Assembly (NCBI GenBank): GCA_963457665.1
Contig: OY735202.1
Span: forward strand, 49,960,781 to 50,024,780
Direction: 5' to 3'
Origin: Thysanoteuthis rhombus
Taxonomy: Eukaryota > Mollusca > Cephalopoda > Oegopsida > Thysanoteuthidae
Length of the DNA stretch: 64,000 bases
The translations under genes were made by a program, and so were the position numbers. The notes beneath the pieces were generated by a model. That model saw nothing but the letters and a program-made list of their open reading frames with translations. It was not told the DNA's origin and did not search any database. Of this stretch, positions 1 to 64,000 are shown one piece after another; position 1 is the stretch's first letter; every line of letters starts with the position of its first letter.

Positions 1-571
1 AAACAGTACTAAATATACTTTCGAAATTGTGAGTCAATATTCCGTAATCTATTAATAATTTTACCTGATGAACTTTTGAATATGCAAATAATTTATTTTC
101 AATTCTGTCGTTTGCCAAAGAGTAATGAGTCCGATCCTCATTAGGTGTCCAACTTTTGTGGTCAAATGGCGAACTACATGACGATTACGATAATATCTGA
201 AGGTTGATTCAACTGACGGTTGCTTACGTGATTAAAAAAAATCATCTGATGTCTAGTGCAAAGTTATTCTGACCTTTTTTCAGACATCACAAAAAGTCAA
301 AGGTAGACAAAATTTCGCAAAATAAATATTGATATAGAATTACCTAAAGGGTCAAATGTTCATTTGTCAAAGTTGAATATACGCCGTAAACATTTTGGTT
401 TTCTATGATAAAACATAATATCCATAAAATTTTTACGACACGGAATACAATCTCTTGTCTTGGGTCGAGTCGTGGAGTGATGGTTAACAAGCTAGTCGTG
501 GAAGCCATTGCTAATGTGTTCGATTATCACTGAGCATTCCGTTATTACGCACTTGAGCCAAAACAAGCTAA
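1..571. other. No recognisable feature
   Basis: AT-rich sequence on both strands with only short open frames and no tandem repeat or transposon motif that I recognise. Confidence 0.5.
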
Positions 572-890
572 GCTTAGTCATCATCATCATAATCATGATC
601 ATCTTCATCAGCCTTATAGGGTTCGTCGATGGACGCAGACCTTCCAAAGGATTCACCAGACCTCTATCATGTGCGTCCCAAAGCAAATACTTTCCAAATT
701 CGCCTAGTTCGTTACACCATCTTATTTTTCTATCCGCTACAGTTTTGATGTTTAATGTCGAGCATGATTCTTTCCCGTACATGTTGCATAGTTCTCAGTT
801 AGAGGGTCAATTTTTTGGTCAGGTTCTATGTTTCAACTACTCAGGTGACTATTGGGAGGAAGCATTGGTGGTATGCCTTTATTTTTAAGA
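572..890 (-). mobile_element. RTE-like non-LTR retrotransposon, 3' end fragment
   Basis: On the minus strand this reads RKIRWCNELGEFGKYLL followed by WDAHDRGLVNPLEG, matching the C-terminal RWRDELDKFRKYW / RDAHDREVW block shared by the other copies in the window. It ends at low coordinates in an imperfect (ATG)n tail. About 200 bp appear to be deleted between the upstream part (around 770-890) and the RWRDEL block. It is a dead 5'-truncated copy. The plus-strand open frame over the same bases is a shadow. Confidence 0.75.
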
Positions 891-2582
891 CTATTGGGAT
901 TTACTTGTTCTTGAAGTTTGAGCTTGCTTTCAAATACGTTCAATATTTTGTCTATGATGATGAATATTTTCATGTTATTGATAATAACCAATGGAAGATT
1001 GTCAGATTTTTTTTCCAAATTTTTTTGTTTGTATATTTGTACGTTTGTAAAGTATCCAAATTCGAAATATCCGTTTCAACGAACAGGGAGAAGGTTTTTA
1101 ATGACGATTAAAAACTACGGGAACCAATTTTTTTAAAAATTGGGAGACAAAGCCTCCTTCATCAATGTACAGCCCACAGGCCAGGTTCCCTTCACTGTCA
1201 ATTTGTCAGGGTAAAACTGTCCATTTTCCAAATCTAATTGTGAAAAGAAAATTGTTATCGTAGTCACTAGCTTTCAGCAAGAATCAGGACCGGCCTGTCC
1301 ATTGGGCGAACCTTAGGCAGAATGCATATGCCCAAGGAGCGCTCTCCAAACTGGAAAAATAGTCAGAATAAAACCGGAGGCGGAGAACCCTTGCGCAAGT
1401 TTCAAGTTTCGCCTGGAGTGCACGAAACCCTTCCACCTTCTCTGATATGGAAGTAAAGCAACTGCTTGGATGGTGATGGAGATGAGATCACTATTGATAT
1501 AACAACTGAAGAATTTAAGTCAGAGATTATTGATGTCTCTCTAAACCAGTACTCTTCAAACTTAACCCTTTTTTGATAATTAAATTTTCTTGGGAACCCC
1601 TAAAAAACCCAACTTTCCCCTTGACAATTGTATGTAAGTATTAGATTTTGGACTTTTTAATGGAATTATTCGAATGTGCAACAACCGGAATAGAAAATAC
1701 ACACGCGAATGAAAAAATAAGACCGAAACTTACAGAGGAAAAATGGACAAATGAATGATTACTTACTGTACAGCGTCCGTTTCACGTAAATAATCAAGAT
1801 GTTTTTAATTGAAAAGGCAAAATGTAGTTAATTTTTTCTTATATAAAAGGTACTATTCCTGTCAAAGAAATAGAAGGTATGTAAAAGCCATGAAGGCTTG
1901 GTGGAGTTCCTTGAAAGGACGTGCAGATCTTTGGTGTTCCACGGAACACAGTTTGGATACCGTAACTCTAAACTGAATGTGAAGAATATTTTTACCCGAC
2001 TGTAATCAAATGTAGCAGTTAATTGGTAATTCGACTCGAAGATGTGGAAAGCAGTCAAAAGAAAATTCGTCTGAAGTTGCATACGACAGTGAAAGGATTG
2101 AAAGGCAAATAAAGTTATAGTGTTCAAAGCCTAAAATGAGAAATTATTGACGTTTCTTTCCTTTAATAAATCTATGATATTTAAATACGCACATACATAT
2201 ACATGCTTAGCTCGATAGGCAGACACATGCATACAAATCAATTACTTCTTTCTGCCTTTCCTTCCTTCTTCCCTTCCTTTCATTTCTTATACGTTGGTCT
2301 AAGCCTTTTCTTAATCATCTCTACATGAGAGTTGTCACACCGTCCGTTTATCTCTCAAACCAAAGAAATCACTTATACATGAGTGCATTCCAACCAAATT
2401 TGGCATGCATGTACAATGGATCTAGGAGAAGGTTTAAAAAAAATAAAAAGTATTGAGAAAAAGTTTTGAACGTCAAACTGGGCCCTTATTTTCCATTCAA
2501 TATACATATGCACGTATACATATCCATTTATTTTATATGCATTTATATAATTCTTTGAAACGTGAAATCATTAAGCAAAACT
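891..2582. other. No recognised gene; weak open frames only
   Basis: The longest frame that is not a repeat shadow is a 99-codon minus-strand frame at 1828-2127 with no recognisable domain. A short CTTCC-rich pyrimidine run lies near 2250-2290. Around 2370-2410 the text resembles the body of an interspersed repeat, but I cannot name it. Confidence 0.4.
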
Positions 2583-2745
2583 TTTTACACCCATGTATGG
2601 GGTCAAAAGTATAAGGAAACTTTTTCCCCTCTCAAAGGGTCAAAAGTGAAAAGAAACTTTTCCCCTTCGAGGGGTTAAAATGAATTGGAAATTTCCCTCT
2701 TTGAGGGGTTAATAGCGTAAAGAAACCTTTTTACTAGTCCAAAAA
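2583..2745 (+). repeat. Minisatellite-like repeat M, copy 1
   Basis: Four degenerate units of about 40 bp, each with a GGGGTCAAAAGT start and a GGAAACTTTTCCCC-like core. A related array lies in opposite orientation at 57535-57655. The core is partly self-complementary. Confidence 0.65.
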
Positions 2746-4187
2746 GTTTTAATTCGTTTCCACTCTTTGAATATTCTATTTGAACAGTATGCAGTACGGA
2801 ATTCTGCTGCTATATTTTGTGAACGGTGCCTTTTGTGAGTCGTGGATTAAAACTTAAAACTCGTCTTTAGACTCTTGTGATTGAAAGAAAAAATATGAAT
2901 CGAAGCTAGAAGGAACAAACAACACCAATAATAATCGTGAGTTACGATGAATATACAATTGAAACACTAATTAAAAGAGTATCAGTATATATCAGATGCA
3001 ATTTAAAAATCTGATTTAGTATAACTCACTTCGATGCTGCTTTCATTGGTTCCTGCCAGATGTCAAGTCCTTTCCTATTTATAGAATTTCTGTTAGGAAC
3101 ATTTGCAAATGCTAATTATTGCAAAGCTTAATCATAATCATTCACCATTAATAATCATAGTATTGTCACTTGGACTAACGGAGCTAAGTGCAGCCAGGTC
3201 AAAGATTAATTCCTGTTTATTTCTCTTATTTTTCCAATAAGAAAACTCATTGAAAATACTCTGTAATTAGCAGTTAATAGACAATGAATTATATCACTCG
3301 GTCAGGCATTCTTATCAATTTGGCGGTATGATACACCCAAAGTTCCGTCACCATGTGCCAATGCTTTATTATGGTAGCAAAAATACAATGACACATGTAA
3401 AAAATTGTATCATTATAATATAGGTGCAAAACCATGAGATGGAAGACAATCAGATAAAATCTTTTTTTTTCAACATTGATTTGAATATGATAGTTATTTA
3501 GTGCTAAACAAAGCTTTAAATCAAATTCACACTCTATTCATGAACTGGCATAATCTACCAAACATGAATATATGAATTAAACATATGATAAACCAATTCT
3601 GTCAGAAACGCCTACTTTAATTCCTGACGAGTCACCAACCTTTTGTATTCAAATTTTTAATGTGCAACATACATAAAGAATGGAGAAACACTCTCAAACA
3701 AACTCCAAGTAAAGAATTCCCGAAATTAGCAAGAAATCATATTATATTTTTCTCACCTGCCAGAAATATTCAATTTAGTGCAAAGAATGACTAAGGCTTG
3801 ACATACAAGAGGTGCAGTTGCAGTAACGTCAGTTGGCATCAATGAGGAATGCTGAAACCTTGTCTATATATAACAGGTTCAAATGTGTTTGGTAATCAAA
3901 TGCATGCGTGATTATTGTATTTTCCCCTACCGTCAGAATTTACAGCGTGTCTATTTATGCAAGTAGGGTGATCGATACGTTTTGACTTATTTCTTTAATA
4001 AATCCCAACCGTGATATTATGGGTAATATGAACAGGTAGCATGTAAACGATTTCCCAGCGACTGGGTATCTTCGACTTTGACAAAACTTTTGCACACCAT
4101 GTCTCCTACAGCCGATGGAGTTGTGTCCTTGTAGAGCAGGATTTTTCAAACTGTGTCTCCGATAATCTCAAGGCGTGTCGTGAAATT
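2746..4187. other. No recognised feature
   Basis: AT-rich, apparently single-copy within the window. No open frame with a recognisable product. Contains an A/T-rich stretch near 3400-3600 and nothing else I can support. Confidence 0.4.

Positions 4188-4271
<84 letters not shown>
4188..4271. repeat. (CA)n(TA)n compound microsatellite
   Basis: About 19 bp of (CA)n run directly into about 65 bp of (TA)n. Poly-HT and poly-IY open frames over it on both strands are artefacts. Confidence 0.97.
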
Positions 4272-4273
<2 letters not shown>

Positions 4274-4633
4274 TCCAGATGATGCGTTTCCTACATCAGT
4301 TGAAGTGCTGGAATGACGAAAATATATTGAGCTTGGCAAACAAAACTTGAGCAATTTATCGCCTATGCAAAACGTTCAGAACAGTCTGTCGTAAAGTCTA
4401 TAACATTAAGAGACAAGGAAAATATAGAAGAAATCCCATACTCAGTCGTTAGCACATGCATGATATCCATTATCTGTAAGAGAAATATTTTTAAATAGAC
4501 TTCAGATAGATTATTTCTATAAAAAAAAACAACGTGTGTGCCACATTTGATATTCCTTAAGAAAAATGGCGCCTGTACTTTTAACAGATTTTTTCTAAGC
4601 AGACGGTACACCCAAATTACTTATGAAATATGA

Positions 4634-4634
<1 letters not shown>

Positions 4635-4706
<72 letters not shown>
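4635..4706. repeat. (CA)n(TA)n compound microsatellite
   Basis: About 46 bp of (CA)n followed by about 26 bp of (TA)n. Confidence 0.97.
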
Positions 4707-5434
4707 CATTTTATATAAATGAATTATTACGAATGGATTTTTAGCAGGGGGTGTCCATATTGACTGACAAGTTTGGTAAGTCTTCCATACAGCAATGTGA
4801 GTTCATTTTTTTAACCTCCTTGATCGATTCTGAACAAGATTTTAGAAGGATAAAAAAACAAAACCTTGCCTTTTCCTTAACAATTCAATTCTATTAAAAA
4901 GTAAATTTTCCTGAAATTTAGCATCCAGAACTAAATGCACACCTTGTTATGTCGATTGCAAAAAATGGTTCTTCTTACGCAATGTACCTGTTTTTAACTC
5001 AAAATGTCTGCTTGTTCAAATACTTATGACAAATGCTGCATATATATGTATATATTTATAGGTTGCGTAATCGTGGAGTTTTGAATTACTTTTCGATGCT
5101 TGGGTGCCAGGATCATTAGTAATGATATTTTATTCTAGTATGAGAAAAACTTGAGAAAGAAATGTTCGTAGTGGCAAAGTGAGTAAACTAGTCTTGATAC
5201 TTACGTCACATGTTATTAGGTCAAGAAACAACGTTGGCTAGACGCATCTTAAGAGAAGTGTAAAGGCATTAAGAGTTGCCACTTAGACTGGCTGGCACTT
5301 TGATTCAAAGTGCATTAACAGCCACAAAGCAAAGCCAAAAAAAAAAGACAGTAAAATGTATGAAATAGATGATCTAAGTCTTGGATGAGGTATTATTTTT
5401 AAACCCCAAAATAGTGAATTTTCTCTGTTAGTAA
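4707..5434. other. No recognised feature
   Basis: AT-rich unique-looking sequence with a short TATA run at 5040-5060. No gene evidence. Confidence 0.4.
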
Positions 5435-5850
5435 CCGTCAAACAAAACTGTCACCAAAACTGTTTAGATAGATGTCTTCAGTTTTCAAGCGAGTCTGTCT
5501 GTCTGGCTGGCTGACTGGCTATGTATGCAGCTTATAGGCTGCAGTAAATAGGCTCAAAGGCAGCAAAATTCAACATTTATTCCTTATCATGCCCAGAAAA
5601 TGTTTATTTCATGTTTATTTGAAATCTCCACCAAAATAGTGGATGGTTCTCGGCAGCATTCACGCTTTTTCCTTTTGAATTCGATCTTTTTTAGTGATCA
5701 CACCCCAACAAAATACGAAGGAGGTAATTAATTCATCGATAATCCCCTTTTCAAATTATCTAATTTATCACCCTAAACATGGTATGTTGCAAATATACAT
5801 TGTTCACGTAATGGTTTCTATTGAGTGACTAACCAGACCTGTTTTCTAAA
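5435..5850 (+). repeat. Unclassified dispersed repeat U, copy 1
   Basis: U is my label. The 5' part carries AAAACTGTCACCAAAACTGT, a TCTGGCTGGCTGACTGGCTA stretch and TTATTCCTTATCATGCCCAG. The middle has GTGATCACACCCCAAC and the 3' end has TCTATTGAGTGACTAACCAG followed by T/A-rich sequence. The same ordered blocks recur at 17.8, 38.1 and 52.9 kb (+) and at 31.7, 43.0 and 44.0 kb (-). No coding potential and no clear terminal inverted repeats. It could be a SINE, a MITE or the non-coding part of a larger element. Confidence 0.6.
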
Positions 5851-6176
5851 ATCTTTTCTCCAAGTTCTGTCATATTTTGAAGATGCAATCTTTTGTACTA
5901 AAAATTTGTATTAACGTTTGTTACATCGTTCCTGTATGTAGTACGAGTTGCATCTAAAGATGTCAATCAAAATCCTGAGTAGCTTCTTATTTTATAAACT
6001 AGCTATTTATGTAATCCTAGATATTACCGGTAGGATTTATCAAAGAAAAAAATCGTGTATACTAGTTATCAATAAAATCGTAAATTGGACACTGAAGACA
6101 CGAAGGCTACACATTTACGTAGATTTGAGGATCGTTTTTATCTGCTCGATAATTAGGCGATTCATCGATTTTGTTT
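5851..6176. other. No recognised feature
   Basis: AT-rich. It forms the first part of a 164-codon plus-strand frame (5948-6442) that then runs through the CT/CA tract. I do not consider that frame a gene. Confidence 0.4.
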
Positions 6177-6318
6177 CTGTCTGTCTGTCTGTCTCTCTCT
6201 CTTTCTCTCTGTCGCTCATTAACCCAATCACCCATTTTCTCTCTCTTCCTCTATTTCTCACACATATATACTCGCACACACACAAATACTATCTCTCTTT
6301 CTCTCCACCCTCCTACAG
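6177..6318. repeat. Pyrimidine-rich simple repeat
   Basis: (CTGT)n then (CT)n with short CA blocks. Low-complexity sequence that inflates the overlapping plus-strand open frame with Ser/Leu. Confidence 0.85.
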
Positions 6319-7010
6319 TGTCTTTTTTGCCGACGTAGCTTATCTCGACGAATTTAAAGTAAATTCACACACTATTCTTCAAGAATTTAAACAACTTTGC
6401 ATTTTCCTGGATTCCCCGATCTTGCAAACTGATTTTAACTAAATCTTTTCACCCTGTACAAATTAGTATGTTCAACCCCTTGGTCAGGTAGTTCAAAAAG
6501 ATACATCGGCTTCGCAGAGAGATATTTTGGCACCGTAAGGAAGAATTGATTATTACGAGTTCTGAAATTTCCTACAAAGAACACCAGATGTGACAGGTAT
6601 AGGAATTAGATCAACGTACACCAGCAGATCAAATAAACAGTTCCATCTATCAATTCAGAAAGGTTACGGAGTGCGACAAACATCCGAAGAAAGCCGGAGA
6701 ATACAGAATTGTGATGAAGATAACAAAGTGGGGGAAACTAGTCCAAATAAATCAATGTATCATAGCACCAATAAATCGTCTCAGAACTTCAAGCATTCAA
6801 GCTGTGCGCGTCTCAAATTCTGTTGAGTTAGTACTACTTTTCGATAAAACAACGTTATCGCCAACATTGGAAAAACAGATTCATAAAAGATAGAATTTCG
6901 GTGTCACCGCAGAAGTGTAAAAGATATTGCCAACAATCTGATATACTGTATGTACCGGTGTATAAATCAACATTTTATGCATAAAGAATTTCCACTAATG
7001 AATCACATTT
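6319..7010. other. No recognised gene
   Basis: Two short overlapping plus-strand frames (6590-6826, 6711-6893) are polar and without motif. No repeat family identified. Confidence 0.4.
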
Positions 7011-7263
7011 GTTTAGACCAAAGCTTTCCGAACGTTTTCTCATTAGCGGCACACTTTTTATGAATGATTTTTTTTGGCAAAATATTGCTCAATTTTTTTT
7101 TTTTAATCAAGCTAAATATATAATGCGATCTCAGTAGCTCAACTGACTCGGCAAAGTATCTTTTGAAAGATATACAAAATTGTACTTAATTTTGTGACCA
7201 TCTAGATATTATCTATGAAACACCTAAGTGTCACAACACAGTTTAGAAAGCCCTGGTTTAGAC
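7011..7263. mobile_element. hAT-type MITE with 8-bp target duplication
   Basis: A 237-bp element (7019-7255) is flanked by identical 8-bp duplications GTTTAGAC at 7011-7018 and 7256-7263. Its ends are imperfect inverted repeats: CAAAGCTTTCCGAACG on the left and, as reverse complement, CAGGGCTTTCTAAACTG on the right. An 8-bp target duplication and a CAGGG-type start are typical of the hAT superfamily. There is no transposase, so it is non-autonomous. The preserved target duplication suggests a simple, not very old insertion. Confidence 0.8.
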
Positions 7264-8009
7264 CCTCTGAACTTATTCTAGAGTGTTGACTGATCCAGTA
7301 GATATCGGATTAAACTTGAAAGAGACTTTAGTTCAATCTACGGTATACTCCACGCATCAATTTACTAGATTTCTTAACAAATTTCTCTTCTGAGATAGAA
7401 CAAGATTTTGCTAAGTAAGATATTTTCTTTGTTTTATACTTGTACTCTTCACTAACCATGACGTTATCTCGTTCTTTCACTGACAAAAAATATTATCAAA
7501 AGAGTTAACAAAATCAAGATTGCCTTTTCATGATAATTCAGTTCCATACATATGCAGTGATTACAAGAATCTTTGAGGCCATATTTGAAAAATGCAAGCG
7601 TCAAAACTGTGCACAATTGCCACTCTTTTAAATCACTGTTACTTTGTGTTGATAAAAAAAGAAGCGAAGATGTCAGAGTTAAAATAGCAATCAATCTTTC
7701 AAAATAAAGCATAAATTACAAAGCTTGCTTAGAAAGTGTGATGCATAAAACTTAGAAGATAAAGCATAAGGCAAAAAAGTATAAAATATAAATTGAAATT
7801 TATTAACGTAAAACCTAAAGTACAAATCAGAAGACATAAAACGAAAAAGATAAAACATTTATCGTGGAACATTGAATAGAAAGTACTTAAAACGTACAAG
7901 ATTGACTGTAAAAGTGTACAAAACATAAAGGCATAAAAATCAGATGAAATGCAAAGCGTAAGACAACTACTTTTCTGAGGGCTCTCTAACATCTGCAAGT
8001 GAAGGGGGG
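7264..8009. other. No recognised gene; degenerate AAAC/ATAAA-rich stretch
   Basis: From about 7735 to 7960 the sequence repeats loose ATAAAAC/GATAAAAC-like words and may be an eroded minisatellite. Two minus-strand hydrophobic frames (7464-7712, 7729-7998) arise from this composition and have no recognisable domain. Confidence 0.4.
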
Positions 8010-8395
8010 GCCTCTTTTAACGTCCCAAGATTCTTTCCCATGATTCATTAGACCTCTTGACCGTGGGTGTCGCAGCGCTAATATCCCCGGAACATGTCTA
8101 AGCTCATTTTCTAATGGACACGATTTCGCATATGATCTGCGTTGTTAGTCGAGATGTCAATCGATTATCTAAATTCTTGTGACATGGCCTGTTCATTGTC
8201 ATTTGAGTTTTATCATGATTTTTATGATAAATCTAACCTGTTTTTCTCTAATACACGATGCTGTCTTGTGATCTCGCCACGTGATGTTAAACACGATTAC
8301 CATCAGTGCACCTAACAATGTTTTGATTAGGTTTTATATTTCAGCTACAAAGGCGACTATTGGGATGCTGCATTGGTTATAGACTCTTCTTTTCA
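8010..8395 (-). mobile_element. RTE-like 3' end fragment
   Basis: Reverse complement of the family body: TTAACGTCC, TGGGTGTCGC, GACATGGCCTGTTCATTG and the terminal GGCGACTATTGGGATGC block line up in order with the copies at 0.6, 18.7 and 22.1 kb. Frames are broken and the ATG tail has been lost. Confidence 0.7.
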
Positions 8396-8935
8396 AAACC
8401 AAGGAGAGCCAACTCATTAATAACTCATTCTGGAACTTGTTCGATAACCTTGTAAAATAAAGTTACAGGTCTTTGGCTCTCCTTTCCTGATCTGTTGCGC
8501 ATTATTTTCCAAGTCAGCCAGTTCCACCCACAGAAAATCGGTGACACAAATGATATTACAATCGTCATCTCGCCTCTCAAAGAAAACCTCTGTGAAGTTT
8601 TCAAAAAGAAAATATTTCAAAGTTTCAAAATTCCACGTTGACAAGTTGATATCCTCCAGAGACTGAAGCAAGTTGAATTTATTTCCTATAAATCTTTATT
8701 TGTCCGCATATACTTCGTTCCAATCCTATTTTCACGCAATGCAATTTATTTGACGTTTGGAACTTGTGTAACAAACCCCGAATGAGTTGACCTATTCGCA
8801 GCCAATTAACTTCATTCGAATTCCTTTGTAAAATTATGCGTGGAATCTTGTACGGATATAAATTAAGAGAAATATCGAATATCACAAAAAAGACGAAATG
8901 TAATTACAGCTAAGGAATAATAATTATCATTATAA
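8396..8935. other. No recognised feature
   Basis: Two 68-84-codon minus-strand frames (8417-8671, 8679-8885) without recognisable motifs. Nothing else supported. Confidence 0.4.
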
Positions 8936-8937
8936 TG

Positions 8938-9004
<67 letters not shown>
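8936..9004. repeat. (AAT)n tract 5' of RLE-1 copy A
   Basis: About 23 AAT units immediately upstream of the 5' truncation point of the retrotransposon. The element family also carries AAT at its 3' end, so this may be the tail of an earlier insertion or an invaded microsatellite. Confidence 0.95.
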
Positions 9005-9027
9005 ATAAATAAATAATAAAAATAACA

Positions 9028-9990
9028 ATGCATAGAGCTTTACACCCTAGAGATGACACAGATAGACTATACGTTAAGAGAAAAGAAAGTGGCAGGGGGC
9101 TCATCAGCATTGAGGATTGTGTCCAGAGAGCTAAAGCCGATCTAGAAAAGTACGTGCAAGCAAACAATGAAGACATCATAAAGAGTGCACGAAACAGCGC
9201 AACAAAAAACAAAGTAGATAACAATGGAACAGCACAGCAAACTAGGAAAGAAAAAATTGTACAGAGAGTTCAAAAGACAGATATAAGATGTGGCAGACGA
9301 CAGATCATGGACGTGGTTACGGAAAGGAAACCTGAAGAGAGAAACGGAATCGCTCATCATGGCAGCTCAAAACAAAAGTATCAGGACTAACTATATAAAA
9401 ACATAAATCGACAAAACACTGACAAACAGCAAGTGCCACCTATGCGTTGAAAGAGATGAGGCAGTAAATCACATAACTAGTGAATGTAGTCATCTCGCTC
9501 AGAAGGAGTATAAGCATAGACACGATAGAATAGCAACAATGATACAATGGGAACTGAGTAAACGAATGGGATTCAACCATGCAGAAAAGTGGTATCAGCA
9601 CGAACCGGAGGCAGCCCTGGAGAATGGCAACCACAAATTACTCTGGGACTTTAACATCAAAACCGACCACCTCATCCAGGCAAGAATACCGGACTTGGTA
9701 ATCGTAGATAAGAAGAGGAAGACCTGCCAAATAGTAGACATGGCTGTACCTGCAGACCATAGAGTAAAGAGGAAAAACTGGGAAAATACCAGGATCTAGC
9801 GAGAGAACTGAAAAAGATGCGGAACATGAAAGCTAGGGTAGTGCCAATCATAGTTGGCGCACTAGGAACTGTCATAAAGACACTGAGGGCGAGGCTGAAG
9901 GAGATCGGGATAGAGGGAAGGATTGAGACTGTACAGACCACAGCACTGCTAGGAACTGCGCGGATACTGAGGAAAGTGCTAGAAATATAA
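9028..9990 (+). pseudogene. RLE-1 pol C-terminus, frameshifted (copy A)
   Basis: Starts at MHRALHPRDDTDRLY in frame, the region following the reverse transcriptase domain. A frameshift lies near 9255-9290, after which the frame carries SWTWLRKGNLKRETESL, then one in-frame stop (TAA near 9400). A CX2CX8HX4C knuckle (CHLC..H..C) is encoded at 9433-9487, followed by KRMGFNHAEKWYQ and the endonuclease signature PDLVIVDKKRKTCQIVDM (from 9689), i.e. PD-X14-D. A second frameshift near 9780 precedes the conserved end VPIIVGALGTV..TALLGTARILRKVLEI and the stop at 9988-9990. The catalytic-looking PD and D are present, but at least two frameshifts and a stop make it a pseudogene. In the family the protein nicks the target and primes reverse transcription. 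Confidence 0.85.
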
Positions 9991-10090
9991 AGACACTAAT
10001 TGTTAACAGTGACCTAACAAAGGAAGGGAAATGAAAGCGGGAATGTGAACCACAGCCCTGGCATGATAGGCGAAGGAGAAAAGAGATGTT

Positions 10091-10160
10091 GGCTGAAGAT
10101 CTGAGGAGACTTATTGTCACTCAGCCTTCAGCGATGACCACTGGGCAACCGGTGTGAAAC
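10091..10160 (+). other. RLE-1 3' UTR structured module 1
   Basis: The outer stem pairs GCTGAAG (10092-10098) with CTTCAGC (10126-10132). It is followed by a hairpin CACTGG-GCAA-CCGGTG at 10139-10154 with a GNRA-type loop. Related to module 2 by tandem duplication, with about 45 nt between them. Confidence 0.75.
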
Positions 10161-10205
10161 TGTAAATCGCAGTATTACTGTGGCCTATGAGAACTAGGAG
10201 AGAAG

Positions 10206-10275
10206 GGCTGGAGACTTGAGGAGACGTGCTGTCACCCAAACTCCAGCGGTTACCACCAGGCAACTGGTGTGAGAT
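10206..10275 (+). other. RLE-1 3' UTR structured module 2
   Basis: The outer stem pairs GCTGGAG (10207-10213) with CTCCAGC (10241-10247), a compensated A-T to G-C change relative to module 1. The hairpin CACCAG-GCAA-CTGGTG at 10254-10269 is perfect. It is followed at once by AAT-type sequence, the element's 3' end. Confidence 0.75.
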
Positions 10276-10284
10276 TGCAAAATA

Positions 10285-10607
10285 ACAACAATAATAACAA
10301 TAATAATAATAATAATAATAATAATAATTGATGATGATGATGATAATCATAATTGAAAATGATAATGATTATTGAAGATAATAATAATTGATGATGATAA
10401 TTATAATGATAATAATACTAATTGAAGATGATGATAATGATTACTGAAGATAATAATTATACTCAGTGATGATGATAATAATAATTGAAGATAATAATGA
10501 TATAAATTCAAGATGGTGATAATAATGCCAATTGAAGATGATGATGATGATAATGATAATTGAAGATAATTATAATAATAATTGAAGATGATAATAGTAA
10601 TTATGAT
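10285..10607. repeat. Degenerate AAT/GAT-rich spacer between RLE-1 copies A and B
   Basis: Imperfect ATAATA and GATGATGAT runs broken by repeated AATTGAAGAT words. It looks like an expanded and eroded tail of copy A, later used as the insertion site for copy B or as its 5' junction. Confidence 0.8.
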
Positions 10608-11256
10608 AATCCAAACGATAAGACCAGACCCAGTAATCGTGGATAAAAAGAGGAGAACCAGACAAATGATAGACATGGCCGTGCCTGCAGACCACTGAGT
10701 AAATAGGAAAGAGAGTGAAAATCTGAAAAACACCAGGACTTGGCAAGAGAACTGAAGATGGTGTGGAACATAGAGGTCAGGGTCGTACCAGTAATATTAG
10801 GTGCACTTGGAACCGTACCAAAGACACTGAAAGCAAGATTGGAGGAAAAGGGGATAAAATGAAGGATCAAGACTGTGCAGACCACAACACTGCTAGGGAC
10901 TGCAGGAATACTGAGGAATACTGCTAGAAATATGAGATCCAAGAACTCAACTGTTAGCAGTGGCCTAAAGACGAGGGTAAAGGAAAGGGAGAAAAGAACT
11001 CAACATTCCCACAAATGGTGGTGTAGGTACAAACCACAATACTGCTGCGATAGGCAAGGGAGAAATGAGAGGAAGGCTGAAGACCTGAGCAGTCTTACTA
11101 TCACCCAGCATTCAGCGATAATCACCAGGCAACTGATATGAAACTGTGAACCACAGCACTGCTGTAGACTGTGGGAGTGTGCAGAGGAGGGCTTGAAATC
11201 TGAGGAGACTTGCTGTCTATCAGTCTCCAGCTATGACCACCAGGCAACTGGTGTAA
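10608..11256 (+). mobile_element. RLE-1 retrotransposon, copy B
   Basis: Truncated inside the endonuclease: it begins at IRPDPVIVDKKRRTRQMID, keeping a PD..D pattern, then has stops and frameshifts before TTTLLGTAGILRN. The 3' UTR has module 1 (11074-11143, hairpin partly decayed, CACCAG-GCAA-CTGATA) and module 2 (11189-11255, perfect hairpin CACCAG-GCAA-CTGGTG at 11238-11253). Same strand as A and C. Confidence 0.85.
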
Positions 11257-11261
11257 ATAAT

Positions 11262-12575
11262 CATAATAAAAATACTACTATCAGAGCATTGACCACACAA
11301 GCCCGATAAAAATGCCTGGGTGTTTTCGAATGTAACACGATAGAAAAGGTAGAAATGAAAGAGAAAATAAGAAGAGAATACCTTAGAAGGGTAAGAAAAA
11401 TACTAGTGGCAAAACTAAACAGTAGGTAACTGATAAAAGTAACGGGCGCATTGACTGTATCAATAGTAAGATACGCAGAACCATTCCTTGGATGGGCAAA
11501 GGAAGAACTCCAATCAATGGACTGGCGAACAAGAAAGCTTATGACAACGCACAAGGCCTTACAACCCAGAGATGACACGGATAGACTGTACGTGAAGAGG
11601 AAATAAGGCACCAGAAGACTCGTCGGCATAGAAGACTGTGCCCAAATGGCCAACACAAGAGTAGAAAAGTATATACATTCAAATAGTAACGACATTATGA
11701 AAAGCACCCGAAGCAGCATAACGAACTACTTAAAAGTAGCAAACGAAGGAGTAATACAGTAAACAAGGAAAGAAAAATGGGAATAGAAGAAAATATGCAG
11801 AGAATTCAAAAAACAGATAAATGATGTTGCAGACGATAGACCATGGACATGGTTACGCAAAGAAAACCTGAAGAGAGAAACAGAATCGCTCATCTTGGCA
11901 GTTCAGAACAAATGCATCAGGACAAACTATATCAAAGCCAAAAATGGACAGAATCCTAACAAACTGCAATTGCCGCCAATGTTTGGGAAGGGATGAAACT
12001 ATAAACCACAAAACTAGTGAATGTAGTCAACTAGCCAAAGAATATAAATGCCGACACGATAGGGTAGTAACTGTGATACAGTGGGAACTGAGTAAACGAA
12101 TGGGATTCAACCATGTGAGAAAGTGGTACCAGCCCAAAAGAATGAAAGTCACAAATTACTCTGGGACTTTGACATCCAAACTGACCACCTCATCCAAGCG
12201 AGAAGACTGAAGTTGGGAATCGTGGATAGGAACTGCTAAATAATAGACGTGGCCGTACCTGTGGATCATAGGGTAAAATAGGAAAAAGAGTGAAAAGCTG
12301 GGAAAATACCAGGACCTGCCAAGGGAGCTGAAGACGGTGAGGAGCATGAAAATCAGGTTAGTGATAGGTGAAGGAGAGATGGGAGGAGGACTGGAGACCT
12401 GAGGAGACTTACTGTCACTCAGCCTTCAACAATGACCACCGGGAAACTGGTGTGAAAATGTGAACCACAGCACTGTTGTGGACTGTGAGAAAGTGGAAAT
12501 GAAGGGCTGGAGACTTGAGGAAACTTGCTGTCACTCAATTTCCAGCAGTGACCACCAGGCAACTGGGGTGAAAAT
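11262..12575 (+). mobile_element. RLE-1 retrotransposon, copy C
   Basis: The longest copy at its 5' side: it begins near CLGVFECNTIEKVEMKEKI, at the end of the reverse transcriptase domain, and runs to the 3' UTR and a (CAT)n tail. A deletion at about 12357 joins the endonuclease region directly to the 3' UTR, so the LLGTARILRK end is missing. Module hairpins: 12437-12452 has CACCGG-GAAA-CTGGTG (GAAA is also a GNRA loop) and 12553-12568 has CACCAG-GCAA-CTGGGG with one mismatch. Confidence 0.85.
11266..12357 (+). pseudogene. RLE-1 pol fragment (copy C)
   Basis: Order of remnants: KEKIRREYLRRVRKIL, RYAEPFLGWAKEELQ, RTRKLMTTHKALQPRDDTD, WTWLRKENLKRETESLI, then after a frameshift a CX2CX8HX4C knuckle (CRQC..H..C) and KRMGFNHVRKWYQ. 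Another frameshift precedes LLWDFDIQTDHLIQARR. The endonuclease PD is missing: RRLKLGIVDRN stands where RRPD..VD occurs in copy A, and several codons plus a stop follow. Multiple stops make it non-functional. Confidence 0.8.
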
Positions 12576-12576
12576 G

Positions 12577-12616
<40 letters not shown>

Positions 12617-12650
12617 GCAAAAATAATGATAATAATGATTGGAGATGATG
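12576..12650. repeat. (CAT)n tail of RLE-1 copy C
   Basis: About 13 CAT units follow the 3' UTR directly, where sister copies have AAT. The His-rich open frame over it is an artefact. Confidence 0.9.
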
Positions 12651-12689
12651 GTTATAATAATATAAGGAATAATAAGAATAAAAAAAAGA

Positions 12690-12950
12690 GGAATGATCTG
12701 TCAGCAGACCAGAGATTTAAACTGAAATAGTTTGAAAGGTTTCGAATATATCTGGATCGTGCCAGAAAACTAGGAATATTATTGATCATGAAGGTGGTGG
12801 GTGTCTCATTCTTATCGGCACGCTTGGAACAATTTCGAAGGGCTTTGCAGAAGATTAAAAGAAGTGGAAATCTGCGGAAGCCCTCCATACTACAGCATTA
12901 CTAAAATCAGGAAGACTTACCAAGGAGAGTGGCTGTCGTCTGATTTTTAG
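12690..12950 (+). mobile_element. Second RLE retrotransposon subfamily (RLE-2), fragment
   Basis: Frames read SADQRFKLK..IYLDRARKLG..MKVVGV, then after a shift LILIGTLGTISKGFAED and HTTALLKSGRLTKES. This corresponds in order to AVPADHRVK..YQDLARELKK..VPIIVGALGTV..TTALLGTARILRK of RLE-1 but is clearly diverged. It resembles the copy at 24.9 kb more closely (both have DxRxKLK and GTxSK). Only the last part of the endonuclease region is present. Confidence 0.65.
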
Positions 12951-14503
12951 TGAAAGCCACCTCTTACTTTCATGAAATATTCACACCCACGGACTTTTTA
13001 TTTGACAAAAAGATCCGTACGGGAAACGAAAGTTAAAATTGAATTAAAATCTACTCAAATAATGAACAGTGTGATTTCTTTGGTTAGCTAGTCGTAATAC
13101 TGAACTATCCCACTGTGGGGCGGGGGATAAAATTTTGCCGAAAAAGTATATACAAATTGATGTTTTGGTACCATACTTATATTATGAACAGTGTGATTTT
13201 CTTGGTTTGCTGTTCATAACACATGGCTGTCTCATCCGATGCTAAAAATTTTGATGATAGAAGAACCTCTTTCTCATATTTTTAGACAAATTTTCTATTG
13301 TTTTTCTTGGAAAATAATTCCATAGAAATTCAAATATATCCGTGATTTTTTTCACAGGTAATTACTAGTGGATAACAATAACCTGTATGTTCTGCATAAA
13401 TTTGTTTCCAATTGATTTTTCTAGTTAACCACTATTAAAACGTCCAAGACAAAAATAATTAATCATTACATAAAAAAAAGAAAAATTTCGTTCGAAATGC
13501 AATATAATTCATTGGACATGGAAACAATTATAAATATGCATATATAAAGTGAATATAAGTTATAAAGTCTGCTTTCTTGTTTTTCTTTCCATCCTTCTTC
13601 ATTTCTTTCTTGATCATATTGTATTTTTTTTTATCTCAAGAATTGATTTTTAAAAATAGGAGACAATATGATGTAGTATGACGTGAAGAAGAAATCTCTT
13701 TTTCTTTCTTTCTCTTATTATCCTCCACTTATTAAGATAGCAACCTCCTTCCTCTTTTACGAATGCTGTCTTTCTCTCTTTAACCGCTCTCTCTTAAAGT
13801 CGCTTAATTCCTTACAAACGCCGTTAACCTATTTGAATGTGGTCTTAACAGAGAATTTCCCCCGTTCTTAGAACTGTCGACTTACGACGCAGTTGATGAT
13901 AACGGAAAACAGAATTAAGTTTTAGCTGAGGTGAGGGGGGGGCTTCCAATGGGTGACTCATAATTTTCGTGTACTTCACCCTTCCAATCACCATTCCTTA
14001 ACATGAATCAAGCAATCAAATTAGGCACTCCTTCAATCATACATCCGTTTTTGTTCGATTTATTCGGAGCTGTAGTTTTAAGAAAGCAATAACCTGGAAT
14101 AGTCTTTGCCATCAAATCGATAACTACCAGCAGCCTGAACTCATCTAAAAACACAACCTAACCCATACATACATGTATGAGTAGATATTCACTCTGCTTA
14201 TCAGAATCGGACCCAAGGATACAAAGCTGGGCTCCCACTTAGAATCAAATGCACACACACACACATACCAAAAGTACAAGCGTGGGTATCCCGTGCGTAT
14301 CAGATTTAGTACAGTAACAATAATCTACGATGCTAACTTGCTAACTACCCCGCCAAGCAATCTAAAAATCTTTGTTCAGTCTGACAGAGAGCTACGATGG
14401 CATGGGAGTTAGTGAGGATCGAAATACCCTATCAATGATTTTCGAGAATAACTTGACAACCGCTGCTCTACAGCAGGCGCGTACTTGTTGAAATGCAGAA
14501 TAC
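12951..14503. other. No gene; short direct repeats and a pyrimidine-rich stretch
   Basis: A 27-bp imperfect direct repeat (ATGAACAGTGTGATTT...) occurs at 13061-13087 and 13185-13211. 13560-13860 is T/C-rich and gives a Ser/Leu-rich frame. No recognisable gene. Confidence 0.45.
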
Positions 14504-14765
14504 AGGGACGCCCCGATTAACGTCGTAGTTAGGCTCCTGAAAACCACGACTTTATATGAAACAACGTTAAATGAAACCCGATTTTATCATAGGCACAATT
14601 ATATAAATTATGGTTATTCGATTTATTTTAGAGTAGGAACACTGCAACTAACTGATGTCTTGTCCGAAATATTACCTAATTCACAATTCAACCAACTGCA
14701 TTTTATATCTAAATCTTCTCGACGACGTTGTAACGAAACAACGTTGAATAAAACTGTATGTGAAT
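14504..14765 (+). mobile_element. Mariner-like (TA-flanked) element terminus, fragment
   Basis: TA followed by CAGGGACGCCCCGATTAACG, then GTAGTTAGGCTCCTGAAAAC, a terminus style seen in non-autonomous Tc1/mariner-class repeats. A word GAAACAACGTTRAATRAAAC occurs twice (14557 and 14735). No matching right end was found, so it appears 3'-truncated or rearranged. Confidence 0.5.
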
Positions 14766-15054
14766 TAACACATATCTTATATCATTGCTGTTTAGTTGGA
14801 AACTTGATTTATTTGAGGAAGCCTGATCAGGCAAGTTTGCGTGACGTTATAAGAATTGTTTAACTGCGTCTGCATACGCAGAGTCGCTTGATCAGACCTC
14901 CACTGTCCATCGGAATTCTCGAGGGCCAGTGCTAAGTCTAATTCAATCCAAACTGTTTTGACAATATAAATAGGTATGTGGCTATCGTATCTCTCTGGGG
15001 GCAGTTGATCCTGTTTCGAAATTCATGAAAATCATTATTCTCGAGTGAAGTACT

Positions 15055-15055
<1 letters not shown>
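14766..15055. other. No recognised feature
   Basis: Short AT-rich stretch ending at the GT tract. Contains the end of a 67-codon frame (14660-14863) that overlaps the transposon fragment. Confidence 0.4.
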
Positions 15056-15122
<67 letters not shown>

Positions 15123-15135
15123 GTGTGTGTGTGTG
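15056..15135. repeat. (GT)n microsatellite
   Basis: About 40 GT units with one TA interruption near 15120. Confidence 0.97.
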
Positions 15136-15315
15136 GTTGCTCGTGCACACACATGCGTGTGTGTATGACCCTCGCTAGGGGGCTGCACTTTCTATCCCTG
15201 CTTCGTATCTCTGTATAAGACTAGTATAAGGTGACCAAACATCCGGCTTTAGAGCATTCTACCACTGGCCGGTGCCACCTCTTACAGGACGTAAATTTGT
15301 ACTCCATTTTGGAGT

Positions 15316-15432
15316 CTGACTAATAAACATATAAATTGGATTGAAAGGTCTGCCACTCAACAAGCTCATGGACCCCCAGTAATACCTTTGTGGACCCATA
15401 GGGATCTGCGGACCCTAGGTTTGGAACCGATG
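15316..15432 (-). mobile_element. hAT-like element terminus, fragment
   Basis: Reverse complement begins CATCGGTTCCAAACC, then AGGGTCCGCAGATCCC, GGGTCCACAAAGG and GGGGGTCCATGAGC. This matches the style of hAT/Charlie-type ends (CAGNGGTTCNNAACCT then GGGTCC-rich). The other terminus and a target duplication are not visible. Confidence 0.55.
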
Positions 15433-15792
15433 ATCAAGAACGTCCTCCATTTTGAAAGTTTAGAAATGACCAATCTAGACTTTAACATGCATAATATCTA
15501 CTTCTGTTTGTATGTAGGTATGTATGTATTGATATTTATAGATAAGTTCTGACTGCTAGTAGTTAACTATTTGATGACCGTAGCTATTCCACGATATTGC
15601 TTTCTTGAAATTACTGCTCTGAATAAATCGAACAAAAACGGATGTATGAATGAAGGAGTGCCTAATTTGATTGCTTATAATGGAACTGCACGAAAATTAT
15701 GAGTCACTCAACGGAAGGCTTTTGGAAATATGAAACAGAGCATATCGTATTATAACTATCATCTTCATCCGTGCGCATAGACATGCATTACA
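15433..15792. other. No recognised feature
   Basis: AT-rich, unique-looking within the window. Nothing supported. Confidence 0.4.
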
Positions 15793-15840
15793 TACACACA
15801 CAGATGCAGACACACACATACACACACACACACACACACG

Positions 15841-15874
<34 letters not shown>

Positions 15875-15908
15875 CATATAACCTCTCTGTCCGTCTTTCT
15901 GTTTCTCA

Positions 15909-15971
<63 letters not shown>

Positions 15972-16012
15972 CAATCTTGCTCTCTCCATGTATATATCCT
16001 CTCTCTCTCTCT

Positions 16013-16069
<57 letters not shown>

Positions 16070-16074
16070 TATAT
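15793..16074. repeat. Cluster of (CA)n, (TA)n and (CT)n tracts
   Basis: Imperfect (CA)n 15793-15856 into (TA)n to 15880, then (CT)n 15908-15934 into (TA)n to 15970, then (CT)n 15999-16014 into (TA)n to 16074. The pattern CT then TA occurs twice within 100 bp, and again at 61.3 kb. Confidence 0.95.
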
Positions 16075-16489
16075 GTATGTATGTATATCTCTCGGTCTAG
16101 CTCTCTCTATATATATACATGTGTGTACATGTATGTATATGTATATGTAAAGGATGTGTGTGTATGTGTGTGCGCGCATAAATCTATATATGATTATTAT
16201 ATGTGATAATCATGTAGATATTTTAGAGGGAACTTGATTTCGCTTGATACTTCTACACAATCTAAGGCTGCTCGATTTACTACGGAGTAAAACTGGTGTC
16301 GAGCAAAATTAGGTTTCAGCCAAAATGACTTAATAATTATCACATCTTGTTGGGTACAAATTGTCTATTTACTGATATTTCATACCGTCGTAATCAGGAA
16401 AAAATAATTCAACCAATAATTCATGTCAAGCAATCGTAAAAATAGAGAGATGATTAATATGTTCTTTTTCAGGCTCTTACCTCACCATG
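16075..16489. other. No gene; TATG/TGTG-rich then AT-rich
   Basis: 16075-16190 is a decaying continuation of the microsatellite cluster. The remainder shows no feature. Confidence 0.45.
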
Positions 16490-16566
16490 ATAGTGTCGTC
16501 AGCTCAGTTCGTAAAAACAGAGCCTGTGTATAATCATGCTTCCAAGTTGGACGCAGGTTCGATCCC
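16490..16566 (+). repeat. tRNA-like SINE head
   Basis: A box A-like GTCAGCTCAGTTCG is followed about 45 nt later by a good box B, GGTTCGATCCC. The acceptor stem is not closed, so it is a tRNA-derived repeat and not a tRNA gene. It abuts the RTE-like fragment that follows. Confidence 0.55.
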
Positions 16567-16569
16567 TGC

Positions 16570-16905
16570 ACAACCCTCATTTATCTATACGATGTGAGGC
16601 CTAACCAAGAGACAGACCTACAAATTGAGAACCATGCAACATACACATGAAAGAATTATGCTCAACCTCACATGGAGAGACCACTAGACTGCACGATACA
16701 TCTGGTAGAATACAGGAGTCAAGGGCATCAAAGAATCCATGTCGCAAGAATGGCTGACAACCGATAGACATCGTGACTCACAACATGGATCTCCAGAGAT
16801 CACTTGCACTGGCCGGCAGAGTATTAGATGGAGAGACGAGCTAGACAAATTCAGAAAGTACGGACGGACGTTAAGAGACTGATGATAGTGATGATGATGA
16901 ACATT
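16570..16905 (+). mobile_element. RTE-like 3' end fragment
   Basis: Reads LRTMQHTHERIMLNLTW in frame, then RQSIRWRDELDKFRKYGR, ending in GATAGTGATGATGATGA. The RDAHDREVWRILGK block is deleted: the text jumps from FRKYGR to the tail. Confidence 0.75.
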
Positions 16906-17452
16906 GGTGCTAAGCAAATATCTATCTAGCTGTGTGTCGGACTGTCTGTCTATTCCATTTCCGTCACTCTTGTCTCTTCATACAAAACTGTGTACATGTA
17001 ATAAACACAAGGAAATTGGTGTCAGGGGTCAACTAATATCTCAAATCTCTACTTATGTTTTATTTAGGAAACTGCATGTTTCCTCAATCAACCATTCTTC
17101 AAATGTTTTACTCGTACGATTAATTGTTCATTTTAAGTAGACTTCAATCATTTCAAATAGCATCCTTGCTTGAGCAAATGCTAAGTAGAAAGTTTACAAT
17201 ATAGTCATCTTGACCTCAGCTTCCTTTCATTTTCTAACAACTAACATTGCTTTGCTAAAGTTAGTAACACGTTCCTGGTAAATTTTAATGATTCCTATTT
17301 ATAAAACCCTACATCTATTGAACGCATGCAAGTTATTCTCCTTTTCAAAGGCGTTCACACGTTCATGGACACATGTAACAAATATGCATTTATCCAATAG
17401 TACACAATATGAATTTATATATGTATGCGTGGTTGTTTGAATTTATCTATCT
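16906..17452. other. No recognised feature
   Basis: A 78-codon plus-strand frame at 16904-17140 has no motif. AT-rich. Confidence 0.4.
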
Positions 17453-17547
17453 ATTTATCTATCTATCAGCATATATATATATATAGAGAGAGAGAGACAG
17501 ACAGACAGAGACAGCCAGACAGAGGGACAGACAGACAGACAGACAAA
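17453..17547. repeat. (TATC)n, (TA)n, (GA)n and (GACA)n simple repeats
   Basis: Adjacent short tetranucleotide and dinucleotide runs, followed by CA-rich text to 17640. Confidence 0.9.
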
Positions 17548-17649
17548 CAGTTGATGTGACACCTCTCACATTCTCTAACACACACGCGCACTCAGACACG
17601 TTCTGACTCTCACTCTCACACACACTCACACACATATATACATATATAA

Positions 17650-17818
17650 TCTGCGAAAGTGAGGCTTGCAAAAATAAGAGTGACGAGCAAGACAAGTTTA
17701 GATAGTATTGGCTCTGCGACGCCCATGATGGAGAGGTCTGGCGAATTTTGGGGGAAATATCTGTCAAATGACAGACACTAAAAGGCTGCTGCTGATGCTA
17801 ATGATGACGATTAGAAAA
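17650..17818 (+). mobile_element. RTE-like 3' end fragment joined to repeat U
   Basis: Frames give ARQV/LDSIG then RDAHDGEVWRILGEI-like text, and the end AAAAGGCTGCTGCTGATG with a degenerate GAT tail. Repeat U begins immediately after, at a junction also seen at 31.94 and 43.34 kb. Confidence 0.75.
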
Positions 17819-17819
17819 A

Positions 17820-18070
17820 TGTTTTCTCTGTTTTTTGACCCCCTTCAAATAGATTAAGGTGTGGGTTTAAATTGCAATGTAAGTTTATGCTAAATCGATC
17901 CCTTAGTTTGTTTTCAGCTAAAGGCTTGATCATTGACCAACAAATGCGAAATAAGTAACTCATTCATTGACCACCGCTCTTTCCAGCTTTTCACTTGATT
18001 ACTCCTAACACGACTTGCTGCCAAAGACGTTGGTCACAGGACAGCTTCTATTGAGTGACTAACCAGACCT
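17820..18070 (+). repeat. Dispersed repeat U, 3' part
   Basis: Contains TTGCAATGTAAGTTTATGC, TTGATCATTGACCAAC and the end TCTATTGAGTGACTAACCAG followed by a T run. The 5' part of U is absent because the RTE-like end sits in its place. Confidence 0.7.
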
Positions 18071-18707
18071 GTTTTTTTTGTTTGATTTTTTTTTTAGCTT
18101 TTTACATACATTCTTCGTGAACGACGTGCATATCTCGCTTCAGCACCTTATATCAGAAAAAATAGGCCGATTTTTTCCTTTTTCTTTTCTTTTTTGTTGT
18201 CTTTGAAAATAATTTACTTTAGGTGCTTTTCTTTTCATAGTACAACCCTATTGACAGTTCCATTTTACTGGAGTAATGGTATTAATTCGCGAAAGTTAAC
18301 TTTCTTTTTATCAAACTTTGATACAGCTACTAAGTTCAGCTGACAGATCACTCGTATGCTAAAAGCGAAGGAAACGCGAAAGAAAAAAAAATTCTGTGTT
18401 CGTTTTGATCTCATAGTATCGAGTCAAGAAACGGTATCATCAACTGTCATCGGCTACCAGTTGTCATCAGCTACCAGTTGTCATTGGGTTGCTGTTAGAG
18501 AAACATCGGACAAAATCTACTTTTATCTTTGACCTGTGATGATTGTTTGAAAGAACTTCACCGTCGAGTTAGTGCTCTTTGTCATATTTCAACCAAAAAG
18601 TAGTGAACCTTTTTTTTTATCGTTCATTAAAGTGGCTATTTTTGATTGAACCATATTCCTTTGACAGTTACATTATGTTGGAGAATTGTAACCGTAATTG
18701 TAAGAGA
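18071..18707. other. No gene; short 17-bp tandem repeat
   Basis: T-rich start. At 18439-18486 the word GTCATCAGCTACCAGTT is repeated about 2.5 times. No open frame of note. Confidence 0.5.
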
Positions 18708-19165
18708 AACCATCGTCATCATCACCATCACTTTCATCATTCTTTTAACGTCAATCGTCAGGTATAGACCGTCTCTAAGATTTTTTTAGTTCTCTCAACG
18801 GCGGGCACCACGGTGCCAGTATCTCCTGAACCTGTCTTAGACGTCAAGCCTTCTTATTTTCTGCTGGCCATAATTTTGCATTTGATATAAGGGGATCCAC
18901 GTGTGGTGATCTGCAGCAGTTGTCTGGCATTCTTGCAAGTTGACCAGCCCATTGCCATTTGAGTTTTCTAATGGAATTTGTGATAAATCTGATTCCTATT
19001 TTTCTCTAAAAAATCTGTGCTGTCGTGATCTCTCAACGTTATGTTAAGCGTGATCCTTTTTTGTGCTCCTTGCATAGTTCTCAGTTTGGGAGCCAATCTT
19101 TTTTGTTAGATTCCATGTTTCAGCTCCAGAGTTGACTATCTGGAGGATACATTGGATGTTAGCCT
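18708..19165 (-). mobile_element. RTE-like 3' end fragment
   Basis: (CAT)-type tail at 18708-18745, then the reverse complement of the C-terminal block and, further up, the GTTGACTATCTGGAGG block. It covers the family from about LTLKLRTMQ to the 3' end, with frame damage throughout. Confidence 0.75.
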
Positions 19166-19394
19166 TTCTAGATGATTTAAAGATTTAATCCCAATATCGC
19201 ACTATGGATGAAATTGCAAACGCAAATGTAAACATTGACCTTTAAAACAGCTTAATTCTCTTTTGAAATCTTTGTGAAACAAACTTTAGAGTATTTTAGA
19301 AAAAGGTGTGATTATTGGAAAAATAATTTTGAATTTTCTTCTTGTGGCACTATTTCAAAGGAAGATAGTCATTCACTAGTCATTCCCTTGTGCA

Positions 19395-19530
19395 TATTTT
19401 ATACATCCTGATCATCAACATTAGCATTAGTAACAGCGATTGTGAGTTCTCTGCTGGATAAAAGCCTTTCCTAAGTCCTCCCATGACGACTGCGATTGTG
19501 CAAACCATTGGCGTGTTTTACTGCATACAT
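19395..19530 (-). mobile_element. Probable RTE-like C-terminus, diverged
   Basis: The minus-strand frame ends WFAQSQSSWEDLGKAFIQQR, similar to the family end (AQDRxxWxxLGxAFxQQ) and unlike subfamily 1 in the window. The region upstream in the same 118-codon frame has no recognisable match. Confidence 0.45.
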
Positions 19531-20367
19531 ACACAGGAGGTGCTACCCAAGAGCTCAGTGAATATAAAACTTGAAAAGATTCCATCAGAGAAATATCGAA
19601 GAACTTTGATGTAGATTTGAACAGACAGCATGACGAAAAGAAACATATATCGCGACTAAAATGCTGAGACTTATAAAAATTCAATGATGTTCGTAGCCGC
19701 CATTTTGTCATGGTGTCTATCCAAATATACAACAAAGTTCTACGAATAGAACATCGAATAGATACAACGGAAGTGTTCTTCAACTCTCAGTTATGTTTCA
19801 GTTATAACCAGGGAAGGTTCCGTTTGATTTTTTAAAAAAATCAATTTACCAAGTGTTAACAAGTATTTTATTTTGGAGGCAGTTGGCATCCGTTTCAATG
19901 ATTGATTGGTCAGCCATATTTCTAATTTCTTCGTTTTTGAAGGTGGATGAACCATACGAAATAATAAAGTACATTAATTATTTTTTTTTAACCAGAAGTC
20001 TAAGATTTTAAAAAAGTGCAGTTAGCTTATGTCGAGATTTGGAATACGAGCATCAAGTTATGTTTTTGTTTTTTGTTTTTTTCATAACAAGCCAAACAAA
20101 TCCCCATTTTTACCCCCATACAAACTATTTCTAATTTTCTCTCATGGGGGTTAACTGAACTTTTAGTATATTGATTTTTTGACCGAAGTCATGACATTTT
20201 CATTGGTACTTAATTCGTATAGAGTATTATTTCCAAATACTTCAAAAGTATAACGGTAACAGGATACGTAAAGACAAAACAGCCTTCTCGAACTCGACCA
20301 TCGCTGATATTAGTAATCCCTCTGGATTGGTTGTTTCTCATCGATATCTCTGAATGCACCACTTATC

Positions 20368-20371
<4 letters not shown>
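19531..20371. other. No recognised feature
   Basis: AT-rich with several T-homopolymer runs near 19980-20090. Confidence 0.4.

Positions 20372-20444
<73 letters not shown>
20372..20444. repeat. (TA)n microsatellite
   Basis: About 36 TA units. Confidence 0.97.
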
Positions 20445-20448
<4 letters not shown>

Positions 20449-20933
20449 AATGTATACCACAAGTATATATTATTCATAAAAATCTTTCATCCAACAATGC
20501 TTGGAATAGAGACAATCGATTGAGACCATAAGTTTTGTCTTGGACAATGGTATACCCTCGTTTCGCTTTATTCAGCTCCTCAGATAAATGATATGAATTA
20601 AAGATGAAACTTGCTTAAACAAATAACACCTTTCAATTTAACGAACAAATAAAACTATGTACTAACAGAAAAGTTAAAAAAAAAAAAACAAATATCAGAG
20701 AACAATTAAAAGTAGAAGCAACAAATTGTAATGTGTCCTGAGTTAACTAACCTTGATAAAACAATATCATGCAAGGTAAATAATTATATTCACTCCAACC
20801 GTCACATTTCGAAATCTTCTAAAATCTTCTGAGTATATATACAACTATCAGACCGAGTTACATTGTTTATGTTAGGGGCTGAATAAAGCAAAACAATGGT
20901 ATACAATTGTCATAGACAAACCATATGTATTTA

Positions 20934-20937
<4 letters not shown>
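20445..20937. other. No recognised feature
   Basis: AT-rich, no frame or repeat of note. Confidence 0.4.
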
Positions 20938-20988
<51 letters not shown>

Positions 20989-21007
20989 AGAGTGTGTGTG
21001 TGTGTGT

Positions 21008-21042
<35 letters not shown>
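20938..21042. repeat. (TA)n(TG)n compound microsatellite
   Basis: (TA)20 runs directly into about 65 bp of (TG)n with AG interruptions. Confidence 0.97.
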
Positions 21043-21046
<4 letters not shown>

Positions 21047-22071
21047 CTTGCTCGCTGCGAAGAGGTCAATCTAAATTTTTCAGTTACTTCATTCAAGCCG
21101 TCATCGTAAAGTTGCAATAAAAAAAACTTCTGGAAAATTAAGAGAAAGGTGAATAGAAGTATTAAAAATCAAAAAAGAAAATGATCTATAATATTCCATC
21201 TAATAAAAATAAGTAATAAAGTAATGATTTTTATATACAAATTTGTCATTTGGCCATTTTCTCTAACTATCTGGCAACCTTGCTATATGTGTATGTTTGC
21301 AATGAGGAGTATTTGTCGAAGTTCTATCATTATCATTGATATTGACTTTCAGGCCTCCTTATTTGCCCCGTTAATCTGGCTTTGAACCAAATATAGCTTT
21401 GTGGGTGTAGATGCAGACGTGTTTGCATGACTAGAAGTTTAGGATTTCGTTTCTTTCATTACGAAAGTACCCAATGCACAGCGTCAGAAAGTTGGTATAA
21501 CAGAACAAAAAGAATAACAGGAATCGCCAATGTTTATAGTCATTCATATAAGTTACAATAATTTCTTTTGAAAAATCCTTTCAGCTTATCTGACAAAGAC
21601 ATAGCCGAAGAGAACAAAGTGAAGTGAATAAAAAAAAGAAGAAGAAATGTTTGATCAGTTTTATTGTTTCCTCAGTCTCAGCCTTTTGTGGCTTTACGCC
21701 ATGTTCGACTGGTCAGAGTTTATTACAATGAATTTTAAGCCTTGAACACAATCATTTCTTGTTCCTTTCTGCTGGTTTTGACTATATATATATTTTCATC
21801 TCTGCGATTGACTATATCAGGTCTTGTCAAGGCTCAGGCAAGTGTGGATTTATGTATAATATCATCGACAAGAGGTATTGTATATTCGTGTAAGTTCTGG
21901 GAGTGTGTTAACAAAGATTAACTATTACACGATTCCACCAACGCTGGTGTACGCCCTAAATTACTTAATTCAGATTAGGAATCCAAACTACTGCAGAATA
22001 CGTCTAAGATTTACTGATTCACGCAAGTATACAGCATAAACGCTGAGGCACATGACTTTTTATCTTTATTG
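21043..22071. other. No recognised feature
   Basis: No open frame above 60 codons and no repeat family that I recognise. Confidence 0.4.
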
Positions 22072-22405
22072 CACATCATCATCATCAGTAGCAACAGCAG
22101 TAGCAGCAGCATTTTTACATACGTTGTTGGACATAGATCTCTCTATCGCAGGCGTCGAACTAGTCTAAATCGTCATGACATTCTATCTTCTGTCGGCTAC
22201 AATTTCGTACTGGGATCCGAGTTGCAAGTCGCGATATCCACTGGCTCTCATATTTTTGCAGCATGGCCGCCTGTTGCCATTTGAATTTTCTAATGGATTC
22301 TATGATATATCTGATTCATGTTTTCCTTTAATATACTGTGCTGTCTTGTGTTTTTTTTTTTTTCATGTGATGTTACGCAATATTCTCTCGTGCTTGTTCT
22401 ATGGT
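22072..22405 (-). mobile_element. RTE-like 3' end fragment
   Basis: Starts at low coordinates with (CAT)4 and then (AGC)-rich text, which is the reverse complement of the GGCTGCTGCTG(ATG)n ending. Then TTGTTGGACATAGATC, GGCGTCGAACTAG and the AGCATGGCC..TTGCCATTTGAATTT block follow in family order. Confidence 0.7.
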
Positions 22406-23064
22406 TCTTTGTTTGATAAATAATGTTCGGGATCTAAGGTCAAAAATTGTTTATTATCATAGTTCATTGATTACAATCTGAAAACTATATGCTATAATCA
22501 GGGGTCAACTAGAATATTTTCTTTATAAAAGAGGTCCTTGAGTTTTCGAAGTTTCGAAACCATTGATCTAAAGGGAAAAAAAATCAAGTTAATTATCTTG
22601 CAATCATTAAAGAACCATATCACATTTCATGGCCAAATGGTTTTGGTAATTCTATTAGACAATGATAGAATTAGACTACGGTTTTATGAAACATCAGATG
22701 AGATGGACACGCTGCTATTGTCCAGCAGAGATGTTCAGCAGACGTACGCAGACAATGCGGTGTCATTGCAATTGAAAAATATTAGCCATGAGCCACATGA
22801 ATCCAATTGATTCTTCTTAATAATTTTGTGTTATTGTACGGCAACTGCGACCGAAAGATGGAAGGGAGCTAATATTGAAGAGAGCAAGAAAAGAGGGCAA
22901 TAAACAAGATTATTGTTATTCCGACAGAAGATAAGTATTACATTTTTCGTATTATAGACAGAAAATTTAGAAAAAAAATTTTTTTCAGTGCAAATGGATT
23001 TATTCATCAGAATAGATTAGCTCTTGTGTATCAGTAAGATAAATCGTGTAGATATGTAAGGCTT
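22406..23064. other. No recognised gene
   Basis: A 90-codon plus-strand frame at 22538-22810 is mixed in composition and not repeat-derived, but I recognise no domain. It has no splice or promoter context that I can support. Confidence 0.4.
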
Positions 23065-23151
23065 GTCAGTTGAGCTCAGTCTGTGAGACACCAGACTACC
23101 AATCAGTTGGTCGTGATTTCAAATCACAGTAGACAGATGTTTATTCTATAG

Positions 23152-23152
<1 letters not shown>
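23065..23152 (+). repeat. tRNA-like SINE head followed by (TA)n
   Basis: Box A-like TTGAGCTCAGTCTGTGAG, an anticodon-arm-like CAGACTACCAATCAGTTGG and box B-like GTGATTTCAAATCAC. It then runs via TTTATTCTATAGATT into a long (TA)n tract. Confidence 0.6.

Positions 23153-23226
<74 letters not shown>
23153..23226. repeat. (TA)n microsatellite
   Basis: About 36 TA units at the 3' side of a tRNA-like repeat. Confidence 0.97.
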
Positions 23227-23227
<1 letters not shown>

Positions 23228-23639
23228 CAATGGCTTTGAGTTTCAAAGTGAAGAAATGACAGAAAGTCGGCTATTACTGTGCTAAAAATCACCGGCTAAT
23301 TATCTGGGAAAAGAGGGTGTCCTAATACCTGGGTCCTTCTTTTGTGTTTTAGGCGGTGAAAAATGCAATTACGTTGCAATTAAAATGGAACATGTTCACA
23401 TGGGGAAATTAGGGGTGAGTCGAAGGCAACTGCTGGGTCTTTTTTTTACTAAACAAACGCAACTTTTGATTGCTACAGCTTTGCCCTTTGCCTATATATT
23501 GGATCGGCGTTATTGGCGGGAAATTAATCTGTGCAGTCAGCCATTCATCTTCTGTAGCCCATTCAGTGTCCTGAGCGAAATACAAAAATTTTTCTAATTT
23601 CTTTCTTATTCCTTTCCGTACTTTATTAAATTGGTTCAG
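23227..23639. other. No recognised feature
   Basis: A 70-codon plus-strand frame at 23385-23597 has no motif. Confidence 0.4.
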
Positions 23640-24075
23640 ACAATACTAAAGATTTTCTCTTGTGCTGTGTGTTCGTTTTTCTTTCCCTTGAGTTTTCTAA
23701 GTTGTATTTTTTTTCATCTCACTTGATTTTTCCCACATTAATCTTTCTTGTGTTCGCTTGCTCATTCTTGATTTTTCATCTATCATTTGTCTTTTTATCA
23801 TTCACTTTTTTAAATCTGTAAACTGTTCTTTTATCTTTCTATTTCCTTTCTTTCATCTTTTTTTCTCCCTTTCTTCTTTGACTGCTCTCTTTTTTCTATT
23901 CTTTCTTTCTTCTTCTATGCTTTTTTTCAATACTGCTTGATTTTTTCTTTCTTTTTTACAGTTATTTCACTCTTCTTTTCTTTCTCTCTTTCTTTCTAGC
24001 TCTTCATACTTTTTTCTTTCCCTCGTGGTTTTCCTTCTTTCTTGCTTTTCACTCTGGTTTTTTTTCTCTTAAAGT
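23640..24075. repeat. Long pyrimidine-rich tract
   Basis: Over 400 bp in which the plus strand is overwhelmingly T and C (TTTCTTTC, TTCTTTTTT words). Overlapping Phe/Leu/Ser-rich frames are compositional. Confidence 0.8.
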
Positions 24076-24773
24076 TATTAAAAAAACAAAAATGTGGAAA
24101 CTTGCAGAAAAAAAGACAAAAATATAAATTTCCTTCGTGGTATGTGTTTTTCTGTTTGCAATAAACACATTCGCGTTAAAATAAATATTTGTATAATTTA
24201 CCCATACGTAAATAGTCCTGTCATTTTTGACGAGTACTATGCTTGTAAGTATTTATGTTTCAATGGTGTTATGGACTTTGCAAGTAAAAAAAAACTGACA
24301 ACCAGTTACTGTCCTGATTTATCGATGGGCTTGCGGTAAAGACCCGACCAAAAGAGACGCACATCAGATCAATCGACTTATAGTAGAGGATTATATAGTT
24401 CACTTGGGGAGTGCAATGCTGTAAGAAAATCTGATGCTGTAAAAAAAAAAAAATGGGGGGCAGGGAAAATAAGAATATAAGAAGATATAATGTAAAGCAG
24501 TGGAAAAATTTGATACTGTGCCTCGATTCATTATGTAGACCCGAAAAATAAGAAAATACGTTAGGCCTGTTCAAAGCAGTTTTTTTTTCTTTCTTTCTTT
24601 CGTGGTAATTGTTAGAAACGAAACAGACGGTCTGACGTCGGTAGTTAACATGTCACGTGACCAAGATCAGCACGCGGCAGCTAATTCCCAAAAAAGACGC
24701 AAAGATGCAACACTTATCTCGGCCGTGGGCATATACTCGCAGCGATAACGAGACCACAGAGCAGTGAAAAAAG
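24076..24773. other. No recognised gene
   Basis: A 101-codon minus-strand frame (24269-24574) is Phe/Leu-rich from T-runs on that strand. A CTTT run lies at 24585-24601. Confidence 0.4.
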
Positions 24774-24777
24774 ATGA

Positions 24778-24810
<33 letters not shown>

Positions 24811-24828
24811 AATAATAATAATGATAAT
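24774..24828. repeat. (GAT)n(AAT)n tract 5' of RLE-2
   Basis: About 12 GAT units then AAT units, just upstream of a 5'-truncated RLE-2 copy, as seen for RLE-1 copies. Confidence 0.95.
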
Positions 24829-24889
24829 GGGTCACTTTTAATAGCACCTCAGAACAACGCCATTAGAACCAATTAAAAAAAGCTATAAA

Positions 24890-25380
24890 AGGAAAATTGC
24901 ATGTGTAGACTGTGTGAAGATAAAGATCAAGCAATTATCCACATAGTGAGCTACTGCAGCAAATAAACCCAGAAGGAAAACATGCATAAGAGGGTGGGGG
25001 AGGTGATCCACCAGAAACTGTGTTAGAAATTACATTTTGACCAGAGATACTAATGTCATATGCAAAGACCAGAATCTTAGGGAACGAAACACATAACATC
25101 AATTGGGACTTGTCAGAAGATCCAATGGTTATATCTAGTTGCCGTGGAAAAGAAAGAAAAGAACGTGTCAGATAGCATACTTCGCTGTTTCAGTAGACTA
25201 CAGAGTGAAGCTGAAATAGAATGAAAACCTAAATAATCATCGAGAAATGGAAGCAAATCATGAAACGTGAAGGTGACTGTAGAACCAATCGCGGTCGGAG
25301 CTCAAGGAACAGTTTCCAAGAGCCTGGTCAAATGGTTGGAAATCTAGAAAAGAAGCAAGACGATCTAGACCCCTAATCTT
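24890..25380 (+). mobile_element. RLE-2 retrotransposon fragment
   Basis: Begins at a knuckle reading CRLCEDKDQAIIHIVSYC, i.e. CX2CX8HX4C, intact. The expected downstream blocks then appear in broken frames: HKRVGEVIHQKLC, SVDYRVKLK, KVTVEPIAVGAQGTVSKSL. The PD..D endonuclease core is not legible. It is diverged from RLE-1 and closest to the piece at 12.7 kb. It has no recognisable structured 3' UTR, and an RTE-like copy follows within about 50 bp. Confidence 0.7.
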
Positions 25381-25424
25381 CGGACTTTTTGCCGGTGTCC
25401 CCCTTCACGACTGTGGACAAAAAC

Positions 25425-26075
25425 GAGGCACCAGAAAAATGATAACAATCAGAATAGAAAATTAGGAGCTGGGGAATATAGACTTCTACATCAACCTTGG
25501 ACAACGAATATCCATGAAATCATCAAAAGAAAATATCCAGCATTTAGTCGCTGTAGGTTGGTAAGCTTTCAGTAAAACCAGCTCAACCTTCAAGAGCAAG
25601 ATAATTTTATCAATCCTAAAGAAGAAGTGTATGCAACTAATGGACAGTCTCGATAGTCACCGAAGGAGCAGAAATATGGAACCTTCCCAAAAGATTGACC
25701 TTTAAACTGAAGATCATGCAACATGCACTACAGAAAATCATACTCAACCTCACGTGGAGAGATCACAAGACAGCACAGTATATTAGATAGATTAAATATA
25801 GAAACCATTAGGAAACCCAAAAAACAATGGGCAGGCCATTTTGCAAAAAATGTTAGATAACAGCTGGGCATCATGACCTACAACGTAGATCCCCAGAGAT
25901 CATATGCGAAAACGAGGCTGGCAAAATATGATATTGCATGAGGAACTACGCAAGTTGATAAAGTATTGGCACCGCGATGCACAGGATAGAGAGGTCTGGC
26001 GAATCTTGGGGAAAGTCTATGCCCAAAGACAGACGCTAGAAGGCTGCTACTGATGATGATGATAATGGTGATAAG
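25425..26075 (+). mobile_element. RTE-like non-LTR retrotransposon, longest subfamily-1 copy
   Basis: This is the region after the reverse transcriptase domain in APE-type (RTE-like) elements. Remnants in order: ENxELGNIDFYINLGQRIS, VGWxAFSKTSSTFKSK, LTLKLRxMQ-like text, the IMLNLTWRDHKTAQYI-like line, WAGH-like text (WAGHFAKNV), IPRDHMRKRGWQNM, then YWHRDAHDREVWRILGKVYA and the end GGCTGCTACTGATGATGATG. The frame is interrupted by several stops. The GAT tail continues to about 26075. Clade assignment as RTE rests on family resemblance and would need a phylogeny. Confidence 0.8.
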
Positions 26076-26410
26076 GATAATTGTAATGTGATAAGTGTCA
26101 GTAGAAGTAAAAATGGGAGTGAACAATAGGAGTAAAAGTACATGGAAACTCTTTTGTTTGTTTATTATTAATTCATAAATGAATTAATTAGGGTGCTATA
26201 CATGTTTCGGGGGGACTTTCCATCTTAAGAAGCATTTGTGTACCTTTAAGTGGTTAAAACGTTTCCGTAGAAAACAAAATATATTTTGCTTTGGAAGCAA
26301 AAATGGAAATCAAGAAAGTGGATTCCTGGGAGGTCATGGTAGTGAGCACGGACTGTTTTATGTCTGAGAAGAAATCTGTGATGGTTTGGTTGGATCTTTT
26401 GTGGGAAGTA

Positions 26411-26411
<1 letters not shown>
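26076..26411. other. No recognised feature
   Basis: AT-rich, no frame beyond shadows of the adjacent (TA)n. Confidence 0.4.

Positions 26412-26461
<50 letters not shown>
26412..26461. repeat. (TA)n microsatellite
   Basis: About 25 TA units. Confidence 0.97.
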
Positions 26462-26464
<3 letters not shown>

Positions 26465-26601
26465 GCCATGTTAATATAACTGTTTTGTTCTTGGAATCCC
26501 CGCAATGGTTGCATGGTAAAGAACGGATTCACAGTTCCATGATAACAAACTAGATGAAACAGTGAAGACAATTAGGAAATAAGCAACTGAAGTAACACAA
26601 A

Positions 26602-26606
<5 letters not shown>

Positions 26607-26674
<68 letters not shown>
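26607..26674. repeat. (TA)n(TG)n compound microsatellite
   Basis: About 25 TA units followed by 9 TG units. Confidence 0.97.
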
Positions 26675-27314
<640 letters not shown>

Positions 27315-27345
27315 TAGAAACTTCTACGAAAACAGTCAACATCAA

Positions 27346-27400
27346 CAAAGTTTTTTTTCCGGTTAGTCTGGCTGTCTGGCTATGTGTGTACTGCACATAA
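27346..27400 (+). repeat. Short fragment of repeat U, 5' part
   Basis: GGTTAGTCTGGCTGTCTGGCTATG resembles the Gly/Trp-free GGCTGGCTGACTGGCTATG block of U, shown here only by that stretch (the first 20 bases are GGTTAGTCTGGCTGTCTGGC). Too short to be certain. Confidence 0.35.
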
Positions 27401-27445
27401 AAACCAATGAAGATAGAGGGCAGAAAATGTAGTTTACATTTCTTA

Positions 27446-27446
27446 C

Positions 27447-27492
<46 letters not shown>
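27446..27492. repeat. (TA)n microsatellite with one GT interruption
   Basis: About 46 bp of TA with a single TGTA step. Confidence 0.95.
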
Positions 27493-27495
<3 letters not shown>

Positions 27496-27998
27496 CCTTC
27501 TATTTGTTTGTTTGTTCGTGCCTCTTTCGTGCTAAAACTACGAAGCATATTGACATTAAGAATCAATAAAAATCGACTTCTCGCATAGTCTAACCTTTGA
27601 ACTCATCTGAGGTTGCAGGAGGTAATTCTCTGTCCAATCGTCGGTTCTAAACATTGAAAACTTTAATTTTCATACCAGGTTTTTCAATCATTCTTATCAT
27701 GAAGGGCACACACATTCCTTACCATAAAATTAACTTCAAACAATTTTTCGGCGGCTTTTGCTCATAATCACGGAAAATCACCCACAGCGTAAGTAGTTGT
27801 AAGACAGCTGATGTCAAATTCTACGAAACGCTTTCTTTCCTATTTCCAAACCGAACTGTCAGAACTGTTGTCAGATTCTATCACCTGTTCCCTTCCCCTT
27901 TTTTGAGAGCTCCAGCTGAATAAATCATTTCAACAAAAATGATAAAATTTGAAGGTAATTACCCTCCGATTCCACTGGTTTCTATTTTGCGGATTTGA
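27493..27998. other. No recognised feature
   Basis: AT-rich, unique-looking. Confidence 0.4.
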
Positions 27999-28247
27999 TC
28001 ATCATCATCATCATCATCTTCATCATCATCATCATCAGTTTTTTAACGTCCGTTGTTGGACATAGACCTTCCCCAGGATTCGCCACACTTCTCTATCATG
28101 GGCGTCGCAGACCCAGTCCTTTCTGGATTTGTCTAGCTCGTCTCTCCATATCTAATATTCTGCCGGCCTTGATTGCGCATGAGATCTTGGGGGATCCATG
28201 TCGTGAGTTGCGATGTCCATCGGTTGTCTGCCACGTGATCTTATAAT
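27999..28247 (-). mobile_element. RTE-like 3' end fragment, well preserved
   Basis: (CAT)n tail at 27999-28038, then the reverse complement of the end block. The minus-strand frame reads CAIKAGRILDMERRARQIQK followed by GLGLRRP, and the other frames supply the WRILGKVYVQ-type end. GTTGTTGGACATAGACC and ATGGGCGTCGCAGACCC are nearly identical to other copies. Confidence 0.75.
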
Positions 28248-29097
28248 TAAGAGTTAAATGCTTTTTTTTACTGGTTCCTGTGTCAAACACGGACTGCTAA
28301 AAATATTGTGCAGTTTCGTAAACCATACAAGCAAAAAACATTATTTGTACAGTACTTTATTAAGTTATATTGTTTTAATCTTTTTTTTTTTTTTCATAAA
28401 ATTCATTTTTGAAAGTTCAAGTACAAGTAATAGGCATTCAGTTTCTCTGGGGAGTCTAGAGCTTTTTGCTAAATCAAAATTTTGCGAGGGGTCTGCGCCC
28501 TGTGCATACATGAAATCGAAGGCTAAACAGTACTTTAACATTTTTTAATGAGGCATTATGAACCATTATTATCAACATCAGATTATACTTTACCGTCAGC
28601 TCATTTTATTCAGTCATTTCCTTAGGTTAAAATTCGTTTCAACAGTGAAAACAAAAAAAAAAAGAACGGAATAATTTTTTTCCTGAATAAATTTTGACTA
28701 CTTTCAATCAGACCTCAATTACCTTTGGCAAAGTCTCAATTTTGAAAAATAAGATTTACGTTTGTGGTGGGGCTTTCGTTCTATTAACGATGTAGCTGTA
28801 ATACTGAACTAGACAATGGCTTTCCATCAGCTCCGAAGAAATTCTGAATTTGATAATTACTTCTATGAACAGTAAGCTGCTTGTTGTCATTTCAAAATAA
28901 GCAATTATCAGAATTATATCGGCAAATAATATCACTTTTCGACTGCTATAGTTTGCATTGAATAAATCATTGCTTAATCCTTCTTGTTTGTTTTATCCTC
29001 CAATCACTTCAAATTGATACTTCTTTTATGGTGTACCAACAAATTATCGCATGCTGTCACTGACTTGCTGGGACAAAACAACTTTATCTATGTCGTC
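28248..29097. other. No recognised gene
   Basis: A 96-codon plus-strand frame (28258-28548) has a hydrophobic T-run-derived middle and no domain. Otherwise AT-rich. Confidence 0.4.
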
Positions 29098-29290
29098 CTC
29101 ACTTGGCTCATCTTTTGAACACAACGTTCCAGCTGTTGTACTCTACGGTCTTCTGCGGGTGAATGACCTCATTCTGTTGTCTATTTTCAGATCAGAGAGA
29201 TTCTCAAGTCATAGTCTTATCTGATCACTTTTGGTGTCTTAGTCGGAAATAGGAGGTAGAATGAGGATATTCTGATCCCATGCTTCGATG
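29098..29290. repeat. Dispersed repeat V, copy 1
   Basis: V is my label. Contains TCATCTTTTGAACACAACG, then TGTTGTACTCTACGGTCTTC and CTCATTCTGTTGTC. Related text lies at 39055-39205 and 54416-54570. No coding potential. Confidence 0.45.
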
Positions 29291-30592
<1,302 letters not shown>

Positions 30593-30745
30593 GTGTGCTC
30601 TTCATGTTCAGAAGAGAAACTGAATATTGATTTTCTAAATGAAAGACAAATCTAGTCACATACTTGCATCGTTATACATTCCTTCAAAGTTCTGATTGGA
30701 TTTGACATAATCAGAACATTGAATTATGCCAAAAATGTGCTACTG

Positions 30746-30873
<128 letters not shown>

Positions 30874-31028
30874 CAGTCATATATGTAATTTAGTTCGTTT
30901 GGTTGATTGTATAATTGTCTGTCTGGTCAGAATCCTACTATAGCCTAAAAGATATAATGGATTGGCCCATGTGAAATTCATTAACATTGATGAAATAACA
31001 ATAAAAGAAATCTAAAACGTGGTAATAG

Positions 31029-31101
31029 ACACACACACACACACTCACACACACACACACACAAACATATATATATATGTGTATATATATATATATATAT
31101 A
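31029..31101. repeat. (CA)n(TA)n compound microsatellite
   Basis: CA with TCA/AAACA interruptions, then TA with one TGTG. This is the third CA-then-TA tract within 600 bp, all in the same order. Confidence 0.95.
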
Positions 31102-31739
31102 GTTGTAGTCTCAGTAGTAAGAGAAAAATCAAAATTAGTATAAGTGTGATTGTTGACTTGATATGATATAAGCTGAACTAAGACTAGATTGTAGAAACAC
31201 CTTTCGCGAAACTTGGACTCCTCTTTACAATTCAATTCTCAACTTTGCTTTATGTTTTTTTGTTGATATTTTATGCAGTTTTTTTTTGTTCCATCTTTTC
31301 GTTAAAAGACCCCCTCCCCCGACCTTACAATCTACGGTCTTATCAGACCAATCAATTCAGATAGAATTTTAGGAAAATACTTCCATATTGTGTTTGATAC
31401 GTCACGTATGAAGAAAATTCGACGATTTCGTAGATTACAGTAATCTGATTGAAAAATCTACGATGATCATTTTCAGGTAATGTTATGGAATTTGTTTGGG
31501 GGAATCGAGGCCCAGTTTTATCACGAGGAGATTTATCTAACTTTAATCCCTAAAACCTACGATGCTTGTGGATTAGGGATAAATCTGTGGCCAATAATCC
31601 TCCGAATTCGAAATTTAGGCCGACTTATAAGGCTTAATAAATAGATGAAAAAAATGAAAACAGGTCAGATTAGTCATTCAATAAAAACCTACACGCGACC
31701 AATATATTTTGGCAGGAATCCGAGTTAAAATTGAAATTG
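31102..31739. other. No recognised feature
   Basis: AT-rich. No frame or repeat recognised. Confidence 0.4.
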
Positions 31740-31935
31740 AAAATTAGAAAAAAGGGGTGATCAATGAATAGATTACTCCTCTAGCCTTTGATTGGGCAGT
31801 GATCATTGAAGAACGTTTGAATCCTGCCGAACACAAACCAAGTGACTTATTTAGCATAAGCACACATTGCAAATTGACCCCCACAAAAATGTATTAGAGA
31901 GGGGACTTTTTCAAAAAAAGCAAACATTTTTTTTT
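31740..31935 (-). repeat. Dispersed repeat U joined to an RTE-like end
   Basis: Reverse complement shows TTGCAATGTGTGCTTATGC, TTCAATGATCACTGCCCAA and TTGATCACCCC in U order. The RTE-like 3' tail abuts its 5' side as at 17.82 and 43.34 kb. Confidence 0.65.
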
Positions 31936-31939
31936 ATAT

Positions 31940-32245
31940 TATCATCAGTCTGTTAGCGTTCGTCTTTAGACATAGACCTTTCCCAAGATCCACAAGACCT
32001 CTCTATCATGGGCATTGCGAAGCCAATATTTCCTGAATTTATCTAGCTTGTCTCGCTCTCTTACTTTCTGTCGTCCAATGCCAAATATCTGATCTCTGGG
32101 GATCAACGCTGTGAGACGTGCTGTCCAGCGGTTGTCTGACATTCTTGCAACATGTCCAGCCCATTGTCATTTGAATTTTCTGACAGTTTCTATAATGTGT
32201 CAGACTCCAGTCTTTTCCCTAATATACTGTGCTGTTTTTCGCTTA
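31940..32245 (-). mobile_element. RTE-like 3' end fragment
   Basis: Reverse complement of the family end: TAGCGTTCGTCTTTAGACAT, TATCATGGGCATTGCG, CAGCGGTTGTCTGACATTC and CATGTCCAGCCCATTG. The ATG tail is reduced to two or three units. Confidence 0.75.
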
Positions 32246-33049
32246 TAGATAATAAAAATCACATAAAATAACAAATGACGCTACAAAGAATAACAGAGAT
32301 AATACTGGGGGAGCCATTTATTGCACAGTCAGACAATGTGATCGAACGATTATCATTACCAAAATCAGTTGATCCCAAACACTTTATTGAAAATTATCAC
32401 AATTAGCAGCTCAATCTCTATATATCCTTCGCTTAATGCTATCGTTTGGTTATCGTTATCTAAAAGGCCCCATCCCTAAGTGATCATAATAAGCAGTTTA
32501 CATTGTGTATTTTGAGGCAATATTCACTAGAGTATTGGACTTCATTTTCATTAGAGTCTATTAGAGCTGAGCGTTCGTCAGAATCACAAGGGTAATTTCT
32601 GAAACCTTTGTGATAGACTAAGCCAAGCTTAGTTAATTACTGCATGGGTGCTGTCCATAGTTTTGAGAAAAGTCTTTATTATTCGAAAGGTTTTTCGGAC
32701 GATTGGACTCCGTCTTGTTGTTCGTGTGATTAACACGGCGTTTTGGTTAATCCATATTCTAGAGGGAAAGGGTATGGAAATCCAGGACTGACAAGGAAAG
32801 GAGAAGAAATCGTCCGAGTCCTACGTTTTGTATCTACTATTGGAAAGACGAAATTTGGGTTAGTGCCATCAAATTCGGATAGTACACTTGAAGTAGGTCG
32901 TAGAATGGATCGGCCGAAATGTAGTGTCAAAAACCCAAACAAGAAAAAGTTCAATCATCTGGAAAACTCTTTGAACTACGATAGGCAGTTTCGTGCCAGT
33001 CATTCTATCTACCAATCGTAAAGTTTATTATTGCACATCTTTAGTAATG
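32246..33049. other. No recognised gene; one polar open frame
   Basis: A 92-codon plus-strand frame (32743-33021) is Lys/Arg-rich and not repeat-derived, but I recognise no domain and see no gene context. Its antisense frame is equally open. Confidence 0.4.
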
Positions 33050-33200
33050 GAGTAATTGCGCGCTTCTTATTGGCGCTAGTGGTTATTGTTCGAATCTAGG
33101 AGAAAATCCAGGATTTGAATGCTGATTTCTGAGACAAGCAGGCCCTCTCCAGGGGGAAGATTGTCCTAACACAATCTTCCTCTCCATATTTCTCCTATTT
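33050..33200 (+). repeat. tRNA-like SINE, copy 1
   Basis: TTGGCGCTAGTGGTTATTG resembles box A context and GTTCGAATCTAGG resembles box B. The downstream body AATGCTGATTTCTGAGACAA and GGAAGATTGT is shared with 36345-36470. Confidence 0.5.
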
Positions 33201-33924
33201 ATCATTATGTCGTAAGAAGCTAGGCTTGGTAAATATCGAAAACTAAGAGGGTAAGAGGATTGCATGACGCCAATCTTCCCTTAAAAATCGGAGTGCACAG
33301 GTAATCGAACAACTTAATCATCTTAAGTTGAAACAGAAGTAGGAGTGGCGAGGCTTGTTTTATTTCTAGATTTACTTTGACACTTTTTATCACAACTCTC
33401 TGGATTGATTGACTCTTCATTGAAAAAAAAATCTTTCACTTGAACTCGAAGTCCCATTGGAAGGTGAGGATGGGGGTCACTTTATTTCGTCCATCCATTT
33501 TTGTTTTTTAATTCTCTTTTATTTATTTGACCAATCTATAATAATCCACATTTTGACTTGTCCGTCAGAGCTTCATCAGAAGGTTGGACTTCCCGGTTTG
33601 AATTCAGTTCTCCAACAAAGGCTTAAGAGTCCAGTCTTTCCTTCTTAGACGGGAGAGGGGAAAGAGAGGGATTCATGCTTTTCCCAGGGGTATTTGCATG
33701 AAGTGATCGGAAATTGTCTCACTTGGATTGTTAAGTCAGTTTGCTGATTCTATTTTCCATACTGCTAACGGTTAGGCCAACTGCAACTCCATACGAAGAA
33801 AATTCAAACAGCGAAAATGACAATTATGTAACAAGATTGGCCATAATGGACAGGAAACCAGTCTAGCAGACAATTGTTACTGTGTTGTGCCAAATTGTGG
33901 CCTTGCGCCAGATCAAGCTAAGCT

Positions 33925-33928
<4 letters not shown>
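33201..33928. other. No recognised gene
   Basis: Contains TTGTGGCCTTGCGCCAGA just before the (TA)n at 33929, a phrase also echoed near 29450, and likely a SINE tail. No frame of note. Confidence 0.35.

Positions 33929-33976
<48 letters not shown>
33929..33976. repeat. (TA)n microsatellite
   Basis: About 24 TA units. Confidence 0.97.
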
Positions 33977-33983
<7 letters not shown>

Positions 33984-35197
33984 GCAAACAAGATTAGAAC
34001 ATGGAACTGGTGGCTGGAAAGTACGGAAATACTTCGAAGTCGAGGAATTTGTCAGATTCTTCCCAGCATACTTTTCTTTGGAAGGGGATACTTAATTTGA
34101 ACTCAGAACCGAGGTTCCCTCCTGCTCAAACAGCCAATATCCACTTCACATAATACTTATGATTGGTCTAACATCTAACTCAGGACCCAGAACTGTTCAA
34201 TCCTGGGTACGCTGTTAGCGATACAAAGTAGGTAAACATTATGATAAAATGCCTATATGAAATAATTTTGTAAAAAATATGATATTCGAGATTATTCTAG
34301 CATAATTTAAACCTGTCCAGTGTAAACCCAGACATATGCTTCTCGGTGAGTAATTGAAGATGGAATTAAGACACGGAACATCGTTTCAATGAGTAAGAAT
34401 CAAAGTAATAAGATCAAACGAGTACCGAGAAGAGGTGGAATAGAAAAGAAAATAAATCATCTGTTTCAGATTGGTAAATTTTATAAATAAGAGGACGGTT
34501 TCATTTCGTAAAATACTGTCCTTTGTGTCGGGTTCCATATGCTTGGTAAACAAATGTCGAAATTACTTTATTTCTCTTGATCACGTATGAGGATTCCAAC
34601 ACTTTTCCTGTTAAACTTTCGCTGTACTACTCATTGTCTTCATAAAGGGACGAAATAATCTTTATTCCAAAGGAAATCATTTCACTTTTGGTTAAAGCAT
34701 AAAATGTTGAATATCACATGAATGCACACTAACAAGGACGAAAAATTAAGACCAAAGATTTTCCCACACGCACGTATGCGCACACGTACATGCATACACA
34801 CGCACAAATCATCACTGGCCATCAAAGGAACTGTAACAGACGTGGGAAAACCCTCTTGAATATTCGTTCGTGGAGCCAAGCCATAATATTAGACTAGCTT
34901 CTTTTTCATTTTCTGGTTTCCCTGTTATTATAGACTTTCTGATCATTGTCACAAGCTAAAAGGAACAAATTTGTTGCAGAGATCGTCTGCAAGATCATTG
35001 ATATATAAGAAATATCCTCTTCTTCCTTGATGCCCGATGTTAAGCAGTGGTTGTTCGAAGTTTATCTCTGGCAACACTCAGAGACATCATGATTGCAACT
35101 TACAACTGCAATAATAGTTGTTAAAGCTACCGTAACTATTATCGCCGATGTATCTATTTTGATCTATCCTTACTCTGTTTGTCTGTCTCTCCTCAAA
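33977..35197. other. No recognised gene
   Basis: No convincing frame or repeat family. Short ACACGCAC-like run at 34775-34805. Confidence 0.4.
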
Positions 35198-35270
35198 TGT
35201 GGTTTGGCGTAATGGTTGCCAACACGGGAAATGGAATTGGCGAATCGGGTTCGAATATTGGCTGAGTTTT
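35198..35270 (+). repeat. tRNA-like repeat
   Basis: GTTTGGCGTAATGGTTGCC (box A-like) is followed by CGGGTTCGAATATTGG (box B-like) at tRNA-like spacing. No acceptor stem pairing is evident. Confidence 0.5.
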
Positions 35271-35457
35271 CTTATGTTCACTTTCTGCTTATGCCCTTTT
35301 GGGAAAGCTTCAATGTATTTCTCCCTGCATAAAATATGGATTGACAGAGAAGTGGTTCTAGAAAGTTTTACATGGTGATGGTGTGAATAGTGTGTATACA
35401 TACATGAACATATGTGTATCATGTGCTTATGCCATGTGTATATATTCATGAATTAGA

Positions 35458-35590
35458 CGATTTGCATTGGCCCTCCTTGTATTGGCTCTTTTGCATTAAA
35501 CGTGTTTGATTTGGTCCTTCTTGCACTGGTCGTGTTTGCATTACAGGACATTATTGCATTGGACGTTTTTGTATTTTGGACCTTTTAGTA
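35458..35590. repeat. Degenerate 15-17 bp minisatellite
   Basis: About eight degenerate units built on TTTGCATTGGACCT/ TTGTATTGGCTCT-like words. Unit length drifts between 14 and 17 bp. Confidence 0.7.
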
Positions 35591-35654
35591 AAGAAGATTA
35601 TTAATGTATAAGTGTTTTGACGATTGCCTTTCAAACATTCAATGCAATTATTAT

Positions 35655-35821
35655 TTCGCAATCTCACACCAGTTGCCTGGTGGTAACCGCTGGAGTTTGA
35701 GTGACAGCAAGTCTCCTCAAGTCTCCAGCCCCTCTCTCCTAGTTCTCATAGGCCACAGTAATACTTCGGTTTACAGTTTCGCACCGGTTGCCCAGTGGTC
35801 ATTGCTGAAGGCTGAGTGACA
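35655..35821 (-). mobile_element. RLE-1 3' UTR fragment, antisense
   Basis: Read on the minus strand it begins TTGTCACTCAGCCTTCAGC, so module 1 has lost its 5' arm. It has hairpin CACTGG-GCAA-CCGGTG, then complete module 2 with GCTGGAG/CTCCAGC and CACCAG-GCAA-CTGGTG. It ends at about 35655 in GCGAAATAATAA. The upstream side on that strand is a long (AAT)n. It is very close in sequence to copy A at 10.1 kb. Confidence 0.85.
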
Positions 35822-35822
35822 A

Positions 35823-35885
<63 letters not shown>
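35822..35885. repeat. (ATT)n tract at the truncated 5' end of an RLE-1 tail
   Basis: About 21 ATT units, equal to (AAT)n on the element's strand, located at the 5' (truncated) side. ACTACTACC-type triplets continue to about 35910. Confidence 0.95.
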
Positions 35886-35887
<2 letters not shown>

Positions 35888-35910
35888 CTACTACTACCAC
35901 TACTACTTCT

Positions 35911-36340
35911 AATAATAATAATAGTATGAATGTTCTCCACAGTTAATCTTTTTCTATGTCTGATACCAATATGTCATTTACTAGTTTAAGATCCGTGCAT
36001 ACATCGTATTAAGATCGCCCACAACCTCTGTTCCACATCTCGTTTACCAGATATATCAGCAACAAGGCAATTACTAACAAATCATGGCTATTGGGTTTTA
36101 TTTTCCTAATGTATTAAAAGAAATTACAACAGCGACGATCAGAATTCTAAGTCGATGATTGCTTTCCCGCCCTGCCTTCGGGCAGGCGACCAAAACACGA
36201 AGAGCAGCCAGTCCCCCAGACAATATGTCTCCATTGCACTAATAAGGGATAGGGCTAGGTGGACGCCTTGATGTCTCAACCAAATCATAAAGAAATTGTC
36301 ATACTTTGCATACGTGGATACTTAAAATAAATACGAGGCT
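35911..36340. other. No recognised feature
   Basis: Slightly GC-richer stretch near 36170-36270 without frame or repeat match in the window. Confidence 0.4.
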
Positions 36341-36520
36341 TTCTTGGTAAGTGAGATAGTTGCGTGTTTTACATCGATGCCAATGGTTAGTTTTCGAACC
36401 CGGATGAAAGCCGAGATTTCCAATGCTGATTTTCAAGACAAATCCCACTTGGAAGATTGTGCAGCGTATTTGACCCTGTGGTGCACTAAGCTATGCTCAA
36501 TTCATCAGAATTCTAGGTCA
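36341..36520 (+). repeat. tRNA-like SINE, copy 2
   Basis: Box A-like GATGCCAATGGTTAG, box B-like TTTTCGAACCCGG, then AATGCTGATTTTCAAGACAA and GGAAGATTGTGCAGC shared with the copy at 33.05 kb. It ends in GTGGTGCACTAAGCTATGC. Confidence 0.5.
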
Positions 36521-36869
36521 GATAGTCGAACCATTTTCCAAGTTGTCACTATCTGTGTATTTTGTCCTGCAGCAGGTCTAATAATGCTCAGAATAATAGC
36601 ATTGATTATAATGAGGGCAAGATTAAAAGTGGACTAGAATGATAATGATGATTTTCCGGGCGAAGAGAAGTGTTTTGAAGAAGAGAGACTCGTCATGTAT
36701 TGTTTCTGATGACTCCACTTCCCATTAAATCAGGGTCTCTCTTTCGCTCTCTATCTCACCATGCCCCAACTTCTACTTATCACCCTCGCCTACTTCTTCT
36801 CTCTCTCTCTGCCTTCTTATCATCTCTCTCTTTGATTCTCTTTTACCATCTTGGCACTATGTCTGTCCC

Positions 36870-36900
<31 letters not shown>

Positions 36901-37213
36901 GTTCTGGGAAATTTTACTCGCCGATATCATCGCTCGTTGTTTTTGACGTTCCAAGCTGAATAACAAACTATCACATAGGATGTACTTACCATCACACACC
37001 CGTCCCCATACATTCTTACCTCCTCGAGGAATTGAACGCGAGACAATAAAGGACAGTGCACCTAATGAACCCTCAGAGCATTAGTGAGTTGTAGAATAAA
37101 AAAAACAATTAGGTAAACGGATGATAAAAACATGATGTTTCAAGTCCTAAAGTCCGAAACATTAATACTTTTTTCTCACCAAGTCTTCCACCTTTTTTAG
37201 ATATTTTTTTTTT
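36521..37213. other. No gene; pyrimidine-rich stretch
   Basis: 36730-36905 is CT-rich with a (CT)n core at 36879-36901. Frames over it are compositional. Confidence 0.5.
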
Positions 37214-37629
37214 ACCTCTGCCAACGAAGTCGAGGAGGTATATGCATTTGGTTGCGCCTTTCTATCTGTCTGTCCGTCTGTCTGTCTATGAGATATCTCC
37301 AAGAGCACTGAATTAATTTCAATAGTATTTCGTGGAAGATTGGAAAATGGGATAAGGAACAGAGGGGTAAATTTTGCTGCGAATCTAGGAATTTTTTTTT
37401 TTTTTTTGAATCGAGAAATGTTTTTCTGTTTCAATTTTTTCCATACATTTCTGTTTACGCTCATGACTATCCATACGATATCTCCGAAAGTTCTCAATGA
37501 ATATTAATGAAATTCTGTGAAAGGGTGGAAAATAGGCCATGAAAGGAATGATTCGGGGGCAGATCAATGAGCCATTATTTCCCTTGACAATAGCGTTGGC
37601 ACAGGCATACACTGAGGGCTTTCTAGTTT
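37214..37629 (+). repeat. Interspersed repeat W with hairpin end, copy 1
   Basis: W is my label. It begins ACCTCTGCCAACGAAGTCGAGGAGGT in genome order (first 20 bases: ACCTCTGCCAACGAAGTCGA). The ACCTC at its start pairs with a GAGGT to form a small hairpin. It then has (GTCT)n, a duplicated segment built on GATATCTCC..TGGAAGATTGG and GATATCTCC..GAAAGGGTGG, and ends CGTTGGC..ACTGAGGGCTTTCTAGTTTT. I have the impression of this as a widespread invertebrate repeat, but I cannot name it. Confidence 0.65.
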
Positions 37630-38094
37630 TCTTGGTGTTTTTCTGTTTTCCTGTTAAACTCACAATTCATTTTCTTTTTCCCGTTGTTTTCTCATACTTA
37701 CTAGTCTATCTCGGTTAATTTCTATTTTATTCGCCTTTTTCTTCTTCGTTTGTGTTATTTTCTCTCGGTATCGCTTTTCTTCCATTTTTTTTTTTTTTTT
37801 GTCTTTCTCCTTTCTTCTATTCAACTTTTATAATTTCCCGTTTGTCCTCATAGTCTTTGTTGCTTTCTTTTATTCTTTCTTCCCTTTTCTCCCCGTATAT
37901 CCTTCTCTGTTTTTCCCAAATTTCAAGTTCCCTCAAACTGGTTGTCTATGTATCAAGCGAACAGGCTGACCAAATGGAGCTAGAAAAAGCCTCAATCCGA
38001 CCCGCCGAATATGTTTTTCATTTGGAATTCAACTAAATTGATCCTGTGTGCCTGTTTGTTTGTTTATTTTTTAATTCAGATTTTTTAAATATCC
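37630..38094. other. No gene; T/C-rich
   Basis: Pyrimidine-rich from 37620 to 37920, otherwise featureless. Confidence 0.45.
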
Positions 38095-38205
38095 CTGCCC
38101 GACAAAATTCATTGATCACCTCTTTTTCCGATTTTTCAATTGATCACCCCCAACAAGGCAAGAGGTTGGTCGCATGACAGTTTCTATTGAGTGACTGACC
38201 AACTT
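38095..38205 (+). repeat. Dispersed repeat U, 3' end only
   Basis: TTGATCACCCCCAACAAGG, TTGGTCGCATGACAG and TCTATTGAGTGACTGACCAA match the last third of U. Confidence 0.65.
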
Positions 38206-38512
38206 CAATTCTTTCTTTACTTATTGCTTTTTTAGATTTTCTTTTTTCTCCACTTTTTTCTTTTCTTATTGATCTTTTTCTTTTCTTTCTTTTCTTTTTT
38301 TTCTTACCTTGTCCTCTTTTTCCCTTTCTTATAGATATCTTTTTTCCTTTTTTCTTCCTTTCTTTTTTTCTCCCTTTTCTTTTCCTTTTCTCATTGATCT
38401 TCCTTATTGCTTTCTCTCCTTCTTTCCCTTTCTTCTTTCTCTCTTTATCCTCTTTTTCATCTCTCTTTTCCCCCTTTCTTCTTTTCTTTGTTCCTCCTCC
38501 ATCAACTGCCCT
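38206..38512. repeat. Long pyrimidine-rich tract
   Basis: About 300 bp of T and C with few purines, directly after the U 3' end. It gives a spurious Leu/Ser/Phe-rich 174-codon frame that extends to 38931. Confidence 0.8.
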
Positions 38513-39054
38513 GGATATTTTTAATCATAACATTCCATCTCAAGATGATTGATCCGAGCACAGATTGTGTCGGTAAAATATGGAAATCTTTCTTATGCCC
38601 GATCATTTTCCCTCCATTTCGTTCAGTTCTACATCGTTGCTTCTTGTCTTCAAATTATTTCAGAAATTATTTTAGCGGCAAATATTCCGTGCCTTATTTT
38701 TCATTGAAAATTATCTCCCCTTTAAACCTTTCTATAGAAGGTTGTGCTATAGAGAAAAACAATTCAAAGAGATATTTTTCACATCATATGCAGATCTTAA
38801 GTCATTACAAGGTATCATATGACTGTAATTTCCTGCAAGCCGATATTACAATAGACATTCTTTTGATAGTAAATTTTTCCATTTTTTCCCGTTCGTTTCT
38901 CTGTCAGGTTGACCTGAAACTTGAAAGGTAAAACTGAGCTCACTAATCTGAATTCTGTCATTTTATTATATCAGGTGAGAATAAGAATTTCTGAACATAG
39001 GTACTATAGGAGAAGTCTAATATAGAGAATTCATTATCTACACATATTTTGGGT
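38513..39054. other. No recognised feature
   Basis: Tail of the above frame without recognisable domain, otherwise AT-rich. Confidence 0.4.
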
Positions 39055-39205
39055 ACCTGTCCTTATCTCGGGTCATCTTTTGAACACATCATTTTGGCCT
39101 TTGTACCCTTGTACCCAGATAGGTGTTGTAAGATTTGGAATACTGGGACGAGGGTCCCTCATCGAAACGTGAGGGTTTCCTCATTCTATTGTTAATCAAA
39201 ATAAT
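39055..39205. repeat. Dispersed repeat V, copy 2
   Basis: TCATCTTTTGAACACATC, TTTGTACCCTTGTACCC, CCCTCATCGAAACGTGAGGG and CTCATTCTATTGTT line up with 29.1 kb. CCCTCATCGAAAC is the reverse complement of the GTTTCGATGAGGG style seen near 29285. Confidence 0.45.
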
Positions 39206-40958
<1,753 letters not shown>

Positions 40959-41025
40959 ACAAGACTCGAACACCCGATTTGCTGGCGGGGAAAACAAACT
41001 CATTACCGATTTTTGCATCTAGGCT
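40959..41025 (-). repeat. tRNA-like repeat, antisense
   Basis: Reverse complement contains GGGTGTTCGAGTCTTG (box B-like) preceded by CCGCCAGCAAATC and a weak box A. Body only. Confidence 0.4.
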
Positions 41026-41039
41026 CAAACTCTTCATGG

Positions 41040-41195
41040 TGTATCCAAGGGCTCTCTCTCCCTCTCTTTCTACTCCTTCTCTCACTCTCCTTGTCTCACC
41101 TCCTTTCTCTCTGTTCATCTTTCTTCCTCTTCCTCTCTCCTTCTCTTTCCCTACACTTCTTTCTCTGTCTGCCTCTGTCTCTCTCTATCTCAAAT
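41040..41195. repeat. CT-rich simple sequence
   Basis: CTCTCT and TTCCTC words over about 150 bp, no purine-rich interruptions. Frames over it are compositional. Confidence 0.8.
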
Positions 41196-42201
41196 TGGTA
41201 GGAATCTAACAACAAAAGCATCAAAAGTTGAAAGTACGGGTAGATTTACGATTGGACATGATTATCTAATTACTAGAATTTCCGCTCTGAAAAGAATCGA
41301 AAATGAATAAATGATATAAAAAAAATGAAAACTAACCTACTAAAGGCAGTGCTAATGTCTGAACCGACTTCCTATGGTGCAATGACGTCATTTGACGCAT
41401 GCGCGTCTGGAGCTGTTGTCATTGTAGGACGCTGCAATTTCTTTTCTTTTTTTTTTTTTTGATAGCAACCGTTAAGTGGCATTTTATTCCACTGGGCTGT
41501 TTTGTTGAACATCTTGACCCTCTCATTGATATGTGCAGAGCTTTATAAGCTTTTGACATTATATCCTGTTGCTACATTGTTATTGATTAGAATACCGTGG
41601 ACAGAACATGTAACATATTCCGAAGTTTTAACGAGAGTAAAATCTACTAGAAAAACTTTTGCCAGCAATAGGAAGGAGGTAGTTGGAATTTTTGAGACAT
41701 AATGAGGAAGGAAAGCTTGGGAAACGTAAAGCTCACAGGGTGCATGGAAGAAGTAGCTGAGCTTGAACTCGAAAATCGTTCATTCAAAACCTTTCGAAAA
41801 TCGGTTTCCAGCACATGGTGTAAATTTTGTAACGAGTTTCCTTCCAGGGGTATTTAACAAAGGTAGTAGTATATGGTACTTAGTAGATGAAGTTCATAGT
41901 ACAAGGTTTGATCTATAGGTCCGTAGCCAGAAACGTAGATATTAGCTGAATTTTGATCCGAAATTTTCACTCTCTAATGATCGATATATGTGTTTGATAT
42001 TCAGAACACTGAATTGAGTGTATTGACAAGCAAGGAGATTATATTCAAGAATAAATATTTGTTGTGAAAAATGAATGCTTTTTGTCATTCGATTGCAGAT
42101 TTTGACATGCCTACGTAAAGCTGTTTAGACCTTTGAACCCGTGGTATATAAACAGATTAGGCATAAAATTAAGGCGTGTAGTTTGTCAATTTGTTTGAAC
42201 A

Positions 42202-42204
<3 letters not shown>
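41196..42204. other. No recognised gene
   Basis: A T-run at 41445-41460. A 66-codon frame at 41502-41702 has no motif. Confidence 0.4.

Positions 42205-42250
<46 letters not shown>
42205..42250. repeat. (TA)n microsatellite
   Basis: About 22 TA units. Confidence 0.97.
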
Positions 42251-42254
<4 letters not shown>

Positions 42255-42625
42255 AGTCATCCACAGACAACTGTTTCGTTGTATTACAATTCTTCAGTGT
42301 GGCTATAGACTATCTGTTATCCCATCCAGTACCACGAGGCAGGACTGAAACCTTCGCTTCAGGAGGCCAATATCCTACCTCTGCGCTAGGGAACTGGACG
42401 GTCAGTAAGGCTGAATTTAAGCGATATATTTGTTAGCTTAAATTCCCCATCCACCAGAGTGCCCTATTCCTATGAAAGAGCTTTGCATAAGCTTACAATG
42501 AACGAGGTACCTCACTTAAAGAGTGCTGAACCCTAAATAGAGGAGCGTTAATTATTGTGTCATCAACAGACAGCTGTTTCATTGTATTGCAACTCTTCAG
42601 TGTGGTTATAGACTATCCGTTATCC
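42248..42625 (-). repeat. SINE-like repeat bounded by 75-bp direct repeats
   Basis: The segment at 42248-42323 recurs at 42551-42625 with about nine differences in 75 bp (both contain TTCAGTGTGGYTATAGACTA). Between them lies an antisense tRNA-like body at 42325-42402: reverse complement has CCTAGCGCAGAGGTAGGATA (box A-like), TTGGCCTCCTGAAGC (an anticodon arm like that of tRNA-Arg CCT) and AAGGTTTCAGTCCTGCC (box B-like). One reading is a partial tandem duplication of a tRNA-derived SINE. Confidence 0.6.
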
Positions 42626-43019
42626 TATGTGTGCATGTGTATATATACATATATGTGAATGCATATATGTGTATATATCTCTCTCTATATATATATGTGT
42701 GTGTATGTATTGATATGAGCTTGTCTGTATGTATATACATATGTGCGTGTGTATATATATGCGTGTGTGAGTTGAGAAGAAACTTCGTTTTTCGATTCTT
42801 TTGAACGTGTTTTGAATATTCAGCCACCGCTTTTCCTTTTCTGAGGATTGTTTGAAATGTTATTTTTTTGCCCTTTCACATGGAGAAATATAGTAATCAA
42901 TTGTAAGTCTGGTTACTTCATATACTTCGTAAATTGTTGGTAATCTGTAATATACATATTGTGATTCTCAGATTAGTCTAGTTAGATGTAGAATTGTTTT
43001 TACCAATTCGTTAAAATAG
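42626..43019. other. No gene; TATG/TGTA-rich start
   Basis: 42626-42770 is TGTATATA-like low-complexity sequence. The remainder is featureless. Confidence 0.45.
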
Positions 43020-43344
43020 TTGTTTGTTTTGAATAAAAAGACAGTTGAGGTGTGTCACTCAATGTAAACCGTCTCAGTACCAACGCCTTTTGGCAGCATG
43101 CCGTGTTGTGGGCGAACAATCAAAAATTGGAAGAAGTGATGATCAACTAATAAATTACATATTTCGCCTTTTGTGGGGCAGTGATCACTAGAAAAAGTCT
43201 AAATTTTCAAAAAACATGTATGAATGCTGCACAAACTAATGGACCAATTTAGCCAGAAGTTACATAGCAAATAGAACCCCCCATTAAAAATGTAATGAAG
43301 GGGAGGTAAAGAAAAAAGAAGAAATGTTTTTTCTAGATATCATA
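43020..43344 (-). repeat. Dispersed repeat U, 3' part, interrupted
   Basis: Reverse complement has CTATTTGCTATGTAACTT, TAGTGATCACTGCCCCAC and TTGATCATCACTTCTTCC in U order, and ends with ACATTGAGTGACACACC. Its 5' half lies 600 bp away at 43946-44112, on the far side of an RTE-like insertion. Confidence 0.7.
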
Positions 43345-43945
43345 ATCATCATTCATCATAAGTCCTCTACTGGGTAAAAGGCCTCTCCCTTTACATTCCA
43401 TGACGACCGCCATGTCTTACCGACAAACCTTACTACCTCATCCCCCATCTCGTGCCTGGACGTTCCCTACTGCGTTTACTGTCACATTGGCACTAATCAG
43501 TCCTGTGCTTCATCTCTTGTTATCTATTCTTGCTATGTGTCCAGCCCATCTCCACATTTCTTGCTTAATCATTTCTATGACATCCCTCACTCTAGTCCTC
43601 GCTCTGATCCGTGTTGATCCTTCTCTATCTCTTAGTGCTTTCCCTTGCAATACTGTTTCCATGGCTCTCTGTGCGATTCTAAGTTAGTTCTCGGCCTGTT
43701 TTGTTAATCTCCAGGTATCACATCCATAAGTCAGAGCTGGTATCATACATGGATTGAATACTCAACGCTTTCAGTAAATTGACAAGGTTCTCTTCAATAT
43801 ATCTTCATTCATACCAAATGATTTCCAGTTGATCGTCATGCGTCGTTTCACTTCGTTATTATAGTCTTTCTCTAACTTCATTATCTTCTCAAGGTAAATG
43901 TATTCGTCAACTTAGTCTAGAGTCTCGTCCTCTATTTTTATGGTT
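43345..43945 (-). mobile_element. RTE-like retrotransposon, second subfamily, nested in U
   Basis: On the minus strand: VDEYIYLEKIMKLEKDYNNE, VKRRMTINWKSFGMNEDIL, TYGCDTWRLTKQAEN, LRIAQRAMETVLQGKALRDR, IRARTRVRDVIEMIKQEMW and RWAGHIARITRDE, followed by damaged C-terminal text and a short ATGATGATT tail. It is the most legible RTE-like coding remnant in the window, yet it has stops and lacks the RWRDELDKFRKYW block of subfamily 1. The 95-codon plus-strand frame across it is a shadow. Confidence 0.8.
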
Positions 43946-44112
43946 TAGATATGCAAAGGAGTAAATATCTGAATTTTCAGCCCTCCAGCTTTATTGGTAG
44001 GGCCTCTACGCGCGATCTATACATACATAGCCAACTAAATAGCCAGACCAACTTAAAAACTGAAGAAACCTACGTTTACAGTTTTGATGTGGTTTAATCA
44101 ACAATTTCTAAA
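43946..44112 (-). repeat. Dispersed repeat U, 5' part
   Basis: Reverse complement has GGTTTCTTCAGTTTTTAAG, TTGGTCTGGCTATTTAG and GGCTGAAAATTCAGATATTT, matching U at 5.45 and 52.95 kb. Confidence 0.7.
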
Positions 44113-45369
44113 ACCCATTTGTCGGATGCAATGGCCTGAAATAATCACACGTTTGCCTCAAATCATATAATCACTAATCCGTTTGGGAAGATTTTTCATC
44201 TGTTACCAAAACTACACCAACAAGTTTTACCGAATCTCAGCTTGAAGAAATATCCCTCGAGCTGAGCTTTACGTGGAACGTGTCAAATAAACAAATTGAA
44301 AGAAATGAAGGCGATCCTACTTACGATAACACGTAGTTACCTCATTTATTATCTGCGTTGATGAATGTTTGACAATAGAACGAATGCATGTTGCAAACAA
44401 GTGGCAGACAAGTGAATAATTATCAGGAGAATCCGGTTTATTATTTTCTTCTCTTGTTTTGAGATGACAATAGAAGATAGCGATCAAATATGTGAAAATT
44501 TAAGAAAAGAAAATCATAGGAAAAAACCTAGAAACGAGATAACCAAGGAAGAAGCAAATGAACGAACGAAAAATCAGAAAGCTTAATTATGATAAAATCA
44601 TGAAGGACGACAGGAAAATTTGAAGGAAAATTATATAAACTAGAACAGTGTCCGCTCCAAAGGCTAATGTTTCAAAGGATCCGGACTTTGCTGTGTGTGG
44701 AGCAGTCTGCCATTATACGAAGCATACAGCTTCAAAGCATTTCGATTACTTCACTCCGGTGTTGCAAATTTAGATATTTTATATCTAAATTCAGATAACC
44801 CTTTTTAAAATCTATTTTTCATTTGATTTCTCAAGTACCTCTGACTCAAACAACGTCAAACTGGACACTTCACTACCTAATATGCGAATATATCTGGCGA
44901 ATATCAACTCCGCACAATGTCTTGCTGTTGATTAACCGCGGTGTACATGCACACAAAGAGCTTTCTTAAATTGTAAGTTGATCGTGAAATAAAACCACGC
45001 GATTTTTGTTCCAGGGTAATGAATGGTATTTTCTGATTGCTAATACGTAAAAGTTTAGAAAATGGCTATTATTCCCTTTAAATTTGCTTCTGTTACCAAG
45101 AGAGTTATTTTTTAAATTCACTTGTATGAAATTGTACAATTTGGGTGAATTTGCATATCTTTATTCACATAAAAGAAAATCACTTTTTCCAGAAAAATAA
45201 CAACATATGAATATAAATCAATATCTATTTATACTAATGTTAAACAGACGTTATCACAAAAGATTTAGAAGTGAGTATTTTTTCGAGGTTTATGATTGTA
45301 CTATACTCTTGGAGGAGCAAGACGACGTTATTGCTTGTCAGTGGAAAATATAAAACTGTTTATTAAAGA
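44113..45369. other. No recognised feature
   Basis: AT-rich, no frame or repeat recognised. Confidence 0.4.
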
Positions 45370-45432
45370 TAAGACAAGATGACATAACACGACATAAGAT
45401 GACATAACACGACATAACATGACATAATATGA
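45370..45432. repeat. 10-bp minisatellite
   Basis: About six units alternating GACATAACAC and GACATAAGAT/GACATAATAT. Confidence 0.85.
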
Positions 45433-46871
45433 TGACAAGGATGAAATGTCGTGCAACACGATTTTTGTTCCCGGGTAGTGAGCGTTCTATTTTAATTACT
45501 CATGTCAAGAATATGGGCCTCCAAGATGATTTTACCAAGTTCCCTTTGCCTTAGGGACAGCCTTCAATTATGTCTCCTAAGCTGTCTGAGGTAAGATAGG
45601 TAAATTCCAAAATATCAATGTTCTGATAAAATTGTTTGACACACAAATCCATCCAATAGATGTGAACGTAAACAGATAAAATGCCGCTATGAAGGCAAGT
45701 ATGATAAGTATAAGACTGATACGTGAAATTTCAAAATATTCTTGGCAATAAAAGTTTGATGAAAGAAACGTTGGGAAAATGATAAAGACATGAAAATTAT
45801 ATGAATGAATCAACAGAAACATAATGGAAGAAAAATGACTCAGTATTTAGGAAATGTCAGAATGTATGGATGAGTCAGAAAAAAGGTAATTGCGATTAGG
45901 GGATGAGAGTATTTATGTCTTATACATTTCGCATCTTGAGCAGAAACCAGAGTTACAAACCTCTTGCGCGTATATAATGTGTGTATTGCTTTGCACGTAT
46001 TTTTTTTTTCGTCGTACTTTTATAAATATGTATCAAACATTTTTTTCGCTCTCTTCCCAAAATATGGGAATGTAAATATAGCATCAGGAAAATATAATCT
46101 TTTCCCTGATCATCATAGAATTTTCGCTCTGATCACATCGGAAAAAAAGACTTTTTCCCGCCAAAAAAAAAAAAGGGTGAGCCACACGTCAAGAAATTTT
46201 CTCTTCGCCAAAACTTTTAAAAAAATCAAAATCATTGACATTCTTCAAAGTTTTTGCTATCTTCAGTTTCCTGTGGATTTGAATGACTGGAAATAAAATT
46301 AAATACAGAAAAAAAAGCATGAGAAAAACGGTATCCTTAAAATCTGATTGGCTGAAAATCAGGTCTGCCATGTGCATAACACCTGTTCGTGGTGTAAAGC
46401 AACTTTACAGCGATTGTTAAAAGTCCGTTCTTTATTTCAAGTAGGCACCATGACAGGTGAGTGACAAGTCAAATCAGTTTAACCGTCAAAATTACGTACC
46501 TTCATTCATTTGGGAGGTAGTTCGGTGTTATCCGTACCAAAATGATTTTGCAACCATTTCTTCTACTGTACACTTTCACCTGCATGCGTCCTGTTTAAGT
46601 AAAAACGAAATACCTCTTTAAAATCCAATTGGTCATTGCGTAATAACTGCATTAGAAAATTGACCAGCAAGGCAAACTTGCTAACCACTGTGCCATGTCA
46701 AATATGGAATCATACGTATGTAATGTTTAGAGGGTCATAGGAGTAGCTCTTGTGCGTTTATCTGTTCTTCCTTGTAGAGGTGAAAGCTCAGCTTATTACC
46801 AAGAAATCTTAGGCATTTACTAAGCTTAGCTTTGACTGACATAAGAGCACAGATTTGGAGTATCTTGTTAG
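45433..46871. other. No recognised gene
   Basis: Several 60-110-codon frames (for example 45964-46296 +) span A/T-runs and show no domain. Confidence 0.4.
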
Positions 46872-47063
46872 GTTCGAACTCACTATAGTAGTGATAGTCT
46901 GCTTGGATAGCTTGCTAGCTATTGCTCAACAATTATGTGCTAGAGTCCAAGTCAGCCACAAGGCCATAAATGTGAGGCACACAGTGAGAATCGAATTCAC
47001 TTATGTGATAATGGTCTACGAGACTAGCTTGCAGACCATTCCCCCACGGCGATGCGCTAAAGC
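46872..47063 (-). repeat. Dimeric tRNA-like SINE
   Basis: Two related tRNA-like units about 117 bp apart, at 46872-46933 and 46989-47059. Each, on the minus strand, has a box A-like TAGCGCATNG / TAGCACATAA text, a GCTAGCTTGC-like anticodon-arm segment and box B-like GAATTCGATTCTC or GAGTTCGAACC. Neither closes an acceptor stem. Confidence 0.55.
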
Positions 47064-47570
47064 CTGTCACTTTTTTAAAACTTTTTTGGGAGAGAACTTG
47101 AATACTTTAATCTACAGCTGCACATATGCACACAAACGTATGCACATACACACATATATATCGCATGATACATATGTGTCAGATCTGATGCTTTGGTATT
47201 TAAGCTATTCTTTTTAGCACTTGCAGACTATCGTCAAACCAGGAACCAACACCACTTTTCGAAGACCAAATTTGGATCAATTAGACGTCTTTTGAACGGA
47301 AGCAGACAATAATCACCATGATGTCACTGGTAATCTCTGGTAATTACTATTCTAGATTAGATCTATTTTACTTGTTATACGCGAAACGATCATTAAAGGG
47401 CGTACTGCCACAATGCAATGTGCATTCATTCCTCTGGGACAATCAGATAGCCTTTAGTCAGGTCAAAGCACGCTGATCCAGGCATTAGAAGAACCAGATA
47501 AGTTTTTTTTTTATTTATGAAACATTAACCCAAGGAAGTAAAAACTCTAATATAACTTTTTTTTAATAAC
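47064..47570. other. No recognised feature
   Basis: Short CA/TA-rich run at 47120-47180, otherwise featureless. Confidence 0.4.
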
Positions 47571-48083
47571 ACCCAGAGAGCGCAAACCAATGGCAACGCC
47601 ATTGTCTGGGGGAGTAATTGTGCATAGATCCACCCAAAAATTTAATCACCCCTTCTATGGCCCATCTCATTCATTGAGAACTTTTGGAGATATTGTGTGG
47701 ATAGACATAAGCGTACACACAAATGGATGAAAAAAATGGGAAACTATACTTACCATTATTTGTTGTTACAAGGTACTTTCATTTTAATTGTTGTTTTTAT
47801 CGCAACTACAACAATTAAGATAAAGGTAAATGATGACGAAAAATTAATGATTATGATTTATAATTCTTAATCTGACAGAATAAATAAAAACAAAATAGAA
47901 TTGGAAAAGTATATCTCAATACAAAATTCAGCCACTTATTTCTCACTCCATTGTCTATCTTTCCACAAAATTTCATCGAAATTCGTTGAGTACTTTTGTT
48001 GATATGGACAGACAGACAGACAGACAGAGAGAAGGGAAGGCATGACCGAATACATATTCCTCTCCAACTTCATTGGCAGAGGT
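47571..48083 (-). repeat. Interspersed repeat W, copy 2
   Basis: Reverse complement begins ACCTCTGCCAATGAAGTTGG with GAGAGG following (hairpin end as in copy 1), then (GTCT)n and TTTCGATGAAATTTTGTGG. It ends in ATGGCGTTGCCATTGGTTTG and GCTCTCTGGGTG. About 100 bp near 47760-47900 is not in copy 1. The two copies face each other 10 kb apart. Confidence 0.7.
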
Positions 48084-48209
48084 AATCACTGTGTTATCAA
48101 ATCATTTTTTTATCAGCTTATGATTCAAATCTGCAAAAAATCTAAACTTCAATAGATTTCTAATTGGAAAGGTTAGAGAATTTGGGGTTGAATCGAGTCA
48201 TTACTGGAG
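48084..48209. other. No recognised feature
   Basis: Short AT-rich link. Confidence 0.4.
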
Positions 48210-48273
48210 AAGAAGAAGAAGAAGAAGAAGAAGAAGAAGAAGAAGAAGAAGAAGAAGAAGAAGAAGAAGAAGA
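48210..48273. repeat. (AAG)n microsatellite
   Basis: About 21 AAG units, purine-only on the plus strand, with purine-rich flank to 48375. The Glu-rich and Leu-rich frames over it are artefacts. Confidence 0.95.
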
Positions 48274-48454
48274 AAAGGAGAGAATAATGAGAAGTAGAAG
48301 AACGACAACAACAAAAAAAGAAAATAAGAGAGAAAAGGAGCAGAGAAGAGAAAATAGAAAGGAAGAAAGTTCAAAGAATTGACATTGACTCGTTGATTCG
48401 TTAAAGGCCCTATCAATCTCCCATCATTATATTCAGGTTTGGACTATTAGCAGA

Positions 48455-48895
48455 TATATAGGCTTTTTCATGGCAGCGAACTTAGTTTTAAAAAGGAAGG
48501 TCTACAACCAATTCACCCTCCCGATAGTCACCTATGGAACTGGAACCTTACGAGAGGATTGGCCCTCAAAGTGAGAACATGCACGAAAGGGGATCATTCT
48601 TAACATCACATGGAGGGATCACAAGACAGCACAGTATATCATAAAACAATTACGAGCCATATAGAAAGCATGAAAAAACACAAATGACAATGGGCTGGTC
48701 ATGTAGATAGAATCTCAAACAACCGCTGGACATCAGGACATAAAACGTGGATCCTCAGAAATCAAATACGAAATTGTGGCCGGAAAAGATGCATCAACAA
48801 ACTAAACAAGTTCAGACAATACTGTCTCCGCAACGCCCACGATCGAGAAGTCTGGCGAATCCTGGGAAGGTCCATGTCCAACGGTGGATGCTAAA

Positions 48896-48896
<1 letters not shown>
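48455..48896 (+). mobile_element. RTE-like retrotransposon, subfamily 1
   Basis: Reads KRKVYNQFTLPIVTYGTGT, then the line ITWRDHKTAQYI, HKxQWAGHVDRISNNRWTS and KLNKFRQYCLRNAHDREVW, RILGRSMS. It ends AAAAGGCTGCTGCTG. Frames are broken at several points. Confidence 0.8.

Positions 48897-48963
<67 letters not shown>
48897..48963. repeat. (CTG)n(ATG)n tract at an RTE-like 3' end
   Basis: About 12 CTG units then about 9 ATG units. Both are short elements of the RTE-like terminus (GGCTGCTGCTGATGATG in other copies) that have expanded here. Confidence 0.95.
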
Positions 48964-48964
<1 letters not shown>

Positions 48965-49753
48965 GTTTACCTCCCAGTGTAGAAATATACAATGATAAAC
49001 TGAAAGTCTCGATGTATTATAATAGCCGAGTAGTAACGGATGATGAAACTCTGAATCAAACCGGAGTGCTTAGACGGATCATTCTGAATAAGACCACTCA
49101 AAAACGACTAATCTACAATGGGAACCTCTGGTTTAAATCGAAGCAAAGGTTTCATTGAATCTTGTGTAGCATTCGAGGGCCTAATTCATGGAATCTGCTA
49201 AAAGATACCTCAAACGTTCATAAACCTTTGTAGTAGTGAATTTTAACAATTTGATCGATTCAATTGTTCAATCTTTGCTGCATTTCCTTCGGTGCCGTTT
49301 TTTTTACCGTCTTTATCGTTTATGAAGACACTCGAAAGACTGAATGGAATAACGAAAGCACGTTCTCTGAGAACCTCAAAAAGTTTCTACGCTTTGTTTT
49401 AGATATACTGAAGAAAAATAAAACATTTTTTACCCGATGTAAATATCAAAACTTTAGTAATGGGTTGTTACACATGAGATTTCTGAATATGGCACTCTAT
49501 TCTATAATGACTTTCTTGGAAATCTGTTGGCAAGATAGATTTCAAAACCTAAGTCTACAAAAGAATTGGATTATTATTAATAGGGTAATATAGTTTTGGA
49601 ATAAATTGCTTTGTCACGTTAAAATATCCCATGTGTGGATAGTTTAGAAAATAAATCAAATGCTCCAAATCATGAAAAGTTTACAAGGAATTTTAAGATC
49701 TGTTTTTTCAAGAGAAACTGATGTGCATAGCGTGTTGTAAATAATAATGATAA
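48964..49753. other. No recognised gene
   Basis: A 109-codon plus-strand frame (49264-49593) is not repeat-derived and has a hydrophobic N-terminus, but I recognise nothing in it. Confidence 0.4.
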
Positions 49754-50095
49754 ACACCAGGCAACTGGTGTGAGATTGCAAATAATAATAATAATATACG
49801 ACCCTAAAAATCTAAACCTAACAGGAGAGTGAGAAAAAAACCCACACACACACATCCAAATGGTAGCAAAAGTGTGAACCACAGCACTGGTGTGATGGGT
49901 GAGGGAGAGATGAGATGTAGGCAGCCTTCAGCAATGACCACCGGGCAACTGGAATGAAACTGTAAACCACACTATTGCTGTGGACTATGAGAGTGTGGAG
50001 AGAATGGCTGGAGACTTGAGGAGACTTGCTCTCACTTAACCTCCAGCAGTAACCACTAGGCAACTGGTGTGAAATTGCAAATAATAATAATATCG
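49754..50095 (+). mobile_element. RLE-1 3' UTR, rearranged copy
   Basis: A solitary terminal hairpin ACACCAG-GCAA-CTGGTGT with (AAT)n lies at 49756-49795, then about 65 unrelated bases. The 3' UTR then resumes at about 49875: module 1 is shortened (CAGCCTTCAGC kept, hairpin right arm altered to CTGGAATG). Module 2 is complete with GCTGGAG/CTCCAGC and CACTAG-GCAA-CTGGTG. It ends in AAT units. Confidence 0.8.
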
Positions 50096-50834
50096 AGGCT
50101 ATTGGAAAGGTTAAGTGGTTGGGAAAATATGTCCTATTTGAACTGAATGAAATGCTCCATGGCAGTTCTAAAACCGATTTCTCCCAGCTAACGCTGTCTA
50201 AGCAAAGAGAATTCGTAATAAAAGGTTCCATAATAAGGAGGCCATATTTTTATAACTACCGTTTTTGTTTTTCACATCATTATTCACCTTACAATCAATA
50301 GATGACATTTTATAAGCAATAATCCAATACTTTTTAAGATTTCGAAAATTATAAGAATGTTTCAATACCTTTCATTCTTTGATGCAATCTGGCATGAAAA
50401 TTGTCGAGTCAGAATTGCTCAAACGACAAAAAATGTGTATAAAGTGTATAAAGTATTAGATATTGGGTAGTGTGTGTGGCATGGAATATTTTAGAAGTAT
50501 GCTGTATCCTTGGTAAGTACATAAACTTGGCCAAACTGAAAAGATACGTGTAAAAACTTAGCTTATTGAAATGAACGCAAAGCTAAGCAATTTTAAAACA
50601 GTCATGGGTTAGATTTGACGTATGTTTTGACTGCAGGTGAGGTCAGGATTCTTCAAGGACGAATTGAAATAGTAAATAATGAGTAGGGGTTAATTTGTTG
50701 AGGAATATGATTTTGGCAGGTGTCAAACAAAGATGAAATTCTTAGATGTCAATGCTGAATAAGATATAATTTGATTATTAAAAGCCAAATTGTTGACACT
50801 GAAAGGCAATACAAATAAATTGACTGATCTGCTA
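50096..50834. other. No recognised feature
   Basis: AT-rich, no domain in any frame. Confidence 0.4.
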
Positions 50835-51160
50835 AACATGGAACTTATCCAAGAGACTGACCCTCAAACTGAAAAGCATGCAACATGCACAAGAAAATCA
50901 TGCTCAACCTAACATGGAGAGATCAGAAGACATAACTATATGTCAGGGAAAAAACAGGAGTCTGAGACATCATAGAATCCATTAGAAAATTCAAATTTGG
51001 CAATGGGCTGGTCGTGTTACAAGAACAGCAGACAACCGATGGACATCACGATGCCAATGGCTCCGCGACACCCATGATAGAGATGTCTGGCGAATCTTGG
51101 GGAAGGTCTATGTCCAACGACGGACGGTAAAGACTAATAATGACGATGATGACTAAGCCA
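50835..51160 (+). mobile_element. RTE-like 3' end with internal deletion
   Basis: LTLKLKSMQHAQENHAQP-like text, FQFGNGLVVLQEQQTTDGH, then a jump of about 100 bp to LRDTHDRDVWRILGKVYVQ. It ends in GACGATGATGA. The RWRDELDKF segment is deleted. Confidence 0.75.
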
Positions 51161-51937
51161 TTTTTATCGCGTCTAATGAGTTGATTGTTTATATTATCGT
51201 TATTTTCCGGTCAGCAACTACCAAAAATTCATCAGAGACAGAACTTTGAATGATTCTTTTGAATATGCAGTCCATATGAATTTCGATGGGTTAGGAAAAT
51301 CAAACTGCTATCACATTCCCTTCTAATAAAATACTATGCTAGAAGCAGACAGTTTCGCAATACGACAGTATTCTAATGTCAACAAACCTTGGATTTATTT
51401 TTAGGTACTTCACTGACAGACAGGAAATGAGTAGACTACTTACGATCTGTATTTAGACTCGTTTCATTAGGAATGGGAGTTTTGATTAATTTGCCACGCA
51501 GTCAAATTTGGGCCGGAAAAATGTAGTTTCTCTGGAAATGATTGAGAAGCGGGAAGGAACGATTGAAACATGGGTGAAAATAAAAGTTCAGACGTTTTCT
51601 CTTCCAAGATGACCTTTTTTTGTAATTTTTTTTCCTTCTTCGAAGACGGTTTATACCAGCTATCAAACCCGATAAAACTGACAGTTATGATTTGTAATGA
51701 TTGATTAGAGACACAAACGATCGAATATGGTTTAACAAAAATATATACACGTAAATAGGTGCGTGCTAGCGGCACAATATACGCACACACAAACACACGA
51801 ACACACGCACACAGCTGTGAATAGTATGGTATTTAGAATCTTGAAATGAAATGGTAACCTCAGTTCTTGCTGAAGTTTTGATTACTATTTTCTAAAATAT
51901 TTCCGTCTTATGTATTCTCCAATCTAATGATATTACA
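51161..51937. other. No recognised gene
   Basis: A 109-codon minus-strand frame (51467-51796) has no domain. Confidence 0.4.
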
Positions 51938-52373
51938 CAGTAGATTCCGGTCATTAGAGCCATCGGTTATTAGGACCAATAGGGCGAATTCAGCGAGAAC
52001 CAATTCAAATATATGTAATCATTGCTAATTTGCTCCGTTTTTTGTAATGACCAATGCGTCGTTTATTTGGACCAAGCATGAGTGCCACTTTTCTCTAGAA
52101 ATAAAATCTGATAAAATTTCTGAAATATATTTTCTTAGTTCTCGAATCAACGATCTTTCGAATATTTTACTCAAGTTGAATGTGAATTTTCTAAAAAGAA
52201 CGGTTCAAAGAGGATTCAAGTTAGGTTTTTGATGCAAGTTGTTCCCTTTAGATTAAAAACTTTCCAGATGTTTTGAGCAAAAAAAAAATGGGTTGTTCGG
52301 TTTATCGGACCAGCCTGTTACTAGGTATTTAATCATTGGCTACCAATGCGGCCCTATAAACCGGAATCCACTG
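51938..52373. mobile_element. Pogo/Tigger-type MITE
   Basis: 436 bp with terminal inverted repeats: left CAGTAGATTCCGGTCATTAG, right (reverse complement) CAGTGGATTCCGGTTTATAG, about 20 of 25 bases matching. TA follows the right end. TTATTTGGACC/TTATCGGACC and GGTTATTAGGACC words inside match the style of short Tc1/mariner-class (pogo/Tigger) derivatives. The left flank is TACA and not a clean TA, so the TA duplication is imperfect by 2 bp. The internal 61-codon frame is not a transposase. Confidence 0.75.
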
Positions 52374-52654
52374 TATTTTCAACTTTTTAAAAAATATTTT
52401 TAGATGTGTGAAAAAGTTTTCTAGCGAAAACTGTGTTTTCAGTGTAGTTTTTCAAGTTCCAATAAAAACGGCCAGTTTTAGAATAAAGTCAAACCTATCA
52501 TCAACGATGCTTAGCAATTATTTTTTGTTTAACAAACGTTCCTAATCGCATTGCCGCCATGAAGTTACGTTGAGTTAAAGTAATTGGTCACCTGGTTCGA
52601 TGCACGCAAATCATATTTAAGATATCCTGTTATCTAGGGCGTCGCGTTAACAAA
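52374..52654. other. No recognised feature
   Basis: AT-rich short interval. Confidence 0.4.
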
Positions 52655-52748
52655 TTTGTAAAGAAAATCCTGGGGAAGGTATATGTCCAACGACGGAAGC
52701 TAAAAAGCTGCTGCTGCTGCTCCTGATGATGATGATGATTATTATTAT
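52655..52748 (+). mobile_element. RTE-like 3' terminus, minimal
   Basis: Only ILGKVYVQRRKLKSCC-like text, then CTGCTGCTGCTCCTGATGATGATG and an ATT run (20-base piece: CTGCTGCTGCTCCTGATGAT). Confidence 0.75.
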
Positions 52749-52914
52749 TTTTTCTTGGCATTTTTTTCATTCAACCTAAGAATTCTCCATTAATCTAGCT
52801 CTAGCATAACGAAGTCTTTGTCGAGTATAGACCCTATAAATCCGCCAGCTAACATCCAAACGTTCATTACTTCTGGTATAAAAATCTACAGCAGGTTTAA
52901 AATAATTTCAATTT

Positions 52915-53350
52915 AGAAACCATCAATCAATACTGTCACTAAAACTGTCAACATAGGTTTTCTCAGTTTCTTATTTGGATCGACTGGATGGCTGTATCAT
53001 TCGTACACGCCATACCTATGGAGCAAGAAGGCTGAAAATTTAAACATTTACTCCTTATTATGCCCAGGGAAAACTCTATTTATTCTAAATATATATATAT
53101 TTTAGTGGGGGCTCAGTTTGTAATGTAAGTTTATGCTAAGTTGATCCCCTCTTTTTGCGTCCAGCAACATCAACACTTGTTTTGGGGGGTTTTTTTGAAA
53201 ATGTAGACTTTTTCGTGATCACTGCCCAACAAAAGTGAAATTATTCGTTGACGAACTCAATTTGAATTTTCCACTTGATTACTGACATGGTATGCAGTCA
53301 AACGACTCTGGTCACGTGACGGTTTCTGATGAATGACTCAACAGATCTAT
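52915..53350 (+). repeat. Dispersed repeat U, most complete copy
   Basis: ACTGTCACTAAAACTGTCA, GGAAAACTCTATTTATTC, a TATATA run, TTAGTGGGGGCTCAG, TAATGTAAGTTTATGC, TCGTGATCACTGCCC and GGTCACGTGACGGTTTC. No RTE-like insertion here, so this is the empty-site form of the U/RTE junction. Confidence 0.7.
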
Positions 53351-53744
53351 TCACTCCTTTGATAATTATATCACCAGTCTGTTTTCGAGGTTGCTTATGA
53401 AAGCTGTAGAAAGTATCTCCAAAAACCTTAGTAGAAAGTATTTTTTCACATTGTCAATACAATGAAAGTTTTTTTCAAAATTTGCGAAATCGCTCAATTT
53501 GGAGAATTTGTTATTACTGAAATACTGAATATATCTTTTATTCAGTGATTTAAAATGCTGGAAAGCAAAGTACATTTGAAATATTTTTTTCCGAAGAAGA
53601 AGAAAATTTCAAACGTTGTTCTCTTCAACTGATGAAAATGATTTTCTGTCTTTCGTGAATTAGCACATTTTGAACTTTTTCTCTTCATTTAGTCTTCACA
53701 TGAATTTCTCTGAAACAAATATCATGAACTGAAAACGCGTTGAG
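53351..53744. other. No recognised feature
   Basis: AT-rich, 69-codon minus-strand frame without motif. Confidence 0.4.
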
Positions 53745-54312
53745 AACAAAGACAGAACAATCAGAATCGAAAATGCAGAGCTGAAGTAGACTTCAGATAA
53801 TGAATCTCTATGAAACCCACAAAAGAAGGGCGAAAAACCACTTCGCGTTGGCAAACCTTTAGAAGAACAAGCTCAACCTTCAAGAAGAAGAAACTCCCAT
53901 TAGTTCTTAAAAGAAGGGTCTACAACCAATGCATTCTCCCTCCACCTATGGATCTGAAACATAGAACTATGCAAATTCATGTTCAACATAACATGGAGAT
54001 ATCACAAGACAGCACAGTATTTCAGAGAAAAGTTAGGAGTAAGAGATATCGTTGAATCCATTAAAAAACATAAGTGACAATTGGCTGCTCTTGTAGCAAA
54101 AATGTCAGACAACCGTTTAACATTGTAACATCGATCCCTTGGGATCATAAGCGAAACTGTGGCTGGCAAAATATGAGATAGCGTCATAAACTGGACAGGT
54201 TCAGAAAATACAGTCTCTCCAACGCCCATGATGGATAGGTTTGGCAAATCTTGTGGAGGGTTTCTGTCTAACGACGTTCAATAAAAGGATGATGATGATG
54301 ATGATGATTCTT
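53745..54312 (+). mobile_element. RTE-like retrotransposon, subfamily 1
   Basis: TIRIENAELK at the 5' side, then RRTSSTFKKKKLPLVLKR, RVYNQCILP, NMEISQDSTVFQRKVRS, the YSLSNAHDG line and the GGATGATGATGATG tail. The 5' start coincides closely with that of the 25.4 kb copy. Several frameshifts. Confidence 0.8.
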
Positions 54313-54375
54313 CATTCAACTTATCCAACCAAACGACATTTTTCATATCTCTGAATTTTTGAGATGAAGTATTAT

Positions 54376-54415
54376 TATTTCTATTAATATTCGGACCATC
54401 CTCATCTTGGTTGTT
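54376..54415. repeat. Left arm of a perfect 40-bp inverted repeat
   Basis: Exact reverse complement of 54571-54610. Contains TTCGGACCATCCTCATCTTG. Confidence 0.95.
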
Positions 54416-54570
54416 TTTCATACAGCGTTTCAGCCGTTGTACTCTACAGCCTTCATCGGGTATCATCTGGTAGGTGTGGGGAAGTAACGAACCGAACCCT
54501 TTATTTAACTGGCGGGGGTATATTGACCGCACTCCCCTCTTTGGATTAGTAGTATTGTTATCGTCTCACC
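54416..54570. repeat. Spacer of inverted repeat, repeat V copy 3
   Basis: CGTTTCAGCCGTTGTACTCT and ACAGCCTTCATCGGGTATC match repeat V at 29.1 kb. The spacer is 155 bp and non-coding. Confidence 0.5.
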
Positions 54571-54610
54571 AACAACCAAGATGAGGATGGTCCGAATATT
54601 AATAGAAATA
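54571..54610. repeat. Right arm of a perfect 40-bp inverted repeat
   Basis: Reverse complement of 54376-54415. A third, partial copy of the arm (TTATTCGGACCATCCCCATC) occurs at 55047-55066 inside the (TA)n block. Confidence 0.95.
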
Positions 54611-55197
<587 letters not shown>

Positions 55198-55199
<2 letters not shown>

Positions 55200-55716
55200 A
55201 AAGTCATTGAAATCGTCCTCAGTAAAAGTACGAGCGGAGTTTGACAGCAACCAGGGTTTTTTTTTTCAATTTCCAATTTATAGTTTTAACTCATTACATA
55301 AGTTGGCGATATGAGGTTGATGCAGATGATTCCAGCATTATTTGGACAAAATTTTCTATTATTCATATGAATCTATATCATCATTATTCATAAAGTAATT
55401 TCCTGGGCTCTCTACGACATAACGCCACGCATTGGTGTCATTTTTAGATGAGTGTGAGAATGAAACGATTTACAGGACTGCACTTAGTCACCTCTGTAAG
55501 TGACATTTCAATTGGCGACCTTTTACTTATTTTGGCAGATATTCCGATTGTCTGAGTACCGACTAACCCTTCATAACAATTGAGTTAATTTCGCGAGAGA
55601 AAAAAAAGAGCAAAAATATAATGCAACAAAATATGAACTGAAATGTTCCACTTTAACTATTCATCGTTACACGATCGTTGGGAAGCAGCATGGGAGAGAA
55701 ATAAAGAATCAACCTT
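55198..55716. other. No recognised feature
   Basis: Featureless AT-rich sequence with a T-run near 55258. Confidence 0.4.
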
Positions 55717-55806
55717 CGGCGAGACTCGAACCTGTTTTTCTAATCTTGATAAACTGCCTCCTTTCTGGGGAAAGCTGCCTATCCGATTAGGCTATGGAGG
55801 CCAAAC
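55717..55806 (-). repeat. tRNA-like repeat, antisense
   Basis: Reverse complement: GGCCTCCATAGCCTAATCGG (box A-like), then a long variable region and AACAGGTTCGAGTCTCGCC (box B-like). Box spacing is about 60 nt, longer than in ordinary tRNAs, and the 5' GGCCTCC has no 3' partner at the expected place. Pseudogene or SINE head. Confidence 0.55.
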
Positions 55807-56494
55807 GATAGCAATCATTCAAATCTATCGATATACGTTTTATTCCTTATTTCCCCCTTGCGCCTGATACGCAATCAACTTGGTTTGCAATCATTAGCAG
55901 GCACAGATCCGGGAAGAATCAAGGGGGTCTGTCCCACCCCACCACCGTGCTAGGGCAAAGAACAATTAATTGATAGTTTAAAAGTGAGAGTTTTGGTTGA
56001 AACAGTAAGGATAAACTACTCATTGCCACGCAAAAGTCCTTTTCCTATATTTATCCTTCAGCTCAAAATACAGTTTTTGCAAAAAATACAGAGCGAACTG
56101 TAGAGTAGTCAATGAATTGCTGCTATGGTGATCGGTTGAAAATCACAGTAAATAGTATTCGAAGATTGTCATTAATGGGTGTATGAGATGATCCTTATCC
56201 GGGGGCATAAATATAATTTCTTATCGGCTCCGTTACCAATGCCCTCGCATAATATAGCTATATTTTCCTTATATTTCATTGCCAGAGGATTAACTCAGAT
56301 TAGCTTTATTCGATGCCACAGACACGGAAGATTAATGATAAGTCGTTTAAACACGCGAAGAGGGGCGTCAAAAGTGTGGAATATTTTTTAGTGAACATAC
56401 GAATAGCTCTCAGGACACATTGCTTAATCTTATGTCACCTTCGGGTTAATGAAATATGCCACCAGAAACATATTGGGTACTGATACATATACAT
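55807..56494. other. No recognised feature
   Basis: A 70-codon frame at 56179-56391 has no motif. Confidence 0.4.
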
Positions 56495-56575
56495 ATATAT
56501 GTATATATATTATGTATATATATATATGTGTGTGTGTGTGTGCGTGTGTGTGTGTGTGTGCATGTGTGTGTGTGC
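56495..56575. repeat. (TA)n and (TG)n compound tract
   Basis: TATATA with ATG steps, then TG with GCG and CATG interruptions. Confidence 0.9.
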
Positions 56576-57069
56576 AGCAGCAGTCCCGATTTCTTTAACA
56601 TTTCTTTTCTATTTACGCTGTGTAGTCCGAACGATACATCCACCGTGTAATAAAAAGGAGAGAATTTCAAATAGAGTTTAAAAGTAATATAATGCATTTA
56701 AAAGTATTTCTGTGTGATTATATATCTATTCTTACTACATATGTGTGTGTGTGTGTTTGTATGTATGTATATTTATATACATGTATTTCTGTATGTATGT
56801 GTATGTGTTACATTAGGAGCGGAAGGGGAGATGTTTTTTGCACTTCTATTGAACAACCGAACACGGAAATATTCACATTTTATTCTTCGGCATCAAACAT
56901 GATAACAGCAAATTTTTCTCTGGGAACCACCACAAATATTTTTTTCTCTAAAAATGATGGCTAGTCCCCGTTGAAATGCATCGAACTACACCCTAGGAAT
57001 AAAAAATATAATCGAGATGTAACACCTATCTCTTGAGTCTCTCTCTTCACCTTCCATATTTGAATTTGT
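56576..57069. other. No gene; GTGTAT-rich part
   Basis: 56740-56810 is TGTATGTA-like. The remainder is featureless. Confidence 0.4.
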
Positions 57070-57221
57070 ACATATATATATGCAAAAACTTATACATATA
57101 TATATATATGTTTATAGGCATATCTGTATACATATATGCATATATATGTATACATATATATGTATATGTATAAATGTATATATATGTCTATATGTATATT
57201 TGTATGCATATATATATATAA
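57070..57221. repeat. TATA/TGTA low-complexity block
   Basis: About 150 bp of TATATG/TGTATA permutations, likely a decayed (TA)n/(TG)n tract. Confidence 0.85.
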
Positions 57222-57534
57222 TTTGTCCGTCTTGCACTACAATGTGCTCAAGTATCGTGGGCTGAAATATGGTTGTACTAAGCAGACGTGCGCGGGAAAA
57301 TCGGCATACTAACATCAGCGCCGAGTTGATATGCGCAGAAAAGTCGGCGTTCAAAAGTCGGTGCCAGGTAGACGTGTGTAGAAAAATTGGGGAACCATAT
57401 AAATTGATGAATAGATAGAAGTAAGGACAAATGAATGAATGAAGAGGTAAACATAAGTGTATTTAGCCCCTAGCCGAAGTGCCTCTCTATGCCTGGTTAA
57501 ACATTCAAGGATTGAAAAAAAGAAGAACTAAAGC
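57222..57534. other. No recognised feature
   Basis: GTCGGCGTTCAAAAGTCGG and AAAATCGGCATAC form a short imperfect repetition at 57295-57365. Confidence 0.4.
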
Positions 57535-57655
57535 TTTTACACCCGTAAAAAAGTTTCCCTTCATTTTCGACCTATTAAAGGGAAAGTATCCCTTCTTTTC
57601 GACGCTTAAAATGGGAAAAATTTCCCTTCACTTTTGACTCCTTAAAGTATTATAT
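57535..57655 (-). repeat. Minisatellite-like repeat M, copy 2
   Basis: Three units with GAAGGGAAACTTTTTT-like cores on the minus strand, homologous to 2583-2745 in opposite orientation. TTTTACACCC flanks both arrays on the plus strand. Confidence 0.6.
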
Positions 57656-59279
57656 TGAAACACTTACTGAGCTACACGGTGTTACCCGGGAAAAAATTCA
57701 TTAAATTTAACAACACAAGAAAGCAAATGATATTTGCAACTTTTGTGAAAAACCCACGAAGCCCCTCCTAAAACCTTCAAAAAATAATTTTTGTTAAAAC
57801 TGAGAAAACACGTGCTCACTCTTGACGATAGAGTGGACCATAGGATTTTAATAGTGTCCATGTGTTATTATTGTGCTTGGTTTGGGATAAATTTAAAGGT
57901 TTTGTTCCAAGGAAAACATGTTTTTGTTTTTGGCTTAGGGTCAGATCCCTTTGAAAAATACTGCCAAACTGGCATTAGTACGAGAATGAATTCATATCAG
58001 ACGACGATTAGAAACTAAAGGTTCAATTCAAAATTTTTTTTTTAAATCTTTCCTAAGTCAAAAATTTTTGGAAGGTTAGAAGGTCTGATGGACTTGAAGC
58101 ACACAAAACTTGAAAGAAAAAGGATCCTATTTTCTCCGTCCGAGTTTGAATTTGGTTCGCCGATCTCATTTTCCGATACTCCAACAAAGCCATAATCGTT
58201 AACAATGATTTTTCTGGAAATAAATGAATCTTTTAATAGAGACTTACAAGTTAGGAAAGAAAAAACAAACAGCGTGACCCTAAATTGATCTGTAAGGTCA
58301 ATAGAGGTTAGTACCACCTATCTTATGTAAATCCTGGAGTTAAATTATAGTTAGGTCATAGACAAAAAAATTTGCAGCATCTAGAATGCAGCCTTTAAGG
58401 AGCCTGTAAGACGTTCACGCGTGAGACAGGAAAACAGCATTAGATATAAAATAAGAAGATCTGTGTCTTGAACGGAAAGTATGGTTTCAGTTTAATATTA
58501 TAATTACATTGTAAATAAAAAACCCTTTCTAAAAAATTTTTTTATTTTTTCATTTTCTGGTTTTTGTTTTTGGTTTTACTCTTAAACCTCCCCCTAGGTC
58601 CCTCAAGTATTCAACAAAAATTTGCTCGGACCATGTTTTGTATAGCGCGAAGGACAGTCATACAGTCGGTGTGACGCCTCTCACTTCTACATACAGATAG
58701 ATAGGTTGATACTGACATGAGCAAGAATAGATAAATGTAGACAGAATCCAACCAAATATGTCAATGAAGTGATATGAGGTTGCAAATATGTTGGTTGGAA
58801 AAGCTGGACAATTGGCCACTGGTCAAGTGCACATATAAGCGACTGGTCATTGTAATACTGATTTCAACACGTGTCAAAGGAAGAAAGCCAGTCCCAGGCG
58901 AAAGTTGATCAGATCACCATATCCAAAACAGACAACTCTCAAACGATTTTAAGTGGACCCTATAACTCAGGAAACAACCATTAGTCGGAAATTGTAGTAA
59001 AAAAAAGTGAACTTATAACGTTTTTGTCACATTGGGCTCTCTCGTTTCATTCAGTTCAAGTGGCTTCAAGTTCAAATGTAGACATGTTCTTGATTTTCCC
59101 CTCTAAAAATGTCGGAATACGAGAGTAAACAAGTTAATTTCTAGCCGACTTTAGTTAATCTTATATATAATAAGAGTCGCGTCTGTCGCACTTAAAGTAT
59201 CAGTAACAGTCAAAAGCCCCCCTCCTTCCTCATCCTCTTATTAAACAACCTTTCTCTCTCTTTCGCTTGTATTCGGAAT
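57656..59279. other. No recognised gene
   Basis: Contains a 75-codon plus frame (57791-58018) and a 91-codon minus frame (58042-58317). Neither has a recognisable domain. A T/A homopolymer stretch lies at 58520-58580. Confidence 0.4.
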
Positions 59280-59378
59280 GTATGCATACATAGTTCGCCT
59301 GCCAGCCTGTCAAACCAACTTTAAAAACTGAAGAAACTTAAATCAACAGTTTCAGTTGTCAGATCAAAATGAAAAATA
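59280..59378 (-). repeat. Dispersed repeat U, 5' part
   Basis: Reverse complement has AACTGTTGATTTAAGTTTC and TTCAGTTTTTAAAGTTGG followed by the GGCTGGCAGGC block. It abuts the RLE-1 tail that follows. Confidence 0.5.
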
Positions 59379-59394
59379 ATAATAATAAACACTT

Positions 59395-59912
<518 letters not shown>

Positions 59913-60062
59913 GGCAACTGGTGTGAAATTGCTAATAATAATAATAATAATAATGATGATGATGATAATAATAATATGCAACTGGTGTGAAATTATCAAT
60001 AATAATGATAATAATAGGCAACTGGTGTGAAATCGTTAATAATAATGATAATAATAATAATA
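59913..60062 (+). repeat. Three iterated RLE-1 terminal units
   Basis: The terminal word GCAACTGGTGTGAAAT occurs three times, at 59915, 59978 and 60019 approximately, each followed by an AAT/GAT stretch. Only the right half of the hairpin is repeated. Confidence 0.9.
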
Positions 60063-62332
<2,270 letters not shown>

Positions 62333-62425
62333 GCAAAGATAGATAGATGTGAACAGACAGGCCGACAGAGGAACAGATAGACAGATAAATAGGTAGACGG
62401 GCATACAGATAGATAGGTGCTTGGT
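62333..62425. repeat. GATA/GACA tetranucleotide-rich tract
   Basis: Interspersed GATA, GACA and CAGA units over about 90 bp. Confidence 0.8.
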
Positions 62426-62439
62426 TTATTGGAATATTT

Positions 62440-62700
62440 TACTGAAAGTGTCCTTTTTTTCTGATTTAAAAAAACATTCTCTCCCTCTTTCTGTTTTTTC
62501 CCTCATTCATCAATGCCTTCTACATTCTTTATTCCTAATACTCTCCTTTTCTGTTTCCGTCTCTTTCTCTCTCTTTCCCCCTCTCTGTCTCTCTGTCTCT
62601 CTTTCTCGTAACTCGCTCACTTATTCCCATTCTCCACTCCAGTTTGTCCTTTCTTTTCCTCTTCTTCTCTTCCTATCCCCCCTTCCATAGTCTCCTTAAA
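62440..62700. repeat. Pyrimidine-rich tract
   Basis: CTCTCT and TTTC words over about 250 bp. The Ser/Leu-rich frame over it is compositional. Confidence 0.8.
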
Positions 62701-63793
62701 TGGTATGTTTTTTGTTTTTTTTCATAAACTCTCCTTTTCTCTTTTTATAAATCCCGCCGGGCTCTACGTGTAATGGCTACTCTGAAAGTTCCTTGAGAAA
62801 ACATCCAGTCAGTTTAACAGTCAGTCATATTTTCAGATAAAAACGCTCGGTTAAACTCTTCAAAAGTCTTTTAGAATGTAAAGATTGGTTTCTTTTTCGC
62901 GACGCAGACATATGTGGCCGCTTGCTTTTAAGGAAAATGAAATTGTATTTGGGGTTTTCTTTATAACAATGAGGACAAGAAATTGTGCTTATTGACCCAA
63001 AATATCCTTTAGGGCAACGTCTTACAAATATTGCATCGAACAAAATGGGATGAAATCAATAATAATAATAAAAATAACATAAATGCAAAGTGAGCTCTGC
63101 CTAGGTTCTAATCAATAAAGCACCTGACTCAAATAACTTACTAAAAACAGATTCATCAACAATTTAATATTTTGAACTTCACCATTCGCAAGAGCCAAAA
63201 AAAGTTCAATGCACGATTAGGTTCCATCCGCACTAACATGACTCTGCCATATCGTGATTTGGCCGAGAAACTGTGAGAGGGTTTTTGGTGCTGTTCTTTC
63301 ATCTTTCCTCTCCTCCTAGCAGTAGCTAACAGAAAGATTAGTAAACGACAAGTGATAAGCTACAGCATAAAAGCACCTATAAGTGGAATGCAACGAAGAA
63401 CAAGACGTTTTAGACAGTAGTAAAACACAAATGAAATTCATAAACACTATTTGATTCATTCAGTTGGTACACTCGAAAAACGTGCATGCGTATAAACGAG
63501 GGTTTTCTATTAAAGATTGTGTGATTAAACTGCATTAAAGTTTGTCATCGTGCAAATACTTGTTTGTTTAGGAGATGTTGCTTTCGAATGCGAAATAGAA
63601 AAGAAAGTTTTTGCTGATCTTCATAGCTTTTTTGAGTCCCCAGAAGATATCGTTTTTGAAACTCCTTTCCTTATTTTTATTAGTCGTAAAAATTGCTTAG
63701 TTTGTGATTATTGATCAGATGATTTTATTTTTGGGGTTGACGTACAAAATTTATTTGCCGAGAGTTTGACCCTAGCACAACCATGGTTGTTTG

Positions 63794-63795
<2 letters not shown>
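62701..63795. other. No recognised feature
   Basis: AT-rich with a 72-codon minus frame (62825-63043) that has no recognised domain, although it shows C-x2-C-like pairs. Confidence 0.4.
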
Positions 63796-63892
<97 letters not shown>

Positions 63893-63911
63893 AAGAAGAT
63901 GATGATGATGA
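63796..63911. repeat. Four adjacent trinucleotide tracts (TTA, AAT, AAG, ATG)
   Basis: (TTA)n to about 63827, its reverse complement (AAT)n to about 63863, (AAG)n to 63899 and (ATG)4. The first two form a self-complementary block of about 68 bp. Confidence 0.97.
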
Positions 63912-63919
63912 AGAATAGA

Positions 63920-64000
63920 AAGAAATGCAAGAGAAAATAAGAAGAGAATACCATAGAAGGATAAGGAAAATATTAGAGACCAAACAAAACAGCAGGAACC
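63920..64000 (+). mobile_element. RLE-1 retrotransposon, copy H, cut by the window end
   Basis: AGAGAAAATAAGAAGAGAAT and GAAGGATAAGGAAAATATTA match copy C at 11358-11405 (protein EKIRREYHRRIRKILETK). It starts near the same point of the ORF, immediately after the trinucleotide tracts, and continues beyond 64000. No stop is visible in these 80 bases. Confidence 0.8.

What the first reader, a model, noticed from the sequence alone, without database searches (positions are those of the whole stretch)
10091..10275. Duplicated GNRA-capped RNA module with compensatory change at the 3' end of an RLE retrotransposon
Two tandem modules of about 70 nt each carry an outer 7-bp stem and a 6-bp hairpin. 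The stem reads GCTGAAG/CTTCAGC in module 1 and GCTGGAG/CTCCAGC in module 2, so both sides changed together. The hairpin loop is GCAA in nearly every copy and GAAA in one (12437-12452), both GNRA. Stem changes keep pairing by Watson-Crick or G-U (CACTGG/CCGGTG, CACCGG/CTGGTG, CACTAG/CTGGTG). R2-type elements are known to use a folded 3' UTR for template recognition. This looks like such a signal in duplicated form.
Basis: partly seen in the sequence, partly recalled or inferred. Interest (0 to 1): 0.78.

Follow-up and report, generated by a model that had tools for sequence, protein, structure and literature searches.

The report
Doubled RNA fold ending a LINE
The end of a very abundant "jumping gene" in this animal genome carries a folded RNA signal in two copies 115 bases apart, apparently the handle that the element's own enzyme grips when it copies itself into TAA repeats; the signal seems to have begun at the end of the protein gene and then been duplicated.

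Summary
At 10091-10275 two ~68-nt modules start 115 nt apart. The pair follows the ORF of an RLE-type LINE in TAA-type repeats; the exact M1 core occurs 10,621 times. All 31 examined ORF loci have at least one full module behind the ORF, 27 have two. Older single-module relatives have the same fold, with the 5' arm of P1 on the last ORF codons; the 115-nt unit looks like a tandem copy of ORF end plus 3' end. On an assumed lineage tree 13 stem changes break none of 126 cells. A tree-aware covariation test is weaker: one pair, E 0.025 of 21 tests, none against all pairs. GNRA is not conserved (ACAU and UCACUG elsewhere). M2 runs into TAA arrays in 5377 forward-strand rows, M1-type hairpins in 19 places, one with an M1 tail. 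Best reading: an R2-like template-recognition element for target-primed reverse transcription, duplicated. The mechanism is inferred.

The parts
9407..9990 (+). 3' part of the LINE ORF: CCHC knuckle and RLE-like domain (9407-9799 open), then out of frame; stop TAA 9988-9990 after codons ...KVLEI
   Evidence: translation; zf-RVT E 0.012, below Pfam's cutoff; related intact ORF in L134; stop read
10091..10158 (+). module 1 (M1): P1 10092-10132 (7+5+3 bp), 6-nt linker 10133-10138, P2 hairpin 10139-10154 with GCAA loop
   Evidence: z -4.9
10159..10205 (+). spacer between modules; a decayed copy of the ORF-end codons (QTTALLG...KVLE)
   Evidence: best spacer/coding pair (another copy) z 7.1, 0 of 300 shuffles; this copy's spacer 0 of 300 against the old-family string but 11, 25 and 90 of 300 against three coding copies of the window
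10206..10273 (+). module 2 (M2), the terminal one: P1 10207-10247, linker 10248-10253, P2 hairpin 10254-10269 with GCAA loop
   Evidence: z -3.0
10274..10330 (+). 3' tail and TAA-type microsatellite in which the element ends
   Evidence: 70 of 76 distinct 3' ends followed by such repeats
11075..11257 (+). second, older copy of the module pair (M1 decayed)
12389..12572 (+). third copy of the module pair; M1 loop GAAA and G.U pairs
35658..35824 (-). 5'-truncated copy inside (TAA)n: part of M1 plus M2
49922..50081 (+). copy with M1 cut at its 5' end, M2 complete
49755..49785 (+). tiny insertion: only P2 and the tail, beside TAA-like repeats
59599..59782 (+). copy interrupted in M2 by a (TAA)n array
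59912..60035 (+). three tiny 3'-end-only pieces (GCAACTGGTGTGAAA...) in TAA-type arrays

Best explanation
The module is the template-recognition and initiation element of an R2-like, RLE-encoding LINE that inserts into (TAA)n. In the element RNA, hairpin P1, a 6-nt linker and hairpin P2 form a compact shape next to the 3' end. The element's own reverse transcriptase binds it and starts target-primed reverse transcription (TPRT) on a nicked TAA repeat. The older state is one module whose P1 begins on the last codons of the ORF. In this family a ~115-nt unit (ORF end plus 3' end) was tandemly copied, so that two free modules follow the stop codon. M2 is the terminus. M1 is kept as a second folded copy 115 nt upstream, probably an accessory binding site. 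Shown: fold, lineage-level pairing, homology to the ORF end, spacing, TAA ends, M2 as the usual terminus. Inferred: protein binding, TPRT initiation, the role of M1.
For: Fold energies. The 21 pairs predicted from the M2 consensus alone are kept in SING (21 of 21) and OLD (20 of 21), which were found by homology and not by pairing. On a lineage tree that I assumed, 13 stem changes leave 0 of 126 cells broken; 0 of 200,000 random placements did so (63 of 200,000 without the OLD branch); stems changed 13 times over 42 columns, other columns 37 times over 26. Older subfamilies hold the G.U step of A-U>G-C at pair 53-62 as their consensus. 27 of 31 loci have two full modules behind the ORF (one of the 31 is the window, and the module profile was built partly from these loci). 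Spacing 115 nt in 27 of 27 linked pairs. Insertion ends lie in TAA-type repeats. Very short insertions that seem to hold only the last ~20-50 nt suggest that synthesis starts at this end. R2 proteins use a two-stem core of 43-68 nt near the 3' end (passages).
Against: No binding or TPRT data. In the tree-aware test only pair 11-34 passes (E 0.025 of 21 tests; 6-38 E 0.19; 53-62 E 0.55) and nothing passes against all column pairs; with 135 modules none passed (best E 0.095). Pairing kept on internal branches (39 of 87 changes) is not above the null (50 of 300 simulations as high). Dead copies of OLD diverge as much in stems as elsewhere (14.8% and 14.2%). Adenosines at both J1/2 positions 2 and 3, which R2 needs, are absent from the common linkers of M1, M2 and SING. 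The reverse strand folds almost as well. Short insertions lacking P1 do not show whether P1 is needed, because truncation happens after initiation.
Confidence: 0.66

Rival explanations
1. Coding remnant: P1 (and perhaps P2) are only decayed codons of an older, longer ORF end, and the pairing follows from those codons; the second copy is a passive duplication.
For: P1 is homologous to the ORF end of single-module families; 18 of 36 spacer/coding comparisons are reached by at most 4 of 300 shuffles. In OLD the reading frame has no stop at the TGG/TGA codon in 22 of 40 copies, no stop at the codon before the linker in 17 of 40, and is open through P2 in 8 of 40, so even P2 may once have been coding.
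Against: In SING 13 of 14 copies have a stop inside P1 and in the duplicated family both modules lie behind the stop codon, yet all 21 consensus pairs are kept, and U.G at 12-33 and G.U at 13-32 of OLD are Watson-Crick there. P2 keeps its stem while its loop changes in length and sequence.
Confidence: 0.12
2. RNA stability, 3'-end formation or nuclear export element of the LINE transcript, not a template-recognition element.
For: A stable pair of stem-loops at a 3' end fits such roles as well; no call here tests binding.
Against: The element ends in the target repeat right behind the module; the studied relatives use this position for TPRT (passages of PMC10499050, PMC12222951). Weak evidence.
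Confidence: 0.15
3. The apparent compensation is a mutational artefact (CpG decay in both arms of a palindrome) or shared ancestry of a few subfamilies.
For: Pair 53-62 lies in a CCGG/CCGG context; stem changes are nearly all transitions (12 of 13 on the lineage tree); tree-aware test weak.
Against: With OLD and SING as outgroups pair 53-62 went A-U > G.U > G-C, creating CpG and not losing it; pairs 6-38 and 11-34 are not CpG sites; random placement almost never keeps all pairs.
Confidence: 0.07

Closest known systems
R2 3' UTR core (P1-J1/2-P2; R2Bm 43-nt 'R2 tag'; avian/turtle 65-68-nt pseudoknot-hinge-stem)
   Same: Two helices joined by a short linker (6 nt here, 6-nt hinge in A-clade R2) near the element's 3' end, about 68 nt, in a LINE with an R2-like reverse transcriptase
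   Different: Different sequence; J1/2 adenosines 2 and 3 not both present; no pseudoknot established; present twice; insertion in TAA-type repeats and not in 28S rDNA; P1 begins on ORF codons in single-module families
R4/Dong LINEs (Bombyx Dong; 'Dong-R4' annotated in Octopus vulgaris)
   Same: LINE with an RLE-like C-terminus; TAA repeats at the Dong junction (PMC3774820, passages); Octopus Dong-R4 is recently active, 1129 insertions and 4,732,901 bp, about 4.2 kb each (PMC13282606, Table 1 passage)
   Different: No reference sequence was compared and the species here is not known; no HDV-like ribozyme found in five loci; the passages read do not speak of 3' modules
HERO-clade and other microsatellite-targeting RLE LINEs
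   Same: Microsatellite target (PMC4640811, passages)
   Different: Clade not tested; the microsatellite named in the passages is (TG)n for Togen
Duplicated RNA structures of the dengue virus 3' UTR
   Same: Tandem duplication of a structured 3' RNA (PMC6325252, title and start of abstract in a search listing only)
   Different: A virus; different fold and function; analogy only

Membership tests
RLE-encoding LINE (R2/R4/HERO/NeSL/CRE group) | Reverse transcriptase of LINE/R2 type | tested here: met
   RVT_1 1.2e-27; best PDB hits R2, 9nl2 1.2e-23, L134 ORF of 1230 aa
RLE-encoding LINE (R2/R4/HERO/NeSL/CRE group) | C-terminal CCHC knuckle and PD-(D/E)-type endonuclease, no APE domain | tested here: inconclusive
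   Weak second stretch aligns the CCHC, RHD/RHN and RPDL...D region with R2 (8.1 bits, i-Evalue 3.8); meaning of the motif recalled; no structure predicted; Pfam lists only RVT_1 and zf-RVT
R4/Dong clade | Insertion in TAA repeats (Dong) | tested here: met
   70 of 76 distinct 3' ends run into TAA/TGA/CAT-type repeats, 10.4% of random window 30-mers; 5377 forward rows for the exact M2 end plus TAA array, control 0
R4/Dong clade | RT phylogeny within R4 | not tested
   No R4/Dong reference sequence at hand
R4/Dong clade | HDV-like ribozyme at the 5' end | tested here: inconclusive
   No Rfam HDV match at E<=1 in L134, L009, L010, L012, L013; true 5' ends not established
R2 3' UTR TPRT core | Two helices P1 and P2 joined by J1/2 | tested here: met
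   Predicted, not probed
R2 3' UTR TPRT core | Adenosines at J1/2 positions 2 and 3 | tested here: not met
   Commonest linkers AAUGAC and GAUAAC (M1), GGUUAC (M2), AAUAAC (SING); only OLD has GAAAGC; requirement from PMC10499050 section 8
R2 3' UTR TPRT core | Binding by NTE-1 and TPRT initiation | not testable with these tools
   needs protein and RNA in vitro
Known Rfam RNA family | Covariance-model match over the module | tested here: not met
   No gathering-level match in the window; no match in L134 at E<=1

The most novel reading that the evidence does not exclude
Duplication split one TPRT recognition element into two specialised sites. M2 is the initiation terminus. M1, present as 10,621 exact cores yet hardly ever an insertion end, is a dedicated second docking site at a fixed 115-nt distance, for example for a second protein subunit. 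The signal was born at the 3' end of the ORF, so that the same nucleotides once encoded the protein's C-terminus and served as the RNA handle.
Probability: 0.25. Interest if true: 0.68.

Novelty: new variant of a known kind. Interest (0 to 1): 0.5.

Why it matters
How LINE proteins recognise their own RNA is worked out in structural detail for R2 and few others (recalled). This gives a compact, computable candidate in another RLE-type LINE with thousands of copies. It suggests how such a signal can arise (on the ORF end, then duplicated) and offers a natural experiment in which two copies of one fold diverged and one of them serves as the insertion end. If confirmed, the 68-nt module might tag RNAs for insertion into TAA repeats, as the R2 tag does for rDNA.

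Tried and rejected
Rfam on the window: no match; on five loci: no HDV ribozyme. RLE protein in viral contigs and genome contigs: 6 and 22 pattern stretches, none a relative, so no other species could be added. A first covariation test with 135 modules gave no significant pair; the larger one gave one of 21. Direct alignment of the ORF end (U0) with U1 and U2 is weak or absent (10 and 232 of 500 shuffles as good); the triplication therefore rests on single-module families as a bridge and on the spacers, and U0-U1 is the weakest link. Terminal branches kept pairing in 120 of 395 changes. A 20-kb sample at five arbitrary places held no copy, so the density of the window is not typical of it. Rows dropped: 99 nhmmer hits became 65 distinct full pairs; 169 modules became 135 distinct; for the 192-module alignment six rows (fragments, odd or repeated ones) were left out and short hits skipped. 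A wider truncation map was planned and not obtained. The clade of the LINE and the species were not reached. The listings, and the passages read, showed no duplicated or ORF-overlapping 3' module in an RLE LINE; most listed papers were not opened, long lists were cut (for example 20 of 96, 15 of 2302), and only open-licence papers are held.

Full report
WHAT IS THERE. Each folds as one long hairpin P1 (7 bp, then 5 bp, then 3 bp, loop of 5), a 6-nt linker and a 6-bp hairpin P2 with a GCAA loop. M1 has z -4.9 and M2 z -3.0 against dinucleotide shuffles; three neighbouring stretches do not stand out; the reverse strands of M1 and M2 fold at z -3.4 and -3.1. The module starts lie 115 nt apart.

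THE ELEMENT. Upstream is the 3' part of a LINE ORF ending ...KVLEI-stop (9988-9990). The translated RLE part of the window (9407-9796) has 40,461 first-look candidates in the genome; the 150 scored are at least 80% identical. A natural intact copy, L134, has a 1230-aa ORF with RVT_1 at 1.2e-27; its best solved-structure matches are R2 proteins (9nl2, 1.2e-23), with a weak second stretch aligning the CCHC / RHD / RPDL...D region (8.1 bits). Of 31 loci (30 from the protein search, one of them the window itself, plus L134) every one has at least one full module behind the ORF and 27 have two (the profile was built partly from these loci). Of 76 distinct 3' ends, 70 run into TAA-type repeats (TAA, TGA, CAT units) against 10.4% of random 30-mers of the window. 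The exact terminal pattern of M2 plus a TAA array gives 5377 forward rows and 11,193 reverse rows, the latter often listed several times per place, control 0. TAA repeats lie at the junction of Bombyx Dong (PMC3774820, passages), and 'Dong-R4' is a recently active LINE of Octopus vulgaris (PMC13282606, passages); that this is the same family is a lead only.

WHERE THE MODULE CAME FROM. Two sets of older, dead relatives in the same genome have one module only. OLD (40 of the 150 matches, fetched as L054-L093) carries ...RVLEYWGDLLSLDLQ over P1: at the W codon 16 of 40 copies have TGG, 18 a stop and 6 other codons; at the codon before the linker 23 of 40 have a stop; 8 of 40 read open through P2. 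So the ancestral ORF of OLD ended within or just behind P1, or even behind P2; in each case the 5' arm of P1 is coding. SING (14 of the 20 stretches L114-L133) reads ...VLEI or VLKI by eye, and 13 of 14 have the stop inside P1. The OLD plurality string aligns with U1 and U2 of the window at z 7.1 and 12.8 (0 of 500 shuffles each). Spacers between modules resemble the codons upstream of the stop: 18 of 36 comparisons are reached by at most 4 of 300 shuffles, the best at z 7.1, while others are not above chance. So the 115-nt unit looks like a tandem copy of ORF end plus 3' end. The link from the present ORF end (U0) to U1 is the weakest: the direct alignment is reached by 10 of 500 shuffles, U0 to U2 by 232 of 500.

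DOES THE PAIRING MATTER? I aligned 192 distinct modules in eight groups. Before that, in 135 of them, cells paired 1074 of 1130 in M1, 815 of 857 in M2 and 659 of 836 in OLD; structures slid by 1-3 columns give 25-44%. Between lineage consensuses three pairs changed on both sides: 6-38 (G-C in M2, SING, OLD; A-U in M1), 11-34 (U-A in OLD, SING, B-type and young M2; C-G in M1 and A-type M2), and 53-62 (A-U in OLD, SING, M2; G.U in older M1; G-C in young M1). On a lineage tree that I assumed, 13 stem changes leave 0 of 126 lineage-by-pair cells unpaired; random placement of the same changes did so in 0 of 200,000 trials (63 of 200,000 without the OLD branch). Stems changed 13 times over 42 columns, other columns 37 times over 26. 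The root, OLD, itself lacks pair 2-42. The 21 pairs are those predicted from the M2 consensus alone, and OLD and SING were collected by homology. A simpler M2-to-M1 comparison (7 stem changes, 3 double, none broken) is matched by 175 of 200,000 random placements.

AGAINST. A home-made R-scape-like test (FastTree, substitutions re-dealt on the tree, APC-corrected G-test) gave no significant pair with 135 modules (best E 0.095). With 192 it gave one of 21 (11-34, E 0.025), with 6-38 at 0.19 and 53-62 at 0.55, and nothing against all column pairs; pairing kept on internal branches was 39 of 87 changes, not above the null. Dead copies lose pairing freely: 120 of 395 terminal changes kept it, and OLD diverges alike in stems (14.8%) and elsewhere (14.2%), while M1 (4.5 and 8.0%) and M2 (4.4 and 6.4%) diverge less in stems. 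So the structural case rests on few master lineages. GNRA is not conserved: SING has ACAU and OLD UCACUG on the same P2 stem.

M1 AND M2 DIFFER. The exact M1 core GGCAACCGGTGTGAAACTGTAAA occurs 10,621 times (5205+5416, control 0). M1-type hairpins running into TAA arrays are rare: 13 forward and 12 reverse rows, 19 distinct places by my count; about ten of them have an M2-type tail, one (C26:47506070) an M1-type tail, and the rest are too short or altered to call. In the stretch of contig 1 covered by the cut listings of both patterns, 27 of 41 forward M2 ends have an exact M1 upstream, each at 115 nt; 14 have none, and 17 of 44 exact M1 have no listed M2 end, which may mean a changed M2 or tail. 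So M1 is kept in thousands of copies but is hardly ever the insertion terminus.

SHORT INSERTIONS. The pattern TAATAATAAT, 0-30 nt, GGCAACTGGTGTGARATTG has 372 forward rows (several per place) and 72 reverse rows, control 0. Among the rows listed there are 34 distinct places; 25 match the element for 0-5 nt and 32 for 0-9 nt upstream of GGCAAC by the script, though two scored 7 extend further by eye and a few have other sequence between. These look like insertions of the last ~20-50 nt, with truncation points crowding at P2. Their downstream ends were not checked, and A-rich microhomology with TAA could bias the points.

HOW IT MOST LIKELY WORKS. In R2Bm two stems P1 and P2 joined by J1/2 are bound by NTE-1, and a 43-nt tag suffices for TPRT (PMC10499050, passages and section 8). 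R2Tg has a minimal 67-nt 3' UTR (PMC12222951, passages). Avian and turtle R2 have a pseudoknot, a 6-nt hinge and a 3' stem in about 65 nt (PMC12180492, passages). The module here has a similar layout, size and place, but another sequence, and lacks the paired J1/2 adenosines. I conclude that it works like the R2 core without being shown to be a member of it. The role of M1 as a second docking site is a guess.

VERDICT. A real structured RNA element, a new variant of a known kind. What looks new is the origin on the ORF end, the tandem duplication with fixed spacing, and the near-exclusive use of M2 as terminus.

Noticed in passing
window 59784-60060: A long (TAA)n array interrupts M2 of one copy, and three tiny 20-30-nt LINE 3' ends follow one after another in TAA-type repeats; similar 3'-end-only pieces occur elsewhere in the genome and their truncation points crowd at hairpin P2 (25 of 34 listed places).
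   Followed up: partly
window 14010-14151 and 15535-15676: Inverted repeat of about 142 bp, 86.7% identical, about 1.4 kb apart: possibly termini of another mobile element.
   Followed up: no
window 54376-54415 and 54571-54610: Perfect 40-bp inverted repeat.
   Followed up: no
L013 608-726 (-) and L012 5839-5930 (+): 5S rRNA matches (62.9 bits, and 37.3 bits just below the cutoff of 38) in stretches that hold LINE copies; could be 5S-derived SINEs or dispersed 5S genes.
   Followed up: no
G000:C2:58114535-58114915 (-): The RLE match lies in a stop-free frame of 2612 aa, about twice the 1230 of L134; perhaps two elements in frame or a fusion.
   Followed up: no
L046 2150-2969, L030 926-2609, L008 1106-2931, L018 6288-8210: Several module pairs of the LINE lie within a few hundred to two thousand bases of each other, as if new copies often land beside old ones; a possible source of the 115-nt duplication.
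   Followed up: no
window 10609-10933 and 11939-12363: Further partial RLE ORF pieces (75% and 73% identical to the ORF part at 9401-9990), so that three successive 3' ends lie within about 2.3 kb.
   Followed up: partly
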